Positions 1 to 64,000 of a stretch of DNA of 64,000 nucleotides are shown here, in pieces. The position numbers and the translations under genes were made by a program. How positions within the stretch are numbered: the first letter of the stretch is position 1; every line of letters begins with the position of its first letter. Source of the DNA: Shinella sp. CPCC 101442 (lineage in GTDB: Bacteria; Pseudomonadota; Alphaproteobacteria; Rhizobiales; Rhizobiaceae); the NCBI RefSeq assembly GCF_024704725.1, contig NZ_JALIQS010000003.1, positions 1 through 64,000 on the forward strand, given 5' to 3'. The notes under the pieces were generated by a model that was not told where the DNA came from, ran no database searches, and saw nothing but the letters and a program-made list of their open reading frames with translations.

Positions 1-63
1 TATCGGTTAGGACGCCAGGTTTTCATCCTGGAAAGAGGGGTTCGACTCCCCTAGGGCGTGCCA
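1..63 (+). tRNA. tRNA-Glu (UUC), 5' end cut by window
   Basis: The anticodon arm is a 5-bp stem CCAGG/CCTGG around the loop TTTTCAT, which gives anticodon TTC, reading Glu codons GAA/GAG. It is followed by a T-arm (GAGGGG TTCGACT CCCCT) and ends with an encoded CCA at 61-63. The acceptor 5' strand and part of the D-arm lie outside the window, so only about the last 63 nt are visible. The next feature is the terminator of a convergent gene. Confidence 0.93.
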
Positions 64-188
64 GCTTTCCCCTTGCTAAAAAAACAGCGTTCTCAAGTTC
101 GGTAGATGCGCTCGTTCGGTACAGAGCTGTCGCTGGTCGATCGCTTTCGCGGCCTATCATGCTCCTGTTTCCAGCATTTCGCGGACTT

Positions 189-218
189 AAAAAAACGGCC
201 CCATCTTTCGATGGAGCC
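189..218 (-). terminator. Intrinsic terminator of the RTX gene
   Basis: Read on the minus strand this is a 9-bp stem (197-205 with 210-218, one G-U pair) closed by a GAAA tetraloop, followed after one base by seven Ts (complement of the A run at 189-195). It lies about 60 bp past the RTX stop codon. There is also a T run on the plus side at 225-230, so it may stop read-through from the tRNA as well. Confidence 0.8.
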
Positions 219-277
219 ATTTGCTTTTTTATCAATTTGACCGTCGTAACGGACAATACGCTTCCGAGTGCGCTCGT

Positions 278-3200
278 TTACAGGATGAAGTCTCCCTTAA
301 CGAGGTTCACGCGGTCGTCGAGATGCAATACGAAGTCGGCTTTGCCGTCGCCGTTCCTGTCACCATAGATATACGTATCCGACGCGCCCTTGACGAAGCG
401 AAGCTCGCCAGCCTTGTCGTGGAAGCCCTGCGTTCCGATGAAGGTGAAAGCCTGGTTATCGCCAGCCTTCGTGTTCGCGTCGATCGCCGACAGGTTGATC
501 CGGTCTCCCTGGCCGTGCGAAAAGTCGAAGATCGTATCCGTCGCACTCTTCGACTTTGAGAGATCCCCGACCGACTTGAAGACGAAAATATCCTTTCCAG
601 CGCCACCGTAGAGATCATCCTCTCCGACACCGCCGGTGAGCGTATCGTTGCCTTTACCGCCTGAAAGTTTGTTGTCACCGGTGTTGCCGATAAGCTTGTC
701 TGCAAACCCGGAACCGGCCAGATTTTCGATCGAGCTATAGGTGTCGCCCTTCGCTTCGCCGGCATTGCTGGATGCCTTTGCAAGGCTCGCGGTGACACCC
801 TTGGTGGCGCCGGTATAGGAGGCTGTATCCGTACCGCTCCCCCCGATCAGCTTGTCGGCCCCGCCGCCGCCGGTGAGCGTGTCGTTGCCCTTGCCGCCGT
901 TCAGCGTGTTGGCGGAACTGTTGCCGGTAAGCTTGTCGGAGAAGTTGGAACCGGTCAGATTTTCGATCGAGCTGTAGGTGTCGCCGTCTGCATCCCGCGT
1001 GTTGCCGGAAGGTTTCGCAAGGCTTGCGGTGATTGCCTTCGTGGCATTCGAATAGGACGCGGTGTCCACACCGCTTCCACCGATAAGACTGTCGGCCCCG
1101 CCGCGACCGGTGAGCGTGTCGTTGCCCTTGCCGCCGTTCAGCGTGTTGGCGGAACTGTTGCCGATCAATTTGTCAGCGAATGCGGACCCGGTCAGGTTTT
1201 CGATCGACACATAGACGTCGCCTGCCGCGTCCCCGGTATTGGAAGAGGGATTGACAAGGCTGGCGATAACGCCGGCGGTCGCATTCGAATAGGACGCAGT
1301 ATCCCTGCCTTCGCCGCCATTCAGACGGTCGGCTCCCTTGCCGCCGATTAGTTTATCATTGCCATCGAGACCCTTGATATGATCCGCACCGTCCGTCCCC
1401 AACAGCGTGTTGTTGCCGTCATCCCCCTGGATGATGTCGTCAAGCGTGGAATTGGTGATCTGCAAATCGAAGGAAACGGTCGTGGAACCGCCACGCCCGT
1501 CTGTTGCCGTCACCTCGAACGTTCTTGTGGGAGAGCCGCCCGAAAACGCATCGAAGTCGATGTTCGCACCGGACTTCAGCACCAGTTGGTTACCGACCCG
1601 CGTGAACAGTGCGTTGCCGGTGGCATCGAGCGTAAATGTGACGGGATCACCGTCCGCGTCCGTCGCGCTGAGGGTTCCCACAACCGTACCCGCGGTTGCA
1701 TTCTCGGCCAGCGCCCCAGACTGGTCGAAATTCACGCTGGAAGGGTCAACGTTGACAAGCGTGCCGGCCGTACGCGTCTGATCGGAGAAGATGAAATTCT
1801 CCACCGAAACAACGGTGTCGGTTCCATCGAAGCTCGCGCCCCGCTCGTCCTCGATCGTGAAGCCGCCTGGTGTCGCTACGATCGTGTAGTCCGAACGCTT
1901 TCCGGAGAGGATGAGCGTATCGTCGTCATCGCCGCCGTTGAAGCTGTCGTCGTTGGCGCTTGCGATGAATGTATCGTTGCCGCCACGGCCTTGGACCGTA
2001 TCCCGGCCAAGGCCGCCGTCGATCCGGTTGGCGGAGTTGTTGCCGAGCAGCGTATCGCCACGACGGCTGCCGACCACATTTTCGATGCTGATGTAGCTGT
2101 CACCTGCTGCGTCCCCGAGGTTGGTGACGGCATTGATGAGATCGACCTTCACGCGACCCACGGCACTTGCATAGGATGCCGTGTCCAGCCCGGCGCCGCC
2201 GTTCAGGGCATCGCCGCCACCACCGCCATCGAGCGTATCGTTGCCCGCATCACCCTTCAGGTTATCGTCTCCGGCGCGACCATAGAACGTATTGTCTTTG
2301 CCGTTACCGATGATGACGTTCACACCGGAGGAGCCGATGACATTCTCGAAATTATGAAGTGTGTCTCCCCCGGCCTGACCGGTGGCGAGGTTGACATCGG
2401 CATCGACCACGAACGGGCTCAATTCATAGGTATCGGAGCCATCCTTGCCATCGAACGTGTCGTTGCCGCCAATGCTCAGGAAACGATCGTCGAAGTTACC
2501 GTCAGCGGCCGAAATATCATCGTCCCCAAATGAATCGATAACCCAGACGGTCTCGACATTGCTGATCTGCGTATCGAGTTCGGGGAGGTTCTGAACCTCG
2601 CCGAGCCGGAGCTCGAAATTCACGCCGGACCCGTTGCCCTCGAAGTCGAGGACAACCGTATCAATACCGTCTCCGCCATCGATAATCGTGTCGTGCAGGG
2701 CGGAAACAATTGTCGAGGTTTTCTCGTAGATCGCCGCAAGACCGTTTACGTAATCGATGGGAGCCTGACCGCTACGCATGAATTCGGCGAAATAGTTGGT
2801 GGAGACGATAAAGTCGTTGCCCTTCCCGCCCTGCAAATTGTCGGCCCCGTCGCCGCCGAACACAAAGTCGTTACCCTCGCCGCCGTCGAGCACATCGTCG
2901 CCATCGCCGCCATAGAAACGATCGTCGTTGATACCACCGGTATAGTTGTCGTTCCCGGCGCCGCCCCGAACCCAGAAGGCCTCGATACCCGAGACGTTGG
3001 TGGTTCCGTTCGGCAGCTTGAATGTGCCGCCCGCAACAAACGAGGCGGTCAATGGCGACGCGCTAAAGGAAAGATCGATGACCGCCGTATCGAAGCCGTC
3101 TCCGCCGCTGATCGAAAGATCAATGCCGGCATCGGTCGTCTGGGTCACGTTGAAAACGTCGTACCATTCGTCTTGAAGAAACTGACGATCAAGCTCATCG

Positions 3201-3493
3201 CCGATAGCCGACCCAAACCCCGCGAAATTCCGCACATAGTTGGAATCGTAGTAGTTATTGTCTGCGTAGAACAGGAAATCGTCGCCCGCCTCCCCACTCA
3301 GGGTATCATTGCCGGACTCACCCGCAAGAAAATCGTCTCCAAGACCACCCTTGAGCTTATCATTTCCGTTGTAGCCGAAATAAATGTCTGTTCCGCTCGT
3401 GCCGAACAACTCTTCAGGCGAGTTCAGCCCGGAGGTGATGTCATTGTCCGGCGAGACGTTGGAATTCTTCAGGATCGTGTAAACTTTTGCCAT
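278..3493 (-). CDS. Large RTX calcium-binding protein with cadherin-like domain, probable type I secretion substrate
   Basis: The protein has 1071 residues and many GGxGxDxL nonapeptide repeats of the RTX family, which fold as calcium-bound beta-rolls outside the cell. RTX blocks fill roughly residues 30-300 and 400-560. A cadherin-like domain lies near 588-680 (DADGDPVTF), then come three near-identical 79-residue units (about 716-953) and a C-terminal block ending in KGDFIL. There is no Sec signal peptide, as expected for type I secretion, where the signal is C-terminal. The longer open frame reaches 3571, but I chose the ATG at 3493 because GGGAGA lies 8 bases upstream and the product then starts MAKVYTILK, like the M10 protease at 24025-25440. 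No ABC/HlyD/TolC transporter genes are nearby. The role is unknown; surface adhesion or matrix binding is a guess. Confidence 0.88.
634..1344. repeat. Three tandem 237-bp repeats inside the RTX gene
   Basis: The phrase CGGTGAGCGTGTCGTTGCCC recurs with a period of exactly 237 bp (starts near 634, 871 and 1108; the first copy differs slightly). The repeat keeps the reading frame and encodes a 79-residue unit: an RTX block ([14 protein letters not shown]), then DTASYSNAT, then a conserved SIENLTGS segment. The two inner copies are the most alike, which suggests recent unit duplication. Confidence 0.9.
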
Positions 3494-3766
3494 TTTCTGT
3501 TCTCCCGTTGCGGGCGAAATCAGTTGGACAGAATATTTGGCATCCGTTCGCCCTTTCACACCAGTGCACAATATTAAGTGCGTCAGTGTGAAGGTCGCCT
3601 AGAAATAACCAAAAAAATCCAAAGTTTGCCCGTCTTCAATATAATATATCCCGGAGAATATTCTTATACAGCAGAACCTGAAAGTCCATAGGCCAGCGAG
3701 ACCCCTGATTGTATTTTTTAAGCAAAGGTAAACGCAGTTGCCCGGTGACCATGGGAACGACGGCGG

Positions 3767-5575
3767 CTAAAACGCCTTTGCGGCATCCAGCATGCGGAAT
3801 TGTATGCGCCGGCTGCCCTGCCAGCTGTCCGCCGAAAGCGTGCCGGCGATGTGTGCGGCCTGGCCGCGCTCCTTCATCAGGAAGGTACCGAGATCCGCAT
3901 CCGCGGCGCGGAAGGCCATGGCATCGAGGCGACCACCATCGGGGCCTTCCAGGCTGACCCTCAGGTGATTGACGCCGACGGGGCGCACGTCGCGAATGCG
4001 GTGCGCCGGCAGCGCGAAGATCGGCTGCGGATGGCCGGAGCCGTAGGGGCCGGCATGTTCGAGCTGGTCGGCAAGCGCCAGCGTCGCCCCCGTGGCGCTG
4101 AGGGCCCCATCGATTTTCAGCGTCTCCACGGCCACGAGATCGCGCACCGTGCGCTCCGCCTTCTCCTCGAAGAAACCGCGCAGGCGGCCGAGTTTTTCCC
4201 GTTCCACCGTCAGACCGGCCGCCATGGCGTGGCCACCGCCCTTGACCAGAATGCCCTCGTCCACGGCGGCGCGCACCATTCTGCCCATGTCGAAACCGCT
4301 GATCGAGCGCCCGGAACCGGTGCCCTTGCCCGAGGGGTCGAAGGCGATGGCGAAGGCCGGGCGGCGAAAACGATCTTTCAGGCGGGAGGCGAGCAGGCCG
4401 ACCACGCCGGGATGCCAGCCCTCGCGCGCCGTCAGAATGACGGAAGCACCCTCGCCCGTGCCGTATTCCGCCTGCGCCTCGGCCTCGGCTTCGGCCAGCA
4501 TCGCGGCCTCCATGGCCTGGCGCTCCCGGTTGAGCTCATCAAGCTGTTTTGCAATGCGCTCCGCTTCGCCCGGCTCGTCGATGGTCAGGAGCCGGCTGCC
4601 GAGCGCCGCATCGCCGATGCGCCCACCGGCATTGATGCGCGGCCCGACGAGGAAGCCGAGATGGTAGGGTGTCACCGGTCCACCGATGCCCGCCTGCTTC
4701 AGCAGCGCCGTCAGCCCGGCATTGCCGAGATGGCGCGCGGCGACAAGGCCCTTCACCACATAGGCGCGGTTCAACCCCTTCAGCGGAACGACGTCACAGA
4801 CCGTGGACAAGGCCACGAGGTCGAGCATGGAAAGCAGGTCGAGGGTTTTCGCCCGCGCATCGCCGCGCTCCCGCAGCAGCCGCTGCAGCGCCACCAGCAC
4901 GAGGAAGACGACGCCGGCAGCCGAAAGATGCCCCTGCCCCGATAGATCGTCCTCGCGGTTGGGATTGACCAGCGCATGAGCCGGCGGCAGGTTCTCGCCG
5001 ACCTGGTGATGATCGATGACGACGACATCGATGCCGCGTTCGCGGGCGACGGCGAGCGATTCATGGCTCGTCGAGCCGCAATCGACCGTGACGATCAGCT
5101 GCGCACCGCGATCGATGAGCTGGCCGATGGCATTCGGATTCGGCCCGTAGCCCTCGAAAATGCGGTCGGGAATGTAGATTTCCGCTTCGACGCCAAAATG
5201 CGCGAGGAAGCGGTAAAGCAGCGCCGAGGACGACGCACCGTCAACGTCATAGTCGCCGAAAATCGCCACGCGCTCGCGCCGCTCGACGGCACGCGCCAGC
5301 CGCTCCGTCGCGGCCTCGCAGTCCATCAGGCTGTAAGGCTCCGGCATCAGCCGGCGCAGCGTCGGGTCGAGGAATTCCAGCGCGGTGTCGAAGGGGACGC
5401 CGCGACCGGCCAACACGCGCGAAATCAGATCCGGCAGGCCATGGTTCTGGCTCATCGCCAGCGCCCGGTTCTCACCCGCCTGGTCGAGCCGCGCCACCCA
5501 GCGCTGCCCGGTGGCCGAACGCTCGACACCGAGAAAGGCGCGGCTGACGGGGTCTGCGTTTTCCAACATGCTCAT
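3767..5575 (-). CDS. recJ: Single-stranded-DNA-specific exonuclease RecJ
   Basis: This 5'-3' single-strand DNA exonuclease acts in recombination (RecF pathway), mismatch and base-excision repair. It has 602 residues, a normal length. The DHH-superfamily motifs are present: FGDYDVDGASSSALL near 115-130, VTVDCGS, and VIDHHQ near 190. A DHHA1 region with GSGRSISGFD and VKGGGHAMAAG follows, then the C-terminal OB region. The start at 5575 is supported by CAGGAG five bases upstream. It is the last gene of a minus-strand run after hom, with about 90 bp between them. Confidence 0.96.
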   Translation of the reverse strand: MSMLENADPVSRAFLGVERSATGQRWVARLDQAGENRALAMSQNHGLPDLISRVLAGRGVPFDTALEFLDPTLRRLMPEPYSLMDCEAATERLARAVERRERVAIFGDYDVDGASSSALLYRFLAHFGVEAEIYIPDRIFEGYGPNPNAIGQLIDRGAQLIVTVDCGSTSHESLAVARERGIDVVVIDHHQVGENLPPAHALVNPNREDDLSGQGHLSAAGVVFLVLVALQRLLRERGDARAKTLDLLSMLDLVALSTVCDVVPLKGLNRAYVVKGLVAARHLGNAGLTALLKQAGIGGPVTPYHLGFLVGPRINAGGRIGDAALGSRLLTIDEPGEAERIAKQLDELNRERQAMEAAMLAEAEAEAQAEYGTGEGASVILTAREGWHPGVVGLLASRLKDRFRRPAFAIAFDPSGKGTGSGRSISGFDMGRMVRAAVDEGILVKGGGHAMAAGLTVEREKLGRLRGFFEEKAERTVRDLVAVETLKIDGALSATGATLALADQLEHAGPYGSGHPQPIFALPAHRIRDVRPVGVNHLRVSLEGPDGGRLDAMAFRAADADLGTFLMKERGQAAHIAGTLSADSWQGSRRIQFRMLDAAKAF

Positions 5576-5666
5576 GGCCGCTCCTGACGGGCCTTAAAAG
5601 ACCAGTGCCCGCTCTCCAGCGCAAGACCGGAGGCGGGCACGGGATTTTTCGACAGGATGAGGCCGA

Positions 5667-6989
5667 TCAAGCTGTCTTCGGACGCTCGATGCGGATCACC
5701 TGCGGTTCGCCGACCAGATAACCCTCGCCCTTCACGGAGGCGACGGCCTTGCGGACGGAATCCTCCATCGTCGCGTGCGTGACGAGGATGATGGTCTTCG
5801 GATCGGTCGATTCGGTGGTTGACTGCGCACGCTGCACGATCGATTCGAGCGAAATGCCATTTTCCGCCATATGCTTGGCGATGCTGGCGAAGACACCCGT
5901 GCGGTCTTCCACCGAGAGGCGGATGAAGTAGCCGCCGTGATGCTTGCGGATTTGCGCGCGCTTGTAGGGCTGCAACGCGGCCGCCGGGCGACCGAGCACC
6001 GGCACGGTCTGCGCGCCCGGACGGCTCTTCGCGATATCGGCGATATCGCCCAGCACGGCCGAAGCCGTCGCATTGCCGCCGGCTCCGGGGCCGACCATCA
6101 GCAGCTCGCCGAGAATGTCCGATTCGATCGCCACCGCATTCGTCACGCCATCGACCTGCGCGATCACGCTGTCGAGTGGCACCATGGTCGGGTGCACGCG
6201 CTGTTCGACGCCGGTATCGGTCTTCTGCGCCACGCCGAGCAGCTTGATGCGGTAGCCGAGATCGGCGGCGGCGCGGATATCGTCGATGGAAATGTTGGTG
6301 ATCCCTTCGAGATAGATGTCATCGGCCGAAATCTTCGTGCCGAAGGCCAGCGTCGTCAGGATCGACAGTTTGTGTGCGGTATCGTTGCCCTCGATGTCGA
6401 AGGCCGGGTCGGCTTCGGCATAACCGAGGCGCTGGGCTTCCTTCAGGCAGGCCTCGAAGGACAGCCCCTCCTTCTCCATCTTGGTCAGGATGTAGTTGCA
6501 GGTCCCGTTCATGATGCCGTAGACGCGGGAAATCGTGTTGCCCGTCAGCGATTCACGCAGCGCCTTGATGACGGGAATGCCCCCGGCAACCGCCGCCTCA
6601 TAATTGAGAATGCAGCCGTTCTTTTCCGCAATGACGGCAAGCTCGACGCCGTGGGCGGCAAGCAGCGCCTTGTTGGCGGTCACGACATGCACGCCGCGCG
6701 ACAGCGCCGCCTTCACGGCGGAATAGGCCGGATCGCCGGCCCCGCCCATCAGTTCCACGAAAACGTCGATCTTCGCGTCACCCGCCAGCGCAACCGCGTC
6801 ATCGAACCATTCGGCCGACGACAGATCGACGCCGCGATCACGGCCCTTCGTGCGGGCTGTAACCGCCACGATCTCGATTGGCCGTCCGCACGTCGTCGTG
6901 AGCATATCCCTGCGTTCGACGAGAATTTTCGCGAGCGAGGCACCAACGGTTCCCAAGCCCGCAATGCCGATCTTCAGGGCATCAGCCAT
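5667..6989 (-). CDS. hom: Homoserine dehydrogenase
   Basis: It reduces aspartate semialdehyde to homoserine with NAD(P)H, the branch point to threonine and methionine. The protein has 440 residues: an N-terminal Rossmann fold (GIAGLGTVGASLA), a catalytic domain with NGTCNYILTKM and GYAEADPAFDIEGNDTAHK, and a C-terminal ACT regulatory domain (DRTGVFASIAKHM), which in this family senses threonine. The open frame allows an ATG at 6995, but AGGA sits only one base before it; the second ATG at 6989 has a correct 7-base spacing, so I use that. The upstream gene is an aminotransferase, a common arrangement in Rhizobiaceae as I recall it. Confidence 0.96.
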   Translation of the reverse strand: MADALKIGIAGLGTVGASLAKILVERRDMLTTTCGRPIEIVAVTARTKGRDRGVDLSSAEWFDDAVALAGDAKIDVFVELMGGAGDPAYSAVKAALSRGVHVVTANKALLAAHGVELAVIAEKNGCILNYEAAVAGGIPVIKALRESLTGNTISRVYGIMNGTCNYILTKMEKEGLSFEACLKEAQRLGYAEADPAFDIEGNDTAHKLSILTTLAFGTKISADDIYLEGITNISIDDIRAAADLGYRIKLLGVAQKTDTGVEQRVHPTMVPLDSVIAQVDGVTNAVAIESDILGELLMVGPGAGGNATASAVLGDIADIAKSRPGAQTVPVLGRPAAALQPYKRAQIRKHHGGYFIRLSVEDRTGVFASIAKHMAENGISLESIVQRAQSTTESTDPKTIILVTHATMEDSVRKAVASVKGEGYLVGEPQVIRIERPKTA

Positions 6990-7014
6990 GGTCATGTCCT
7001 ATGTTTGGAAGAAG

Positions 7015-7039
7015 GCCCTCCGCTGGAAACGCGGAGGGC
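7015..7039 (-). terminator. Hairpin between aminotransferase gene and hom
   Basis: A perfect 9-bp GC-rich stem (7015-7023 with 7031-7039) and 7-base loop lie just past the aminotransferase stop. The following bases on the minus strand are pyrimidine-rich but not a clear T run, so it may be a weak terminator or an mRNA-stabilising hairpin that sets the level of hom. Confidence 0.5.
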
Positions 7040-7047
7040 GGATGGTT

Positions 7048-8268
7048 TTAACGATGGGCGTTCAGCGAGATGACGTTGTGCATCGTCTCGTCGGCCGTGG
7101 AAAGGAACTTCTTGATATTGCGCGCCGCCTGGCGGATGCGGTGCTCGTTTTCAACGAGCGCGAGGCGGACGTAATCGTCGCCCATTTCGCCGAAGCCGAT
7201 GCCGGGGGCGACCGCCACGTCTGCCTTCTCGACGAGCAGCTTGGAAAACTCCAGCGAGCCGAGGTGGCGGAACTTTTCCGGGATCTTTGCCCATGCGAAC
7301 ATGGTGGCCGCCGGCGGCGGAACCTCGAAACCGGCCTTGCCGAACGTGTCGACCATGACGTCGCGGCGGCGCTTGTAGACATTGCGCACTTCCGCGATGT
7401 CGGAGCCGTCGCCGTTCAGCGCATGGGTCGCCGCCACCTGGATCGGCGTGAAGGCGCCGTAGTCGAGATAGGATTTCACGCGCGTCAGCGCGGCGATCAG
7501 GCGCTCGTTGCCGACGGCAAAGCCCATGCGCCAGCCGGGCATGGAGAAGGTTTTGGACATGGAGGTGAATTCCACCGCCACGTCGATTGCGCCGGGCACT
7601 TCCAGAACGGACGGCGGCGGCGCGTTGTCGTCGAAGTAGATTTCAGAATAGGCAAGGTCGGACAGCACGATGATGTCGTGCTTCTTCGCGAATGCGATGA
7701 CGTCCTTGTAGAAATCGAGCGTCGCGACATGCGCCGTCGGGTTCGACGGATAGTTGATGATCAGCGCGAGCGGCTTCGGGATCGAGTGGCGCACGGCGCG
7801 CTCGAGCGGCGGGAAGAAGCTCTCGTCCGGCTCGACCGACATGGAGCGGATCACGCCGCCCGCCATCAGGAAGCCGAAGGCGTGGATCGGATAGGTCGGG
7901 TTCGGGCACAGGATGACGTCGCCGGGCGCGGTGATCGCCTGCGCCATGTTGGCGAAGCCTTCCTTGGAGCCCAGTGTCGCGACGACCTGTGTCTCCGGGT
8001 TCAGCTTCACGCCGAAGCGGCGGGCATAATAGGCGGCCTGGGCGCGGCGCAGGCCCGGGATGCCCTTCGACGAGGAATAACGGTGCGTGCGCGGGTCCTG
8101 GACCACTTCGCAGAGCTTGTCGACGATCGCCTTGGGCGTCGGCAGATCGGGGTTGCCCATGCCAAGGTCGATGATATCGGCACCACCCGCTCGCGCGCTT
8201 GCTTTCAAACGGTTGACCTGTTCGAAAACATACGGCGGCAGACGCCGGACCTTGTGAAACTCTTCCAT
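7048..8268 (-). CDS. alaC: PLP-dependent aminotransferase of the AlaC / LL-diaminopimelate aminotransferase type
   Basis: The protein is a 406-residue fold-type I aminotransferase. It shows the N-terminal PPYVFEQVNRLKASAR, the cofactor-loop NPTYPIHAFGF, NYPSNPTA, and the Schiff-base lysine in SKTFSMPGWRMGF. Members of this group transaminate alanine/pyruvate (AlaC of E. coli) or related amino acids; the exact substrate cannot be read from the sequence. It is followed on the same strand by hom, with a hairpin between them, which may couple it loosely to aspartate-family amino acid metabolism. Confidence 0.88.
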   Translation of the reverse strand: MEEFHKVRRLPPYVFEQVNRLKASARAGGADIIDLGMGNPDLPTPKAIVDKLCEVVQDPRTHRYSSSKGIPGLRRAQAAYYARRFGVKLNPETQVVATLGSKEGFANMAQAITAPGDVILCPNPTYPIHAFGFLMAGGVIRSMSVEPDESFFPPLERAVRHSIPKPLALIINYPSNPTAHVATLDFYKDVIAFAKKHDIIVLSDLAYSEIYFDDNAPPPSVLEVPGAIDVAVEFTSMSKTFSMPGWRMGFAVGNERLIAALTRVKSYLDYGAFTPIQVAATHALNGDGSDIAEVRNVYKRRRDVMVDTFGKAGFEVPPPAATMFAWAKIPEKFRHLGSLEFSKLLVEKADVAVAPGIGFGEMGDDYVRLALVENEHRIRQAARNIKKFLSTADETMHNVISLNAHR

Positions 8269-8442
8269 CTTTAACCCCGTTAGGCGCAGAGCCCCTTCGG
8301 CAGCTCTGCCGCAGGGCGCGAAACTCCACGCGAATCAAGTCCTCGATTAAGGGCGAAAGCGTTCAAAATGAAGGCGCTCCGCCCGTACCGGCGGCCATTG
8401 GCCGCCTTCCGCTTTGCTGCCAAACGGCAAGAAAGGCAAGCG

Positions 8443-8787
8443 CTAATTCGTCTTCTGGATTTGCGATAGCGTCTGCTGGCCGTGACCGTCGCGCAAGGCC
8501 TGCAATTCGGCAAGCTGACGGCGGTATTCGGCTTCCGAGATCGCGCCAGAGCTGCGGCGATTCGACAGCGATGTCAGACGGGCGCTGATGGCGGAGGCTT
8601 CCTCGTCACCCATCTGCTGCGTCTCGGCGCTCACGATGGCGGTGATGTCGGGATAGGCATCGGAGCGGTTCGCGCCGGCATTCACCGTGGATGCCGTCTG
8701 CGTCGACGTGGCGGCGCAGGATGCAAAAACCGCCGGCATGGCGGCCATGAGTAGGACGGCGCTCAAGCGCCTGATTTCGAACGCCAT
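8443..8787 (-). CDS. Small lipoprotein with SHOCT-like C-terminus
   Basis: The product has 114 residues. An N-terminal segment (RRLSAVLLMAAMPAVFASC) ends in a lipobox-like FASC, so the cysteine at about residue 24 is probably lipidated. The C-terminal 30 residues (SSGAISEAEYRRQLAELQALRD) resemble the SHOCT short-helix domain. The frame is open to 8949, but that extension would overlap the divergent phaC start and includes no plausible signal; the ATG at 8787 puts the signal peptide at the N-terminus. The function is unknown. It is divergent from phaC, with about 125 bp between them. Confidence 0.72.
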   Translation of the reverse strand: MAFEIRRLSAVLLMAAMPAVFASCAATSTQTASTVNAGANRSDAYPDITAIVSAETQQMGDEEASAISARLTSLSNRRSSGAISEAEYRRQLAELQALRDGHGQQTLSQIQKTN

Positions 8788-8912
8788 GTGGCTGTATGCT
8801 CCTGTCGAAACGACCGGTTCCGGATATTGCCGGGAAAGGCTGTCAGGCCCTTGTAATCTGTTTCGTAGAGAATGTAAAAATACAAAAGGGACAATAAAAT
8901 CGGGAGGTAGAG

Positions 8913-10769
8913 ATGGCCGAGGACAGCAAAGCGGGCGAACGCGATGCAACGGCGGACAAGCCCGGTTTTCAGGCTTTCGACCCTGCAGTTATCGAGCCCT
9001 ACATCGTCAAGGACCCGGAAGCGCTGACGGTCAACATGGCGCGCACCGTCGAACAGCTCGGCAAGGCCGCCTCCGCCTGGCTGGCACCGCGCGAAAACGG
9101 CGAGAAGGTCGATACCGCCGCCGAGCCAATGATCGACATGGTCAAGACGCTTTCGAAAGTCTCCGAATACTGGCTGGCCGACCCGCGCCGCACGCTTGAA
9201 GCCCAGACCATGCTGCTCGGCAGCTATTTCAACATCTGGTCGCGCACGCTGAACAAGCTCGGCGGCCAGGAGGTCGAGGCCGCCCCCGATCCGCACGCCA
9301 AGGACAAGCGCTTTGCCGACGAGGACTGGGTGAAGAACCCGTTCTTCGATTTCCTGCGGCAGGCCTATTTCGTGACCTCCGACTGGGCCGAAAAGCTCGT
9401 GGCCGATGCCGACGGGCTCGACGAGCACACGCGCCACAAGGCCGGCTTCTATGTGAAGCAGATCGCCAGCGCGATCTCGCCGAGCAATTTCGTCACCACC
9501 AACCCGCAGCTCTACCGTGAGACCGTCGCCTCGAACGGCGCGAACCTCGTGCGCGGCATGAAGATGCTGGCGGAGGACATCGCCGCCGGCAAGGGCGACC
9601 TGAAGCTGCGCCAGACCGACACCAGCAAGTTCGCCATCGGCGAGAACATGGCGCTGACGCCGGGCAAGGTGCTTGCGCAGAGCGACGTCTGCCAGGTCCT
9701 CCAGTATGACGCGACAACGGACAAGGTGCTGAAACGCCCGCTCCTCATTTGCCCGCCCTGGATCAACAAATTCTACATTCTCGACCTCAACCCCGCGAAA
9801 TCCTTCATCAAATGGGCGGTCGACCAGGGCCACACGGTCTTCGTCATCTCCTGGGTGAACCCGGACGAGCGCCATGCCGACAAGGACTGGGAGTCCTATG
9901 CCCGCGAAGGCATCGGCTTCGCGCTCGACACGATCAAGCAGGCGACGGGCGAAGAAGAGGTCAACGCCATCGGCTATTGCGTCGGCGGAACGCTGCTGGC
10001 CGCCACCCTCGCCCTGCACGGCCAGGAGGGCGATAAGCGCATCCGCACCGCGACGCTCTTCACCACGCAGGTCGATTTCACCTTTGCCGGTGACCTCAAG
10101 GTCTTTGCCGACGAGGACCAGATCGACGTCATCGAGCGCGGCATGAAGGCGACAGGCTATCTCGACGGTTCGAAGATGGCGACCGCCTTCAACATGTTGC
10201 GCGCCTCCGAACTGATCTGGCCCTATTTCGTCAACAACTACCTGAAGGGCCAGGATCCCATGCCCTTCGACCTGCTCTACTGGAATTCAGACTCCACACG
10301 AATGCCCGCCGCCAACCATTCGTTTTACCTGAGGAATTGTTATCTGAAAAACACTCTCACAAAGGGTGAGATGAAGCTTGCCGGCAAGACGCTGTCGCTG
10401 AAGGACGTGAAGATCCCGATCTACAATCTCGCTACCAAGGAAGACCATATCGCACCGGCGAAATCGGTCTTCGTCGGCAGCAAGTTCTTCGGTGGTAAGG
10501 TCACCTATGTCATGGCTGGCTCCGGCCATATTGCAGGCGTCGTCAACCCGCCGGACAAGAAGAAGTACCAGTACTGGACCGGCGGCCCGGTGAAGGGCGA
10601 GTTCGAGGACTGGGCGGCGAAGGCAACGGAAACCGCCGGCTCCTGGTGGCCGAACTGGCACGAGTGGATCAAGGCCGAGGACGACCGCATGGTGCCCGCC
10701 CGCAAGACCGGCGGCACGATGAACTCCATCGAGGAAGCCCCCGGCTCCTATGTGCGCGTGCGTGCCTGA
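8913..10769 (+). CDS. phaC: Class I poly(3-hydroxyalkanoate) synthase
   Basis: It polymerises (R)-3-hydroxybutyryl-CoA into polyhydroxybutyrate granules. The 618 residues match class I enzymes. There is an N-terminal PhaC_N domain, then an alpha/beta-hydrolase core with the lipase-like box GYCVGGTLL, whose cysteine is the nucleophile, NPDERHADKDWESY, and the GSGHIAGVVNPP segment carrying the catalytic histidine. The start is supported by GGGAGG about 8 bases upstream. phaA/phaB are not in this window, which is usual for rhizobia. The next gene sfsA starts 6 bases after the stop. Confidence 0.97.
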   Translation: MAEDSKAGERDATADKPGFQAFDPAVIEPYIVKDPEALTVNMARTVEQLGKAASAWLAPRENGEKVDTAAEPMIDMVKTLSKVSEYWLADPRRTLEAQTMLLGSYFNIWSRTLNKLGGQEVEAAPDPHAKDKRFADEDWVKNPFFDFLRQAYFVTSDWAEKLVADADGLDEHTRHKAGFYVKQIASAISPSNFVTTNPQLYRETVASNGANLVRGMKMLAEDIAAGKGDLKLRQTDTSKFAIGENMALTPGKVLAQSDVCQVLQYDATTDKVLKRPLLICPPWINKFYILDLNPAKSFIKWAVDQGHTVFVISWVNPDERHADKDWESYAREGIGFALDTIKQATGEEEVNAIGYCVGGTLLAATLALHGQEGDKRIRTATLFTTQVDFTFAGDLKVFADEDQIDVIERGMKATGYLDGSKMATAFNMLRASELIWPYFVNNYLKGQDPMPFDLLYWNSDSTRMPAANHSFYLRNCYLKNTLTKGEMKLAGKTLSLKDVKIPIYNLATKEDHIAPAKSVFVGSKFFGGKVTYVMAGSGHIAGVVNPPDKKKYQYWTGGPVKGEFEDWAAKATETAGSWWPNWHEWIKAEDDRMVPARKTGGTMNSIEEAPGSYVRVRA

Positions 10770-10775
10770 GCGGAC

Positions 10776-11495
10776 ATGAAATTCGATCCGCCGCTCGTCT
10801 CCGGCACCCTCGTGCAGCGCTACAAGCGCTTCCTGTTCGACGCCATTCTCGACGATGGCTCGGCGATCACCGGCTCCTGCCCCAATACGGGCTCGATGCG
10901 CGGACTGACCACGCCGGGCTCGCGCATCTGGATGTCGACAAGCGACAGCCCGACACGCAAGCACCGCCACCGCCTCGAACTGGTCGAGGCCGACGACACG
11001 GTGGTCGGCATCAATACCGGCCTGCCGAACCGGCTGGCGGAAGAAGCCATCCTCGCCGGCCTCGTTGCCGACCTCGGCACCTATTCGGTGGTGGAACGGG
11101 AGAAGAAATACGGCCGCAATTCCCGCATCGACATTCTTCTGTCCGGCGACACCCGTCCGCCTGTCTATGTCGAGGTCAAGAACGTGCATTTTCGGCGCAC
11201 GCCCGATCTCGCCGAGTTCCCTGATACGGTGACCGAGCGGGGCGCAAAACATCTGGAGGAACTCGGAGACATGGCGGAAGCCGGTTTTCGCGCCGTCATG
11301 CTCTATCTGATCCAGCGCGAGGATTGCGACCGATTCCGCATCTGCGCCGATCTCGACCCCGCCTATGCGCGGGGGTTCCAACGCGCGATGGACCGCGGCG
11401 TCGAGGCCTATGCGGTGAAATGCGCCGTTACTTCGAAGCAAATCCGGCCTGTGGCCTCGATCACCATGGACGAACCCGGTGCCGCTGATTTATGA
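10776..11495 (+). CDS. sfsA: Sugar fermentation stimulation protein homologue SfsA
   Basis: A 239-residue protein with the family's [16 protein letters not shown] and [10 protein letters not shown] segments; the latter, with [16 protein letters not shown], resembles a PD-(D/E)XK nuclease core. The E. coli homologue was named for a maltose-fermentation phenotype and is thought to bind DNA; its biochemical role is unsettled. It follows phaC by 6 bp and precedes map by 30 bp, so the three may be co-transcribed. Confidence 0.93.
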
Positions 11496-11525
11496 CGGTC
11501 AGGAAAGACTAGCGAAAGTTCGACC

Positions 11526-12353
11526 ATGGTGACCTATATCGACGCGACCTCCGCGCCGCTGAAGAACACGGGCGTCATCCGCCTCTACGACGCAGACGCC
11601 TTCGACGGCATGCGCAAGGCCTGCCAGCTGACGGCGCGCTGCCTCGATGCGCTCTACCCGCTGGTGAAGCCGGGCGTCGCGACCGATGTCATAGACCGCT
11701 TCGTCTTCGAATTCGGCATGGATCACGGCGCCCTGCCCGCCACGCTGAACTATCGCGGCTACACGAAGTCGAGCTGCACCTCGATCAACCACGTCGTCTG
11801 TCACGGCATCCCCAATGACAAGCCGCTGCGCGACGGCGATGTCGTCAATATCGACGTCACATTCATCCTCGACGGCTGGCATGGCGATTCGAGCCGCATG
11901 TATCCCGTGGGCGAAGTGAAGCGCGCCGCCGAGCGCCTGCTCGAAGTCACCCATGAATGCCTGATGCGCGGCATCGCCGCGGTCAGGCCCGGTGCGCGCA
12001 CCGGCGCCATCGGCGAAGCCATCCAGACCTACGCGGAAGCCGAACGCTGCTCGGTCGTGCGCGACTTCTGCGGCCACGGCGTCGGCCGGCTCTTCCACGA
12101 CGCGCCGAACATCCTGCATTACGGCCGCGCCAATGAAGGGCCGGAAATGAAGGAAGGCATGATCTTCACCATCGAGCCGATGATCAATCTCGGCCGCCCG
12201 CATGTGAAGGTGCTCGCCGACGGCTGGACCGCCGTCACCCGCGACCGCTCGCTCTCCGCGCAGTATGAGCACACGGTCGGCGTCACCGCCGATGGCTGCG
12301 AGATTTTCACGCTATCGCCCGGCGGCCTCGACCGTCCCGGCCTTCCCGCATAG
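11526..12353 (+). CDS. map: Methionine aminopeptidase, type I
   Basis: It removes the initiator methionine from new proteins. The 275-residue pita-bread-fold protein carries the five metal ligands: two Asp in [20 protein letters not shown], His in [13 protein letters not shown], and Glu in [10 protein letters not shown] and [18 protein letters not shown] carries the conserved substrate-side His. It is followed by radC only 7 bp downstream. Confidence 0.97.
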
Positions 12354-12360
12354 GCCGCCC

Positions 12361-13191
12361 ATGACGGGATCGCGCGGACGGACGGACAAATCTTCCTCCT
12401 CCACGATGGAGGACGCCGCGCCGCCCGCCGACGATCTCTTCGACGAGGCCGACGAGCGCGGCCATTTCTTCGAGCGCCCGGCCCGCACGTCTTCCGCAAA
12501 AGCTGTTCCAGCTCCGGAAGACAAACACTATCACGGCCACCGCGACCGTCTGCGCACCCGATTCCGCGATGCCGGCGACACCGCCCTTGCCGACTACGAA
12601 ATCCTCGAACTCCTGCTCTTTCGCCTCATTCCCCGCCGCGACACCAAGCCGGTGGCAAAGGCCCTGCTCGACCGCTTCGGCACGCTTTCCGGTGTCTTCG
12701 GCGCGACGCCCGCCCTCCTGCAGGAGGTGAAGGGTATCGGTGAAGCCGTCGCGCTGGATCTGAAACTCATCTCCGCCGTCGCGCAGCGCACGCTGAAAAG
12801 CGAGATCCGCAACAAGACGGTGCTCGCCTCCTGGTCTTCGGTCATTCAATATTGCCACGCGGTCATGGCGCATGAACCGCGCGAACAGTTCCGCATTCTC
12901 TTCCTCGACAAGCGCAACGCCCTGATCGCGGACGAGGTGCAGGGGCGCGGCACGGTGGACCATACGCCGGTCTACCCGCGCGAGGTGGTGCGCCGCGCGC
13001 TGGAGCTCTCCTCCACGGCGATCATCCTTGTCCACAATCATCCTTCCGGTGATCCTACCCCGTCGCGGGCGGATATCGACATGACGAAGACGATCGTGGA
13101 GACCGCCCGTCCACTTGGCATTACGGTGCATGACCACATCATCATCGGCAAGGATGGGCATGCCAGCCTCAAGGGACTGAGACTTATGTGA
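12361..13191 (+). CDS. radC: RadC/JAB-domain DNA repair-type protein
   Basis: A 276-residue protein with an N-terminal helix-hairpin-helix region ([19 protein letters not shown]) and a C-terminal JAB/MPN metalloprotease-like domain with [14 protein letters not shown]. RadC was named for a repair phenotype later doubted; the molecular function is unclear. The open frame extends back into map, but the ATG at 12361, 7 bp after the map stop, is the sensible start. The first 50 residues are low-complexity and acidic/Ser-rich. Confidence 0.92.
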
Positions 13192-13328
13192 AATCCCGAA
13201 ATCGGATGATCGAACCTTCATCCGATTGAAACGGTTTGCTGCCACATTCGGTTGACGAAATTTGCTCGGCGAAGACAATTGCTGCAACGCAATATGATTC
13301 TTTCCGCACAGGACTGGGGCCATCTCAC

Positions 13329-14735
13329 ATGCAGGAATACGATCTCGTTGTCGTGGGCAGCGGCCCCGCAGGCCGCCGCGGCGCTATCCAGGCCGCCAAG
13401 CTCGGACGCAAGGTTCTCGTGGTGGAACAGGGAAAACGTGTCGGCGGCGTCTCCGTCCACACCGGTACGATCCCGTCCAAGACGCTGCGCGAAACCGCGC
13501 TCAACCTTTCCGGCTGGCGCGAACGCGGCTTTTACGGCCGCGCCTACCGCGTGAAGCAGGAAATCAGCGCCGACGATCTGCGCCGCCGCCTGCTCATCAC
13601 GCTCGACCATGAAGTGGAAGTGCTGGAACACCAGTTCGCCCGCAACCGCGTGCAACACATTCGCGGTAAGGCGAAGTTCGTGACGCCGGATACGATGGAG
13701 ATCATGAAGGACGATGGCGAGGCTATCCATGTGCAGGCGAAAAGCATCATGCTCGCCGTCGGCACGAAGCCTTATCGCCCGGAAAACATCCCCTTCGATG
13801 GCATCAGCGTGCTCGATAGCGACGAACTGCTCGACATCAAGGAACTGCCGCGCTCCATGGCCGTCATCGGCGCCGGCGTCATCGGCATCGAATACGCCAC
13901 GATCTTCTCCGCACTCGACACCCAGGTCACGGTCATCGATCCCAAGGCGACCATCCTCGATTTCATCGACAAAGAGATTATCGAGGAGTTCGTCCACGAT
14001 CTGCGCGACCGCAACATGAAGCTGATCCTCGGCCAGAAGGCCGATAAGGTGGAAAAACTCGAAAACGGCAAATGCGAGATCACGCTGGACAACGGCCGCC
14101 ACGTCACCTGCGACATGGTGCTCTACGCTGCCGGCCGCGTCGGCGCGACGGATAGCCTGAACCTTGCCGCCGCCGGCCTTACGGCCGATTCGCGCGGCCG
14201 CCTCAGCGTGAACCCGGAAACCTTCCAGACGGACGTGCCGCATATCTACGCCGCCGGCGATGTCGTCGGTTTCCCGGCGCTCGCCTCCACCTCGATGGAA
14301 CAGGGCCGCATCGCCGCCCGCGTCGCCGTCGGCGCTATTGCCAAGGAGCCGCCCAAATATTTCCCCTACGGCATCTACGCCGTGCCGGAAATCTCCACCT
14401 GCGGCCTCACCGAGGAAGAGGTGAAGGAACGCGGCATTCCCTATGAATGCGGTATGGCGCGTTTTCGCGAAACCTCGCGCGGCCACATCATGGGCCTCAA
14501 TTCCGGCCTGCTGAAGATGATCTTCTCGCTGAAGACCCGCCGCCTGCTCGGCGTGCACATCGTCGGCGAAGGTGCCACGGAACTGGTCCATATCGGCCAG
14601 GCCGTGCTGAACCTGAAGGGCACCGTCGAGTATTTCGTCGAAAACACCTTCAACTATCCCACACTCGCCGAAGCCTACAAGATCGCCGGCCTCGACGCGT
14701 GGAACCGCATGGGCGATCTGTCGCAGACGGGTTGA
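13329..14735 (+). CDS. sthA: Soluble pyridine nucleotide transhydrogenase
   Basis: This FAD-dependent cytosolic enzyme passes hydride between NADPH and NAD. It has 468 residues: FAD-binding VVVGSGPAGRRGAIQAAKLG, NAD-binding VIGAGVIGIEYATIFSALD, YAAGDVVGFPALAS, and a C-terminal dimerisation domain ending HIGQAVLNLKG. The redox-disulfide position reads VGGVSVHTGTIPSKTLRE: no Cys pair, as expected for SthA and unlike lipoamide dehydrogenase or glutathione reductase. I chose the ATG at 13329 (MQEYDLVVVG); the longer frame from 13236 adds 31 residues with no homology. Confidence 0.93.
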   Translation: MQEYDLVVVGSGPAGRRGAIQAAKLGRKVLVVEQGKRVGGVSVHTGTIPSKTLRETALNLSGWRERGFYGRAYRVKQEISADDLRRRLLITLDHEVEVLEHQFARNRVQHIRGKAKFVTPDTMEIMKDDGEAIHVQAKSIMLAVGTKPYRPENIPFDGISVLDSDELLDIKELPRSMAVIGAGVIGIEYATIFSALDTQVTVIDPKATILDFIDKEIIEEFVHDLRDRNMKLILGQKADKVEKLENGKCEITLDNGRHVTCDMVLYAAGRVGATDSLNLAAAGLTADSRGRLSVNPETFQTDVPHIYAAGDVVGFPALASTSMEQGRIAARVAVGAIAKEPPKYFPYGIYAVPEISTCGLTEEEVKERGIPYECGMARFRETSRGHIMGLNSGLLKMIFSLKTRRLLGVHIVGEGATELVHIGQAVLNLKGTVEYFVENTFNYPTLAEAYKIAGLDAWNRMGDLSQTG

Positions 14736-14828
14736 CCGGCCTGCCGGTCTCGGCCCGTTCGCGTTAGCGCGCACACTTCCGCAACGGCTTCTGGCCGTTG
14801 CCGGACGTGCATGGAGGAAGCGGCACAC

Positions 14829-15632
14829 ATGAAAATCCTGTCGCTGAACGTCTGGGGCGGCATGCTGCACGCGCCGCTTCTCGACTATCTCGCCGAAGCC
14901 GACGCCGACATCTACTGCCTGCAGGAAGTCCCGCGCGCCGTCGCCGCCCGTTCGCAATGGCTGACCTATCGCGATGGCGCGGTCGAACTTCAGCAGCGCG
15001 CCAATCTCTATCGCGAAATCGCTGACGTCCTACCCGGTCACGATGGGTTCTTCGCCCCGACCGCGCGCGGCGAACTGGCGGATGGCGACGTCCCCTGCCA
15101 CCAGGAATTCGGCCTCGCCACCTTCATCCGCCAGGATATTGCCGTCATCGGCCAGGCGCTCGACTTTGTACACGGCAGCTTCTCCCCGCACGGCTTCGGC
15201 ACCCATCCCCGCGCCCGCAACGCGCATGCCTTTCGCCTCTACGACTATGAGGCTGACCGCGCCGTCTGCGTCGTGCAGTTCCATGGTCTGCGCGAACTCG
15301 ACGGCAAGGGCGATACGCCCAACCGCACTGCGCAGGCCGAAGCCCTTATTGCGCTTATCGACCGATTGCATCGGGAAGACGAAGGCCTGATCGTCTGCGG
15401 AGACTTCAACGTGCTACCCGATAGCAGCACTTTCAAAGCTCTCGATCGCCTCGGCCTGACGGACCTCGTCACCGCGCGCGGCTTCAGCGACACGCGCACG
15501 TCGCTCTACACCAAGCCGGGCCGCTATGCGGACTACATGCTGGTAAACGATGCCGTGCGAATCGTGGATTTCACCGTCGTGGAAACGCCCGAAGTTTCCG
15601 ACCACCGGCCGTTGCTGTTGACGATTGCCTGA
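14829..15632 (+). CDS. Endonuclease/exonuclease/phosphatase-family hydrolase
   Basis: The protein has 267 residues in the DNase I / Mg-phosphatase fold. Motifs include LSLNVWGG (Asn), YCLQEVPR (catalytic metal Glu), CGDFNVLPDSSTF (Asp/Asn) and SDHRPLLL (Asp-His). The substrate (nucleic acid, inositol phosphate or sphingolipid) cannot be told from the sequence. The start is the ATG at 14829, with GGAGGA nine bases upstream; an in-frame ATG at 14811 has no ribosome-binding site. Confidence 0.85.
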   Translation: MKILSLNVWGGMLHAPLLDYLAEADADIYCLQEVPRAVAARSQWLTYRDGAVELQQRANLYREIADVLPGHDGFFAPTARGELADGDVPCHQEFGLATFIRQDIAVIGQALDFVHGSFSPHGFGTHPRARNAHAFRLYDYEADRAVCVVQFHGLRELDGKGDTPNRTAQAEALIALIDRLHREDEGLIVCGDFNVLPDSSTFKALDRLGLTDLVTARGFSDTRTSLYTKPGRYADYMLVNDAVRIVDFTVVETPEVSDHRPLLLTIA

Positions 15633-15646
15633 CCGGCATCGAATGC

Positions 15647-16270
15647 CTAGCCGGCCTTCGGCCGCGTCATCGCAAAGACATCCGCCCCGCCATCGGCGTA
15701 ATCCATATAGCCCATGCGCCCCAGCGGCCGGGCGACGGCCATGTCGATCATGCCGCCACGAAGCACGTCCGGGCTGATGTGGATGCCGACCACCTGTCCG
15801 AACACGACCCAGTTGTCCGACTCGCGTCCGTCGATATCGACCGGCCGCAATATCTGCGTCATCCGGCATTCGAGCGCCGCGTAGGCTTCACCCACATAGG
15901 GCGCATCGACAAGCCGCCCGGTCACGGGCGTCAGCCCGGCGATTTCGAACTCGTCGACACCGCGCGGCACGACGATGGAGCTGGCATTCATCTGCTCCGC
16001 CAGATGCCGGCTCGCCAGGGAGCAGGTGAAGACGCCGGTCTCCTCGATATTCGTCACGCTGTCCTTGTGCCCGCTGGAGGAGAACATCACCAGCTTCGGC
16101 GTATCGCTCACCGCATTGAAGAACGAATAGGGCGAGAGATTGCGCCGCCCGTCCGCCGCCTTCGTGCCGATCCAGCCGATCGGGCGCGGGGCGACGATAG
16201 CCTTGAAGGGATCGTGCTTCAGGCCGTGGACATTTGTTTCCGTCTCATAGAACCGCGCGTCAGGCGTCAT
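15647..16270 (-). CDS. Flavin reductase family protein (FMN-binding split barrel)
   Basis: A 207-residue protein with the flavin-reductase-like start [14 protein letters not shown] and [13 protein letters not shown], typical of FMN-binding split-barrel proteins that supply reduced flavin or act on flavin-linked substrates. The start at 16270 overlaps the end of the nitroreductase gene by 11 bp, so the pair is surely one transcript. The open frame extends to 16414 without a plausible start. Convergent with the phosphatase-like gene, 14 bp apart. Confidence 0.88.
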
Positions 16271-16844
16271 CGCCCACCCATGTGACGATTTCGGAAAGCT
16301 CTGGTCGCGGCCGTTCGGTCGGCGGCACGGTGGGTGTGCCGATATGGATGAAACCGGCGACCTTTTCTCCCTTGGCAACGCCGAGGATGGGATAGGCGCG
16401 CTGGTCGAAAGCATACCATTCCGTCAGCCAGTTCGAGGCAAAGCCGTGCGCATTCGCCGCCATGACGAGATTGAGGCAAACGGCGCCGGCTGACATGACC
16501 TGCTCCCATTCGGGAACTTTGAGATGCGGGGCGGCCCGGCTGACGACGGCGACGACGACGGGTGCGCGCGTCAGCCGCGTGTTCTCCACCTTCACCATCT
16601 CATCCGAAAGATCGGGCTTGTCGCCCATCGCGATGACCGCCAGTTCTTCGCTGATGCGGCGGCGCTCTTCGCCGCGATAGACGATGAAGCGCCAGGGGGC
16701 CAGCTTGCCGTGGTCGGGCACGCGCGAGGCGAGCGTCAGCATTTCCTCCACCTCGCCTTTCGAGGGGCCGGGCCCGCTCATCTGGAAGGCAGGGATCGAC
16801 CGGCGGGTCGAAAGATAATCGATCAGCTTGATTTCGGTTTTCAT
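16260..16844 (-). CDS. Nitroreductase-family FMN oxidoreductase
   Basis: A 194-residue protein of the nitroreductase fold: [10 protein letters not shown] (FMN phosphate-binding Arg region), [16 protein letters not shown], and GFIHIGTPT near the C-terminus. Such enzymes reduce nitro-aromatics, quinones or flavins with NAD(P)H; the physiological substrate is unknown. I use the ATG at 16844 (MKTEIKL); the longer frame to 16919 overlaps the presumed promoter. The stop overlaps the start of the flavin reductase gene, so the two are likely co-expressed and may work together. Confidence 0.9.
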
Positions 16845-16943
16845 CGGGAGGGAGTTCCAATATCGTGGCCGGCGGGCGGCCTTGAAAATGCCATTAGACG
16901 CGTCTTCAAGTGGCCCCACACAGTCAGGAAGTCAACCATATCC

Positions 16944-17939
16944 ATGCGCATGCCCCTCCATCCCGTCGTCGTGGTGAGCCTCACCGTCGCGAGCCTTGCC
17001 GCGTCGTTCGTTCCGGTGCGCGCGCAGGATGCGGTCGAGAGCTTTTCGCAGATCACCACGCCGCCGCTGAAGGGCAGCAAGCTCAATTCGTTCAACCCCA
17101 TCGTGACAGGCGAAGCGACGCCGAGCAATCTGCGCGACATTTCCTGCGAGGCGCTGCTCACCAAGGATGGCAGCCCCATGCAGCACGGCCTGACCTGGCG
17201 CGTCTTCTCGCCGATCCCGGGTGCCGACGGCAAGCTGCCGCTGCTGGCGACCTCCGAGGGCGGCACGGCCGCCTTCCAGCTCGTTCCCGGCGAATATTTC
17301 GTCAATGTCGCCTTCGGCCGCGCGGGCGCGACGAAGAAGCTCGTCGTTCCCGATAGCGGCGACGTCGACAAGCAGGTCATGGTGCTCGATGCCGGCGGCA
17401 TCATGCTGAACGCCGTCTCCGGCTCGGACGTACGCATTCCGCCGAAGGAACTGAGCTTTGCCATCTACGCCGCCGAAGTGCGCGAGGATGGCGAGCGCAA
17501 CATGGTCGTCGACGACGTGAAGCCGAACTCCGTCGTGCGCCTCAATGCCGGCACCTATCACGTCGTGTCCGACTACGGCACGGTCAATGCCGTCATCCGC
17601 GCCGATATCCAGGTCGAAGCCGGAAAACTGACGCGCGCCACCATCCAGCACCGCGCCGCCAAGCTCACCTTGAAGCTCGTCGCAGAAGCCGGTGGCGAGG
17701 CGATCGCCGATACGGCCTGGTCGATCCTGACCTCCTCGGGCGACACCGTCTCCGAAAGCGTCGGCGCCTTCCCGACGGTCGTGCTCGCCGAAGGCAGCTA
17801 CATTGCCGTCGCCCGCAACAAGAACAAGATCTACCAGCGCGATTTCAACGTGCAGGCCGGCGCCAACACGGATGTCGAGGTGCTCCTGGACGAAAAGGCG
17901 AGCGAGCAGAAGGCCGCCGCCGAGGATGTCGTCGACTAA
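16944..17939 (+). CDS. Exported protein of unknown function
   Basis: A 331-residue protein with a classical signal peptide: MRMPLHPVVVVSLTVASLAA with cleavage expected after VRA. The mature part is built of beta-strand-rich segments with repeated patterns (two or three similar units around EYFVNVAFG, TYHVVSDYG, SYIAVARNK), suggesting three Ig-like or carboxypeptidase-regulatory-like beta domains in the periplasm. There are no catalytic motifs I recognise. Its stop overlaps by 4 bp that of the convergent acyltransferase gene. Confidence 0.78.
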   Translation: MRMPLHPVVVVSLTVASLAASFVPVRAQDAVESFSQITTPPLKGSKLNSFNPIVTGEATPSNLRDISCEALLTKDGSPMQHGLTWRVFSPIPGADGKLPLLATSEGGTAAFQLVPGEYFVNVAFGRAGATKKLVVPDSGDVDKQVMVLDAGGIMLNAVSGSDVRIPPKELSFAIYAAEVREDGERNMVVDDVKPNSVVRLNAGTYHVVSDYGTVNAVIRADIQVEAGKLTRATIQHRAAKLTLKLVAEAGGEAIADTAWSILTSSGDTVSESVGAFPTVVLAEGSYIAVARNKNKIYQRDFNVQAGANTDVEVLLDEKASEQKAAAEDVVD

Positions 17940-18772
17940 CCGGCGCGCCGCAGAAACGGTTTCGGCCGCGGCGCCATCGCGAAGACGGCCTCATAGAGCC
18001 GCGCCGTCAGCGTCTTGCGATCGCCCGAATCGAGTTCCGCCCAGGACAGCACGCCGCCGATGCGCGCCGCGATCGTCGAGCCGGAGAGACGGCGGAATTC
18101 GCGGATGAGCAGCGACAGCCGCAGCGTCAGCGACACCTTGCTGGCGAGATGGAAAAGCCGCCCGTTCTGCCCCTCGAAATAGACCGGGATGACATTGGCC
18201 TGCGCCGCCTGGATGAGTTTTGCCGGAAACATCTTCCACGGCAGGTCTTCCGCGCGGCCGAATACCTTCTTCGCCGTCGCCACGCCGCCCGCCGGAAACA
18301 CGATCACCGTCGTACCCTCTTTCAAAAGCCGCACGGCTTCCGCCCGGGTCTTCATGTTGAGCGCAAGCGCCTCCTTCGTCTCCTCGAAGGAGACCGGCAG
18401 CGCATAGGGCTGCATTTCCGGCACTTTCAGCAGATCGTTATGGATCATCACCTTGAACGGCCGCCCGAGCTGCTCGGCCAGCGCCAGCACCGCGATGCCG
18501 TCGCCGATTCCGAAAGGATGGTTCGCAACGATGACCACAGGCCCCTCCGGCAGGTCCGGCGGCGGCCAGGCGCCCTGCACGCTCAGGCGCACATTGATCA
18601 GCTCCAGCATGTCGCCGAAGACGCGCGCGCTGGTGCCGACGATGGAGTGGCGCCAGGTATCGTAAATCCGCGCATAGCGGTTACGCCCGGCCAGACCTTC
18701 CATGGAGCGGATGAACCATCGTTTGAGGCGCGGATCGTTCTCGTTGGCGTAGGACAGTTCCTTGAACCGCAC
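17936..18772 (-). CDS. Lysophospholipid acyltransferase-like protein (PlsC superfamily)
   Basis: A glycerolipid/ornithine-lipid type acyltransferase. The motif-I-like VIVANHPFGIGDG has five instead of four residues between His and Asp, as in the OlsA/hemolysin-type branch; VIVFPAGGVATAK and VIPVYFEGQNGRLF follow, together covering the substrate-binding motifs. The start is not ATG: a TTG at 18784 lies inside the T run of the thrS terminator, while a GTG at 18772 has GGGG six bases before it, so I prefer the GTG (278 residues). It sits downstream of thrS on the same strand behind a strong terminator, so it probably has its own promoter or relies on read-through. Confidence 0.82.
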   Translation of the reverse strand: MRFKELSYANENDPRLKRWFIRSMEGLAGRNRYARIYDTWRHSIVGTSARVFGDMLELINVRLSVQGAWPPPDLPEGPVVIVANHPFGIGDGIAVLALAEQLGRPFKVMIHNDLLKVPEMQPYALPVSFEETKEALALNMKTRAEAVRLLKEGTTVIVFPAGGVATAKKVFGRAEDLPWKMFPAKLIQAAQANVIPVYFEGQNGRLFHLASKVSLTLRLSLLIREFRRLSGSTIAARIGGVLSWAELDSGDRKTLTARLYEAVFAMAPRPKPFLRRAG

Positions 18773-18782
18773 GGTATTCCCC

Positions 18783-18818
18783 AAAAAAAATGATCCCGCA
18801 CAGATAGCACGGGATCAT
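18783..18818 (-). terminator. Intrinsic terminator of thrS
   Basis: On the minus strand there is a perfect 9-bp stem (18790-18798 with 18810-18818) and then eight Ts (18783-18790). It is 28 bp past the thrS stop and overlaps the start region of the acyltransferase gene. Confidence 0.9.
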
Positions 18819-18846
18819 GAAGGTTTTCAGACAGGTTTTGCGTCCA

Positions 18847-20820
18847 TCACGCCTTACCGAGCTTGCGCTTGACATCCGGCGGCGTGGCTTCGAGCGACAG
18901 CGAGGCGATGGCTTCTTCCAGCGACATCGGCGTCTGGTTCTGCGAACCGAGGCGGCGGATGTTAACGGTGCGCTCCTCCGCCTCCCGCTTGCCGCAGACG
19001 ACGATGACCGGAACCTTGGTCACCGAATGCTCGCGGACCTTGTAGTTGATCTTCTCGTTGCGGAAGTCGGTCTCGACGACCAGACCGGCATCGCGCAGCA
19101 GTTCCGCCACCTCGCGGCCATAGTCGTCCGCCTCAGAGGTGATGGTTGCCACCACCACCTGCATCGGCGCGATCCACAGCGGCATGTGCCCGGCAAAGTT
19201 CTCGATGAGAATGCCGAGGAACCGTTCCATCGAGCCGCAGATGGCGCGGTGGATCATCACCGGCTGCTTCTTGTCGGAGTTCTGGTCGATATAGAAGGCG
19301 CCGAAGCGTTCCGGCAGGTTGAAGTCGACCTGCGTGGTGCCGCACTGCCATTCGCGGCCGATGGCGTCCTTCAGCGTGTATTCGAATTTCGGCCCGTAGA
19401 ACGCACCCTCGCCCGGCAGGATGCCGGTCTTGATGCGCCCACCGGACTGCGCCTCGATCTGCTTCAGCACATCCATCATGACGCTTTCCGCCCGGTCCCA
19501 CAGCGCATCGGAACCGACGCGCTTTTCCGGACGGGTCGAAAGCTTCACGACGACCTCGTCGAACCCGAAGTCCTTGTAGACCGAGAGGATGAGGTCGTTG
19601 ATGCGCAGGCATTCCGCCGCCATCTGCTCGTCGGTGCAGAAGACATGCGCATCGTCCTGCGTGAAACCGCGCACACGCATCAGCCCGTGCAGCGCGCCGG
19701 AAGGTTCATAGCGATGCACATTGCCAAATTCTGCAAGGCGAACAGGCAGTTCGCGATAGGACTTCAAGCCATGCTTGAAGATCTGCACATGGCCCGGGCA
19801 GTTCATCGGCTTCAGCGCGAAGACGCGCTCGTCGTCGGTCTCGTCACCGGCAACGGTCACCTTGAACATGTTGTCGCGGTACCAACCCCAGTGGCCAGAC
19901 GTTTCCCACAGCGACTTGTCGAGCACCTGCGGCGCGTTCACCTCTTCATAGGTGCCGGAAAGACGACGGCGCATATAGGCGACGAGCGTCTGGAACATGC
20001 GCCAGCCCTTGCCGTGCCAGAACACGACGCCGGGACCCTCCTCCTGGAAATGGAACAGGTCCATTTCGCGGCCGAGGCGACGGTGGTCGCGCTTCTCGGC
20101 CTCCGCGAGGATGTGCAGGTAGCTGTCGAGCTCCTCCTGCGTGCGCCAGGCGGTGCCGTAGATGCGCGTCAGCATCGGATTGTTGCTGTCGCCACGCCAA
20201 TAGGCGCCCGCCACCTTCATCAGCTTGAAGGCCGTGCCGATCTGGCCGGTCGCGGCCATGTGCGGACCACGACACAGGTCGAACCAGTCGCCCTGGTAAT
20301 AGATTTTCAGGTCCTGCCCCGCCGGGATCGCATCGACCAGCTCGACCTTGTAGGCCTCGCCCTTGGCGGCAAAGACTTCCTTCGCCTTGTCGCGCGACCA
20401 GATTTCCCGGGTAAACGGCTTGTTGCGCTGAATGATCTCCTTCATGCGCTTTTCGATCTTCGGCAGATCGTCCGGCGTGAAGGGTTCGTTCTTGGCAAAG
20501 TCGTAATAGAAGCCGTTGTCGATGACCGGACCGATGGTCACCTGCGTGCCGGGCCAAAGCTCCTGCACGGCCTCGGCCATCACATGCGCGGCATCGTGCC
20601 GGATCAGCTCCAGCGCACGATCGTCCTCGCGCGTGACAATCTCGATCCGCCCGTTGGAAACGGTCTCGGAGAGATCGCGCAGCTCGCCATCGAGCGCAAT
20701 CGCAATCGCCTTCTTGGCCAAGGACTTGGAAATCGCCTCGGCGACATCACGGCCCGTCGAGCCCGCGGGATATTCGCGGACGGAGCCATCGGGAAAAGTC
20801 AGGGAAACAGGTGCAGACAT
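18847..20820 (-). CDS. thrS: Threonyl-tRNA synthetase
   Basis: A 657-residue class II synthetase that charges tRNA-Thr. Domains in order: N-terminal TGS ([20 protein letters not shown]), editing domain with [11 protein letters not shown] (zinc-site/editing His), catalytic core with [15 protein letters not shown] (zinc Cys), [14 protein letters not shown], and the anticodon-binding domain ([15 protein letters not shown]). The start at 20820 is supported by GGAG eight bases upstream. Its 5' end and leader are repeated at 21538-21712; see the repeat entries. Confidence 0.98.
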
Positions 20821-20936
20821 CAAAAATCTCCTATCCAGTCCCGCCAACGAATGCGGGTGGTATGCGAGGGTAATAGCCGGAGAGCCGGCGCGTGCGTCGC
20901 GCGGTATACGGGGATTTTTGGGGGATTGAAAGGGGT
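20765..20936 (-). repeat. thrS leader and first codons, copy 1 (functional)
   Basis: This covers the first about 19 codons of thrS plus about 115 bp upstream. The leader holds a small hairpin GCCGG-4 nt-CCGGC (around 20877-20890), the block CCCGC...GCGGG (around 20839-20856) and the ribosome-binding site GGAG. A second, clearly homologous copy lies at 21538-21712 in the same orientation, with small indels and a different hairpin loop but a kept stem. Confidence 0.85.
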
Positions 20937-20950
20937 GGTCGGGCACGGGA

Positions 20951-21478
20951 TCAATGTGTTCGTGTAATCCCGCATTCTTTAATCCAGGCATACGGAACAA
21001 CATTCACCGCGGTGTTCGGCTCCACCTCAAACAAGATCATGTGACTATAACTCCAGATATAGGGCACGCAGTCTTTTAGAACGGCGGCATGAACCTCGAA
21101 CTGAGGCTCGTCGAACACTCGCCGAAGAGACCAGAAGAATGATCGCTGCATTTGCCTGTCCGGGCTAAACCGGACGATCGTCTCGTTTCTTCGCCAATCA
21201 GCGTAAGTACCGATCGAAAACACGTTCAACAGCATGCAGAGCGCCACAAACACAGGCCAACGAAAGCTGCCGGCGCTGGGAGGAATGACGCGAAAAGCGA
21301 TCAACACCGAAAGCGCAATCGAGAAAATTAGCGCGTAACCACCGCCTTCGGTACCGAGCGGGCTTCCGAATAAACCGAGAATACCAATCGGCGTCAGAAG
21401 ACTTCCCGTCGTTGTCAGCGCGACGAGACAATAGACGACGATGCAAAGGAGAAACGATACAAACTGAGGAGCAGTCAT
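20951..21478 (-). CDS. Small membrane protein of unknown function downstream of a thrS-derived leader
   Basis: A 175-residue protein with three hydrophobic segments (about 5-25, 47-65, 73-91) followed by a soluble C-terminal half with [19 protein letters not shown] and [15 protein letters not shown] do not recognise the family. The ATG at 21478 overlaps the stop of a 39-codon thrS-like frame as ATGA, so its translation is probably coupled to a peptide that starts with the ThrRS N-terminus. It lies between the two thrS leader copies and is AT-richer than thrS. Confidence 0.68.
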
Positions 21479-21594
21479 ATAGCCCTGATTGCCGACAGCT
21501 TCGAAAGCACTTCCGACACGTTACGGCCCATCAAGTGTGCGGGGTATTCGCGGACGGAGCCATCGGGGAAAGTCAGGGAAACAGGTGCAGACAT
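21475..21594 (-). pseudogene. 39-codon thrS 5'-fragment
   Basis: From the ATG at 21594 the frame reads the same first 19 residues as ThrRS, then diverges (AHLMGRNVSEVLSK against [14 protein letters not shown] in the real gene) and stops after 39 codons. It keeps the thrS ribosome-binding site. It could be a dead remnant of a diverged thrS allele, or a leader peptide that feeds ribosomes into the membrane-protein gene through the ATGA overlap at 21475-21478. It is too short to be an enzyme. Confidence 0.75.
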
Positions 21595-21712
21595 TCAAAA
21601 ATCTCCTATCCAGTCCCGCCAACGAATGCGGGTGGTGTGCGAGAGGAAGTGGCCGGATGCGCCGGCGCGTTGCGGTGGGAGGTATACGGGGATTTTGGGG
21701 GATTGGAAGAGT
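21538..21712 (-). repeat. thrS leader and first codons, copy 2
   Basis: It is homologous to 20765-20936: the same ATG context, the same CCCGC/GCGGG block and GGTATACG, and a hairpin GCCGG-5 nt-CCGGC whose stem is kept although the loop has changed. The two copies are direct repeats bounding the membrane-protein gene at 20951-21478, and may mark an insertion or an unequal duplication at the thrS 5' end. Confidence 0.85.
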
Positions 21713-21802
21713 CATCTTCTTAGTGTCATCACCACTCGCCCGATAAAATATCACCCAAAGCGATATTCGATTTAACTCTCACCGCCACGCGAGTTATATC
21801 TG

Positions 21803-22049
21803 GCTCGTGATGATTACTCATATACTGAACCCGACAACATGTGGGACCTAGAGTCCTGTGGGGATCGTAGATCCCCGAATTAAATCCGTTGTCTGGCAGG
21901 GCCGGCAGCCACTCGCTGCACCCTCCGGGCTCGGGTGCAGCATGTTCAAGGTCAAACGTCGCTGAACAGAATCCTGTTTCTACGGGCACCAGTAATTCTG
22001 CTGGTGGAAACATGGAGAAATCGAATGAGTGATAAAGATCATCACCAGC
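21803..22049 (+). ncRNA. Candidate retron-type structured RNA (msr-msd)
   Basis: This is an AT/GC-mixed stretch without a long frame, upstream of a reverse transcriptase gene. A long-range inverted repeat encloses it: 21803-21821 pairs with 22025-22049 in three blocks, GCT/AGC, GTGATGAT/ATCATCAC and ACTCAT/ATGAGT, with small internal loops. Inside are five hairpins: 21843-21857, a perfect 7-bp stem 21860-21876, a perfect 9-bp stem 21915-21941, a 6-bp stem 21943-21968, and an 11-bp interrupted stem 21975-22011 (GTTTC/GAAAC and CACCAG/CTGGTG). The layout (a1/a2-like ends, short hairpins first, a longer one last, RT downstream) fits retron msr-msd. I could not place the branching guanosine, and the 3' arm overlaps the start of the small frame at 22025. 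Confidence 0.55.
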
Positions 22050-22159
22050 GACGGCGTCGCGAATTGAGTATGGTATTGATCTTCAAGGTCATTACCGCAT
22101 TGGGTCAGGCAGTTTTTTATCTTGCCCGCCTTTGGTTCTGGATGACAGACCGACAATAA
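22025..22159 (+). CDS. 44-residue single-pass membrane peptide of the retron-like module
   Basis: The frame starts at ATG 22025, with GGAG seven bases before it. The product has a very basic N-terminus (QRRRRE) and one hydrophobic helix (about residues 16-40, MVLIFKVITALGQAVFYLARL). Small membrane peptides are used as toxins in type I toxin-antitoxin systems, and some retron effectors have membrane helices, so an effector role is possible, but that is inference. It precedes the XRE gene by 34 bp on the same strand. Its first 25 bases form the 3' arm of the inverted repeat around the candidate RNA. Confidence 0.5.
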   Translation: MSDKDHHQRRRRELSMVLIFKVITALGQAVFYLARLWFWMTDRQ

Positions 22160-22193
22160 GCGACGACCTTGAAATAGCTTCAGGAGAAAAACC

Positions 22194-22514
22194 ATGAAGA
22201 ACCGTCGCCCTATGATTAACGATGCACTTCGGTTGCTTCGCCTGTATCTCGGTCTTTCGCAAAAAGAACTATCAACTGCACTTAACGTCTCTCAATCAAT
22301 GATCTAAGAGGTGGAAAGCGGCGCAAAATCTGTCTCCATGGAACTCTTGGAACGCTACAGTGAGAAATTCGACGTGCGAATGTCGCAGCTTTTGTTTTTT
22401 GCGGAAGAGCTAGATGGCCAGCCAATAAAGACCAGAGGGAAGCTCATTGTCGCTAGTCATGTTCTGTCGTTGCTAGAAAAATTATCACCAAAAAAAATAG
22501 TCAATGCTTCGTAG
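22194..22514 (+). pseudogene. XRE-family helix-turn-helix regulator with an in-frame stop
   Basis: With CAGGAG upstream, the frame from ATG 22194 reads a typical XRE domain (LRLYLGLSQKELSTALNVSQ then SMI), hits TAA at 22305-22307 (codon 38) and goes on in the same frame for 68 more codons (EVESGAKSVSMELLERYSEK) to TAG at 22512. Related proteins usually have Ser at the stop position (S-x-I-S-x-x-E-x-G), so one base change TCA to TAA would explain it. The stop sits in or just after the recognition helix and would destroy DNA binding. Its end overlaps the RT start by 11 bp. It is either a real nonsense mutation or a sequencing error. Confidence 0.85.
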
Positions 22515-23550
22515 ATTTAAACGAAACAATACTGAGCGATATGAGCTGGCGAGGTCCCCTCTTGGGCAGCACCCCACGCAACGCGACATTGGTGCGTTAT
22601 TGGGTGAGACTAGGGACGATCTTCGCCGGCTCGTCGACTACAAAGAGCAGTTCGTTGTTCGACGCATTGTGAAAATTGGAAAAAAACAAAAAGTTCGCGA
22701 TCTGCGCTATCCAGTCTCGAGACTCCGGCGTGTTCATGAACGGCTTAAATTTCATCTGAACAAAATTAAGCAACCCAGTTACCTCTTTAACCCGAGAAAG
22801 AAACGAGGGCAGCGCGACAATGCTGCTCATCACCTTGATCAAAAGCAATATTTAACCATTGACTTGAAACAATTCTATCCGTCAACGACGTCAGAAATGG
22901 TGAAGCATTGGTTCAGAAGCGAACTGGGGATGTACGAAGATGTAGCAGGTCTTCTTACTCACCTTTGTACAATTGATGGTCGCGTATCTCTCGGCTCCCC
23001 CGTCACGCCGGTTTTGTGCTCGCTTGTTCATCGCGCGATGTTCGATGAAATTGCAAACCTCTGTGATCAACACAATCTTCGCTATTCTGTCTGGGTTGAC
23101 GATCTAACAATCTCTGGAGAGTTTGTGCCCGGTATAGTCGTTGCGGAGATTAGGGAAATCATCCGTCATGCCTGCTTGAAATCTCATAAAATCAGATACC
23201 GGACAGGTAACAGGCCAGTTTTTGTTACCGGGGTTGGCGTAGTTGGCGCAAAATTAGCTGCGCCAAACACGCTCAATCTAAAAATCAAAGAACTGTGGGA
23301 AAATCTCCATAGCGCTGAGACGCTTACCGAGAAAGATTCTTGCATTCAGGCTTTGCTAACCAACCTTGGAACCGTGCGATACATCGTAGGTTATGAATCC
23401 CTGATTGGTCAAAAGGCATCGAATCAAATGAACATGCTGCGTCAGAAGCGAGCAAAGCTTTACCGCCTTGACGCTCAAAAAACCAAACTGCGTCGGCACA
23501 ATTTAGCTGAGGACGTTTCAACATCGTTGGATGCGCCTTTTGACTTGTAA
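22504..23550 (+). CDS. Retron-type reverse transcriptase with WVDD active site
   Basis: The protein has 348 residues. RT motifs in order: NAAHH near 106-110 (retron-like NAxxH), YLTIDLKQFYPSTT with the first catalytic Asp at 120, SLGSPVTPVLCSLV near 162-175 (motif B), VWVDDLTISG with the catalytic Asp pair at 199-200, and VFVTGVGVVG near 239-248 (the VTG motif shared by retron RTs). The usual YADD box is WVDD here, an uncommon change that keeps both aspartates. A basic C-terminal region (QKRAKLYRLDAQKTKLRRH) may bind the RNA. The start overlaps the XRE gene by 11 bp, so they are translationally coupled. There is no maturase/HNH domain, so it is not a group II intron. The coding DNA is AT-richer than its surroundings, in line with transfer. 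Confidence 0.9.
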   Translation: MLRRFKRNNTERYELARSPLGQHPTQRDIGALLGETRDDLRRLVDYKEQFVVRRIVKIGKKQKVRDLRYPVSRLRRVHERLKFHLNKIKQPSYLFNPRKKRGQRDNAAHHLDQKQYLTIDLKQFYPSTTSEMVKHWFRSELGMYEDVAGLLTHLCTIDGRVSLGSPVTPVLCSLVHRAMFDEIANLCDQHNLRYSVWVDDLTISGEFVPGIVVAEIREIIRHACLKSHKIRYRTGNRPVFVTGVGVVGAKLAAPNTLNLKIKELWENLHSAETLTEKDSCIQALLTNLGTVRYIVGYESLIGQKASNQMNMLRQKRAKLYRLDAQKTKLRRHNLAEDVSTSLDAPFDL

Positions 23551-23974
23551 GCCGGGCCTTCCTAATCTTGTTGCACGCCAATTTTCCCCACCCCCAAAAC
23601 CTGCCATATCCTGATCATCCTTCCGCCGCCGGACGGATCCCGTAACGTGTCGATGCAGGCGGGAGGAGGCGCTTTCGTTTCCTGCCGAAACGTACGGCAG
23701 GGGCGAAAGAGGCGTGGAGCGCCGTGATGACCCAAGGCCTTTTCCCGTGTCTTACGAGATCGGGCCGGCGGGAGTTGCGGCGGGCGAGGCTTCCCCCCTC
23801 CCCGGGTCGCGGGGTCAGCTCGGGTCCGCCATGCAAGCATTGCCGCGCATGCCCCCGAAAAGTGCGTCAGCGGTTTTCGGACAAGGCGATGCGAAGACAC
23901 TGCGCAGCGAAGCATCGCCACGCTGGAAGGAGGACAAAACCGCCTACGAAGAACGCCTGGGCCACATGAAAGCA
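23551..23974. other. Intergenic region after the RT gene; no gene seen
   Basis: About 420 bp return to high GC. There is a GC-rich minus-strand frame at 23562-23921, but its composition (Arg/Pro/Gly/Ser) looks non-coding and it has no ribosome-binding site or family. I see no terminator for the RT transcript and no repeat that would clearly mark the right edge of the retron module. Confidence 0.5.
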
Positions 23975-23997
23975 GAGCCCTCTCGCAAAGAGGGCTC
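23975..23997 (-). terminator. Terminator hairpin of the M10 protease gene
   Basis: A perfect 9-bp stem (23975-23983 with 23989-23997) and 5-base loop lie 27 bp past the protease stop. The bases after it on the minus strand are T-rich only in part (GCTTTCATG). Confidence 0.7.
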
Positions 23998-24024
23998 CGT
24001 CATAACAGGCTTGCAACGCCTCTT

Positions 24025-25440
24025 TCAGGCGAACAGGAAGTCGCCCTTGTTGAGGCTGCTTTCAGCCACGCCTTTGAGCAGCAGCGTGTCGGATCCAGCG
24101 GTCAGAAGCACGCCGTCATCCGTATCGACGGCATGGCTTTTGAAGGACGAGAACGATGTCACGCCGGCCAATTTGACGAGGCTGATGAAATCCTCCCCCT
24201 TGAAATCATCGATGACGTCATGCCCATCCCCCCGCGCGAAGACGAAGGTGTCGGCACCGGCGCCGCCCTTCATCCTGTCGTTTCCGGAAGATGAAATAAT
24301 GGTGTCGTCGCCCGCGCCGCCCCAGAAACGGTTCTTCGCTTCATTGCCGATCAGCAGGTCATCGCCAGCACCACCCTTTGCGTTCTCGATCACGGCGCCA
24401 TTGGCGATGGAGAAGCCGCCGCCGGTACCCTTGAGGCCGTTGGTTCCTTCGCGCAGGATCTCGCTGAACGAGCCACCGGCATTGTAGGCGGCGGAGGTGA
24501 TCTGCTTGCGGATGACGCTGGAAAGATCGTCATAGAAATCGGTGGTCTTCAGCGCAGCCAGCGTTCTTGCCATGGCTCCGGTATTGCCCGACGTGTTCAG
24601 GGTCGCATCGAACAGGTTGATGATGCTGTAGGCACCACCCGAGACGCTGATCGTATCCGAGCCGCCGGTGTCCCATACGCATGCATAGGCGCGACCGATC
24701 GACATATCGCCTTCACCAAGGTCGAGCGACGCGCTTCGGACGGACGTCAAGCGATAGGTGGACGCGCCTTCGGCATAGTCGTCCTTGCCGTATAGTGCCT
24801 GCAAGGCGGCAATATCAAGCGCCATATAGGTAACGGCATGGCCGTATTTCACGCCCCCGCTCGCGGGATTGTACGACATGACCGAGTAGCGCTCATTGTC
24901 CAGCACACCGGTTACCGCGAGCGGTTCGCCCGTGTCCTCGTTATGCGTGTGCAACAGGCCCATCGAATGGCCGATCTCGTGCAGAACGGTCCAGCTCGCA
25001 TACTGGCCACCACCCTTTTCAGCGGTCGCCATCAGCGCTTCGGCGCTCGAATTGAAAACCCCCATCTGCCAGCTGTCGCCGGCGGCGCGGTGTGATGTGC
25101 CGGGGAACGGGAAAAAGCCTTCCAGGTCCTCATCGATCGGCGCCGACGAGCTGACGAGGACAAGATCCGCCTTTGTCGTGTCCGTGGTTCGGGTCAGGTT
25201 GAGATCCGTTACTGCCGAAAGCGAATTGTAAGCCTTGAGAGCAACACTCTTGAAAGCAAAGACGGCATCCGGATTTCCTGTAAACTCCTCGCTGAAGGAG
25301 GACCTGAACTCGGAATCCAAGGATAGGCTATTCTGGTTTCCGAAATAATACTGTAGATTTACCTCTCCCCAGACCTTGCTTTCCGTTATCGCATCGAGAA
25401 GAGAATTGCTAATCTTTGGTGCCTTGACAATTTTCGCCAT
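24025..25440 (-). CDS. Serralysin-like M10 family metalloprotease with RTX C-terminus
   Basis: A secreted zinc endopeptidase of 471 residues. The catalytic domain has HEIGHSMGLLH (154-164, the extended zinc site of metzincins) and the Met-turn SVMSYNPAS. The C-terminal part has RTX repeats (KGGAGDDLLIGNEAKN, WGGAGDDTI, MKGGAGADTFVFARGDGHD) and ends SSLNKGDFLFA, the kind of tail read by type I secretion systems. There is no Sec signal. Start and tail (MAKIVKAPK / KGDFLFA) resemble those of the RTX protein at 278-3493, so both may use one exporter encoded elsewhere. GGGG lies six bases before the start. Confidence 0.93.
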   Translation of the reverse strand: MAKIVKAPKISNSLLDAITESKVWGEVNLQYYFGNQNSLSLDSEFRSSFSEEFTGNPDAVFAFKSVALKAYNSLSAVTDLNLTRTTDTTKADLVLVSSSAPIDEDLEGFFPFPGTSHRAAGDSWQMGVFNSSAEALMATAEKGGGQYASWTVLHEIGHSMGLLHTHNEDTGEPLAVTGVLDNERYSVMSYNPASGGVKYGHAVTYMALDIAALQALYGKDDYAEGASTYRLTSVRSASLDLGEGDMSIGRAYACVWDTGGSDTISVSGGAYSIINLFDATLNTSGNTGAMARTLAALKTTDFYDDLSSVIRKQITSAAYNAGGSFSEILREGTNGLKGTGGGFSIANGAVIENAKGGAGDDLLIGNEAKNRFWGGAGDDTIISSSGNDRMKGGAGADTFVFARGDGHDVIDDFKGEDFISLVKLAGVTSFSSFKSHAVDTDDGVLLTAGSDTLLLKGVAESSLNKGDFLFA

Positions 25441-25762
25441 TAGATACCCCTATTCATCCCGCACAAGCATTACGAGCGAAAGCGCGAATCGTCCAGATGG
25501 AAAATACCGGCAGCAGATTTTCCATCTCCGACAACAAACCACGATCAGAAATGGAGGAAATGCTTCGCGAAAATCCCGATCTTGCCTGACGGAAAATCAC
25601 CTTCTGTTTTAATCCCCAGGCATTGTCCGCAAACAATCCGCAAAATGCCGGTGAAGATGTAAATCTCTTGCGACAATGCACGATATCGACCGGCAACAAA
25701 GGCGGCTGCCGGCCACAACGCTTGGAGTGTCGCTTCGTTTTACAGCGAAAGCCGGAGAATGC
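25441..25762. other. Intergenic region between M10 protease and prmB; promoter space
   Basis: 322 bp of lower GC than the flanks. It must hold the promoter of the protease gene and the 3' end of prmB. A minus-strand frame of 81 codons (25454-25699) has no recognisable product. I see no RNA gene, terminator or repeat here. Confidence 0.5.
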
Positions 25763-26680
25763 TCAGGAAACGCCGAGCGATTCCGCCGAGATCCAGAACA
25801 CCGCATCCTGCGATTCGGCTGTTTCCAGCCAGACGAAATCGAGATGCGGGAATTCCTCCTCTAGAATTTCCCGCCCCGAGCCGATCTCGCAGATCATGCC
25901 GCCTTCGGGATTGAGGTAGGCCGGGGCCTCCTGAAGGATGCGGCGCACGAGATCGAGCCCATCGACGCCGCCGTCATGGGCCATTTCCGGCTCCGCGCGG
26001 AATTCCGGCGGATAACCGTCCAGTGCCTCGTGGTCGACATAGGGCGGATTGGTGATGATGAGGTCGTAGGTGCGGCCTTCGAGCGGGGCGAAAAGATCGC
26101 CCTGATAAAGCGTCACCTGGTCCTCGACATCGTGTTCATCAAGATTGATTTTTGCCACTTCCAGCGCATCGGCCGAGAGGTCGACCGCATCCACCGTCGC
26201 CTGCGGGAAGAATTTTGCCGCGATGACGGCAAGGCAGCCGGAGCCCGTGCAGATATCGACGGCGCTTTCCACCGTCATTGGGTCGGGCAGGAAGGACGAG
26301 CCGTTTTCGCCGAGATATTCGGCAAACAGGATTTCGCCGATATGCGAGCGCGGCACGATCACCCGCTCGTCGACATGGAAGCGCACACCCTGGATATAGG
26401 CGCGGCCCGTGATGTAGGACGAAGGCTTGCGCGTGGTAACCCGCGTCTCGATACGCTCGGCGAGCATGCGCCGCTCCTCCGGCAGCAGGCGGGCATCAAG
26501 GAAGGGATCGAGCGCGTCGATCGGCAGCTCCAGCGAATCGAGCAGCAGATAGGCCGCGTCATCGCTCGCCGTCGTCGTGCCGTGGCCATAGCTGAGATCG
26601 GCCGCATTGAAGCGTGAGATCGCATAGCGCCAGTAGTCGCGCAGCGTCACGAGTTCGGTTGTGATGTCTTGCTGTGTCAA
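25763..26680 (-). CDS. prmB: Ribosomal protein L3 N5-glutamine methyltransferase
   Basis: A 305-residue SAM-dependent methyltransferase that modifies a glutamine of L3. It shows the SAM-binding AVDICTGSGCLAVIAA, VDAVDLSADALEVAKIN and the hallmark NPPYVD motif for amide methylation, with ALDGYPPEF, which is typical of PrmB rather than PrmC. The N-terminal region (LRDYWRYAISRFNAADLSYGHG) also matches PrmB. It is divergent from the pseudouridine synthase gene, with 48 bp between starts, so the two promoters overlap. Confidence 0.94.
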   Translation of the reverse strand: MTQQDITTELVTLRDYWRYAISRFNAADLSYGHGTTTASDDAAYLLLDSLELPIDALDPFLDARLLPEERRMLAERIETRVTTRKPSSYITGRAYIQGVRFHVDERVIVPRSHIGEILFAEYLGENGSSFLPDPMTVESAVDICTGSGCLAVIAAKFFPQATVDAVDLSADALEVAKINLDEHDVEDQVTLYQGDLFAPLEGRTYDLIITNPPYVDHEALDGYPPEFRAEPEMAHDGGVDGLDLVRRILQEAPAYLNPEGGMICEIGSGREILEEEFPHLDFVWLETAESQDAVFWISAESLGVS

Positions 26681-26728
26681 CGGTGGCCTCGTGTGCGATA
26701 TTATTGACTGGACTGACCCGGCTTTAGA

Positions 26729-27628
26729 ATGGCAAGGGCGGGGCGGTCAATCGCGACGATAGAGGCTTTCCGCGACAGCATGGCGAAGGATACGCGCAAC
26801 AGGCAGAAACCCTCCCTCGCCCGCAAGGCGGGCGGGGCGTCGCGTGGGCCTGCCGGCGTCAGGCCTCGCCCGGCCGCCAAACCGAAAACCGCGCCAGAGG
26901 GCAAGCGCGTCACCCTGTCGCGCGCACTCTCCAAACTGGGTTTCTGCTCGCGCACGCAAGCCGAGACGCTGATCGCAGAAGGTCGCGTCGCGCTTTCCGG
27001 CCGCACCGTCACCGATCCCGAAACCTGGATCGATCTCACCGAAGCCCTCATCACCGTCGACAGCAAACGCGTCGTCGCCGAAGCCCGCCTCTATCTGATG
27101 CTGAACAAGCCGCGCGGCCTCGTCACCACAAGGCACGACCCCGAGGGCCGGCCAACGGTGTTCGATTGCCTCGTGGATCATGCCGACGCCCATCTTTCCC
27201 CCGTCGGCCGTCTCGACAAGGCGAGCGAAGGCCTGCTGCTCTTCACCAACGACACGCAATTCGCCAACGCTCTGCTCGACCCCGCGACCCATGTCGCAAA
27301 AACCTACCACGTTCAGCTGGACCGCATCGCCGACGACGCCGTCCTCGCAGCACTCGAAGCCGGCGTGCATCACGACGGCGAATTTCTGCGGGCAAAGGCC
27401 GTGCGCAGGCTGCGCGAGGGCGAGAAAAACTCCTGGCTTGAAATCACCCTCGATGAGGGCCGCAACCGCCAGATCCGCCGCATGCTGGAAGCGCTCGGCA
27501 TCGAATGCCTGCGTCTCCTGCGCATCTCCATTGGCAATTTGGAACTCGGCACGCTGGAAAAAGGCGCCATGCGCGCCCTCACCGAGGCAGAGATGAAGGA
27601 TCTGCGCCGTCTCATCCGCCGCAGCTAG
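26729..27628 (+). CDS. rRNA pseudouridine synthase, RsuA/RluB/E/F family
   Basis: It isomerises a uridine in rRNA. The protein has 299 residues: a basic, Pro/Ala-rich N-terminus (1-55), an S4 RNA-binding domain (LSRALSKLGFCSRTQAETLIAEGRV), and the catalytic domain with the family signature GRLDKASEGLLLFTND (Asp is the nucleophile) and DEGRNRQIRRMLEALG. The start is uncertain: ATG 26729 (MARAG) or ATG 26780 (MAKDTRN); neither has a strong ribosome-binding site. Which uridine it modifies cannot be said. Confidence 0.93.
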   Translation: MARAGRSIATIEAFRDSMAKDTRNRQKPSLARKAGGASRGPAGVRPRPAAKPKTAPEGKRVTLSRALSKLGFCSRTQAETLIAEGRVALSGRTVTDPETWIDLTEALITVDSKRVVAEARLYLMLNKPRGLVTTRHDPEGRPTVFDCLVDHADAHLSPVGRLDKASEGLLLFTNDTQFANALLDPATHVAKTYHVQLDRIADDAVLAALEAGVHHDGEFLRAKAVRRLREGEKNSWLEITLDEGRNRQIRRMLEALGIECLRLLRISIGNLELGTLEKGAMRALTEAEMKDLRRLIRRS

Positions 27629-27639
27629 CGGAAGGTGAC

Positions 27640-28182
27640 CTCGAGATTCTGCCGGTCGCGCTGTTGCTGACGATGATGCCAGCGCTGGCCACACCAAGGC
27701 TTTTCAAGGTACAATCGATCGTCTAGCGGTGATCTTGAAACCGATGTTGCCGGCCTTGAGGACACGGCGTCGTGCGCTTGTGCCATCGGCGGCCTGCATG
27801 GAGGCTATCGACAGACTCGGTCTGCATCGAAGCGGACATGATCAGGACCGGCGCTAGCCGGGTGCGCGACGAATCGCGAATCCTTCATTGCGCCCTGCAC
27901 CATCATCGGCTGCTCTTCGGCGAGCACATATCGACAGAAGATATGCTCCCGACACTTCCTCGGCGGAAAGCCCCGAGCAGGCATGATGCCAGTGCCGATG
28001 GCCGTCGATCAGCGAAACGAGGTCGATTTCGACAGTGAAAACCCGCTGGATTGGCCGGACGGTGCGGTCAAACCCCTCATCGCGAGAACTCATAGAAGAT
28101 TGAGATTGTCGAACGCGGCAAGGCGATCCCGCTCACGCTTGATGGCGTCTACCGACGGCTTGCCGAATGTTCCGGCGTTCAT
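27640..28182 (-). pseudogene. Frameshifted GAF-domain protein with PilZ-like remnant
   Basis: From ATG 28182 (strong GGGGAGGAG upstream) the minus strand reads 30 residues ending RDRLAAFDNLNLL, stops at 28090, continues in another frame from 28093 (RVFTVEIDLVSLIDGHRHWHHACSGL), and shifts again near 27930 to FCRYVLAEEQPMMVQGAMKDSRFVAH. Joined, these give a GAF domain of the type with (V/I)SLID-RQW-FC motifs. Further on, 27775-27640 holds a broken PilZ-like segment (RRRVLKAGNIGFK, then after a shift IDCTLKSLGVASAGIIVSN). At least three frame disruptions make it a dead gene, or two adjacent dead genes. The region is often read as empty intergenic DNA. Confidence 0.72.
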
Positions 28183-28408
28183 GCTCGAACTCCTCCCCAC
28201 CGTGCCGAGCCTGCCGCTGGACAAAACCGGCATGTCTTTTTGAACATGATGCTGCCTTGCCGGCAGCGGCCACAAGCAGCAACAGCAGCCGGCGTGTTCT
28301 CCGCCGAAGAGAGCGGCGGCAGAATGCCGACAAAACCGTCGAGAGTTCGCTTGACCCTCAAGCCGCTAGAGGAAGTAGCGTCGGGCATGATCGATACGGA
28401 GACCGAAC

Positions 28409-28981
28409 ATGCCCCTCCTTTCCGCCGCCATCATGGGATTCTACCTTGCGGCCTTCCTTGTTCTCACTGCCCGGTCCGCCCGTGCCGCCGGACGCCCCGT
28501 CTGGCTGTCTGCGCTGGACCAGCGGCAAGGGCTGCCGGCTATTCTGTTTCGCGCCTCCTTTGCCGGCGGCTTGCTGTATCCGCTGATGCTGGCAGCCGGG
28601 ATCGAACCCTTCCGGGAAGCGTTCCCCGTTGCAAGCGAGGTGCGGGTCGCCGGCCTTGCGATAGCGTTTTCCGGCGCGCTTTTCGCTATCCATGCCCAGC
28701 ACTATATGGGCGCTTCCTGGCGGATCGGCTCGGTGGAAGGGCATTCCGGCGCCATTGTCGATACCGGACCGTTCGGACTTTCCCGCAATCCGGTCTTCGT
28801 CGGGCAGGTCGTCCTGTTTGTCGGCTTCATCCTCGCGCGGCCGGATGTGGTGCAGGTCGCTCTTGCAGCATCGGTCGTGCTGGCAGTCTGGCTTCAGGTC
28901 CGTACCGAGGAAAGGGTTTTGGTGCACGATCTCGGCGCGCCCTACGAAGATTATCGGAGGCGGGTGCGGCGATGGTTGTGA
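28409..28981 (+). CDS. Isoprenylcysteine-carboxyl-methyltransferase-like membrane protein
   Basis: A 190-residue integral membrane protein with about five helices and the C-terminal ICMT/PEMT-type pattern SRNPVFVGQVVLFVGF followed by RTEERVLVHDLGAPYEDYRRRVRRW. In this superfamily the C-terminal part binds SAM; bacterial members have unknown substrates. GGAG lies about 8 bases before the ATG. A second relative with the same pattern is at 44663-45136. Confidence 0.82.
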   Translation: MPLLSAAIMGFYLAAFLVLTARSARAAGRPVWLSALDQRQGLPAILFRASFAGGLLYPLMLAAGIEPFREAFPVASEVRVAGLAIAFSGALFAIHAQHYMGASWRIGSVEGHSGAIVDTGPFGLSRNPVFVGQVVLFVGFILARPDVVQVALAASVVLAVWLQVRTEERVLVHDLGAPYEDYRRRVRRWL

Positions 28982-28983
28982 GG

Positions 28984-29511
28984 TCAACCCAGTATCTTCG
29001 CAAGGCCATTGACGGTGTTGGCGTTGCGCAGCGTGCCGATGCCGAGTTTTTTTGTCGTCAGATGCGATAGCAGCTTCGTCTCGCTCGGTTTACCGCTGAA
29101 ATCGACCCAAAGGTCGCCATCGACGATATCGAGCTTGATATCAGGCGTGGTCAGCGCTTCCAGCTTTTGCAGGATCTCCCGGCCAAGCGGCTTTCGCATG
29201 ACGCGGATGCCGACACTCTGCCCGTCACCCCGGGGAAACGGATTTCGCGCGGCGACGCGTTTCCACGCCTCCGCCGTGCGCAGGAGGATATCGACATGTT
29301 TGCCGAAGCGGTCACGAAACGCCGCCTCCAGCCGCCCTTCGATCTCGGAAAGCGGCGCCTCCCCGGCCTCGAAGATCAGGTTGCCGGTGGCGACAAGGGT
29401 GCGCGGTTCGCGAAAACCAAGCTCTTCGGCCATGGCGCGCAGGTCGGCCATGAGCAGACGTCTCCCAGGGCCAAGCACGATGGAATGCAGGAGCGCGACA
29501 TAGGTCGTCAC
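28984..29511 (-). CDS. DUF1697 domain protein
   Basis: A 175-residue cytosolic protein that matches the DUF1697 pattern: YVALLHSIVLGPGRRLLMADLRAM at the N-terminus and LVATGNLIFEAG. The family has no established function. It probably starts with GTG at 29511, 3 bp after the yidD stop, and forms the end of a three-gene operon with the scaffold protein and yidD. Convergent with the ICMT-like gene, 2 bp apart. Confidence 0.86.
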   Translation of the reverse strand: MTTYVALLHSIVLGPGRRLLMADLRAMAEELGFREPRTLVATGNLIFEAGEAPLSEIEGRLEAAFRDRFGKHVDILLRTAEAWKRVAARNPFPRGDGQSVGIRVMRKPLGREILQKLEALTTPDIKLDIVDGDLWVDFSGKPSETKLLSHLTTKKLGIGTLRNANTVNGLAKILG

Positions 29512-29514
29512 GGC

Positions 29515-29892
29515 TCAGCCTTTTTCAGCGCGCGAAACGCGCCACAGCCGCCACGGAGCCCATCGGGAAAACCGGCTCTCCAGCATCTCGGGTACGGGAT
29601 CGAAACCATGGGTGCCGCCTGGCCCGCAGCGCACGACGCGAAACAGCGTCATGAAACCGCCTCGCCACAGCCCATGCCGGGCGACGGCCTCGTAGCCGTA
29701 CTCCGAGCAGGTCGGCAGATGACGGCAGGAATTGCCGATGAAGCCGGACAGCGTCAGTTGGTAGAATCGGATGAAACCCATGCCAAGGAGCCGCCCCGGC
29801 GTCTTGCGGAACGGCCCGCGCCAATTGCGGCCCTTGTAGGCGAGGCGCGAAGCATCATGCCGGCATTCCGGGGCATTGCACATGCCCCTCAC
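29515..29892 (-). CDS. yidD: Membrane protein insertion efficiency factor YidD
   Basis: A 125-residue small protein of the YidD family: FIRFYQLTLSGFIGNSCRHL, then PTCSEYGYEAVARHGLWRGG and the CGPGGTHGFDPVP end, all diagnostic. YidD helps YidC-dependent insertion into the inner membrane. Members are usually 70-120 residues, so this has an N-terminal extension (MRGMCNAPECRHD). Its ATG overlaps the stop of the upstream scaffold gene by 4 bp. Confidence 0.95.
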   Translation of the reverse strand: MRGMCNAPECRHDASRLAYKGRNWRGPFRKTPGRLLGMGFIRFYQLTLSGFIGNSCRHLPTCSEYGYEAVARHGLWRGGFMTLFRVVRCGPGGTHGFDPVPEMLESRFSRWAPWRLWRVSRAEKG

Positions 29893-30335
29893 CCGGTCGT
29901 TTCAAGCCGCTTCGCCTCGATCTGGCCTATGGCATCCACCACGGCATCGAAGGTCAGCATGGTGGAGGCGTGGCGGGCCTTGTAGTCCTTGACGGGTTTG
30001 AGGAAGCGCATGTCCTCGAAACGGCCGCCCGGCCCCTCGCCGTCGGCCTTCAGCATGGCGAGCATATCTTCCCGCGCCTGGCGGATTTCCGAGACCGTAG
30101 CGCCAATCACATGGCGCGCCATGACCGAAGACGACGCCTGGCCAAGCGCGCAGGCCTTCACCTCATGGGCGAAGTCGCTGACCCTATCGCCATCGAGCTT
30201 CAGATACACCTTCACGCGCGAACCGCAGAGCTTGGAATGGGCGCCAGCCTCCGCATCCGCATCCGGCAGCGTGCCGATCCGGGGGATGTTGCCGGCGAAT
30301 TCCAAAATGCGGCTGTTATAGATATCGTCCATCAT
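29889..30335 (-). CDS. Iron-sulfur cluster scaffold-like protein (IscU/NifU N-terminal type)
   Basis: A 148-residue cytosolic protein: YNSRILEFAGNIPRIG at the N-terminus, SKLCGSRVKVYLKLDGDRV with the first Cys ligand, and KACALGQASSSVMA with the second; the third position carries no Cys, as KDYKARHASTML has His instead. So it is a divergent scaffold, similar to the IscU-like proteins often found next to yidD or hisI-folE in alphaproteobacteria. It is divergent from folE, with 344 bp between starts. Confidence 0.85.
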   Translation of the reverse strand: MMDDIYNSRILEFAGNIPRIGTLPDADAEAGAHSKLCGSRVKVYLKLDGDRVSDFAHEVKACALGQASSSVMARHVIGATVSEIRQAREDMLAMLKADGEGPGGRFEDMRFLKPVKDYKARHASTMLTFDAVVDAIGQIEAKRLETTG

Positions 30336-30599
30336 GGCCCTGTTTTCCGCGCTTTTTGCGGAATCTTCAATGATCCGAGCAGATTATTCCGGTCACGTCG
30401 GGAAAAAAGCACGGCGTGTCGCCTCCCGCCTCTTTCGCACTTGGTGATCGATACTATATGATAACTCGTATTGGGGTGAGCGTTTTGCAAGAAGCGGACA
30501 AGCGGAAGGCAGACATCACCTGTTGTTTGGGAAACCGTGCCGGACGGTCAGCGCACTGTTAAGCGAAGACCAGAAAGCCCCGGAGCCCGCCGACGGAAC

Positions 30600-30669
30600 C
30601 CAAGCCTGCAGGGTTAGGCGAATGGCCAGTGGCGAGTCCGATAAACACGTCAGGTAACCTGCAGAAAGG
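30600..30669 (+). promoter_or_regulatory. Candidate THF-II (folE-type) riboswitch
   Basis: In the folE leader, 30606-30615 pairs with 30656-30664 (CTGCAGG-TT with AACCTGCAG, nine pairs and one bulged G). The enclosed 40 bases hold GGCGAATGGCC and GAGTCCGATAAACACG, non-random blocks with a small GCC/GGC hairpin. The closing stem lies directly before AAAGG, the probable ribosome-binding site of folE, so closing it could mask translation. A second class of tetrahydrofolate riboswitch is known upstream of folE in alphaproteobacteria; I cannot check the consensus here, so the class is inferred from position and structure. Confidence 0.55.
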
Positions 30670-30679
30670 TCATGGGTCC

Positions 30680-31291
30680 ATGGACGCCATAGTCACCAAT
30701 TTTCCGCGTATCGACGACCAGTCGGACCGCCCTTCGCAGAAGGAAGCCGAGGACGCCGTTCGCGTGCTGCTGCGCTGGGCGGGCGATGACCCGCAGCGCG
30801 AAGGCCTGCTCGATACGCCGAAGCGCGTCGCAAAGGCCTATCGTGAACTGTTCTCCGGTTATGACCTCGCCGCGGAGGATGTGCTCGGCCGCACCTTCGA
30901 GGAAGTCGCCGGCTATGACGACATGGTGCTGGTAAAGGACATTCCGTTCTTCTCGCATTGCGAACACCATATGGTGCCGATCATCGGCAAGGCGCATGTC
31001 GCCTATCTGCCGAACGGCCGCGTTCTCGGCCTCTCCAAGATCGCCCGCGTTGTTGAAATCTTCGGCCGTCGCCTGCAGACGCAGGAAACCATGACGGCGC
31101 AGATCGCGAAATCGATCGACGAGACGCTGAACCCACGCGGCGTGGCCGTGATGATCGAGGCCGAGCATATGTGCATGGCGATGCGCGGCATCCAGAAACA
31201 GGGCTCGACAACGCTCACCACCACCTTTACCGGTGCCTTCAAGACCGAACCGACCGAGCAGGTCCGGTTCATGACAATGATCCGGAGCTAG
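30680..31291 (+). CDS. folE: GTP cyclohydrolase I
   Basis: It converts GTP to dihydroneopterin triphosphate, the first step of tetrahydrofolate (and queuosine) synthesis. The protein has 203 residues: [17 protein letters not shown], the zinc/active-site part [22 protein letters not shown] (Cys and His ligands), and [18 protein letters not shown] with the third ligand Cys. I use ATG 30680 (MDAIVTNF); the open frame to 30629 runs through the structured leader. Followed by hisI, 34 bp downstream. Confidence 0.97.
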
Positions 31292-31325
31292 GCGAAAACG
31301 GCTCCGCAGGACGGAGCCGACCGCC

Positions 31326-31778
31326 ATGACGATCACCTTCGACGCCCCTTCCAAGGACAAGGCCGAACTCGAAACGGGTCCGGCCTTCACACCGCGTTTC
31401 GACGAGCACGGTCTCGTCACGGCCGTGGTGACGGATGCGAAGGATGGCGAGTTGCTGATGGTCGCGCACATGAATGCCGAATCGCTGGCGCTGACCATAG
31501 AGACCGGCATCGCTCACTATTGGAGCCGTTCGCGCAAAGCGCTCTGGAAGAAGGGCGAAACCTCCGGCAACCTTCAGACCGTCGTGGAACTCCGAACCGA
31601 CTGCGACCAGGATGCGGTCTGGCTGAAGGTTTCCGTCGCCGGCCATGATGCGACCTGCCACACGGGTCGTCGCTCCTGCTTCTACCGCACGGTTTCAAAC
31701 GGATCGGACGGTGCGGTGCTGACAATGGCGGGGGGTGAACCGCAGTTCGATCCTTCAGCCGTCTACAGCAAAAATTAA
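31326..31778 (+). CDS. hisI: Phosphoribosyl-AMP cyclohydrolase
   Basis: It opens the adenine ring of PR-AMP in step 3 of histidine synthesis. The 150-residue protein has [20 protein letters not shown], the metal-binding [11 protein letters not shown], and [11 protein letters not shown] with the catalytic Cys pair. It is monofunctional, without a HisE domain. Co-transcription with folE is likely, as both enzymes hydrolyse an imidazole-type purine ring. Confidence 0.97.
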
Positions 31779-32142
31779 GCATCTGCATAGTTTCTGGCCC
31801 GTTCCGGGACGGATTCACCCTTTGGCAACCGGTTCGGACGCCTAATCCATCCCATGGCGGCTGCTATCCCCGCCATGCGGATCAGGACATGGAACACCAT
31901 CGCTCGTATGCGTCACGACCGGTTTCCAGGACCACCTCGAAAGGGGTGACGATCCCGCGGGCAAGCGCCCTCCTCCAGCCTCGACCGGACGCACTCGGCG
32001 GAGCTTTCAGGCTCTCTTCGCGCCTCCAAGTTCCCCACGTCACAGACTGCATATACCCTGTCACTTATTGTGTTCCCGAGGACGCCGAGGCACTGGAACC
32101 GATTGCCTCGCCGCGAATTCCTTTTGGGTACGGAGGTCCGGC
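31779..32142. other. Intergenic region between hisI and the patatin gene
   Basis: 364 bp. A minus-strand frame of up to 60 codons (31882-32064, GTG or internal ATG start) has a coding-like look but no recognised family and a weak ribosome-binding site, so I leave it open. Near 32050 there is an AT-rich stretch (GCATATACCCTGTCACTTATTG) that could hold the patatin promoter. I see no RNA gene or strong terminator. Confidence 0.4.
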
Positions 32143-33105
32143 ATGTTGAACTGGAGTTTTAATCGTAGTCTCGTAACGGCGGATGCTTCAGATCCGGGCG
32201 GCCCTTCAATGAACGATATGTCCCACATCCCTGTGCCGGCCCCGCCGCGCAAATCCAAGATCGCGCTTGCCCTCGGCGGCGGCGCTGCCCGTGGCTGGGC
32301 CCATATCGGGGTGCTGCGGGCGCTGGAAGAGGAAGGCATCGAGATCGGCATGATCGCGGGCACCTCGATCGGCGCCCTCGTCGGCGGCTGTTATCTCGCC
32401 GGTAAGCTGGATGAGCTGGAGGCGTTTGCCCGCTCGCTCACCATGCGGCGCATCGCGAGCCTGCTCGATTTCACCATTCGTGGCTCCGGTCTTTTCGGCG
32501 GCATGCGGTTGACGCGGCGCATGCAGGAACATCTGGAGCACCTCTCGATCGAGGATCTCGACCGCCCGTTCGTCGCCGTCGCGACGGAAGTCAACAGCGG
32601 TCACGAGGTCTGGATCAACAGCGGTTCGCTGATCACGGCGCTGCGCGCCTCCTATGCCCTGCCGGGCATTTTCGAGCCGATCAAGTGCAACAACCGCACG
32701 CTGGTCGATGGCGCCTTGGTCAACCCCGTGCCCGTCTCGGTCTGCCGGGCCCATGAAGAGCCGCTGGTCGTCGCCGTCAACCTCAACTATGATCTCTACG
32801 GCCGCTCCGCCGTCATCAAGCACAGCGCGAGCCCCCAGAAAATCGACGAGAACAGGCAGGAAGACAGCGCCGCGCGCCTGGGCCTCACCGGCGTCATGGT
32901 GCAGTCCTTCAACATCATTCAGGATCGTATTTCCCGCGCCCGCCTTGCCGGCGATCCGCCGGATCTCGCGCTGCACCCGAAGTTGTCGGATATCGGCCTG
33001 TCGGAGTTCCACCGCGCAGGCGAATCCATCGATCGCGGCTATCTCGAGGCGAAGGCTCGGATTTTCGAGATCAAGCGCATGCAGGAAGTGGTGATGGCGC
33101 GCTGA
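32143..33105 (+). CDS. Patatin-like phospholipase, RssA/YlbK type
   Basis: A 320-residue serine lipid hydrolase with a Ser-Asp dyad. It shows the oxyanion loop LALGGGAARGWAHIGVL, the nucleophile elbow GTSIGALVGG, and the catalytic Asp in LVDGALVNPVP. The start at ATG 32143 is supported by GGAGG six bases upstream and gives an N-terminal extension of about 40 residues before the domain. The substrate is unknown; there is no signal peptide, so it acts in the cytosol or at the inner membrane face. Confidence 0.92.
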   Translation: MLNWSFNRSLVTADASDPGGPSMNDMSHIPVPAPPRKSKIALALGGGAARGWAHIGVLRALEEEGIEIGMIAGTSIGALVGGCYLAGKLDELEAFARSLTMRRIASLLDFTIRGSGLFGGMRLTRRMQEHLEHLSIEDLDRPFVAVATEVNSGHEVWINSGSLITALRASYALPGIFEPIKCNNRTLVDGALVNPVPVSVCRAHEEPLVVAVNLNYDLYGRSAVIKHSASPQKIDENRQEDSAARLGLTGVMVQSFNIIQDRISRARLAGDPPDLALHPKLSDIGLSEFHRAGESIDRGYLEAKARIFEIKRMQEVVMAR

Positions 33106-33180
33106 GATCAACGCGCATCTGGAAACTCGGCGGGCGGGACGATGGAGATCGTTCCGCCCGAAACCGTTCCAGTGGCAGCA

Positions 33181-33609
33181 CTAGCTGGCAATATAGGCCT
33201 TGATGGCTTCAGCTTCGTGCTTGATCGCGCGAATGTGGGATTTCACCACGTCGCCGATCGAGATAATGCCGACAAGCCGCCCGTCCTTTTCCACCGGGAT
33301 GTGACGAGCACGAAGCGTACTCATCATTTCCATGAGCTGTTCAACGGTTTCCGTCTCGCTGCAGCGATGGACATTGCCCCACATGATGGAGGAAATGGGT
33401 TTGTCCAGGCATTCTGCCCCGTTACGGGCAATGGCCGCCACGATATCGCGCTCGGTCAAAATGCCGGCAATACGGTCATTTCGATCGACGATGACAATCG
33501 CGCCGATGTGGTTTTCATGGAGATAGACGGCAGCCTGTCTTACCGTGAGCTGCGGGCCGCCGGTTACGACGTTGCGGCCTTTTTCGTCCAGTATCGTCTT
33601 TACATACAT
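33181..33609 (-). CDS. Stand-alone CBS-domain pair protein
   Basis: A 142-residue protein made of two CBS motifs (about 15-70: AAVYLHENHIGAIVIVDRNDRIAGILTERDIV; about 85-135: EQLMEMMSTLRARHIPVEKDGRLVGIISIGDVV). Such pairs bind adenine nucleotides and act as energy sensors on partner proteins. No partner is evident here. Convergent with the patatin gene. Confidence 0.92.
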   Translation of the reverse strand: MYVKTILDEKGRNVVTGGPQLTVRQAAVYLHENHIGAIVIVDRNDRIAGILTERDIVAAIARNGAECLDKPISSIMWGNVHRCSETETVEQLMEMMSTLRARHIPVEKDGRLVGIISIGDVVKSHIRAIKHEAEAIKAYIAS

Positions 33610-33790
33610 GCGTACCTCCCGTGTGCATCATGACGCAGAGAGGCGGGACACCCGCGCAGGGATGCCCTGCCTGTACCAGAAACATCCTTTCCTCCTTGGA
33701 TGTTCCTTGTCCCGGTGTGCATGTGCGAACCGGAACAAGGACATGGTGCGCTACGACAGAGGCGATTGCAAGACCGCTAATGGACTATCG

Positions 33791-34531
33791 TTAATCCCGG
33801 CGGGCCTCGGTCGTTGCAACGTCGAACAGCGGGAAAAAAAGGAAACCGAACAGGAAGCCGCCGATATGCGCCTCCCAGGCCACCGCCCCACCGGCCACGG
33901 AGCCGAAAATCTGGCCGAAGCCGATCAGGAAGTTGGTGAGAAACCAGATGCCGGAGAAGACGAGCACCGACCGGTTCGACAGCGCCTCGGAGATCGTCAG
34001 TCGCCGGTTGAGATGCGCGAACTGGCGGCTGATGCGGCCGCTCGGCGAGAAGACGAAACGCGCGGCCGCGCCCATCAGGCCGGAAACGACGCCGGAAGCG
34101 CCGACGACGAGAATCATCGCCCCCCAATGCAGCGCAGTGTGAAACGCCACGGCCGCGATGGCGCAAAGGCCCCAGAAGATGAAGAAGCGCGTGAGCCCGA
34201 TACGCCGCACGACAGGCGCACCGAAGGCGACCATCCAGAAGGCGTTGAAGATCAGGTGCTCCCAGCTGCCATGCAGCAGCGAATAGGTAACGGGGCTCCA
34301 CAGCCAGCCCAGATCCTGCTCCGAAAAGGGGATCGTGTAACGCCCGGGAATGAAGGCGAACGTCAGGAGAACCGATTCGTCCGTGACCGAGGACAGCAGA
34401 TAGGTGCGCACGACATGGATGAGCGTCAGCACCACCAGCACGAAGACAAGGCCGCCAGGCAGGTTGAAAGCAGGCTCCCGCTTGTGGACATCCACGCCAT
34501 CACCCCGCATTTCAACGCCGTCACTGCTCAT
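33791..34531 (-). CDS. Rhomboid-family intramembrane serine protease
   Basis: A 246-residue polytopic membrane protein. Catalytic Ser lies in VGASGVVSGLMGA, the catalytic His in EAHIGGFLFGFLFF, and the HLIFNAFWMVAFGAP segment carries the conserved His-Asn pair; about six helices. The loop region between TM4 and TM5 (FSPSGRISRQFAHLNRRLTI) is longer than in minimal rhomboids. Its natural substrates are unknown. Confidence 0.92.
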   Translation of the reverse strand: MSSDGVEMRGDGVDVHKREPAFNLPGGLVFVLVVLTLIHVVRTYLLSSVTDESVLLTFAFIPGRYTIPFSEQDLGWLWSPVTYSLLHGSWEHLIFNAFWMVAFGAPVVRRIGLTRFFIFWGLCAIAAVAFHTALHWGAMILVVGASGVVSGLMGAAARFVFSPSGRISRQFAHLNRRLTISEALSNRSVLVFSGIWFLTNFLIGFGQIFGSVAGGAVAWEAHIGGFLFGFLFFPLFDVATTEARRD

Positions 34532-34813
34532 GGTCGATCCACCAAATTCATAAAATACGAATCGCGCTTATACAGACAAAAGAAAGGCCGTGCAGCTTTC
34601 GCTGACGGCCGGTGCCCCCAATCCCCGGGGCTGAAATCGATGTGCAGTAAACCATTCCCTCGTGGAGGGATGGCGAAATGTTTGGCCAAAATCGCCCGGC
34701 CGCGCAATCGAAACCAATTGTTAACCTTAATATCGAGGTGGCACGAAACTCGCACCGCTCTCCATAGATGCCCGTTTAGCCCGCTTTCGCGTGCCGGAAC
34801 GGTACAGAACCGA

Positions 34814-35470
34814 ATGGATATGAGCATGCAGACGAAAGCCGTGACGGCTCTTTACGATTATTGGACGCGTCAGCGTGGCGATCGCCTTGTTCCGCCGCGC
34901 AGCGCAATCGAGCCCGCCGATATCGCCGCCATCCTTCCCGATGTCTTCATCCTGGAGCACAGCGGACTGCACGATCCACGCTTTCGGCTCGCCGGCACCC
35001 GCTTCTGCGCCCAGTTCGGTCGCGAGCTGAAGAACACTGCCTTCGATGCGCTTTTTGCACCGGACCAGCGCAACCGGATCGCCCGCATCACCGAAAACGT
35101 CATGGCGCACGGTGCGCCCGCCACCATGCAGGTGCAACTCGTCGACGGTACGCTCGAAACGACCGAGGCGGAAATCGTGCTCCTGCCGCTCACCTCGAAG
35201 GGGCGTGCGGCCGATCGCATCATCGGCGCCTTTGCGCCCCTGCCCGGCCAGCGCCAGCCGCTTGCCGCCTTCCGCTACGCCACGCTCGGCTCTCTCTCGG
35301 TGATCGACCCGAGCCGCACGCATGCTGCCGCCGGCAACCGCCCGGCAATCCCCATGCCGGCCTCGATCATGACCATGCGGCCGCCCGCTTTCGGCCAGAC
35401 GGTCAGCCGCGTTCTGCACTTGAGAATATTCGAAGGCGGGCGACAGGCGGAGGATTTGCGCGAGCGCTAG
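34814..35470 (+). CDS. PAS-domain protein (PAS_5 type)
   Basis: A 218-residue soluble protein. DYWTRQRGDRLVPPRSAIEP at the start and FILEHSGLHDPRFRLAGTRFCAQFGREL match the PAS_5 family of alphaproteobacteria, which has a single PAS-like fold and no output domain. There are three in-frame ATGs (34814, 34820, 34826); I give the first. The sensory role and ligand are unknown. A PilZ gene follows on the same strand 138 bp later, so it may be part of a regulatory pair, but this is speculative. Confidence 0.85.
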   Translation: MDMSMQTKAVTALYDYWTRQRGDRLVPPRSAIEPADIAAILPDVFILEHSGLHDPRFRLAGTRFCAQFGRELKNTAFDALFAPDQRNRIARITENVMAHGAPATMQVQLVDGTLETTEAEIVLLPLTSKGRAADRIIGAFAPLPGQRQPLAAFRYATLGSLSVIDPSRTHAAAGNRPAIPMPASIMTMRPPAFGQTVSRVLHLRIFEGGRQAEDLRER

Positions 35471-35607
35471 GCGCCATCACAACTCAAGACACCTAAAAAT
35501 TGCCGTAGCGTGAGGAGCCCATCACTTTTCAAAGCCGCGGCAAACCTTCTGTTAACCGCGAAAGCTTAAGACTTGGAAAGACATAAGATCATCAGGCCCG
35601 CGCGCAC

Positions 35608-36219
35608 ATGTATTCCTTCCAGCAAGCATCGCCCGCCGCCCGCAAACCGCAGCCCGACCAGCGGAGCTTTCAGCGTGTTTCGGTGAACCTGCCCGGCCGG
35701 CTGATGCTGCCCAATCACGATGAATACGACTGCTCCGTCATCGACATGTCGCCGGGCGACGCCAGCTTCATCTGCGCCGCCCGCCCCCGCGTCGGCGAAC
35801 GTATCATCGCCTATGTCGATCATCTCGGTCGCATCGAAGGCAACGTCGCAAACCTCAACGACGAAGGCTTTGCGATCACCCTCACCGCCACGGACCGCAA
35901 GCGCGAGAAGCTCGCGGCACAGCTGACCTGGATCGCCAACAAACACGAACTGGGCCTTCCCGAGGACCGTCGCCACAACCGCCTGACACCGCGCAACACG
36001 CGCACCGAAATCACGCTCGATGACGGCCGGCGCTACCCTTGCCGCATCATCGACCTTTCGATGTCCGGCGCGGCCGTCGATATCGACGTGCGCCCGGCAC
36101 TCGGCACGCCCGTGCAGCTCGGCAACATGAAGGGCCGCGTCGTGCGCCATTTCCAGGAAGGCGTGGCGATCGAGTTCTCGTCGGTCCAGCCAAAGGAAGC
36201 GCTCACCTCCTTCCTGTAG
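35608..36219 (+). CDS. Tandem PilZ-domain protein
   Basis: A 203-residue protein with two PilZ units: residues about 22-105 (QRVSVNLPGRLML ... SVIDMSPGDASF) and about 120-200 (RRHNRLTPRNTRTEITLDDG ... IIDLSMSGAAVDID). The second keeps the c-di-GMP signature (RxxxR and DxSxxG), while the first is degenerate (DMSPGD). Such proteins act as c-di-GMP receptors that alter motility or envelope processes. It is followed by a terminator. Confidence 0.9.
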   Translation: MYSFQQASPAARKPQPDQRSFQRVSVNLPGRLMLPNHDEYDCSVIDMSPGDASFICAARPRVGERIIAYVDHLGRIEGNVANLNDEGFAITLTATDRKREKLAAQLTWIANKHELGLPEDRRHNRLTPRNTRTEITLDDGRRYPCRIIDLSMSGAAVDIDVRPALGTPVQLGNMKGRVVRHFQEGVAIEFSSVQPKEALTSFL

Positions 36220-36254
36220 CATTTCGATACGAGACAATGGTGGAACTGTTTCAC

Positions 36255-36274
36255 AAGGGCCCTGCGGGGCCCTT
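36255..36274 (+). terminator. Terminator of the PilZ gene
   Basis: A perfect 8-bp stem AAGGGCCC/GGGCCCTT with a TGCG loop (36255-36274) lies 36 bp past the stop. The downstream bases (TGCTGTTTCAATAC) are only partly T-rich. Confidence 0.7.
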
Positions 36275-36690
36275 TGCTGTTTCAATACGGCGCATCGCAA
36301 ATTCCCCGAATTATTTTTGAACTTTTTTTGCCCCCCGGAATCGCTCCAAAGCGAAGAAAACGCTCGGCGCAAGATCTTTCTGATCCAAAAAGACAGCCAT
36401 CTGACCATGATCGGCCGCACGCGACGCCGGAGCGTCCGCATGCGCAGCGACTGCCGCAGTGAAAATAAAGCCACAAAATCAATTTCTTAGGCGCTTGTCG
36501 TTTGATCGCCGACACACAAATTCCGTTCAAATTTTAATCAAAACCGCATCAAATACAGATAAAAATCAATTCAAGTTTTGTTTTCATTTTATACTTATGC
36601 AATGTTGATTTGAACTAAGTTATACTTCCGACTTTCGCGTAAGATCAAAAAGTCCGTGTCATTGTCCCATCATCAAACGGGGACAGAACA
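36275..36690. other. AT-rich intergenic region before the cysteine peptidase gene
   Basis: About 415 bp, much richer in A/T than the rest of the core genome here, above all 36480-36660. It probably holds the promoter(s) and upstream elements of the gene at 36691. I see no frame with coding character and no strong hairpin. Confidence 0.5.
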
Positions 36691-37290
36691 ATGACAAAAA
36701 CACTTAAGACAGGGGCATTCGCGTTTCTCTTCTCTCTGGCCGCCGCGCAGGCCGCCATGGCCTTGCCGGCCAATATTCCGCTTGCCGGTGCGACCAACCA
36801 GCCGATCGGCCACTACGAATTCTGCAAGCGGTACGCCGACGAATGCGGCTCGAACGGCAAGGATGCCGGCCCGCTCGCTCTGACGCAGGAAAACTGGAAG
36901 ACGATCCTCAACGTCAACTACTCGGCCAACACGGACGTGCAGCCGATGACCGACATGGATATCTACGGCGTCGAGGAAGAATGGGCCTATCCGGATGCGG
37001 TGGGCGACTGCGAAGACTACGTGCTTCTCAAGCGCAAGCGCCTGATCGAAGCCGGCATTTCGCCCTCCAACCTTCTGATCACGGTCGTGCTTCAGCCGAA
37101 CGGCGAAGGCCATGCCGTGCTGACCGTGCGCACCGATCGCGGCGACTTCGTGCTCGACAACATGCGCAACAAGGTCCTGCTCTGGTCCGAAACCGAATAT
37201 CGCTACCTGAAGCGCCAGTCCTCGGCCAATGCCGGCAAGTGGGTCAAGCTTCAGGACGGTCGTGCCGACGCCGTCGGTAGCGTCAAGTAA
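36691..37290 (+). CDS. Periplasmic transglutaminase-like cysteine peptidase (BTLCP, C93)
   Basis: A 199-residue protein with signal peptide (AFAFLFSLAAAQAAMALPAN, cleavage near AMA). The papain-like triad is visible: Cys in AVGDCEDYVLLKRKRL, His in GEGHAVLTV, Asp in FVLDNM. Family members in other bacteria (LapG) cut adhesins under c-di-GMP control; here no lapD-like partner is next to it, and the rhizobial BTLCP substrates are not known. GGGG lies in the leader about 8 bases before the ATG. Confidence 0.9.
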   Translation: MTKTLKTGAFAFLFSLAAAQAAMALPANIPLAGATNQPIGHYEFCKRYADECGSNGKDAGPLALTQENWKTILNVNYSANTDVQPMTDMDIYGVEEEWAYPDAVGDCEDYVLLKRKRLIEAGISPSNLLITVVLQPNGEGHAVLTVRTDRGDFVLDNMRNKVLLWSETEYRYLKRQSSANAGKWVKLQDGRADAVGSVK

Positions 37291-37542
37291 CACTGCCGGC
37301 GCTGATCCCAGCGCCGCATGAGGAGATTGCCCGGCGACCCGCCGGGCACGCAAAAGGGCCCGGTCAGTCCCCCAATCCCCGTCCCGACCTCGGCCCTGCG
37401 GCCGGTTCCGCTGTCCCCGGAACCGGCCGCCCCCTTTTTCGGGCATGCCAGCCCACACCGCAATTCATCGAAAATTAACCATGCTCGCAGAACCTGTCCG
37501 CAAGAGATTCAGGCATATCTGGGTCCCGATTTTCTCAGGGAT

Positions 37543-38316
37543 ATGCGAGAAATGATGGCCTTTGCGACGACAGGCGACGACGAGCACGCACCGCTCCTCT
37601 CCAACCGTCTGCTGGCGCGACTGACCATCGGCGTCGCGGTTCTCGCCAGCCTCACAATCGGCATCAGCCTAGTCGGCCGCATGCTCGGAGAACGCATCGC
37701 CCTGGCAGGCCACACGGAAAATGCCGAGCCGGTCGATGTCATCATCGGCCAGGACCAGATCCGCCTCCCTGCCAATGTCATCCGCTTCGAAGACCAGCGC
37801 CAGACCGGCCGTGCCGAGCGCGTCGATCTCTACCTCACCTGGCCGGAGATGCAGGGTTATACCAATGTCCAACGCAGCCGCTTCAATGACGGCAACCGCC
37901 CGGAAAGCTTGATTTTCCTCAACCTTTCGCAGAGCACCATGTCGAAGGATATGTCCGGCCGGCTGGAGCCGATCTACAGCCACCTCTTCGACGGTCACAC
38001 GGAACTCGGGCCCGCCGCGCTGACGCTGCGCCACCTCAAGGAAAACACCGGCTACGGCGGCGAGGTGTTCTTCACCGGCACACTGCCGGACGGCTCCCCT
38101 TATGCCGTACGCTGCATGATGCCGACGGACGAAGCGCAATCCACCAGTGCGGATTGCCAGCGCGATATCCACATCGGTCGCGATCTTTCCGTGCTTTACC
38201 GCTTTTCGAGCAGACTTTTGCCGCAGTGGCAGGCCATGGAGGCGCGCGTTCGCGACTATCTCGGCCAGTCTTTCGTGCAGAACGGCCGTCTCGTCGCCAC
38301 CGCCCGTGGCCGATAA
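37543..38316 (+). CDS. Membrane-anchored protein of unknown function
   Basis: A 257-residue protein with one N-terminal transmembrane helix (LTIGVAVLASLTIGISLVG, residues about 27-46), then a periplasmic domain (VIIGQDQIRLPANVIRFEDQ; VDLYLTWPEMQGY) rich in Arg and Asp. The Cys pair in RCMMPTDEAQSTSADCQRD may form a disulfide. I do not recognise the family. The frame is open back to 37318, but the ATG at 37543 (or the ATGs at 37552/37555) is more plausible. Confidence 0.7.
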   Translation: MREMMAFATTGDDEHAPLLSNRLLARLTIGVAVLASLTIGISLVGRMLGERIALAGHTENAEPVDVIIGQDQIRLPANVIRFEDQRQTGRAERVDLYLTWPEMQGYTNVQRSRFNDGNRPESLIFLNLSQSTMSKDMSGRLEPIYSHLFDGHTELGPAALTLRHLKENTGYGGEVFFTGTLPDGSPYAVRCMMPTDEAQSTSADCQRDIHIGRDLSVLYRFSSRLLPQWQAMEARVRDYLGQSFVQNGRLVATARGR

Positions 38317-38436
38317 AAAAGCGTCAATCTCAGAAACCAATGATTCATCATAAACCGATTGGTAACGCTGTCCCCGCTACTGTGCTGCCAACGGTCGTTC
38401 AGGGACCTCCGCCTGAACGCCATCTGCAATCCGAGA

Positions 38437-39915
38437 ATGAAGAGTAACGTAGTGTCCCGTTCCGTATTCCTCGATTTCCTCCCCCGCTCCTGTCAGGCAG
38501 TTGCCACTGTGGCGAAAGGTCTGGTGATGGTCGGGATGGTCGCCACCGTCGCAGTTGCGACGCCCGCGCAAGCCGCCCCGAAATATGCCGGCATCGTGAT
38601 CGACGTCAAAACCGGCAAGGTGCTCTACAGCGAGGATGCCGACGAGCTGCGTTACCCGGCGTCTCTCACCAAGATGATGACGCTGTACCTGACATTCGAA
38701 GCGCTCGAAGCCGGGAAAATCCGTCTCAACACCCGCGTTCCCTTCTCGAAGAATGCCGCAAGCGAACCGCCGACCAAGCTCGGTGTCGGCGTCGGCAACG
38801 CGATCACGGTCGAACAGGCCATGCTCGGCCTCATCACGCGCTCGGCGAACGACGCCTCGACGGCGCTTGCCGAAATGCTGGGCGGCTCGGAAGAGCGTTT
38901 TGCCCGCATCATGACGCAGAAAGCCCGGGCGCTCGGCATGACGCGCACCACCTACCGCAACGCCAACGGGCTGCCCAACACGGCGCAGGTCACGACCGCC
39001 CGTGACCAGGCTCGCCTCGGCATCGCGCTTCGCCAGCATTTCCCGCAATATTACGACTACTTCTCGGTTCGCAGCTTCCGCTTCGGCAAGCAGACCATCA
39101 ACGGCCACAACCGCCTGCTCGGCAGCGTGCGCGGCGTCGATGGCATCAAGACCGGCTATACCCGCGCCTCCGGCTACAACCTGGTGACCTCGGCGGTTGC
39201 CGATGGCCGCAGCGTCGTCGGCGTCGTGCTCGGCGGCCGTTCGGGTGGCGCCCGCGACCAGCAGATGCGCAAGCTGATCGCCGCCTACATGCCGAAGGCC
39301 TCGCGCCGCGGCGGTGGCGACCTGATCGCCGAAACCAAGGATGCGCCGACGCTGACCGCCGAAGTCGCAAGCGAAGCGGTGACCGCCTCGGCAAGCGGTA
39401 CGCTCAGCAACCGCGCGATGGAACTGCCGGAAAACGGCCCGATCCCGACCTATCGCTACAACGAAGCCCGCATCGAGACGGCCTATGCCGCGACATCGGG
39501 TGCAAACGAGATCATCGGCAAGCGTGCGCTTGCCGCGACGCTCAAGCTGCAGCGTGAAAGCGTCGTTCCGGCGGAAGACCTGACGGAACAGGGCGATACG
39601 GGCGACGCGCTCGACAAGCTGACGACTTCCTCGACCACCACGGCGGCCATAGCGTCTGAATCCACGCCCTCCGGCTGGGTCATTCAGATCGGTGCCACGC
39701 CGGACAAGGGCCAGGCGCAGGAGCTGCTCTCCAAGGCAAAGAACTCCGGCGGCAAGGCGCTTTCGAGCGCGATGCCCTTCACGGTCGCCGTCAACAGCGG
39801 CAGCGGCGAACTCTATCGTGCCCGCTTTGGCGGTTTCGACAACCAGAACGGCGCAGCCGCTGCCTGCAAGGTGCTGAAGCGCAAGGGTTTTGCCTGCTGG
39901 GCCAGCCAGCAGTAA
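38437..39915 (+). CDS. dacA: D-alanyl-D-alanine carboxypeptidase with SPOR domain
   Basis: It trims pentapeptide stems of peptidoglycan in the periplasm. The protein has 492 residues: signal sequence ending about residue 46 (ATPAQAAPKY), the penicillin-binding triad SLTK, SAN and KTG (GIKTGYTRASGYN), a linker rich in Ala/Thr/Glu, and a C-terminal SPOR domain (SGWVIQIGATPDKGQAQELL) that binds denuded septal glycan. I start at ATG 38437; a frame to 38359 is open but would precede the signal peptide. Typical of PBP5/6 relatives in rhizobia. Confidence 0.93.
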   Translation: MKSNVVSRSVFLDFLPRSCQAVATVAKGLVMVGMVATVAVATPAQAAPKYAGIVIDVKTGKVLYSEDADELRYPASLTKMMTLYLTFEALEAGKIRLNTRVPFSKNAASEPPTKLGVGVGNAITVEQAMLGLITRSANDASTALAEMLGGSEERFARIMTQKARALGMTRTTYRNANGLPNTAQVTTARDQARLGIALRQHFPQYYDYFSVRSFRFGKQTINGHNRLLGSVRGVDGIKTGYTRASGYNLVTSAVADGRSVVGVVLGGRSGGARDQQMRKLIAAYMPKASRRGGGDLIAETKDAPTLTAEVASEAVTASASGTLSNRAMELPENGPIPTYRYNEARIETAYAATSGANEIIGKRALAATLKLQRESVVPAEDLTEQGDTGDALDKLTTSSTTTAAIASESTPSGWVIQIGATPDKGQAQELLSKAKNSGGKALSSAMPFTVAVNSGSGELYRARFGGFDNQNGAAAACKVLKRKGFACWASQQ

Positions 39916-40078
39916 CGAGATTGGACTGCGCTCAGCGGCGCAGTCTCCGAACTACCGTCTTGCGCCCGCAACAGCATCGGTCAGGTATTGCGTACCGATG
40001 GCTGCGGGGGGAAGACAGGCGGGTGTCGCATGTAGCGGCTCTGCCATCCTCGGTTGGGTAATGCGTACGAGGCAGATC

Positions 40079-40351
40079 ATGGCGATGAACGAAAACCTTT
40101 TCGATGTTCCCACCGCAGCGCGCGACGAAAAGCGCCGGCCGCTGAAGGGCACGCTCCACCCGCTGCACGAAGCAGCGATGCGGATCGCGGATATCGGGCT
40201 GGGCCGTTCGCGCAACAAGACGAAGGATCTCGTCGGCATGCTGCTGGCACACGGCGCACGCGCCTGGCGTTCCGGCCAGCCGTCCGCCGGGATCCACCTC
40301 CATGTCGGCGTCAGTGAACGCCGCTACCCGGTGCGCATGCGCCTGCGCTGA
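40079..40351 (+). CDS. Small conserved-looking protein, function unknown
   Basis: A 90-residue basic protein (LHPLHEAAMRIADIGLGRSR; LLAHGARAWRSGQPSAGIHLH) with no signal peptide or membrane helix. GAGG lies six bases before the ATG at 40079; a second in-frame ATG is at 40085. I do not recognise a family. It is convergent with the DUF1489 gene, with 19 bp between. Confidence 0.6.
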   Translation: MAMNENLFDVPTAARDEKRRPLKGTLHPLHEAAMRIADIGLGRSRNKTKDLVGMLLAHGARAWRSGQPSAGIHLHVGVSERRYPVRMRLR

Positions 40352-40370
40352 CAGTCAGCGTTCTGGGAGT

Positions 40371-40808
40371 TCAGAGAAGGCCGAGTTCGGCGAGTTCGCG
40401 CCGCAGCTCCAGCGGCAGGTCGGCCGTTCCCTCGCCCATATCCTTGAGATCGCGCGGGGCATCCTCTTCAGTCAGGTAGCGCCATCCCTGGAAAGCGCGG
40501 CGCGGCTGGAATTCGGTCTCGATCACTTCCGGTCCCAGCACCAGTTCGCAGCGCGAAATACCGTCGACATCCGTAAAGCTCTTCAGGCCAAGCAGACGCT
40601 GGCGGGCCTGTACCTGGCCCTTGATGACCCAATAGAGTGAGCCGCCGTCCAGCAGCTCCTGATCCCGCTTCGGGATCATGCGGGTGACATGGCTCGAATG
40701 CGGCTCCATGCCCGCCGCGATCGCGATCAGCGACCGTTCGGATACCCATTCGCGCAGATCGTCGATCGTATCAGCGCCGACGCAGAGTTTGATGAGATGT
40801 AGGGCCAT
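40371..40808 (-). CDS. DUF1489 family protein
   Basis: A 145-residue cytosolic protein of a family nearly restricted to alphaproteobacteria: HLIKLCVGADTIDDLREW at the start, MIPKRDQELLDGGSLYWVIKG and QGWRYLTEEDAPRDL. The role is not known. It lies upstream of nothing on its strand; its own start precedes an intergenic region of 74 bp to sdaA. Confidence 0.9.
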   Translation of the reverse strand: MALHLIKLCVGADTIDDLREWVSERSLIAIAAGMEPHSSHVTRMIPKRDQELLDGGSLYWVIKGQVQARQRLLGLKSFTDVDGISRCELVLGPEVIETEFQPRRAFQGWRYLTEEDAPRDLKDMGEGTADLPLELRRELAELGLL

Positions 40809-40882
40809 GGTTCTTTGAACGCCCTTGCGGCGGCCGGGTCAAGGGGCCGCCGCGTCGCATTCCACAGGGAACGAAGAGACGA

Positions 40883-42283
40883 TCAACACTCCACCACGTT
40901 GACGGCGAGGCCGCCGGTGGAGGTTTCCTTGTATTTCTCGTTCATATCGACGCCGGTCTGGCGCATCGTCTCGATACAGGCGTCGAGCGGCACGAAATGC
41001 TGGCCGTCGCCCTTGAGGGACAACGATGCGGCCGTGACCGCCTTGACGGCGCCCAGCGCATTGCGCTCGATGCACGGCACCTGCACGAGGCCGGCGATGG
41101 GGTCGCAGGTCATGCCGAGATGGTGCTCCAGTGCGATTTCCGCAGCGTTCTCCACCTGCTCGGGCGAACCGCCCATGACGGCGGCAAGGCCGGCGGCGGC
41201 CATGGCGGAGGCGGAGCCCACCTCGCCCTGACAGCCGACTTCGGCGCCCGATATCGAGGCATTGTGCTTGATGATGCCGCCGACGGCGGCGGCCGTCAGC
41301 AGGTAATCGCGAATGCCGTCCTGGTCGGCATCCTCGTGGAAATGCAGGTAGTAGCGGATCGTCGCGGGCACGACGCCGGCCGCGCCATTGGTCGGCGAGG
41401 TCACGACGCGGCCGCCGGCGGCGTTCTCCTCGTTGACGGCCATGGCATAGACGGAGAGCCAGTCATTGGCGAGCAGCGGATTGGCCTTGTTGGAACGCCA
41501 CTCCTCCTGCAGCTTGTCGTGGATCGAGCGGGCGCGACGGCGGACCTTCAGGCCGCCAGGCATGATGCCCTCGTTCTTGAGGCCGCGGTCGATGCAGCTC
41601 TTCATGGCGCCCCAGATCCGGTCGAGGCCGGCGTCCAGCTCCTCGCGCGACATCGTCGCTTCCTCGTTGGCGCGCTTCATCTGGGCAATCGTCATGCCCG
41701 AGCGTGCGGCCATTTCGAGCATCTGCTTGGCGGAGGCGAAGGGGAACGGCACCTTTTTGTCGCCGGCCTTCGCCTTGCTGGCACGCATCTGCTCCAGTTC
41801 CGTATCCGTGACGACGAAGCCGCCGCCGACCGAGTAGTAGATACGTTTCAACAGAAGACGGTCGTCGCGGTCATAGGCGGAGAAGGTCATGCCATTGGCG
41901 TGGCCGGGCAGCGGGTTCTTCTTGTCGAAGATCAGGTCGGTCTTCGGCTGGAAGGCATAACCGGGATGGCCCGGCGGCGTGACGCGGCCAGTACGCTCGA
42001 CGTCACCGACGATCGCATCCATCCGGTCGGGATCGACGGTGTCCGGCCGCTCGCCCATCAGGCCGAGAATAACCGCACGGTCGGAGCCGTGGCCGACGCC
42101 GGTATAGGCGAGCGAGCCATGCAGGCTCATGCGAATCGTCGCGACATGGGCGTTCGACGGGCGCGGCCAGTCATCGGAGAGGATCAGGTCGAGAAAGCGG
42201 TTCGCCGCAGACATCGGCCCCATCGTGTGGGAGCTCGACGGACCGATACCGATCTTGAAGACATCAAAAACCGAAAGGAACAT
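40883..42283 (-). CDS. sdaA: L-serine ammonia-lyase, iron-sulfur type
   Basis: It deaminates L-serine to pyruvate. The 466-residue single-chain enzyme has an N-terminal beta domain with [12 protein letters not shown] and a C-terminal alpha domain with cluster ligands in [37 protein letters not shown] and the C-terminal VNVVEC tail, which in this family inserts into the active site. A terminator and a small membrane-peptide gene lie upstream. Confidence 0.96.
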
Positions 42284-42395
42284 TCCCAGACTTCTCCTCG
42301 CCGCAGCAGGCTACGCATTGACCGTTGAAGCTACGTTATCACGCGGCGCACGCTTGGTGATCTCCCGACATCGGGTTTTACCAGTGCGACATGCG

Positions 42396-42435
42396 AAAAC
42401 AAAAACAGCGCGTCTCGGCTAAGAGCGCGCTGTTT
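42396..42435 (-). terminator. Terminator of the 33-residue peptide gene
   Basis: On the minus strand a 9-bp stem (AACAGCGCG/CGCGCTGTT, 42404-42412 with about 42426-42435) is followed by TTTTTGTTTT. It lies 25 bp past the stop at 42460. Confidence 0.8.
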
Positions 42436-42459
42436 ATGTAGGGATTGGGCCTGATGTTG

Positions 42460-42561
42460 TCAGATGCCGCCGAAGAGATAGGCGATGACCAGAACGGCGC
42501 CAAAACCGATGACTGCACGGGCAGTAACGCCCCAGCAGGATTTCTGAACGGTGCTTTCCAT
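42460..42561 (-). CDS. 33-residue single-pass membrane peptide
   Basis: The frame starts at ATG 42561 with GGGGA a few bases upstream and ends at TGA 42460. The product is MESTVQKSCWGVTARAV followed by a hydrophobic helix IGFGAVLVIAYLFGGI. It has its own intrinsic terminator right after the stop, and the spacing to both neighbours is large, so this is a complete small transcription unit. The function is unknown; small membrane peptides often tune a larger membrane protein. It is easily missed by gene callers because of its length. Confidence 0.68.
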   Translation of the reverse strand: MESTVQKSCWGVTARAVIGFGAVLVIAYLFGGI

Positions 42562-42854
42562 GATTTCCCCGAATGGAAGATGTCGCGCAGCAGCCGATAT
42601 CAGCGCCGCATGAGCCCCTGTTTAATGAAGAATTCATGAAACCGCAATCGCGAAAAATGGCGAAACCAAGGCGGCCATGGCATAGGAGCCCCGCGTTCCA
42701 CGCATGACCTGTCGCAAAATCAGACAGTTGCGCGTCCCTGACGCCCTCTTGTTTCCACACTCCTCCGCCTCCGTTTCGCCCAAGGTCTGAACGCCCTGCA
42801 AACGAGCTTGCTCCGATGCTTGCAAAATGCCGAATCCGTGGCACAAGACGTTTC

Positions 42855-43544
42855 ATGAACACCCCGGATCTCATCGCCCTCGCCCTCTTCCTCGTCCTGT
42901 GGATGGGGTATTCCTGGATAACGGACCGGGCGAAGCTATTCGACCGAGTGAGCCTCACGCGCGCCATGAGTTCGCAGCGCGCGATGTGGATCCGCAACGC
43001 CATGCACCGCGATCTGCGCATGATCGATACGCAGATCATGGCCGGCCTGCAGAACGGCACGGCTTTCTTCGCTTCCACCTCGTTGCTTGCGCTCGGTAGC
43101 TGCTTCGCATTGCTTGGCGCAACGGAACAGGTTTTTGCGATCTTCAACGACCTGCCCTATTTCTTCCACGGCAGCCGCGCCGGCTTCGAAACGAAGGTCG
43201 GCGGCCTCGCCATCATCTTCGGCTACGCCTTCTTCAAGTTCGGCTGGTCCTATCGCCTCTTCAACTATTGCACGATCCTGCTCGGCGCCATGCCGATGAG
43301 CGGCGACATCCACAAGGATCCGGCGGGCGCCGACCTTGCCGCCGACAAGGTGATCCGCATGAACATTCTCGCGGCAAAGCACTTCAACAAGGGGCTGCGC
43401 GCCATCTTCCTGTCGATCGGCTATCTCGGCTGGTTCGTCAGCCCGTTCCTCTTCATCGCCACGACCATCGGCATCATCATCGTGCTCGTGCGCCGTCAGT
43501 TCTATTCGGAAGCGCGCCTCGCCGTGCTCGAAACCGTCGACTGA
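42855..43544 (+). CDS. DUF599 family membrane protein
   Basis: A 229-residue integral membrane protein with about four helices. LFLVLWMGYSWITDR at the N-terminus, MWIRNAMHRDLRMIDTQIMAGLQNG and the central KFGWSYRLFNYCTILLGAMP match DUF599. The function is not known. I use ATG 42855. Confidence 0.88.
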   Translation: MNTPDLIALALFLVLWMGYSWITDRAKLFDRVSLTRAMSSQRAMWIRNAMHRDLRMIDTQIMAGLQNGTAFFASTSLLALGSCFALLGATEQVFAIFNDLPYFFHGSRAGFETKVGGLAIIFGYAFFKFGWSYRLFNYCTILLGAMPMSGDIHKDPAGADLAADKVIRMNILAAKHFNKGLRAIFLSIGYLGWFVSPFLFIATTIGIIIVLVRRQFYSEARLAVLETVD

Positions 43545-43619
43545 CTTCTCCCGACCGGCCTCCTTTCGGCCATCCGCCCGGCGCAAGCTTGGCGTGACAC
43601 TTTCCTATGGACCAAAGCA

Positions 43620-44657
43620 ATGCGGCGACCCCGAACCATGACGACGACGGTGATTGACGGCAATGGGGCAGTGAGCGGCGCTGAAACGCGCCGGCTTCCA
43701 CGCATCCCCCTGATCGACCAGTTGCGCGGCGTGGCCCTGATCGCCATGGCGATCTACCATTTCACCTGGGATCTTGGCTTCTTCGGCTATATCGAACCGG
43801 AAACGGCAACGACCGGCGGCTGGCGCATCTTCGCCCGTATCATTGCCGGCAGCTTCCTCTTCCTCGTCGGCGTCAGCCTGGCGCTTGGCCACCAGAAGGG
43901 TTTTCGGGCAAGGCCGTTCTTCATCCGCCTCGCCAAGGTCGGCGGCGCGGCCCTTGTGATTACCATCGCCACCTGGTTCGCCTTCCCGGACACGTTCATC
44001 TTCTTCGGCATCCTGCATGCCATTGCGGCGACAAGCGTCGTCGGGCTCCTCTTCCTGCGCCTGCCCGTCGCCGTCACGCTGCTTGCCGCGGTAGCCGCCG
44101 TCGCCGCGCCGCTTTATCTCCGCGCGCCGCTCTTCGACCATCCCGCGCTCTGGTGGGTCGGCCTGTCGGTCAATATTCCGCGCTCGAACGACTATGTGCC
44201 GCTGCTGCCATGGCTCGCACCGGCGCTGCTCGGCATCGTGCTTGGCAAGCTTTTCGTGGCAAGCGCGCTTTCCGAACAGTGGGCCGGCCTCGGCGGGCGC
44301 ACGAAAGTCTGGTGGAAAACCCTGCTGGAGACCGCCGGGCGCCACAGTCTCGCCATCTATCTTATCCACCAGCCGTTGCTGATCGCGCTGGTCTACAGTT
44401 TCTCGCTGGTGGTGCCCGCGCCTGCGCCCGATCCAGCCGTCGGCTACACCAAGAGCTGCATGCGCGCCTGCGAGCCCGAACGCGGCGCGGGCTTCTGCCA
44501 AAGCTTCTGCGGCTGCACGCTGACCGGACTGCAGGATCAGAAGCTTTTCGCCGACCTCAACCGCGGCGCGATCGATGTGACGACGGACGAGCGGATCACC
44601 GCGATCTCCTCGCAATGCACGGCAAAGGCCGAAACGGAAACCGACCTCAAGGAGTAG
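43620..44657 (+). CDS. Heparan-alpha-glucosaminide N-acetyltransferase-like membrane protein (DUF1624)
   Basis: A 345-residue polytopic protein with about eight helices. IPLIDQLRGVALIAMAIYHFTWDL and IFARIIAGSFLFLVGVSLALGHQ are the hallmark of the DUF1624/HGSNAT-like transmembrane acyltransferase group. An unusual Cys-rich tail follows (SCMRACEPERGAGFC ... SFCGCTLTGL), a feature of alphaproteobacterial members and possibly a disulfide-bonded periplasmic domain. The start may be ATG 43620 or 43638. Its stop overlaps the ribosome-binding site of the next gene. Confidence 0.85.
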   Translation: MRRPRTMTTTVIDGNGAVSGAETRRLPRIPLIDQLRGVALIAMAIYHFTWDLGFFGYIEPETATTGGWRIFARIIAGSFLFLVGVSLALGHQKGFRARPFFIRLAKVGGAALVITIATWFAFPDTFIFFGILHAIAATSVVGLLFLRLPVAVTLLAAVAAVAAPLYLRAPLFDHPALWWVGLSVNIPRSNDYVPLLPWLAPALLGIVLGKLFVASALSEQWAGLGGRTKVWWKTLLETAGRHSLAIYLIHQPLLIALVYSFSLVVPAPAPDPAVGYTKSCMRACEPERGAGFCQSFCGCTLTGLQDQKLFADLNRGAIDVTTDERITAISSQCTAKAETETDLKE

Positions 44658-44662
44658 GGATC

Positions 44663-45136
44663 ATGAATGCCTATCGCATGAAGCCACTCGCTTTTCCCTG
44701 GCCCCCGCTGATCTACGGCGCGGCGCTCGCGGCGGCCTTCCTGCTCCAGGCGTATTTTCCCCTCGCCGTATCCGAAACCGAGAGTTGGATCGCCACGGCT
44801 GCCGGCAGCGTGCTGATCCTCGTTGCCATCGTGCTCGATGTCTGGGCGATGCGCACGCTGCTCGATTGCCACACGACCATCATGCCGAACCGCTGCTCCA
44901 CCCATCTGGCAACGTCCGGCCCCTACCGCTTCACCCGCAACCCGATCTATCTCGGCTATACGCTGGCGACGGCGGGCATCGGCCTCGTCATGCTCAATCC
45001 CTGGTGTCTCGTGACGGCGACGGTCGCCGCCGGCGTCACCAGCGTCATCGCCATCAAGCGCGAGGAGCTTCACCTGCTCTCCCGCTTCGGCATCGATTTC
45101 GAACGCTACTGCAACGGCACCGCGCGCTGGATCTGA
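44663..45136 (+). CDS. Isoprenylcysteine-carboxyl-methyltransferase-like membrane protein
   Basis: A 157-residue membrane protein with four helices and the ICMT-like pattern TSGPYRFTRNPIYLGYTLATAG followed by IKREELHLLSRFGIDFERYC. GGAG at 44651-44654 lies within the end of the preceding gene, 5 bp between stop and start, so the two are co-translated. The substrate is unknown. A relative lies at 28409-28981. Confidence 0.85.
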   Translation: MNAYRMKPLAFPWPPLIYGAALAAAFLLQAYFPLAVSETESWIATAAGSVLILVAIVLDVWAMRTLLDCHTTIMPNRCSTHLATSGPYRFTRNPIYLGYTLATAGIGLVMLNPWCLVTATVAAGVTSVIAIKREELHLLSRFGIDFERYCNGTARWI

Positions 45137-45202
45137 AACGGACATGGCGCCGGATGAAGTTCATCCAGCGCCATGCAAAACGTGTAGAAAATTCCGTGCG
45201 TC

Positions 45203-45589
45203 TCAGGTGCCGACGCCGATTTCGGCGAGACGGGTGAGACAGGCCTCCTCGACATTGTCGAGCTCGGCCAGCGTCTCCTCGATGTCGCGCCGCTTCTGGC
45301 GCAACTCCTCGCGTTTTTCGATCACCTTCGTCATGAGCATTTCCAATTGCCCCACCTCGCCCGGCGGGTCCTTGTAGACGCGGATGATGTCGCGAATCTC
45401 GGCGATCGTGAAGCCGATGCGCCGTCCGCGCAGGATTTCCAGGATCAGGCGGCGGTCTGCCGGGCGGAAAAGCCGCGTGCGGCCGCGGCGCTCGGGATGG
45501 ATGAGCCCCTCGTCCTCGTAGAAGCGCAAAGTGCGGGTGGAAACCCCGAATTCGCGCGTCAGCTCGGTTATGGTATAAAACTTGTCCAC
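45203..45589 (-). CDS. MerR-family transcriptional regulator
   Basis: A 128-residue protein: winged HTH (YTITELTREFGVSTRTLRFYEDEGLIHPERR), then IRGRRIGFTIAEIRDII-type dimerisation region and a long coiled coil (VIEKREELRQKRRDIEETLAEL). It resembles the regulators of branched-chain/fatty-acid catabolism (LiuR-like) in its N-terminus, but the effector is unknown and no metal-binding Cys set is seen. The GTG at 45589 has GGAG five bases upstream, so I prefer it to the ATG at 45604. The operator/promoter lies just upstream. Confidence 0.88.
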   Translation of the reverse strand: MDKFYTITELTREFGVSTRTLRFYEDEGLIHPERRGRTRLFRPADRRLILEILRGRRIGFTIAEIRDIIRVYKDPPGEVGQLEMLMTKVIEKREELRQKRRDIEETLAELDNVEEACLTRLAEIGVGT

Positions 45590-45616
45590 GCCTGCTCCGA
45601 TCATCTCTGAGCGGGC

Positions 45617-45645
45617 ATTTTATTGACTTTTACGTATAAGTCAAT
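45617..45645 (-). promoter_or_regulatory. Promoter and dyad operator of the MerR gene
   Basis: On the minus strand TTGACT (45644-45639), 16 bases, TAAAAT (45622-45617) forms a near-consensus promoter. A perfect 8-bp inverted repeat ATTGACTT/AAGTCAAT with an 8-base spacer (45622-45629 and 45638-45645) overlies the spacer. This is the arrangement expected for autoregulation by a MerR protein. Confidence 0.75.
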
Positions 45646-45654
45646 TTTTTCGCA

Positions 45655-47091
45655 TCAGCGGATGGCGAACCACCACGTCGCCAGGCCGAGGAAGGCGAAG
45701 AATCCGACGATATCCGTCACCGCCGTCACAAAAACGCTAGAGGAGACGGCGGGATCCGCACCCGCCTTGTCGAGCAGGATGGGAATGGTGATGCCGGCAA
45801 GGGCTGCCGCGCACATATTGATCAGCATGGCCGTCGCGATGACGCCGCCGATATTGATGTCCTGAAACCAGAATCCCGCGACGGCGCCGATCATCAGGCC
45901 GAATGCCACCCCGTGCAGAAGCCCGACGCCGGCCTCGCGGCGCACGACGCGCCAGGCGTTGTGAATGTCGAGGTCGCGCGTCGCGAGCGCACGCACCGTT
46001 ACGGTCATGGTCTGCGAACCGGCATTGCCCCCCATGCCCGCCACCGTCGGCATGAGGATGGCGAGCGCCACGATCTCCTCGATCGTGGCCTCGAACAGCG
46101 AAATGACCGAAGCCGATATGAAGGCGGTCAACAGGTTGACGAGCAGCCACGGCGCACGGGAACGGGAGGTCGCGATGACAGAGTCCGACAACTCTTCGTC
46201 ACCGACGCCGCCAAGGCGCATCAGATCCTCCTCGGCCTCTTCCTGGATGACATCGACCACGTCGTCGATGGTCAGCACGCCGACAAGGCGGCCGTTCTCG
46301 TCGACGACGGCAGCGGAGAGAAGGTCATACTGCTCGAAGAGCTGGGCGGCCTCCTCCTGGTCCATGTCGGCCGGGATCGGGTGGTTCGTCTCGCGCATGA
46401 CCGTTTCGATCTTCATGCCGCGCGGCGTGCGCAGGATGCGGTCGAGATCGATGGCGCCAAGCAGGCGGAAGGTCGGGTCGATGACGAAAATCTGTGAAAA
46501 ACTATCCGGCAGGTCCGCGTCTTCGCGCAGGTAGTCGATCGTCTGGCCGATGGTCCAGAAGGGCGGCACGGCGACGAATTCCGTCTGCATGCGGCGGCCG
46601 GCCGTGCTTTCGGGATAATCCAGCGAACGGCGCAGACGGATCCGTTCGGTGAACGGCAGCTTGGAGAGGATTTCCTCCTGATCTTCCTGATCGAGATCCT
46701 CGAGGATGTAGACGGCGTCGTCCGAATCCATCTCGCCGAGAGCGGCGGCGATCTGCTCGTTGGGCATATGCTCGACGATATCGAGGCGGATCGCCTCGTC
46801 GACCTCGGTCAGAGCAGCAAGGTCGAAGTCGGCGCCGAGCAGCGTGACGAGCTGGCGACGCTGCTCGGGCTGGATCGCCTCGAGAAGGTCACCCATTTCC
46901 GATTCGTGCAGGCGCGCCACATGGCGGCGCAGGAACAGAAGGTCGCGGTCGGCGATCGCCGCACCGACATGCATGAGGAAATCCGAGCGGATCGAGCCAT
47001 CCTCGGCATAGATGTCCTCGCCGTCGAAAGTACTGTGCTCGATGGTCTTGCCCTGCTGCTCGATGCGGTCGTCGTCGCCGGTGTTGTCCAT
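45655..47091 (-). CDS. mgtE: Magnesium transporter MgtE
   Basis: A 478-residue dimeric Mg2+ channel. N-terminal MgtE_N superhelix (about 40-160, LLEAIQPEQRRQLVTLLGADF), two CBS motifs (about 165-280, ADMDQEEAAQLFEQYDLLSAAVV), and five C-terminal helices with the pore signature AILMPTVAGMGGNAGSQT. The cytosolic domain closes the pore when Mg2+ is high. I chose ATG 47091, which has GGAG seven bases upstream; the frame is open to 47340 with another ATG at 47130. Confidence 0.95.
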   Translation of the reverse strand: MDNTGDDDRIEQQGKTIEHSTFDGEDIYAEDGSIRSDFLMHVGAAIADRDLLFLRRHVARLHESEMGDLLEAIQPEQRRQLVTLLGADFDLAALTEVDEAIRLDIVEHMPNEQIAAALGEMDSDDAVYILEDLDQEDQEEILSKLPFTERIRLRRSLDYPESTAGRRMQTEFVAVPPFWTIGQTIDYLREDADLPDSFSQIFVIDPTFRLLGAIDLDRILRTPRGMKIETVMRETNHPIPADMDQEEAAQLFEQYDLLSAAVVDENGRLVGVLTIDDVVDVIQEEAEEDLMRLGGVGDEELSDSVIATSRSRAPWLLVNLLTAFISASVISLFEATIEEIVALAILMPTVAGMGGNAGSQTMTVTVRALATRDLDIHNAWRVVRREAGVGLLHGVAFGLMIGAVAGFWFQDINIGGVIATAMLINMCAAALAGITIPILLDKAGADPAVSSSVFVTAVTDIVGFFAFLGLATWWFAIR

Positions 47092-47395
47092 CGGGCCGCT
47101 CCTTGCGTCGGGATCGTCCCACCAGGCCATATCGACGGCGCGGAGACGACAGGTTTTTACATGCAGGGTTCCTCGCGATCGCCCGCATCCGGGCGTCTCG
47201 CACCTCATCGTGCTAACCCAAAGCGCCCGTCCGGTCCATCGCCGAAAGCGGCAAAAACGGACGCGGCGGATTTTTTTCGCAAGCTGTTGCAATCCCATGC
47301 AAATCGAAGGATTTGCCGCCGCCCGCACGAAGGCCGGCATTTTCCCTCTACCGCAAACAGGCTAGGAAGGGAAAAACTCGACGACCGGAGAAACC
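47092..47395. other. Divergent intergenic region between mgtE and the deformylase-like gene
   Basis: 304 bp that must carry both promoters. I looked for a magnesium-type leader and saw none. There is a purine-rich A-tract stretch (GGATTTTTTTCGC near 47265) but no convincing hairpin or RNA gene. Confidence 0.4.
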
Positions 47396-47890
47396 ATGGC
47401 CCTCCTGCCCATCCTGCGTTACCCCGATCCCCGCCTGCGCCAGGCCTGTCACCCGGTAGAAGTTTTCGACGCCCGGCTGGCGACCCTTGCCGACGATCTT
47501 GCCGCCACGATGCGGGCGGCACCCGGTATCGGCATCACGGCGGCGCATGTCGGCATCCTCGAACGCCTGACGGTGATCGAACTCGACGGTCCCGGCTCGC
47601 TGAAGGTCTATGTGAACCCCGAGATCGACTGGTTTTCGCCGGAAGTGCAGCGCCACACCGAGGGCAGCGTTTCCATGCCGGGCGTCACCGACGAGATAGA
47701 GCGCCCTGCCCGCATCCGCCTCACCTATCAGGATCTCTCCGGTACGACGCGGACGGAGGAAGCGGACGGCCTGCTTTCCATTTGTCTGCAGCACGAGATC
47801 GACCAGCTCGACGGCATCTTCTGGATCGACCGGCTGTCGCGGCTCAAACGCGAGCGCATCGTCAAGAAATACGACAAGGCCAGAGGCTGA
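47396..47890 (+). CDS. Peptide-deformylase-like protein lacking metal ligands
   Basis: A 164-residue protein with the full peptide deformylase fold signature but broken motifs. Motif I (GxGxAAxQ) reads GIGITAAHVG, with Gln replaced by His. Motif II (EGCxS) reads EGSVSMPG, so the metal-binding Cys is Ser. Motif III (HExDH) reads QHEIDQLDG, so the second metal His is Gln. It therefore cannot bind iron or zinc in the normal way and is probably not an active deformylase; the catalytic Glu in HE remains. The true def must lie elsewhere. A degenerate paralogue with a kept frame suggests a regulatory or binding role. Confidence 0.88.
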   Translation: MALLPILRYPDPRLRQACHPVEVFDARLATLADDLAATMRAAPGIGITAAHVGILERLTVIELDGPGSLKVYVNPEIDWFSPEVQRHTEGSVSMPGVTDEIERPARIRLTYQDLSGTTRTEEADGLLSICLQHEIDQLDGIFWIDRLSRLKRERIVKKYDKARG

Positions 47891-47966
47891 TTGTCCAAGC
47901 CGACCGGAACGAAGCGGAATCGGCGCCCGCGCAAGCCGTCCCCAGACGGAAGCGGCCGGCTGAAAC

Positions 47967-47997
47967 AAAAAGACCCGCCTTTCGGCGGGTCTTTTTT
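47967..47997. terminator. Bidirectional intrinsic terminator
   Basis: A perfect 9-bp stem (AGACCCGCC/GGCGGGTCT, 47971-47979 with 47984-47992) with a TTTC loop and T runs on both sides (plus 47992-47997, minus over 47967-47971). It ends the deformylase-like transcript and the convergent tRNA-Leu. Confidence 0.92.
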
Positions 47998-48081
47998 GGT
48001 GCGGTCGAGAAGACTCGAACTTCCACGGGTTGCCCCACAGCGACCTCAACGCTGCGCGTCTACCAATTCCGCCACGACCGC
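47997..48081 (-). tRNA. tRNA-Leu (GAG)
   Basis: 85 nt on the minus strand, starting GCGGTCG at 48081. The anticodon stem CAGCG/CGCTG encloses TTGAGGT, giving anticodon GAG for Leu CUC/CUU. There is a long variable arm, as in class II tRNAs, and an encoded CCA complement at 47997-47999. Confidence 0.95.
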
Positions 48082-48276
48082 ATCGTGGTAGGCGTCACCT
48101 TGCGGCGACGGAGGTGCATGTAGCAAAAGCATTTGGGGGGTGCAAGGCCGATACGAAAGAAAAATGACGGAAAGCGAAACAATTTCAACAAGGCTTTCGC
48201 GAACACCCTGAAACCCCTGAAATCCTTGCATGATCGCGCCTATATCTGGCACAAGAAATCCGAAAGGACGGCCATC

Positions 48277-49023
48277 ATGCAGCGTCAGGACATCTCTACA
48301 TCCCTTCTCGCCATTCCCGGCTCGCCGCCGGTGCGCTGGCGCATCGCGAGAGACCTGGTTTCCTATGAAAAGGCCGTGGAAACCATGGAAAACGAGGCGG
48401 CGGCGATCGCGCATGGCGAGGCCGACGAGCTGGTCTGGCTGGTGGAACATCCCCCGCTTTACACCGCCGGAACGAGTTCCGATTCCGCCGACCTCGTGGC
48501 GCCGGATCGTTTCCCGGTGTTTTCCACAGGCCGCGGCGGCGAATATACCTATCATGGGCCCGGCCAGCGGGTCGTTTATGTCATGCTGGACCTGAAGCGC
48601 CGCCGTCAGGATGTGCGCGCCTTCGTGGCAGCGCTCGAAGCGGTGGTGATCGATGCGCTCGATTCCATGAATGTGCGCGGCGAACGCCGCGAGGACCGCG
48701 TCGGCGTCTGGGTGCGCCGCCCGGAGCGGCCGGCGCTGCCGGATGGTTCTCCGGCCGAAGACAAGATCGCGGCGATCGGCATTCGCCTGCGCCGCTGGGT
48801 GAGCTTTCACGGCTTCTCGCTCAATGTCGATCCGGATCTCGAACATTTCTCCGGCATCGTACCCTGCGGCATCCGCGGCTACGGGGTCACGAGCCTCGTG
48901 GATCTCGGCTTGCCCGTCATGATGAGCGATGTCGATATCCGCATCCGTGCGTCCTTCGAGCGGGTGTTCGGCGACACCGTATCGGAGGCGGACTGTCAGC
49001 CCAGGAGCCTGCCGCAGGCATAG
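48277..49023 (+). CDS. lipB: Octanoyl-[acyl-carrier-protein]:protein octanoyltransferase LipB
   Basis: It transfers octanoyl from ACP to apo-lipoyl domains, the first step of protein lipoylation. The protein has 248 residues: [20 protein letters not shown], the catalytic Lys in [20 protein letters not shown], and the thioester Cys in [17 protein letters not shown] 48277 with AAGGA nine bases upstream. Its 3' end overlaps by 28 bp the 3' end of the convergent protease gene. Confidence 0.95.
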
Positions 49024-50237
49024 ACGATCGCGTAACCGTGCAGCACGAGCGCGGCATAGAGGCCGAAGCCGGCAAGCAGACGCTGCGGCGCGGTCATCGG
49101 ATCGAGTGCCTTGCGCGGCTTGACGCCACCGGCGCCGAGAAGGCTGAGCACCGTGAAGACCGCAAGGCCGGCAATCAGCATGCGCGCCGGCAGGCCGATG
49201 CGCCAGCCAACCCAGAGGATCGCCAGCGTCACCAGAAAGCTCGCAACGAGCAGGCTCGTTCGTGTTGAAAAGACCTGCCGCAGGACCTGCCCACCGTCGA
49301 AGCGATGCATGGGCAGAAGGTTCAGAAGGTTGAACGCACCGAGAATCAGCATGAAGACGAGCAGGCCCGGCCCCGTCACGCTGCCGCTGTCATGCAGGGC
49401 GATCAGCGGCGGAACGAGGAAGGCCGACATGCCGGCGCCCATCAGTGCGCAAACCGCCACCTCGAAATGGGAATTATACGGCCGGCCACCGACAGCGATA
49501 CCGCCGAGCAGGGGCACGAAGATCATGCGCACCGTCCGGTGGCCGAAAGCGCGATAGGCGGCCATGTGGCCGAGTTCGTGCAGCACGATGACGACCGTCA
49601 GCAGCGATGAAAGTTGCAGGCCCTGCGTCGTCAAGCCGAAGAACGGCCAGAGCAGCAGCGTGGAGAGCACGGCGAGGCCTGCCTGCGTCCACGGGCTTTC
49701 AAGGGCACCGCCCATGTCGCCCCTGCCCGTCTCCAGCCATTGATCGAGCGCCTTCATTTCACGGCGCAGCTGTATGTAGCGGAAGAGCATGAAGGCGATG
49801 CCGCGATAGCGATCGGTCTGCTCCACGGTGAGCGCCGTGCCGCCCGGCACGGGACGCAGGAAACGCCGCTCGACATAGTTCCCCCAGAAGGAGACATCGA
49901 GCGCACTGTCATCGACCACCCGTGTCTCGCAGGCAAGGCCCTCGGTGTCCGCCGCCTCGCTCACCTCCAGCGTCCGCATGATGGGATCGCCGTGACGATC
50001 GGGATGAGACAGGGTCTGTCTGACTCGGCCAAGGGAAAGCCGCTCGCTGGCGACGATGGAGGGATGCCAGTCGGCCTCCGCGCCGAGCGGGCTGACAAGC
50101 GCCGCGATGCGGCTCGGGGGCGCCTTGAACACGCGGGTGAGCTGGAGCGTGCGGCGCCCGACAGGTGCCGCGATCAAGAGCCAGATCAGGCCGAGATTGA
50201 TCGCCAGCAGCAGCAGCACCGAAAGGGTTGTCGACAT
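48996..50237 (-). CDS. Site-2-protease-family membrane metalloprotease with N-terminal SRPBCC-like domain
   Basis: A 413-residue protein. N-terminal helix (residues 5-24), then a soluble part (about 30-150, [40 protein letters not shown]) that resembles a START/SRPBCC ligand-binding fold. The C-terminal half is a polytopic S2P domain with HELGH at 220-224 and [14 protein letters not shown] as the third-ligand motif. S2P enzymes cut transmembrane segments, for instance of anti-sigma factors. The combination with an SRPBCC-like domain is unusual. ATG 50237 with GGAGG five bases upstream. Confidence 0.82.
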
Positions 50238-50311
50238 GCCGTCCTCCCCGACCTTCATGGCAGGTCGCTCAAGGCTAACGGCAATGTCCTAACAAATGTT
50301 AAGAAGCGGGC

Positions 50312-52264
50312 TTACGCGAATTCCATGATCACGGCGTCCACCGCCAGGCTCTCGCCGGGTTTCGCCCGGATGGAGCCGATCGTCAGGTCGCGCTCGGCGC
50401 GCAGCACGTTTTCCATCTTCATCGCCTCGACCACCGCCAGCGTCTCGCCCGCCTTCACCTCCTGCCCCTCGCTGACCGAAATGGACACGACAAGGCCCGG
50501 CATCGGGCAAAGCAGCATCTTCGACGTGTCCGGCGGCAATTTCACGGGCATCAGCGCGTCGAGTTCCGCATGACGCGGCGTGAAGACGCGCGTGCGTACG
50601 GAAAGACCCTGCCAATCGATGCGCAGACCGTTCAGGAAGGGCCGAACCTGTGCCGTCACACGCCGCCCGCCAATCGTGCCGCGCCAGACCGCCTCGCCCG
50701 GCCGCCAGTCGGTCTCGACGGCATCGCCGGAGGCGAGCGCATGATAGTCGTCGCCGATCTTCACCACCCAATCGTTGCGCAAGCCCTGGCTTGGCCGCAG
50801 GCGGTCGACATGGCTGGCGCGACGGGTAGCCTCGACGACGTGGGCGGACAGCGCGACGCGGGCCAGGACGCCAGCCTCCTCAACCGTCGGCATCGCTGGT
50901 GTGAAACCATCCGGATATTCTTCGGCGATAAACCCGGTGGAAAGGCGCCCTTCCCGCCAGCGCGGGTGGCGCATCAGGGATGCGAGGAACGGTACGTTGT
51001 GCTCGATGCCATCGACGGTAAACCCATCCAGCGCGTCGCTCATGGCATCGATCGCCTCCAGACGGGTCGGTGCCCAGGTGCAGAGCTTTGCGAGCATGGG
51101 GTCATAGTACATGGAGATTTCAGCGCCTTCGTAGACACCGGTATCGTTGCGCAACACGGCGGCGCCGTTGCGTTCCTCGGCCGGCGGACGGTAGCGGGTG
51201 AGGCGGCCAATGGACGGCAGGAAGCTGCGGTAGGGATCCTCGGCATAGAGCCGGCTTTCGATCGCCCAGCCGTTCAGCCTGATATCGGCCTGCACAAGCG
51301 CCAGCTTTTCGCCGGCCGCGACGCGGATCATCTGCTCGACGAGGTCGATGCCGGTGACCAGTTCCGTGACCGGGTGCTCCACTTGGAGGCGCGTGTTCAT
51401 TTCGAGGAAGTAGAAATTGCGGTCGCGGTCGACGATGAACTCCACCGTGCCGGCGCTCTGGTAATCGACGGCCTTGGCCAGCGCCACCGACTGCTCGCCC
51501 ATGGCGCGGCGCGTCGCCTCGTCGAGGAACGGCGACGGCGCCTCCTCCACCACCTTCTGGTTTCGTCGCTGGATGGAGCATTCACGTTCGCCGAGATAGA
51601 GCGCGGTGCCATGCGCGTCGGCGAGCACCTGGATCTCGATATGGCGGGGATCGACGATGTACTTTTCGATGAAGACGCGGTCGTCGCCAAACGAGCTTTT
51701 CGCCTCGGAACGAGCGCGCTCGAAGCCGTCGCGCACCTCGCCCTGGTTCCAGGCTATCCGCATGCCCTTGCCGCCGCCGCCGGCCGACGCCTTGATCATG
51801 ACGGGATAACCGATCTCGCCGGCAATACGCTCGGCGTGGCCGGCATCCTCGATGACGCCGAGATATCCCGGCACCGTCGAAACATGTGCGGCATTGGCGA
51901 ATTTCTTCGATTCGATCTTGTCGCCCATGGCGCGGATCGCCTTCGGCTTGGGACCGATGAAGACGATACCTTCCGCCTCCAGGGCCTCGCAGAAACTCGC
52001 ACGCTCGGAAAGAAAGCCGTAGCCGGGATGCACGGCCTCCGCGCCGGTCTCCTTGCAGGCGGCGATGATCTTTTCCGCGACGAGATAACTTTCGGCGGCG
52101 GCGGGCGGGCCGATATGCACGGCCTCATCGGCCATCTCGACATGCAGCGCGTCGCGGTCGGCGTCGGAATAGACTGCCACGGTGGCGATGCCCATCCTGC
52201 GCGCCGTCTTGATCACGCGGCAGGCGATCTCGCCGCGATTGGCGATCAGGATTTTCTTGAACAT
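50312..52264 (-). CDS. pccA: Propionyl-CoA carboxylase alpha (biotin-carrying) subunit
   Basis: A 650-residue protein: biotin carboxylase domain (ILIANRGEIACRVIKTARRMG; SAGGGGKGMRIAW; FLEMNTRLQVEHPVTELVTG), a BT linker domain, and a C-terminal biotinyl domain with the biotin Lys in VEAMKMENVLRAE. Together with PccB it turns propionyl-CoA into methylmalonyl-CoA, which matters for PHB/odd-chain/branched amino acid metabolism. The beta subunit gene lies about 6 kb away at 58518-60050, not adjacent. Start ATG 52264 after GGGAGGA. Confidence 0.9.
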   Translation of the reverse strand: MFKKILIANRGEIACRVIKTARRMGIATVAVYSDADRDALHVEMADEAVHIGPPAAAESYLVAEKIIAACKETGAEAVHPGYGFLSERASFCEALEAEGIVFIGPKPKAIRAMGDKIESKKFANAAHVSTVPGYLGVIEDAGHAERIAGEIGYPVMIKASAGGGGKGMRIAWNQGEVRDGFERARSEAKSSFGDDRVFIEKYIVDPRHIEIQVLADAHGTALYLGERECSIQRRNQKVVEEAPSPFLDEATRRAMGEQSVALAKAVDYQSAGTVEFIVDRDRNFYFLEMNTRLQVEHPVTELVTGIDLVEQMIRVAAGEKLALVQADIRLNGWAIESRLYAEDPYRSFLPSIGRLTRYRPPAEERNGAAVLRNDTGVYEGAEISMYYDPMLAKLCTWAPTRLEAIDAMSDALDGFTVDGIEHNVPFLASLMRHPRWREGRLSTGFIAEEYPDGFTPAMPTVEEAGVLARVALSAHVVEATRRASHVDRLRPSQGLRNDWVVKIGDDYHALASGDAVETDWRPGEAVWRGTIGGRRVTAQVRPFLNGLRIDWQGLSVRTRVFTPRHAELDALMPVKLPPDTSKMLLCPMPGLVVSISVSEGQEVKAGETLAVVEAMKMENVLRAERDLTIGSIRAKPGESLAVDAVIMEFA

Positions 52265-52361
52265 GCTTTCCTCCCGGCAGTCTTGTCCGGAAGTTGTAGC
52301 CACAAACGCCCCCGCCGTTCAACGGCAGCAGGGCTGCAATTCGCCAATCGCGTCAGGCACT

Positions 52362-53312
52362 TTAGTCGAAGGCGGCGTTTGCCGTCAGCTTGCGGCTCTT
52401 GTGCTCGCGCCAGATGATGAAGAGGCCGGAGGCGACGATAACGGCAATACCGAGCCATTTCGACGGCGTGGGGAAATCGCCGAAGATCGCATAGCCGAGA
52501 ACCGTCGCCGAGATGATCTCGAAATACTGGAACGGCGCGAGCAGCGACAGCGGCGCCATGCGGAAGGCGCGCACCACGAGCATATGCGCATAACCCGAGA
52601 GCGCGCCGAGGATGACAAGCAGAGCGAGATGGAAGGTGGTGTCAGGCAGAGACGGTGCAAAATCGGCAAGGCCGGCGGAATCGCCGATCAGCAGCGCCGC
52701 GCCCATCAGGACCGTGCCGCCGAAGCCGGCGATGGTCTGCATGGTCAGCGGCGAGTCGGCATCGCCGAGCGCCCGGTTCATGAAGAGATAGATCGAATAG
52801 AGGAAGGCACAGCCCACGGGCAGCAGCGCCGTCCAGCCGAAGAGAATGAAGCTTGGCTGGATGACGATGAGCGCACCGCCGAAACCGACCATGATGGCAA
52901 GCCAGCGACGCCAGCCGACGCGCTCGCCGAGGAAGACGGCGGACATCGCCGTGAGAATGAAGGGCTCCACGAAATAGATCGCGAAGACGTCGGCCAGCGG
53001 CATGTATTTGACCGCCGCGAAGAAGAGCAGGCTCGCCGCGCCGTGGATCGCGCCGCGCAGGAGGTTCATCCATGGCCGCTTCGGCCGCAGCATTTCGCTG
53101 CCGCCAGCCGTGAAGATCAAGGGCACGGTGCAGAGGATCTGGAAGAAGAAGCGGTAGAACGTCACCTGCCCCGGCGACATCCCGGCGAAATTCGCCATGT
53201 ATTTGGCAATCGCATCCATGCAGGGCAGAAGCAGCATGGCGACCGCCATCAGCGCAACGCCCTGCATGGTGCTCCCGCCGGAACTGTCGGTCGCGTTGGC
53301 TGTGGCATTCAT
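52362..53312 (-). CDS. DMT/EamA-family permease
   Basis: A 316-residue inner-membrane transporter with ten helices in two EamA repeats; the FYRFFFQILCTVPL loop and the FVEPFILTAMSAVFLGERVGWRRW signature mark the first repeat end. Such proteins export small metabolites or amino acids; the substrate is unknown. It precedes pccA by about 100 bp on the same strand. Confidence 0.9.
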   Translation of the reverse strand: MNATANATDSSGGSTMQGVALMAVAMLLLPCMDAIAKYMANFAGMSPGQVTFYRFFFQILCTVPLIFTAGGSEMLRPKRPWMNLLRGAIHGAASLLFFAAVKYMPLADVFAIYFVEPFILTAMSAVFLGERVGWRRWLAIMVGFGGALIVIQPSFILFGWTALLPVGCAFLYSIYLFMNRALGDADSPLTMQTIAGFGGTVLMGAALLIGDSAGLADFAPSLPDTTFHLALLVILGALSGYAHMLVVRAFRMAPLSLLAPFQYFEIISATVLGYAIFGDFPTPSKWLGIAVIVASGLFIIWREHKSRKLTANAAFD

Positions 53313-53469
53313 GCAGGCGTCTCCTTCTTTCGCCCCTCATAGTCCTTTTGCGCGGGCTGGCAATGCCGGAAATCCTGTCATACGCAGGCGTCGCGGCACG
53401 ACGCATTTGAGGTAGCCCGCGACGGCGCCTTGCCTGTAGACTTGCCATCAAGAAGAAATGGAGGCCGCG

Positions 53470-53874
53470 ATGACCTTTCCCGGCGAGAGCAACACCATCC
53501 CCTTCCCCTCCGGCCGCGCCGACGGCGACACGCTCGGCGGACGCATCTGGCGCGCCCGCGACGCGCTTGGTCTCGAGCTTGCCGATCTCGCCTCCCGGCT
53601 CGGGCTTCCCGAGGAGACGGTGAGCGGCTGGGAGCGCGACCACGCCGAACCGGACACCAAGGCTATGTTCATGCTGGCGGGCGTGCTTTCCGTATCGCCC
53701 TCGTGGCTGATCGCCGGCATCGGCGAGGCGCCGGCCGACCCCTCGGGTGACGAATATCTCCACCCGCTGCTCCGGCAACTGCGGGAGATACACCAGTTGC
53801 ACGATCAGACGGGCAAGGCGATCGCCGCCCTCGAAGCCGAAGTCGCCAAATTGATCAAAACAGATCAGGGTTGA
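53470..53874 (+). CDS. XRE-family helix-turn-helix regulator
   Basis: A 134-residue protein with an HTH at about 25-80 ([37 protein letters not shown]) and a C-terminal coiled segment ([25 protein letters not shown]). GGAGG lies five bases before ATG 53470; a start at 53458 would put the ribosome-binding site inside the gene. It may control the neighbouring frmA gene, 83 bp downstream; frm operons in other bacteria use FrmR (a different fold), so this is only a guess. Confidence 0.87.
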
Positions 53875-53956
53875 TTTTTTCCGTTTCACGCACTTGAGGC
53901 GCCGGACGGGCTCTGCAATGGTCCGGCCAACACAGAATCCGCATAGGGAGACAAAA

Positions 53957-55084
53957 ATGGACGTACGCGCCGCCGTTGCCGTTCAGGCTGGAAAGCCGCT
54001 TGAGATCATGACCGTACAGCTCGAAGGCCCGCGTGCCGGCGAAGTGCTGGTGGAGGTGAAGGCGACGGGCATCTGCCACACCGACGACTTCACGCTGTCG
54101 GGCGCCGACCCGGAAGGCCTGTTCCCGGCGATCCTCGGCCATGAGGGCGCGGGCATCGTCGTCGATGTCGGCCCCGGCGTCACTTCGCTCAAGAAGGGCG
54201 ACCACGTCATTCCGCTCTACACGCCGGAATGCCGCGAATGTTACTCCTGCACGAGCCGCAAGACCAATCTCTGCACGTCGATCCGCGCCACCCAGGGCCA
54301 GGGCCTGATGCCCGACGGCACCTCGCGCTTCTCGATCGGCAAGGACAAGATCCACCACTATATGGGCTGCTCGACCTTCTCGAACTTCACGGTCCTGCCG
54401 GAGATCGCACTCGCCAAGATCAATCCGGCCGCACCCTTCGACAAGGTCTGCTACATCGGCTGTGGCGTCACGACCGGCATCGGCGCCGTCATCAACACGG
54501 CGAAGGTCGAGATCGGCTCGACGGCCATCGTCTTCGGTCTCGGCGGCATCGGCCTCAACGTGCTGCAGGGCCTGCGCCTTGCCGGCGCGGACATGATCAT
54601 CGGCGTCGATATCAATCCTGACCGCAAGGCATGGGGCGAAAAGTTCGGCATGACGCATTTCGTCAACCCGAAGGAGGTCGGCGACGATATCGTGCCCTAT
54701 CTCGTCAACATGACGAAGCGCAACGGCGACCTGATCGGCGGTGCCGACTATACGTTCGACTGCACGGGCAACACCAAGGTGATGCGCCAGGCGCTCGAGA
54801 GCTCGCATCGCGGCTGGGGCAAGTCGGTCATCATCGGCGTTGCCGGTGCCGGCCAGGAAATCTCCACCCGTCCGTTCCAGCTCGTCACCGGCCGCAACTG
54901 GATGGGCACGGCCTTCGGCGGCGCGCGCGGCCGCACGGACGTGCCGAAGATCGTCGAGTGGTACATGGAGGGCAAGATCCAGATCGACCCGATGATCACC
55001 CATACGATGCCGCTCGAAGACATCAACAAGGGCTTCGAACTCATGCATTCCGGCGAATCCATCCGCGGCGTGGTCGTCTATTGA
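53957..55084 (+). CDS. frmA: S-(hydroxymethyl)glutathione dehydrogenase (class III alcohol dehydrogenase)
   Basis: It oxidises the glutathione adduct of formaldehyde to S-formylglutathione with NAD. The 375-residue zinc enzyme has catalytic Zn ligands in [12 protein letters not shown] and GHEGAG, structural Zn Cys in [15 protein letters not shown], and NAD-binding [13 protein letters not shown]. Also able to reduce S-nitrosoglutathione. Its partner fghA lies 1.7 kb downstream on the same strand. Start at 53957 after GGGAG. Confidence 0.96.
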
Positions 55085-55557
55085 CGGCGCAAGCGCCCTA
55101 CAGCATCGACGTGCGGAGAATGGAAGCGTTCTCCGCCGTCGAGCTTTATGCGCTCCTGAAGCTGCGCGTTGCAGTTTTCGTCGTCGAGCAGGCCTGTGCC
55201 TATCCGGAGCTGGACGGAAAGGACGGCGATGCGCTGCATCTGCGGCTGCTGATCGACGGCGACACGGCCGCCTATGCGCGGTTGATGCCGCCCAGCGATG
55301 GCCCTCCGCGCATCGGCCGCGTGCTCGTGGCACCAGGGCACCGCGGCAAGGGGCTTGGAGAAACGATCATGCAGGAAGCAATCCGCGCCTGCGACGTGCA
55401 TTTTCCAGGCGCAGCAATCGAGCTTTCCGCCCAAAGCTACCTGGAACGCTTCTACAAGGCGCTGGGCTTTACGCCGACCTCGGAGGAATATGTCGAGGAC
55501 GGTATTCCGCATATCGACATGGTTCGGCCGGCGGCAAGCCACCAGCAGCCACTTTGA
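55081..55557 (+). CDS. GNAT-family N-acetyltransferase (ElaA type)
   Basis: A GNAT domain: [26 protein letters not shown] is the ElaA N-terminal signature, and [20 protein letters not shown] is the acetyl-CoA-binding motif. The substrate is unknown. The frame overlaps the frmA stop; a TTG at 55081 (158 residues) overlaps the frmA stop by 3 bases, while the first ATG is at 55120 (145 residues) and a GTG at 55111. Other members start before the ELY motif, so I give the longer one. It is translated from the frmA transcript. Confidence 0.82.
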
Positions 55558-55650
55558 CCGCAACCGGCGACATGCGGGTACCGAGTTCTCGCTTGCGGGG
55601 ATTGCAACACTTCCACCGGAACACAGCCAGGGACACGCGCCGTTACTGTG

Positions 55651-56127
55651 ATGACTGACACGACGATACCAACCATCTATGTCGATGCCGACGCCTGTCC
55701 GGTGAAGCCGGAAATCCTGAAGGTCGGTGAGCGCCATGGCCTGCCGGTGACCTTCGTCGCCAATTCGGGCCTGCGTCCCTCGCGCGATCCGATGGTGAAG
55801 AACGTCATCGTGTCCGGTGCCTTCGATGCGGCCGACAACTGGATCGCCGACAATGTCACCGAAGGTGATATCGTCATCACCGCCGATGTGCCGTTGGCCG
55901 TGCGTTGCGTGGCCAAGGGCGCCCATGTGACCGGGCCGACCGGACGGCTGTTCGACCAGGCGAATATCGGCATGGCGAGCGCCATGCGCGACCTCGGCGC
56001 GCACCTGCGCGAGACCGGCGAGAGTAAGGGGTACAATGCCGCCTTCTCGCCGCGCGACCGCTCCGCCTTCCTCGAAACGCTCGACCGCCTCTGCCGCCGG
56101 GCGAAGAGTGCGCGGGCGGGCATATGA
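55651..56127 (+). CDS. UPF0178/DUF188 (YaiI/YqxD) family protein
   Basis: A 158-residue protein with the family start IYVDADACPVKPEIL and ADVPLAVRCVAKGAHVTGPTG, similar to PIN-like nuclease folds with acidic residues (DAD). The function is not established. A GTG at 55648 directly precedes ATG 55651. Its stop overlaps the ATG of the next gene (ATGA at 56124-56127). Confidence 0.9.
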   Translation: MTDTTIPTIYVDADACPVKPEILKVGERHGLPVTFVANSGLRPSRDPMVKNVIVSGAFDAADNWIADNVTEGDIVITADVPLAVRCVAKGAHVTGPTGRLFDQANIGMASAMRDLGAHLRETGESKGYNAAFSPRDRSAFLETLDRLCRRAKSARAGI

Positions 56128-56780
56128 CGAAGGTGCCGGGGCGCAAGATCTATGGCCGGCACGTGCCTTTCTATGCGGGCATCGGCGCGGCTGTCCTGCT
56201 CGGTCTTCCGGCATTCTGGTTTAAACCGGATTTCGCAATCGACATCGCGGCCATCGCTTTCTTCCTCAGCTATCTCGTGCTGACGGCGATGCGCCTGCCG
56301 CACCTGACGGCATCCTATCTCGAGCATTACGCGACAGATGCCGACGAGCCTGTTGTCACCATTTTCGCCGTCACATTCCTGGCCGTGGCCGTTTCCACGG
56401 GCTCGCTCTTCGTCGTCCTCAACGAACCCGCCGCGTCGGGCGTCGAGTTCGTTCTCGCCTTCGCCTCCGTGGCACTCGGCTGGCTCACCATCCACACCAT
56501 GGCGGCGCTGCACTATGCCCATCTCTACTGGCGCCCCGGCAGCACGGAAAAGAGCGAAGACGCTGGCCGCGGCCTGGATTTTCCCGGTAAGGCACCGCCC
56601 GGCGTTTACGATTTCCTCTATTTCGCCTTCGTGATCGGCATGACGGCGCAGACTTCCGACGTCGCCATCACCTCGACGGCGATGCGCAAGGTAAACCTGC
56701 TGCACGCCGTGGTTTCCTTCTTCTTCAACACGGTGCTGGTCGCCGCCGCGGTTAATGCGGCGGTGTCGCTCGCCTCCTGA
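56124..56780 (+). CDS. DUF1345 family membrane protein
   Basis: A 218-residue integral membrane protein with five to six helices. RHVPFYAGIGAAVLLGLPAF, MTAQTSDVAITSTAMRKVNLLHAVVSFFFNT at the C-terminus and MAALHYAHLYWRP match DUF1345. The function is unknown. It is coupled by ATGA overlap to the DUF188 gene and followed 18 bp later by fghA. Confidence 0.88.
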   Translation: MTKVPGRKIYGRHVPFYAGIGAAVLLGLPAFWFKPDFAIDIAAIAFFLSYLVLTAMRLPHLTASYLEHYATDADEPVVTIFAVTFLAVAVSTGSLFVVLNEPAASGVEFVLAFASVALGWLTIHTMAALHYAHLYWRPGSTEKSEDAGRGLDFPGKAPPGVYDFLYFAFVIGMTAQTSDVAITSTAMRKVNLLHAVVSFFFNTVLVAAAVNAAVSLAS

Positions 56781-56798
56781 AAACCATCGGAGTTTTTG

Positions 56799-57632
56799 AT
56801 GAAAGTGCTTTCCCAGAACACGGCCTTCGGCGGCATGCAGGGCGTATTCGCCCATGAGTCCGAGGCCTGCAAGACCGAGATGACCTTCGCCGTCTTCATC
56901 CCGCCGCAGGCGATCAGCGAACCGCGCCCGGTGCTCTGGTATCTCTCGGGCCTCACCTGCAGCCATGCGAATGTCATGGAAAAGGGTGAATACCGCCGCA
57001 TGGCCGCCGAACTCGGCCTCATCGTCGTCTGCCCGGACACCAGCCCGCGCGGCAACGACGTGCCGGACGAGCTGACCAACTGGCAGATGGGCAAGGGTGC
57101 CGGCTTCTATCTCGACGCCACCGAACAGCCCTGGGCCGAGAACTACCAGATGTACAGCTACGTGACGGAAGAGCTTCCGAACTTCCTGCGCCAGCATTTC
57201 CGCATGGACATGGACCGCCAGGGCATTTTCGGCCATTCGATGGGTGGCCATGGCGCCATGACGATCGCGCTGAAGCATCCGGACCGTTTCAAGAGCTGCT
57301 CGGCTTTCGCGCCGATCGTCGCTCCGTCCAGTGCCGACTGGTCCATGCCTGCCTTCGAAAAGTACCTCGGCGCCGACAAGGCGGCCTGGCGGAATTACGA
57401 TGCCTGCGCGCTCGTCGAGGATGGTGCACGTTTCCCGGAATTCCTGATCGATCAGGGCAAGGCCGACGGCTTCCTCGACAACGGCCTGCGTCCGTGGCTG
57501 TTCGAGGAAGCGATCAGGGACACCGACATCAAGCTGACGCTGCGCATGCACGAACGCTACGACCATTCCTACTACTTCATCTCGACCTTCATGGACGAGC
57601 ACCTGAAGTGGCACGCCGAACGCCTCGGCTAA
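56799..57632 (+). CDS. fghA: S-formylglutathione hydrolase
   Basis: It hydrolyses S-formylglutathione to formate and glutathione, the step after FrmA. The protein is a 277-residue esterase-D-type alpha/beta hydrolase: WYLSGLTCSHANVMEKGEYR, the nucleophile elbow IFGHSMGGHGAMT, and catalytic His in RYDHSYYFISTF. Start ATG 56799 with GGAG six bases upstream. With frmA it makes a complete glutathione-dependent formaldehyde pathway; formaldehyde arises from methanol, methylamines or choline degradation. Confidence 0.97.
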   Translation: MKVLSQNTAFGGMQGVFAHESEACKTEMTFAVFIPPQAISEPRPVLWYLSGLTCSHANVMEKGEYRRMAAELGLIVVCPDTSPRGNDVPDELTNWQMGKGAGFYLDATEQPWAENYQMYSYVTEELPNFLRQHFRMDMDRQGIFGHSMGGHGAMTIALKHPDRFKSCSAFAPIVAPSSADWSMPAFEKYLGADKAAWRNYDACALVEDGARFPEFLIDQGKADGFLDNGLRPWLFEEAIRDTDIKLTLRMHERYDHSYYFISTFMDEHLKWHAERLG

Positions 57633-57716
57633 AGAGCGGTTCGATATGGCGGGGGCGCATGGCTGACATGCCACCTCCGCCCTTGCCCTTCCGCTCGCGA
57701 TCGGCAATATTCCGCT

Positions 57717-57773
57717 CCGGTAGACGGCTACCGCCGGGAACAATCCCGGTCACGATCGCGGGGACGGCCTCGC
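57717..57773 (+). promoter_or_regulatory. Guanidine-II (mini-ykkC) riboswitch
   Basis: Two hairpins with ACGG tetraloops lie just upstream of sugE: stem CGGTAG/CTACCG (57718-57733) and stem GCGGGG/CCTCGC (57758-57773, one G-U pair). Between them is a 24-base linker with a small CCGGG/CCCGG hairpin. Twin hairpins with ACGR loops are the defining feature of guanidine-II riboswitches, which are most often found before sugE/gdx genes. The ribosome-binding site GGAG (57784-57787) follows immediately, in line with control of translation. Confidence 0.88.
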
Positions 57774-57795
57774 TCCTTTGAAACGGAGTAGCCAC

Positions 57796-58110
57796 ATGCC
57801 CTGGATCCTTCTTACCCTCGCCGGCATCTTTGAAATCGGTTGGGCCATCGGCCTCAAATACACCGATGGTTTCACCAAGCTGGTCCCCACCGTCCTGACC
57901 GCTGGCTCCATGGTGATCAGCATCGTGCTTCTCGGCCTCGCCGTGAAGACGCTGCCCATGGGCACCGCCTATGCCATCTGGACCGGCATCGGCACGGTCG
58001 GAACCGTCATTCTCGGCATCGTCCTCTTCGCCGAGCCTGTCACCGCCATGCGTATCGGCTGTATCGCGCTGATCGTCACCGGCATTCTCGGCCTGAAGTT
58101 CGTCGCCTAA
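57796..58110 (+). CDS. sugE: SMR-family guanidinium exporter SugE/Gdx
   Basis: A 104-residue, four-helix dual-topology exporter of the small multidrug resistance family; WILLTLAGIFEIGWAIGLKYTDGF (with the essential membrane Glu) and TAYAIWTGIGTVGTVILGIV are the Gdx subtype signature. Genuine substrates are guanidinium ions and similar, not quaternary ammonium. The guanidine-II riboswitch in front of it supports this assignment. The first ATG is 57796; a TTG at 57778 is unlikely. Its stop overlaps that of the convergent DoxX gene by 3-4 bp. Confidence 0.94.
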   Translation: MPWILLTLAGIFEIGWAIGLKYTDGFTKLVPTVLTAGSMVISIVLLGLAVKTLPMGTAYAIWTGIGTVGTVILGIVLFAEPVTAMRIGCIALIVTGILGLKFVA

Positions 58111-58517
58111 CGGTTACGATTGTCGAGGGCGAAAGCGCCCGGCCCCGCTGCCGTAAGGTAGAGGAAGACGAAGCAGAAGAGGATCGCGGCATCGCCGCGA
58201 TTGTTGACCGGGAAGAAGCTCTGCGGCGCGTGCGCCATGAAGTAGGCGACAGCCATGAAGCCGCAGAGCACGAAGGCCACCGGCCGCGTGAACAACCCGA
58301 TCAGCAGCAATATCCCGCCGACCACCTCCAGCCCGCCCGCAAGCCCGATAAGGTTCATCAGGTCGCCGAACGGCTGTTCGGCCGGCGGGAAATTGAAGAA
58401 TTTCTGCGTGCCGTGCTCGATGAAGAGCAGCGCCGAGACGATGCGCAGCACGGCAAGCGCCTGCGGCTGATAGGCGGACAAGCGATCGAACACGGCGTGC
58501 ACTCCCTCCCGTTTCAC
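58107..58517 (-). CDS. DoxX-family membrane protein
   Basis: A 136-residue protein with four helices; LAVLRIVSALLFIEHGTQKFF and LMNLIGLAGGLEVVGGILLLIGLFTRPVAF match the DoxX family. Such proteins take part in redox or membrane-stress systems; the role is unclear. It starts with GTG directly after the pccB stop, so it belongs to the same transcript. Confidence 0.9.
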   Translation of the reverse strand: MKREGVHAVFDRLSAYQPQALAVLRIVSALLFIEHGTQKFFNFPPAEQPFGDLMNLIGLAGGLEVVGGILLLIGLFTRPVAFVLCGFMAVAYFMAHAPQSFFPVNNRGDAAILFCFVFLYLTAAGPGAFALDNRNR

Positions 58518-60050
58518 TCAGAGGGGAATGTTATCATGTTTCTTCCAGGGGTTTTCCAAATCCTTGTTGCGCAGCAGCCGCAGCGCCCGCGCAATGCGCT
58601 TGCGCGTGGAATGCGGCATGATCACCTCATCGATATAGCCCCGCTCGGCGGCCACGAAGGGTGAGAGAAAACGATCCTCGTACATCTTCGTATGCGCAGC
58701 GATTTTTTCGGGATCGGCGATATCCTTGCGGAAGATGATCTCCACCGCCCCCTTGGCCCCCATGACCGCGATCTGCGCCGTTGGCCAGGCATAGTTGAAA
58801 TCGCCGCGCAGGTGCTTTGACGCCATCACATCATAGGCGCCGCCATAGGCTTTTCGGGTGATCAGCGTCACCTTCGGCACGGTCGCCTCGGCGAAGGCGA
58901 AAAGCAGCTTTGCGCCGTGCTTGATGAGGCCGCCATATTCCTGCGCGGTGCCCGGCAGGAATCCCGGCACGTCGACGAAGGTGACGACGGGGATGCTGAA
59001 GCAATCGCAGAAGCGCACGAAGCGCGCCGCCTTGCGGCTGGCGTCCGAATCAAGCACGCCTGCCAGAACCATCGGCTGGTTGGCGACGAAGCCGACCGTC
59101 GAGCCCTCGATGCGGCCGAAGCCGCAGACGATGTTTTTGGCAAAACTCTCCTGGATCTCGAAGAAATCGCCCTCGTCGACGGTCTTGAGGATCAATTCCT
59201 TGATGTCATAGGGCTTGTTGGCATTGGCCGGGACCAGCGTGTCGAGCGAACCGTCCGTCTCTTCCACGGACTGGAAACATTCGATTTCCGGCACGGGCGA
59301 CGTGTTCGACTGCGGTAGGAAATCGACGAGGCGGCGCACCTGCAACAGCGCATCGACGTCATTGTCGTAAGCGCCATCGGCGATCGACGATTTCGTGGTG
59401 TGAACCGAAGCACCGCCGAGTTCTTCCGACGTCACCGTCTCGTTGGTGACGGTCTTCACGACATCGGGGCCGGTCACGAACATGTAGGACGTGTCGCGCA
59501 CCATGAAGATGAAGTCGGTCATGGCTGGCGAATAGACGTCGCCGCCGGCGCAGGGCCCCATGATCACGGAAATCTGCGGGATGACGCCGGAGGCCAGCAC
59601 GTTGCGCTGGAAGACTTCGGCATAGCCGCCGAGTGCCGCCACGCCCTCCTGGATGCGCGCGCCGCCTGCGTCGTAAAGACCGATGATCGGCGCGCGGTTC
59701 TTCAGCGCCATGTCCTGGACCTTCATGATCTTCTGGGCATGGGTTTCGGACAGCGATCCGCCGAAAACGGTGAAATCCTTGGCGAAGACGAAGACGGTAC
59801 GGCCGTTGACGGTGCCCCAGCCGGTGACGACGCCGTCGCCGGCGATCTTCGACTTCTCCATGCCGAAATCCGTCGAGCGGTGCTCGACGAACATGTCGAA
59901 TTCCTCGAACGAGCCCTCGTCCAGAAAGATGTCGATGCGTTCGCGCGCCGTCAGCTTGCCGCGCTTGTGCTGCGCATCGATGCGCGCCTGGCCGCCGCCC
60001 ATGCGGGCGCGCTCGCGCCGGACTTCAAGCTCGTGGAGAATTTCTTTCAT
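58518..60050 (-). CDS. pccB: Propionyl-CoA carboxylase beta subunit
   Basis: The carboxyltransferase partner of PccA, 510 residues. [64 protein letters not shown], and the C-terminal [16 protein letters not shown] are conserved in acyl-CoA carboxylase beta chains. Residues around DVPGFLPG form the acyl-CoA pocket. I use ATG 60050, after GGGA. The gene is separated from pccA by about 6 kb in this window, with unrelated genes between. Confidence 0.94.
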
Positions 60051-60149
60051 AATCCCTCGGTTCCTCCCGTTGTGACAACGGCTTAGCATGGGGAAACGGG
60101 GGCTTGAAGGGGCAGTGCCTAGGTCGATGGTCTTAGACGGCGGGGAAGA

Positions 60150-60803
60150 TCAGTCGCAGCTGATCTTCTGCGTGACGACGCAGGGAGCGACCTTTTTCGT
60201 GGACCCTTCGCCCAGCGCGCGCGAACGCACCGTCAGCGCCGCATCCGTCGGAACGACCAGCGGACGGTCATCCTTGCGCGGGCGGGACTGCACACTGCGC
60301 TGCTCGGCCGGTTTGCGCTTTCCGCCGGCATATTTGCGGCCCTTGGAGGGGCGCTTGCCTTCATTGAGCTTACCGGCAGCGACCGGCGACAGGCGGTAGG
60401 CAATGGCCACGCGCTTGGCGATGGCGTCGCCCAGCGCCGCCTCGCGTCCCTTGCTGGACGGCATGAAACTGTTGACGGTCAGCGTGTTGCTTGATGCAGC
60501 GCCTCCCTTGAGGTCGGAAAGCGTGACCGTGACATTTGCCGAACTTGCACCATTCGCCGCTTGCTTGACGCCGGTCACGCGCACATCCATCGACGCCCGG
60601 TCGATCGTCACGGCCCGACGCGTCGCCTTGGCGGCGCGTTTCAGGTAGGCATCGGTGCGCTTAAGAACCGCAGGCGGCACGTTCCCGTCGCCGCTGACGA
60701 CGACCTTGCGGATATCGCGGACGGGAAAACCCTCGGCGCTGGCGGCATATGGCGCGGAAAAGACGAGGATGGCGGAAAGAGCGGCGCGGAGAAGAAACTG
60801 CAT
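60150..60803 (-). CDS. Exported protein of unknown function
   Basis: A 217-residue protein with a signal peptide (MQFLLRAALSAILVFSAPYA, cleavage near ASA). Mature part has VRDIRKVVVSGDGNVPPAVL, and a Lys/Arg-rich tail (KRPSKGRKYAGGKRKPAEQR). It ends in a Cys pair (PCVVTQKISCD). I do not recognise a family; the pattern suggests a periplasmic or outer-membrane-associated protein. The longer frame to 60848 is probably not used. Confidence 0.68.
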   Translation of the reverse strand: MQFLLRAALSAILVFSAPYAASAEGFPVRDIRKVVVSGDGNVPPAVLKRTDAYLKRAAKATRRAVTIDRASMDVRVTGVKQAANGASSANVTVTLSDLKGGAASSNTLTVNSFMPSSKGREAALGDAIAKRVAIAYRLSPVAAGKLNEGKRPSKGRKYAGGKRKPAEQRSVQSRPRKDDRPLVVPTDAALTVRSRALGEGSTKKVAPCVVTQKISCD

Positions 60804-60877
60804 GATACTCTGTGCGGGTCGGCTATGGCTGTTGAAACGATGCGCCAAAATGCGGCGGGAATCTTAAGAAACTCTGG

Positions 60878-61663
60878 TCAGCGCGGCATTTCGAGAAACA
60901 CCGAAACGGCAACGTCCAGTTCCTCGCGACGCATTTCGCGGCGATGGAAGGCTTCTTCGTCGGTGCCCCAGTGCTCGATCTGCCAGTCCTCGTCGATGTG
61001 AGCGAGCAACCAGACCCTGTCCGCATCGATGATACCTTCGGCGAAGGCCAGGCCCAGCAGCGCCGATCCGGTCAGCGTCGTGACCGTGTGGACGCAGGCG
61101 AGCGCCAGCGGATCGCGCCAGGCCGACAGCGCTGCGGCGAAAGCCGCGATGGCAGGAGCCGGCTGTTCCTGATGCATCACGCCTTCGACAAGAATGAAGC
61201 GAACACCTTTGGCCTCCGCAGCCCAGCGGATGACCGGATCCCAGCCTTCGCGCTGGCGTTCGACGAGGCCATCGGGAGAATCCGCGCGGTAGCAGAGCAT
61301 GTCCGTGCCGGCAAAACGCACGATCTCTTCGAAAACGGCATCGAGATTTTCCGCCACGCCGTCGATGGCCGTGTTGACCAGACGCGTCACCGGCATTTTC
61401 GCGGGATCGATCTCTTCCGCCTGCCCGTCCCACTCCGCCCTGAGGCGGTCGGCGATCGGCTGCGTGGGCACCGCGAGCACATTCTTGCGGGGCGTGCGCA
61501 CCGGACGGCCATCGAGAAGGATACGGAACCCCTCTTCCGCCTTGTCCGTGGAAACGTCCTTGTAGAACCGCTTCGGCAGCGGCCGCTTCATCTGAATCTG
61601 CGCGCGACGCACCGGATCGGGATCGCTCATCGCATCGGAAAGGTCGCTCAGGATGTCACGCAT
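60878..61663 (-). CDS. ATP12-family F1-ATPase assembly chaperone
   Basis: A 261-residue protein: MKRPLPKRFYKDVSTDKAEEG, LDGRPVRTPRKNVLAVPTQPIA, and CYRADSPDGLVERQREGWDPVIRWAAE match the ATP12 family. ATP12 binds F1 alpha in mitochondria; alphaproteobacteria share it. The ATG at 61663 overlaps the stop of the HAD gene as TGATG, so the genes are translationally coupled. Confidence 0.94.
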   Translation of the reverse strand: MRDILSDLSDAMSDPDPVRRAQIQMKRPLPKRFYKDVSTDKAEEGFRILLDGRPVRTPRKNVLAVPTQPIADRLRAEWDGQAEEIDPAKMPVTRLVNTAIDGVAENLDAVFEEIVRFAGTDMLCYRADSPDGLVERQREGWDPVIRWAAEAKGVRFILVEGVMHQEQPAPAIAAFAAALSAWRDPLALACVHTVTTLTGSALLGLAFAEGIIDADRVWLLAHIDEDWQIEHWGTDEEAFHRREMRREELDVAVSVFLEMPR

Positions 61664-62322
61664 CAAAAAGTCTCCAACCATTCGACAAGGTCGGCGGGCG
61701 TGCGCAGGATATGATCCGCGCCGGCCTCGACCAGTTCGGGCACGCTGGCATAGCCCCAGGAAACGCCGATGGCCTTCGCCCCGGCCGCCTTCGCCATCTG
61801 CATATCGTAAATCGCGTCGCCGATGACAACCGTGCGGGCCGCATCGATGCCGGCTTCGCTGCAGCATTCCGTCACCATGGCGGGGTGCGGCTTGGACGGG
61901 CAATCATCCGCCGTGCGCGAGACGAAGAAGGTCTTGTCGAAACCATGCGCCGCGCGGATGAGATCGAGACCGCGACGGGACTTTCCCGTAACGGCGCCGA
62001 TCAGCAGGTCGTCCTGGCGTTCCAGCGTCGCCATCATATCGGCGATGCCGGGAAACAGCGGCTCCTGGAAGCCAGGCTCGGCGCGAACGCCGGTATAGGT
62101 CGCCTTGTAATGCGCCGTCATCGCCAGCGCCTCGTCGTCGACATGCGGCTTGCCCTGCATGCGGGCAATGGCGATGTCGAGCGTCAGGCCGATGATCGCC
62201 TTGGTTTCGGAGATATCGGGCCGGGCGTGGCCGAAATCGACGAAGGTACGGGCCATGACCTCGTGGATCAGCCGCGCGCTGTCGACCAGCGTGCCGTCGC
62301 AATCGAAAAGCGCAAGCCGCAT
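61663..62322 (-). CDS. HAD-superfamily phosphatase (phosphoglycolate-phosphatase-like)
   Basis: A 219-residue HAD hydrolase with motif I FDCDGTLVDS, motif II AVTGKS, motif III Lys in SKPHPAM and motif IV VVIGDAIYDMQMA, plus a helical cap, so it belongs to the phosphoglycolate/beta-phosphoglucomutase subgroup. The substrate is unknown. The start codon at 62322 overlaps the rluC stop (TGATG), and its stop overlaps the ATP12 start in the same way. The longer frame to 63255 is a shadow of rluC. Confidence 0.92.
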   Translation of the reverse strand: MRLALFDCDGTLVDSARLIHEVMARTFVDFGHARPDISETKAIIGLTLDIAIARMQGKPHVDDEALAMTAHYKATYTGVRAEPGFQEPLFPGIADMMATLERQDDLLIGAVTGKSRRGLDLIRAAHGFDKTFFVSRTADDCPSKPHPAMVTECCSEAGIDAARTVVIGDAIYDMQMAKAAGAKAIGVSWGYASVPELVEAGADHILRTPADLVEWLETF

Positions 62323-63314
62323 CAGTCTTCCTCGTCCCCGGCGGTCATGTCGAAGCCGAAGAGATTCCAGGTCTGCACCATATGCGCAGGCATCGGCGCG
62401 GTCACGCGCAACCGCCCCCCGGAGGGGTGCGGGACGTCGATGCGGCGCGCGTGGAGATGCAGCTTGTTCTGGACGCCGCCCGGGAAGGCCCAGTTGAACT
62501 CGGCCTCGAAATATTTCGGATCGCCGATAATCGGATGGCCGATATGGGCGGCGTGCACGCGAAGCTGGTGCGTGCGGCCGGTATAGGGTTCCATCTCCAA
62601 CCAGGCGAAATTCTGGGCGGCCTGCTCGATGATGCGATAGAAGGATACCGCGTGATCGGCGCCGTCCTCGCCATGTTTGGCAATGCGCATGCGGTCGCCG
62701 TCCGGCGTCTGCTCCTTGACGAGCCAGGTCGAAATCTTGTCCTCGCGCTTCTTCGGCACGCCCATGACCAGCGACCAGTAGGTCTTCTTGGTATCGCGCT
62801 CGCGGAAGGCGGCGGTCAGCTTCTGCGCCGCACCACGCGTGCGGGCGATGACGAGCACGCCTGATGTATCGCGGTCGAGCCGGTGTACAAGGCGCGGCTT
62901 CTCGCCCTTCGGGCTTGTCCAGGCTTCGAGCATCTGGTCGATATGCCGGTTGATGCCCGATCCGCCCTGCACGGCGATGCCGGGGGGCTTGTTCAGCACG
63001 ATGACCTTGTCGTCCTCGTGCAGCAGCATACGGGAGAGCAGTTCGTGATCCGAGGAATGCTTTAGATCGCGACCGGCGATCGGCCCGGCCTTCGCAGCCT
63101 TGGCGTCGACCTCCATCGGAGGGACGCGGATCATCTGTCCCGGCTGCACGCGAGTGTCGCTCTTGACGCGGCCGCCATCGACACGCACCTGTCCGGAGCG
63201 CAGCAATTTCTGGAGCGGGCCGAAGCCGAGGCCCGGATAATGGGTCTTGAACCATCGATCCAGGCGCATGCCCGCTTCGTCGTTCTCCACCTGCCTGTGT
63301 TCAATGCCTGCCAT
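62322..63314 (-). CDS. rluC: 23S rRNA pseudouridine synthase, RluC/RluD type
   Basis: A 330-residue protein: S4 domain (MRLDRWFKTHYPGLGFGPLQ; LLRSGQVRVDGGRV), catalytic signature HRLDRDTSGVLVIART (nucleophile Asp), and the C-terminal TGRTHQLRVHAAHIGHPIIGD. It matches RluC, which makes three pseudouridines in 23S rRNA (helices 35 and 93 region). First gene of the rluC-HAD-ATP12 operon. Confidence 0.93.
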   Translation of the reverse strand: MAGIEHRQVENDEAGMRLDRWFKTHYPGLGFGPLQKLLRSGQVRVDGGRVKSDTRVQPGQMIRVPPMEVDAKAAKAGPIAGRDLKHSSDHELLSRMLLHEDDKVIVLNKPPGIAVQGGSGINRHIDQMLEAWTSPKGEKPRLVHRLDRDTSGVLVIARTRGAAQKLTAAFRERDTKKTYWSLVMGVPKKREDKISTWLVKEQTPDGDRMRIAKHGEDGADHAVSFYRIIEQAAQNFAWLEMEPYTGRTHQLRVHAAHIGHPIIGDPKYFEAEFNWAFPGGVQNKLHLHARRIDVPHPSGGRLRVTAPMPAHMVQTWNLFGFDMTAGDEED

Positions 63315-63370
63315 GTCAGCCTTCTTTCGTTGCGCGTGCTTTAACGCAAGAACGGGCGAAGGGGAACAGC

Positions 63371-63607
63371 TTAGAACGCGCGGAAAGTCAGCGTGGTCAA
63401 TGAGCGGACGATACCGGGGATGGCGGCAACGTGGTCGTTGATGAACTTGCCGATGTCCTCCTCGCTGTCGACATAGACCTTGAGGAGCAGATCGTATTCG
63501 CCGCTGGTGGAGTAGAGCTCCGAGATGAGTTCCGTAGCGTAAAGCGCATCCGCGACCTCATAGGTCTTGCCCGGAGCGCATTGCAATTGCACGAAAATCG
63601 GCTTCAT
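63371..63607 (-). CDS. Stand-alone Lrp/AsnC ligand-binding (RAM) domain protein
   Basis: A 78-residue protein consisting only of the Lrp/AsnC effector domain (FVQLQCAPGKTYEVADAL; SELYSTSGEYDLLLKVYV; HVAAIPGIVRSLTTLTF) without the HTH. Such proteins oligomerise and bind amino acids and may modulate full-length Lrp regulators. GGAGGA lies three bases before ATG 63607. The frame to 63922 is an upstream shadow. Confidence 0.88.
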   Translation of the reverse strand: MKPIFVQLQCAPGKTYEVADALYATELISELYSTSGEYDLLLKVYVDSEEDIGKFINDHVAAIPGIVRSLTTLTFRAF

Positions 63608-63808
63608 CGGTCCTCCCGCACCACTGGCGGCCTCTTTTTCAGCCGCGCGATTCCGCCGGCATTTCCACTCTCTTATGACGGAATTTTCACGGCAAAGGCA
63701 AGGCCGGCCGAAATTCGCACAGATCGTTAAAAGTCGATGAAAATGCAACCTCCACGTTTCACACACGCGAAAGGCGCAAATGATAAATTGCACAGACCCG
63801 AACCAGCA

Positions 63809-64000
63809 ATGTTGAATGCCATGACACAGATCGTGACGGTTTCGCCCACCACAGCCGCTTATGCCTCGCAGGGCATGAAGATGCAGACGCGCGCGAACAC
63901 GCTTTTCGAGGAGCGCATCCATAGCTGGAGCGAGGACGCGAAGACCCGTGGCGATGCCCGTGTGATCGCGGTGCTCAACGTCATACAGCCGCCCGCGCTC
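63809..64000 (+). CDS. Start of an unidentified gene, cut by the window edge
   Basis: A plus-strand frame from ATG 63809 (or 63821) stays open to the end of the window, at least 64 codons. The product starts MTQIVTVSPTTAAYASQG from the second start and goes on MQTRANTLFEERIHSWSEDA, with typical GC-rich codon use. I do not recognise the family. It is divergent from the AsnC-like gene, with about 200 bp between them. Confidence 0.55.
   Translation, partial: MLNAMTQIVTVSPTTAAYASQGMKMQTRANTLFEERIHSWSEDAKTRGDARVIAVLNVIQPPAL

Follow-up and report, generated by a model that had tools for sequence, protein, structure and literature searches.

Start signals of a small basic peptide lie in the template RNA of a type VI retron, pointing to possible direct control of a hidden toxin by reverse transcription

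What is the effector of a retron that consists of a structured RNA, a very small peptide, an XRE gene and a reverse transcriptase (RT), and what keeps it in check? We analyzed such a locus in the window, the whole stretch of 64,000 nt of Shinella DNA, and delineated it at 21747–23550 on the + strand, in the order palindrome and promoter-like boxes, RNA leader, peptide, XRE frame and RT. The preliminary description had put RNA, peptide, XRE gene and RT on one strand in an AT-richer unit; all four were found in the sequence, and the GC content is 47.1% in 21803–23550 versus 61.8% in the whole window. Its start at 21803 was too late, as the palindrome and promoter-like boxes begin at 21747. The genes and upstream elements are:

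21747–21767, no strand: palindrome AATATCACCCAAAGCGATATT, possible XRE operator (putative function), similar palindromes standing before the −35-like box in relatives
21771–21776, +: putative −35-like box TTTAAC
21795–21800, +: putative −10-like box TATATC; transcription would begin near 21807
22025–22159, +: basic peptide of 44 aa with a single hydrophobic segment, a putative toxin/effector (counterparts in relatives, dN/dS)
22194–22514, +: XRE gene (HTH_VI), interrupted by TAA at 22305–22307; N part 22194–22307, C part from 22308
22504–23550, +: type VI retron RT, 348 aa (RT_VI 1.4e-63; 461 homologues)

The RT was compared with the retron models of PADLOC-DB 2.0.0, from which both the RT_VI and HTH_VI models were taken. 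It fits RT_VI best (E-value 1.4e-63), with the next model, III-A, 87 bits lower (3.4e-37), and all ten RTs of our alignment A2 match RT_VI. Searching the PDB with the RT yielded retron RTs as the best matches (5.9e-35) and group II intron RTs far below (3.5e-6), and the Pfam scan returned RVT_1 alone, just under the cut-off, and no maturase domain in the RT. A group II intron origin is rejected on these PADLOC, Pfam and PDB matches, and the earlier assignment to retron RTs stands. The NAxxH and VTG motifs are marks of retron RTs; residues N106, A107 and H110 (NAxxH) and T242 and G243 (the TG of VTG) are invariant in the ten aligned RTs, and the catalytic box of the window RT is WVDD. Near the RT and the RNA, Rfam gave no family above gathering, and at E-values up to 10 two chance-level matches to a microRNA and a snoRNA model. 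The placement of the RT among retrons rests on profile scores, and by its RT_VI and HTH_VI scores the locus at 21747–23550 is a type VI retron; its putative role is probably anti-phage.

A retron with this set of parts had been thought undescribed, which was not supported. RT plus XRE is type VI in PADLOC, and passages of a phage paper from 2021 speak of small auxiliary proteins in retron type VI (PMC8541194). Short proteins encoded ahead of the HTH gene, one of them with a predicted transmembrane segment, are mentioned there as well, so that a small upstream protein as such was already on record; for two phage peptides, TMpred found no transmembrane segment there, and “membrane” may therefore not hold for all peptides. 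With PADLOC type VI our locus shares the RT and XRE models, the overlapping genes and a structured RNA upstream, but no model fits its peptide and its XRE gene is broken. The Shewanella Mu-like prophage MuM16-1, KS5, P2_2H1 and ST147-VIM1phi7.1 share the RT, an overlapping HTH gene and a short upstream protein with it, whereas the passages of PMC8541194 take HTH and RT as the element and name neither a function of the short protein nor an RNA. Parts of further papers describe the KS5 RT (PMC3091744), retrons in P2-like hotspots (PMC9122126) and Retron VI in one Vibrio strain (PMC13249269).

The XRE gene had been listed as a plain component; it is present and not intact. Scanned apart, the pieces before and after the in-frame TAA (22305–22307) match HTH_VI at 2.5e-8 (profile positions 1–31) and 4.6e-15 (33–91), respectively. 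Close relatives carry Ser at the position of the TAA, and a crude pattern placed Ser ahead of E-x-E in 70 of the 93 related loci, with 13 unmatched and 10 showing other residues, partly from elsewhere in the protein. The local retron copy may thus be decaying, with a broken XRE gene; alternatively, the TAA may be an assembly error. The RT start (22504) overlaps the end of the XRE frame (22514), and RT synthesis may therefore drop as well when XRE is no longer translated. Upstream, a palindrome before a −35-like box was recovered in 40 of 67 loci by a pattern that proved too crude, and the −35-like position reads TTTGAC in 8 of 21 other close loci and holds other TTGA/TTGC-type boxes in the remaining ones.

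For comparison, we gathered related loci from plasmid records (164, of which five were read), whole genomes, genome contigs and viral contigs (16). The search of genome contigs with the ten-RT alignment supplied the best 80 of 89 relatives, and with a single RT as query it confirmed no relative. An XRE match was found in 95 of the 112 gathered loci, counting the window itself and one weak match (L106). The 461 RT protein homologues, of which 120 were listed, stand apart from this comparison of locus context. Two loci had features of their own. The RT of a Collinsella locus (L096; Actinomycetota) matches RT_VI at 2.9e-68, which indicates that type VI reaches beyond proteobacteria and cyanobacteria, and in Microvirga (L011) a TIR-domain gene (3980–4939), possibly an extra effector, follows the type VI RT.

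A counterpart of the peptide precedes the XRE gene in 67 of the 78 loci assessed by a mechanical rule, compared to 40 of 2606 random positions. The rule called for an ATG, an SD-like motif, a length of 35–75 aa, a stop no further than about 125 bases from the XRE start and four or more basic residues ahead of a 17-residue stretch whose mean hydropathy is at least 0.6; the 78 loci exclude the window's own (L001), duplicates and nine unassessable loci. By eye, the peptide is also present in the 11 loci that failed the rule (L012, L020, L024, L025, L030, L054, L063, L086, L090, L091 and L093; GTG start in L024 and L091), the partly masked L086 being the weakest. On inspection, these loci had failed because the XRE start was misplaced, the peptide began with GTG, a threshold of the rule was missed or sequence was masked. 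Among the nine unassessable loci it is visible in L010, L060, L083 and L101. Co-occurrence of peptide, XRE and RT is widespread among related loci, and peptide-bearing loci span alphaproteobacteria to cyanobacteria (L063, L065).

Judged by dN/dS, which lies at 0.04–0.91 and below 1 in all 27 equal-length pairs (members shared among pairs; one unequal-length pair dropped), the peptide is under purifying selection. Its layout, a basic N-part followed by a hydrophobic or amphipathic helix, is kept across distant clades. Pfam, NCBIfam, PHROG and PADLOC hold no fitting family (best PADLOC match 0.01, unrelated), and the 73 peptide homologues in the protein collection are unnamed or called “hypothetical protein”. 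Annotation often overlooks the peptide, which is listed in one of the five plasmid records read first. As a small basic peptide with one hydrophobic segment it resembles the toxins of type I toxin-antitoxin systems, and it is the putative effector of the retron.

RNA and peptide gene had been regarded as separate parts. Both exist, but not separately: the SD (GGAG, 22014–22017), the start codon and the codons just after it are engaged in the conserved pairing of the RNA. The elements of the RNA, all on the + strand, are:

21807–21815, +: left arm of helix A (candidate a1)
21843–21857, +: msr stem-loop SL1
21860–21876, +: msr stem-loop SL2, with compensatory pairs
21915–21941, +: msr stem-loop SL3, G+C-rich (consensus fold of 13 loci)
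21945–21953, +: left arm of helix B
21957–21964, +: left arm of helix C
21972–22016, +: msd-like hairpin, its 3′ arm including GGA of the peptide SD
22037–22045, +: right arm of helix A (candidate a2), peptide codons 5–7
22046–22053, +: right arm of helix C, peptide codons 8–10
22159–22173, +: right arm of helix B, from the last base of the peptide stop codon

Folded by itself, the RNA at 21807–22052 forms helix A and reaches −95.1 kcal/mol, whereas shuffled sequences average −73.0 (sd 4.9; z −4.54, 0/200). When extended to 22193, it folds with helices B and C formed and A absent (z −4.93, 0/100). SL1, SL2, SL3 and the msd-like hairpin recur in relatives, and 13 close loci yield a consensus fold with 56 pairs, of which 12 are changed on both sides. 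RNAalifold did not recover the lower msd stem, which is misaligned in the MAFFT alignment it was given. Conservation of the inverted repeats and hairpins in loci with a close RT homologue, on which the preliminary description had staked its reading, was found. A near-invariant CCCG[TA] (21830–21834) and ACGGG (21982–21986) could form a further long-range pair in the close clade, almost without covariation.

To compare helices between loci, we calculated RNA duplex energies of a locus's own arms and of arms swapped between loci, using 5000 permutations. Two sets were used: the close clade of 22 loci including the window, and 29 distant loci, obtained from 40 with the peptide start read by removing 11 near-duplicates; other loci with a peptide, L054, L066 and L090 among them, are outside this set. 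All results are to be read with the arms having been picked after viewing the sequences, and the helices spotted by eye and then tested on the same loci. The SD hairpin is supported, its own arms pairing better than swapped ones, in the close clade (z −6.3, 0/5000) and in the distant loci (z −5.2, 0/5000, without control windows). Helix B, which pairs the msr-msd junction with the stretch following the peptide stop, gave z −5.6 (0/5000) and z −6.6 (0/5000), respectively. Helix C, between the same junction and arginine codons of the peptide, gave z −4.9 (0/5000) in the distant set; in the close clade it barely varies and is not significant (z −1.3, 489/5000). Control windows, applied to helices B and C in the distant set, yielded −0.23 and −0.64 for B and +1.1 and +1.0 for C. 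Matched changes keep helix C in the window, in L010/L028/L034 and in L024. The own partner came top of its row in 5, 5 and 2 of the 29 distant loci for B, hairpin and C, respectively; being so rarely the best, it points to noise from the wide test windows. At least three of the four SD bases are predicted to be paired in the hairpin in 22/22 close and 27/29 distant loci, the exceptions being L056 and L065.

Helix A, which in the window joins the 5′ end of the RNA to codons 5–7, reached z −2.4 in the close clade (40/5000; 34/5000 with shorter arms), and with arms phased by eye 179 of 198 cells were paired there versus 166.2 expected (1/20000). Support for this candidate a1/a2 is confined to the close clade, and it crosses helix C, so that the two are alternative folds or form a pseudoknot. 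As the sole closing helix A is weakened, B and C being better supported in distant loci. The left-arm 9-mer of helix B, TTCAAGGTC, is repeated within the peptide gene at 22082–22090, either as a decoy pairing site or by chance.

Once the helices were defined, we fetched three P2-like phage type VI retrons, KS5, P2_2H1 and ST147-VIM1phi7.1, the latter two nearly alike. All three RTs and both XRE proteins scanned (KS5 and ST147-VIM1phi7.1) match the type VI models. A peptide precedes the XRE gene in each, in P2_2H1 with a 51-aa start within a longer annotated frame. They share the RNA helices of the window locus: each has helix C with 8–13 consecutive pairs, helix B (its window in KS5, L116, chosen separately) and an SD-holding stem, as judged without permutation. 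The overlap of the peptide start site with the template RNA appears to be undescribed; our literature search did not find it, and more may be in print.

A template RNA that carries the start signals of a peptide raises the possibility that a hidden toxin is controlled directly by reverse transcription. We propose, with a probability of about 0.45, that the locus makes a toxin mRNA with a retron-template leader, which is silenced by reverse transcription and RNase H and released by phage interference. The identity of the retron, the conservation of the peptide, the RNA pairing and the predicted pairing of the SD support the proposal; toxicity, the RT start site, msDNA, silencing, trigger and XRE repression we infer as follows. 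Retron RNA, peptide, XRE regulator and RT would share one transcript, and the retron RNA would be the 5′ leader of the mRNA for the small basic, membrane-type peptide, which is probably a toxin. The msd-like hairpin, helix C between junction and arginine codons and helix B between junction and 3′ UTR would shut the SD and start codon. According to passages of PMC8989520, retron RTs initiate at a guanosine adjoining a1/a2, RNase H1 clears away the template and products measure about 40–160 nt. These rules applied to helix A, or a start beside helix C, would place the SD and start codon inside the part copied by the RT. Copying is expected to begin 3′ of the start codon (candidate a2 in codons 5–7) and would run back over the start codon, the SD and the msd hairpin, with RNase H stripping the copied RNA. 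Reverse transcription would thereby sever the translation start from the toxin mRNA and act as an antisense-DNA antitoxin. If a phage blocked RT, RNase H or the cDNA, full-length mRNA would persist, and the peptide would be made, harm the membrane and cause abortive infection. Through the palindrome, the XRE protein would act as a repressor of the promoter. That type VI retrons in general are toxin-antitoxin modules with reverse transcription as the antitoxin, sensing any phage act that stops cDNA synthesis, is a slightly more tentative extension.

Type I toxin-antitoxin systems consist of a small hydrophobic toxin and an antisense RNA, and in hok the mRNA ends engage in long-range pairing. 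The window locus has in common with them a small basic hydrophobic peptide, a start site shut by mRNA folding (here as predicted) and long-range pairing of mRNA ends, whereas its proposed antitoxin is RT-made cDNA in place of antisense RNA. The retrons Ec67, Ec86, Ec78, Ec83, Eco8 and Kva2 share a homologous RT, as seen from PDB matches, and an ncRNA template, but their effectors are separate or fused proteins, and an effector start codon within the template was not found described in the parts of the literature covered.

An ordinary tripartite retron would be the leading rival: the peptide toxin would be neutralised as a protein by RT-msDNA, and the RNA overlap would merely match doses and keep translation low. 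Described effector retrons work in this way according to PMC12548924 and PMC13405049, and a basic peptide could bind RNA or DNA. Where the protein is held by RT-msDNA in these cases (also PMC8989520, in part), our proposal has the mRNA removed instead. By itself, a tripartite arrangement leaves the pairing of the junction with peptide codons and 3′ UTR in distant loci unexplained, and we consider it rather unlikely, though a serious contender. In a switch-on model, infection would lead copying or RT binding to open B/C and the msd hairpin and free the SD; a start site predicted to be shut without RT must be opened by something. According to PMC12039810, the DRT2 effector is made only after phage-triggered reverse transcription, and DRT2 would share with our proposal the control of a toxic product by reverse transcription; there, however, cDNA builds the toxin gene, whereas here it would remove the toxin start site. 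Against the switch-on model, copying with RNase H would destroy the very SD it frees, and in the cases covered by the passages of PMC8989520 no infection is needed for retron RTs to produce msDNA; by a small margin, this is the least probable account.

The peptide might also be non-toxic, a leader or an anchor (for instance a membrane tether, or an RT helper that binds RNA) whose translation regulates XRE/RT synthesis. Helix B overlaps the stop codon and precedes the XRE SD as in a translated attenuator, and the TMpred results for the two phage relatives (PMC8541194, in part) would agree with it. The purifying selection on the peptide and its basic-plus-hydrophobic layout across distant clades argue against this idea, which we hold to be improbable. 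A conserved peptide that starts within the RT template provides type VI with a candidate effector and ties cDNA synthesis to effector dose in a direct, testable way. If silencing is true, this would be the first toxin gene, to our knowledge, silenced by reverse transcription of its own mRNA, with antisense DNA and RNase H standing in for the antisense RNA of type I systems.

The retron lies between thrS and a gene for a serralysin-like protease. The latter, at 24025–25440 on the − strand, encodes a metalloprotease with Peptidase_M10_C and RTX repeats and adjoins the retron. The site behind thrS is a variable spot: sequence matching 21710–23580 is absent at the equivalent place in the three relatives examined, and the nearest relative by thrS (99%, among 20 searched) has a DUF6602-domain gene at the place of the retron (L113, 1650–2525) and an RT of 31% identity elsewhere in its genome. 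In the window, the 5′ end of thrS is duplicated (20725–20932 and 21499–21709, 85% alike), and a 175-aa gene without a Pfam match lies between the copies (20951–21478, − strand). This duplication of the thrS start region suggests cassette exchange; it looks as if cassettes had inserted there one after another. Elsewhere in the same genome (L007; contig C4, 164205–164387), a 98-aa frame contains a second, short stretch resembling an RT, with 38% identity over 61 residues.
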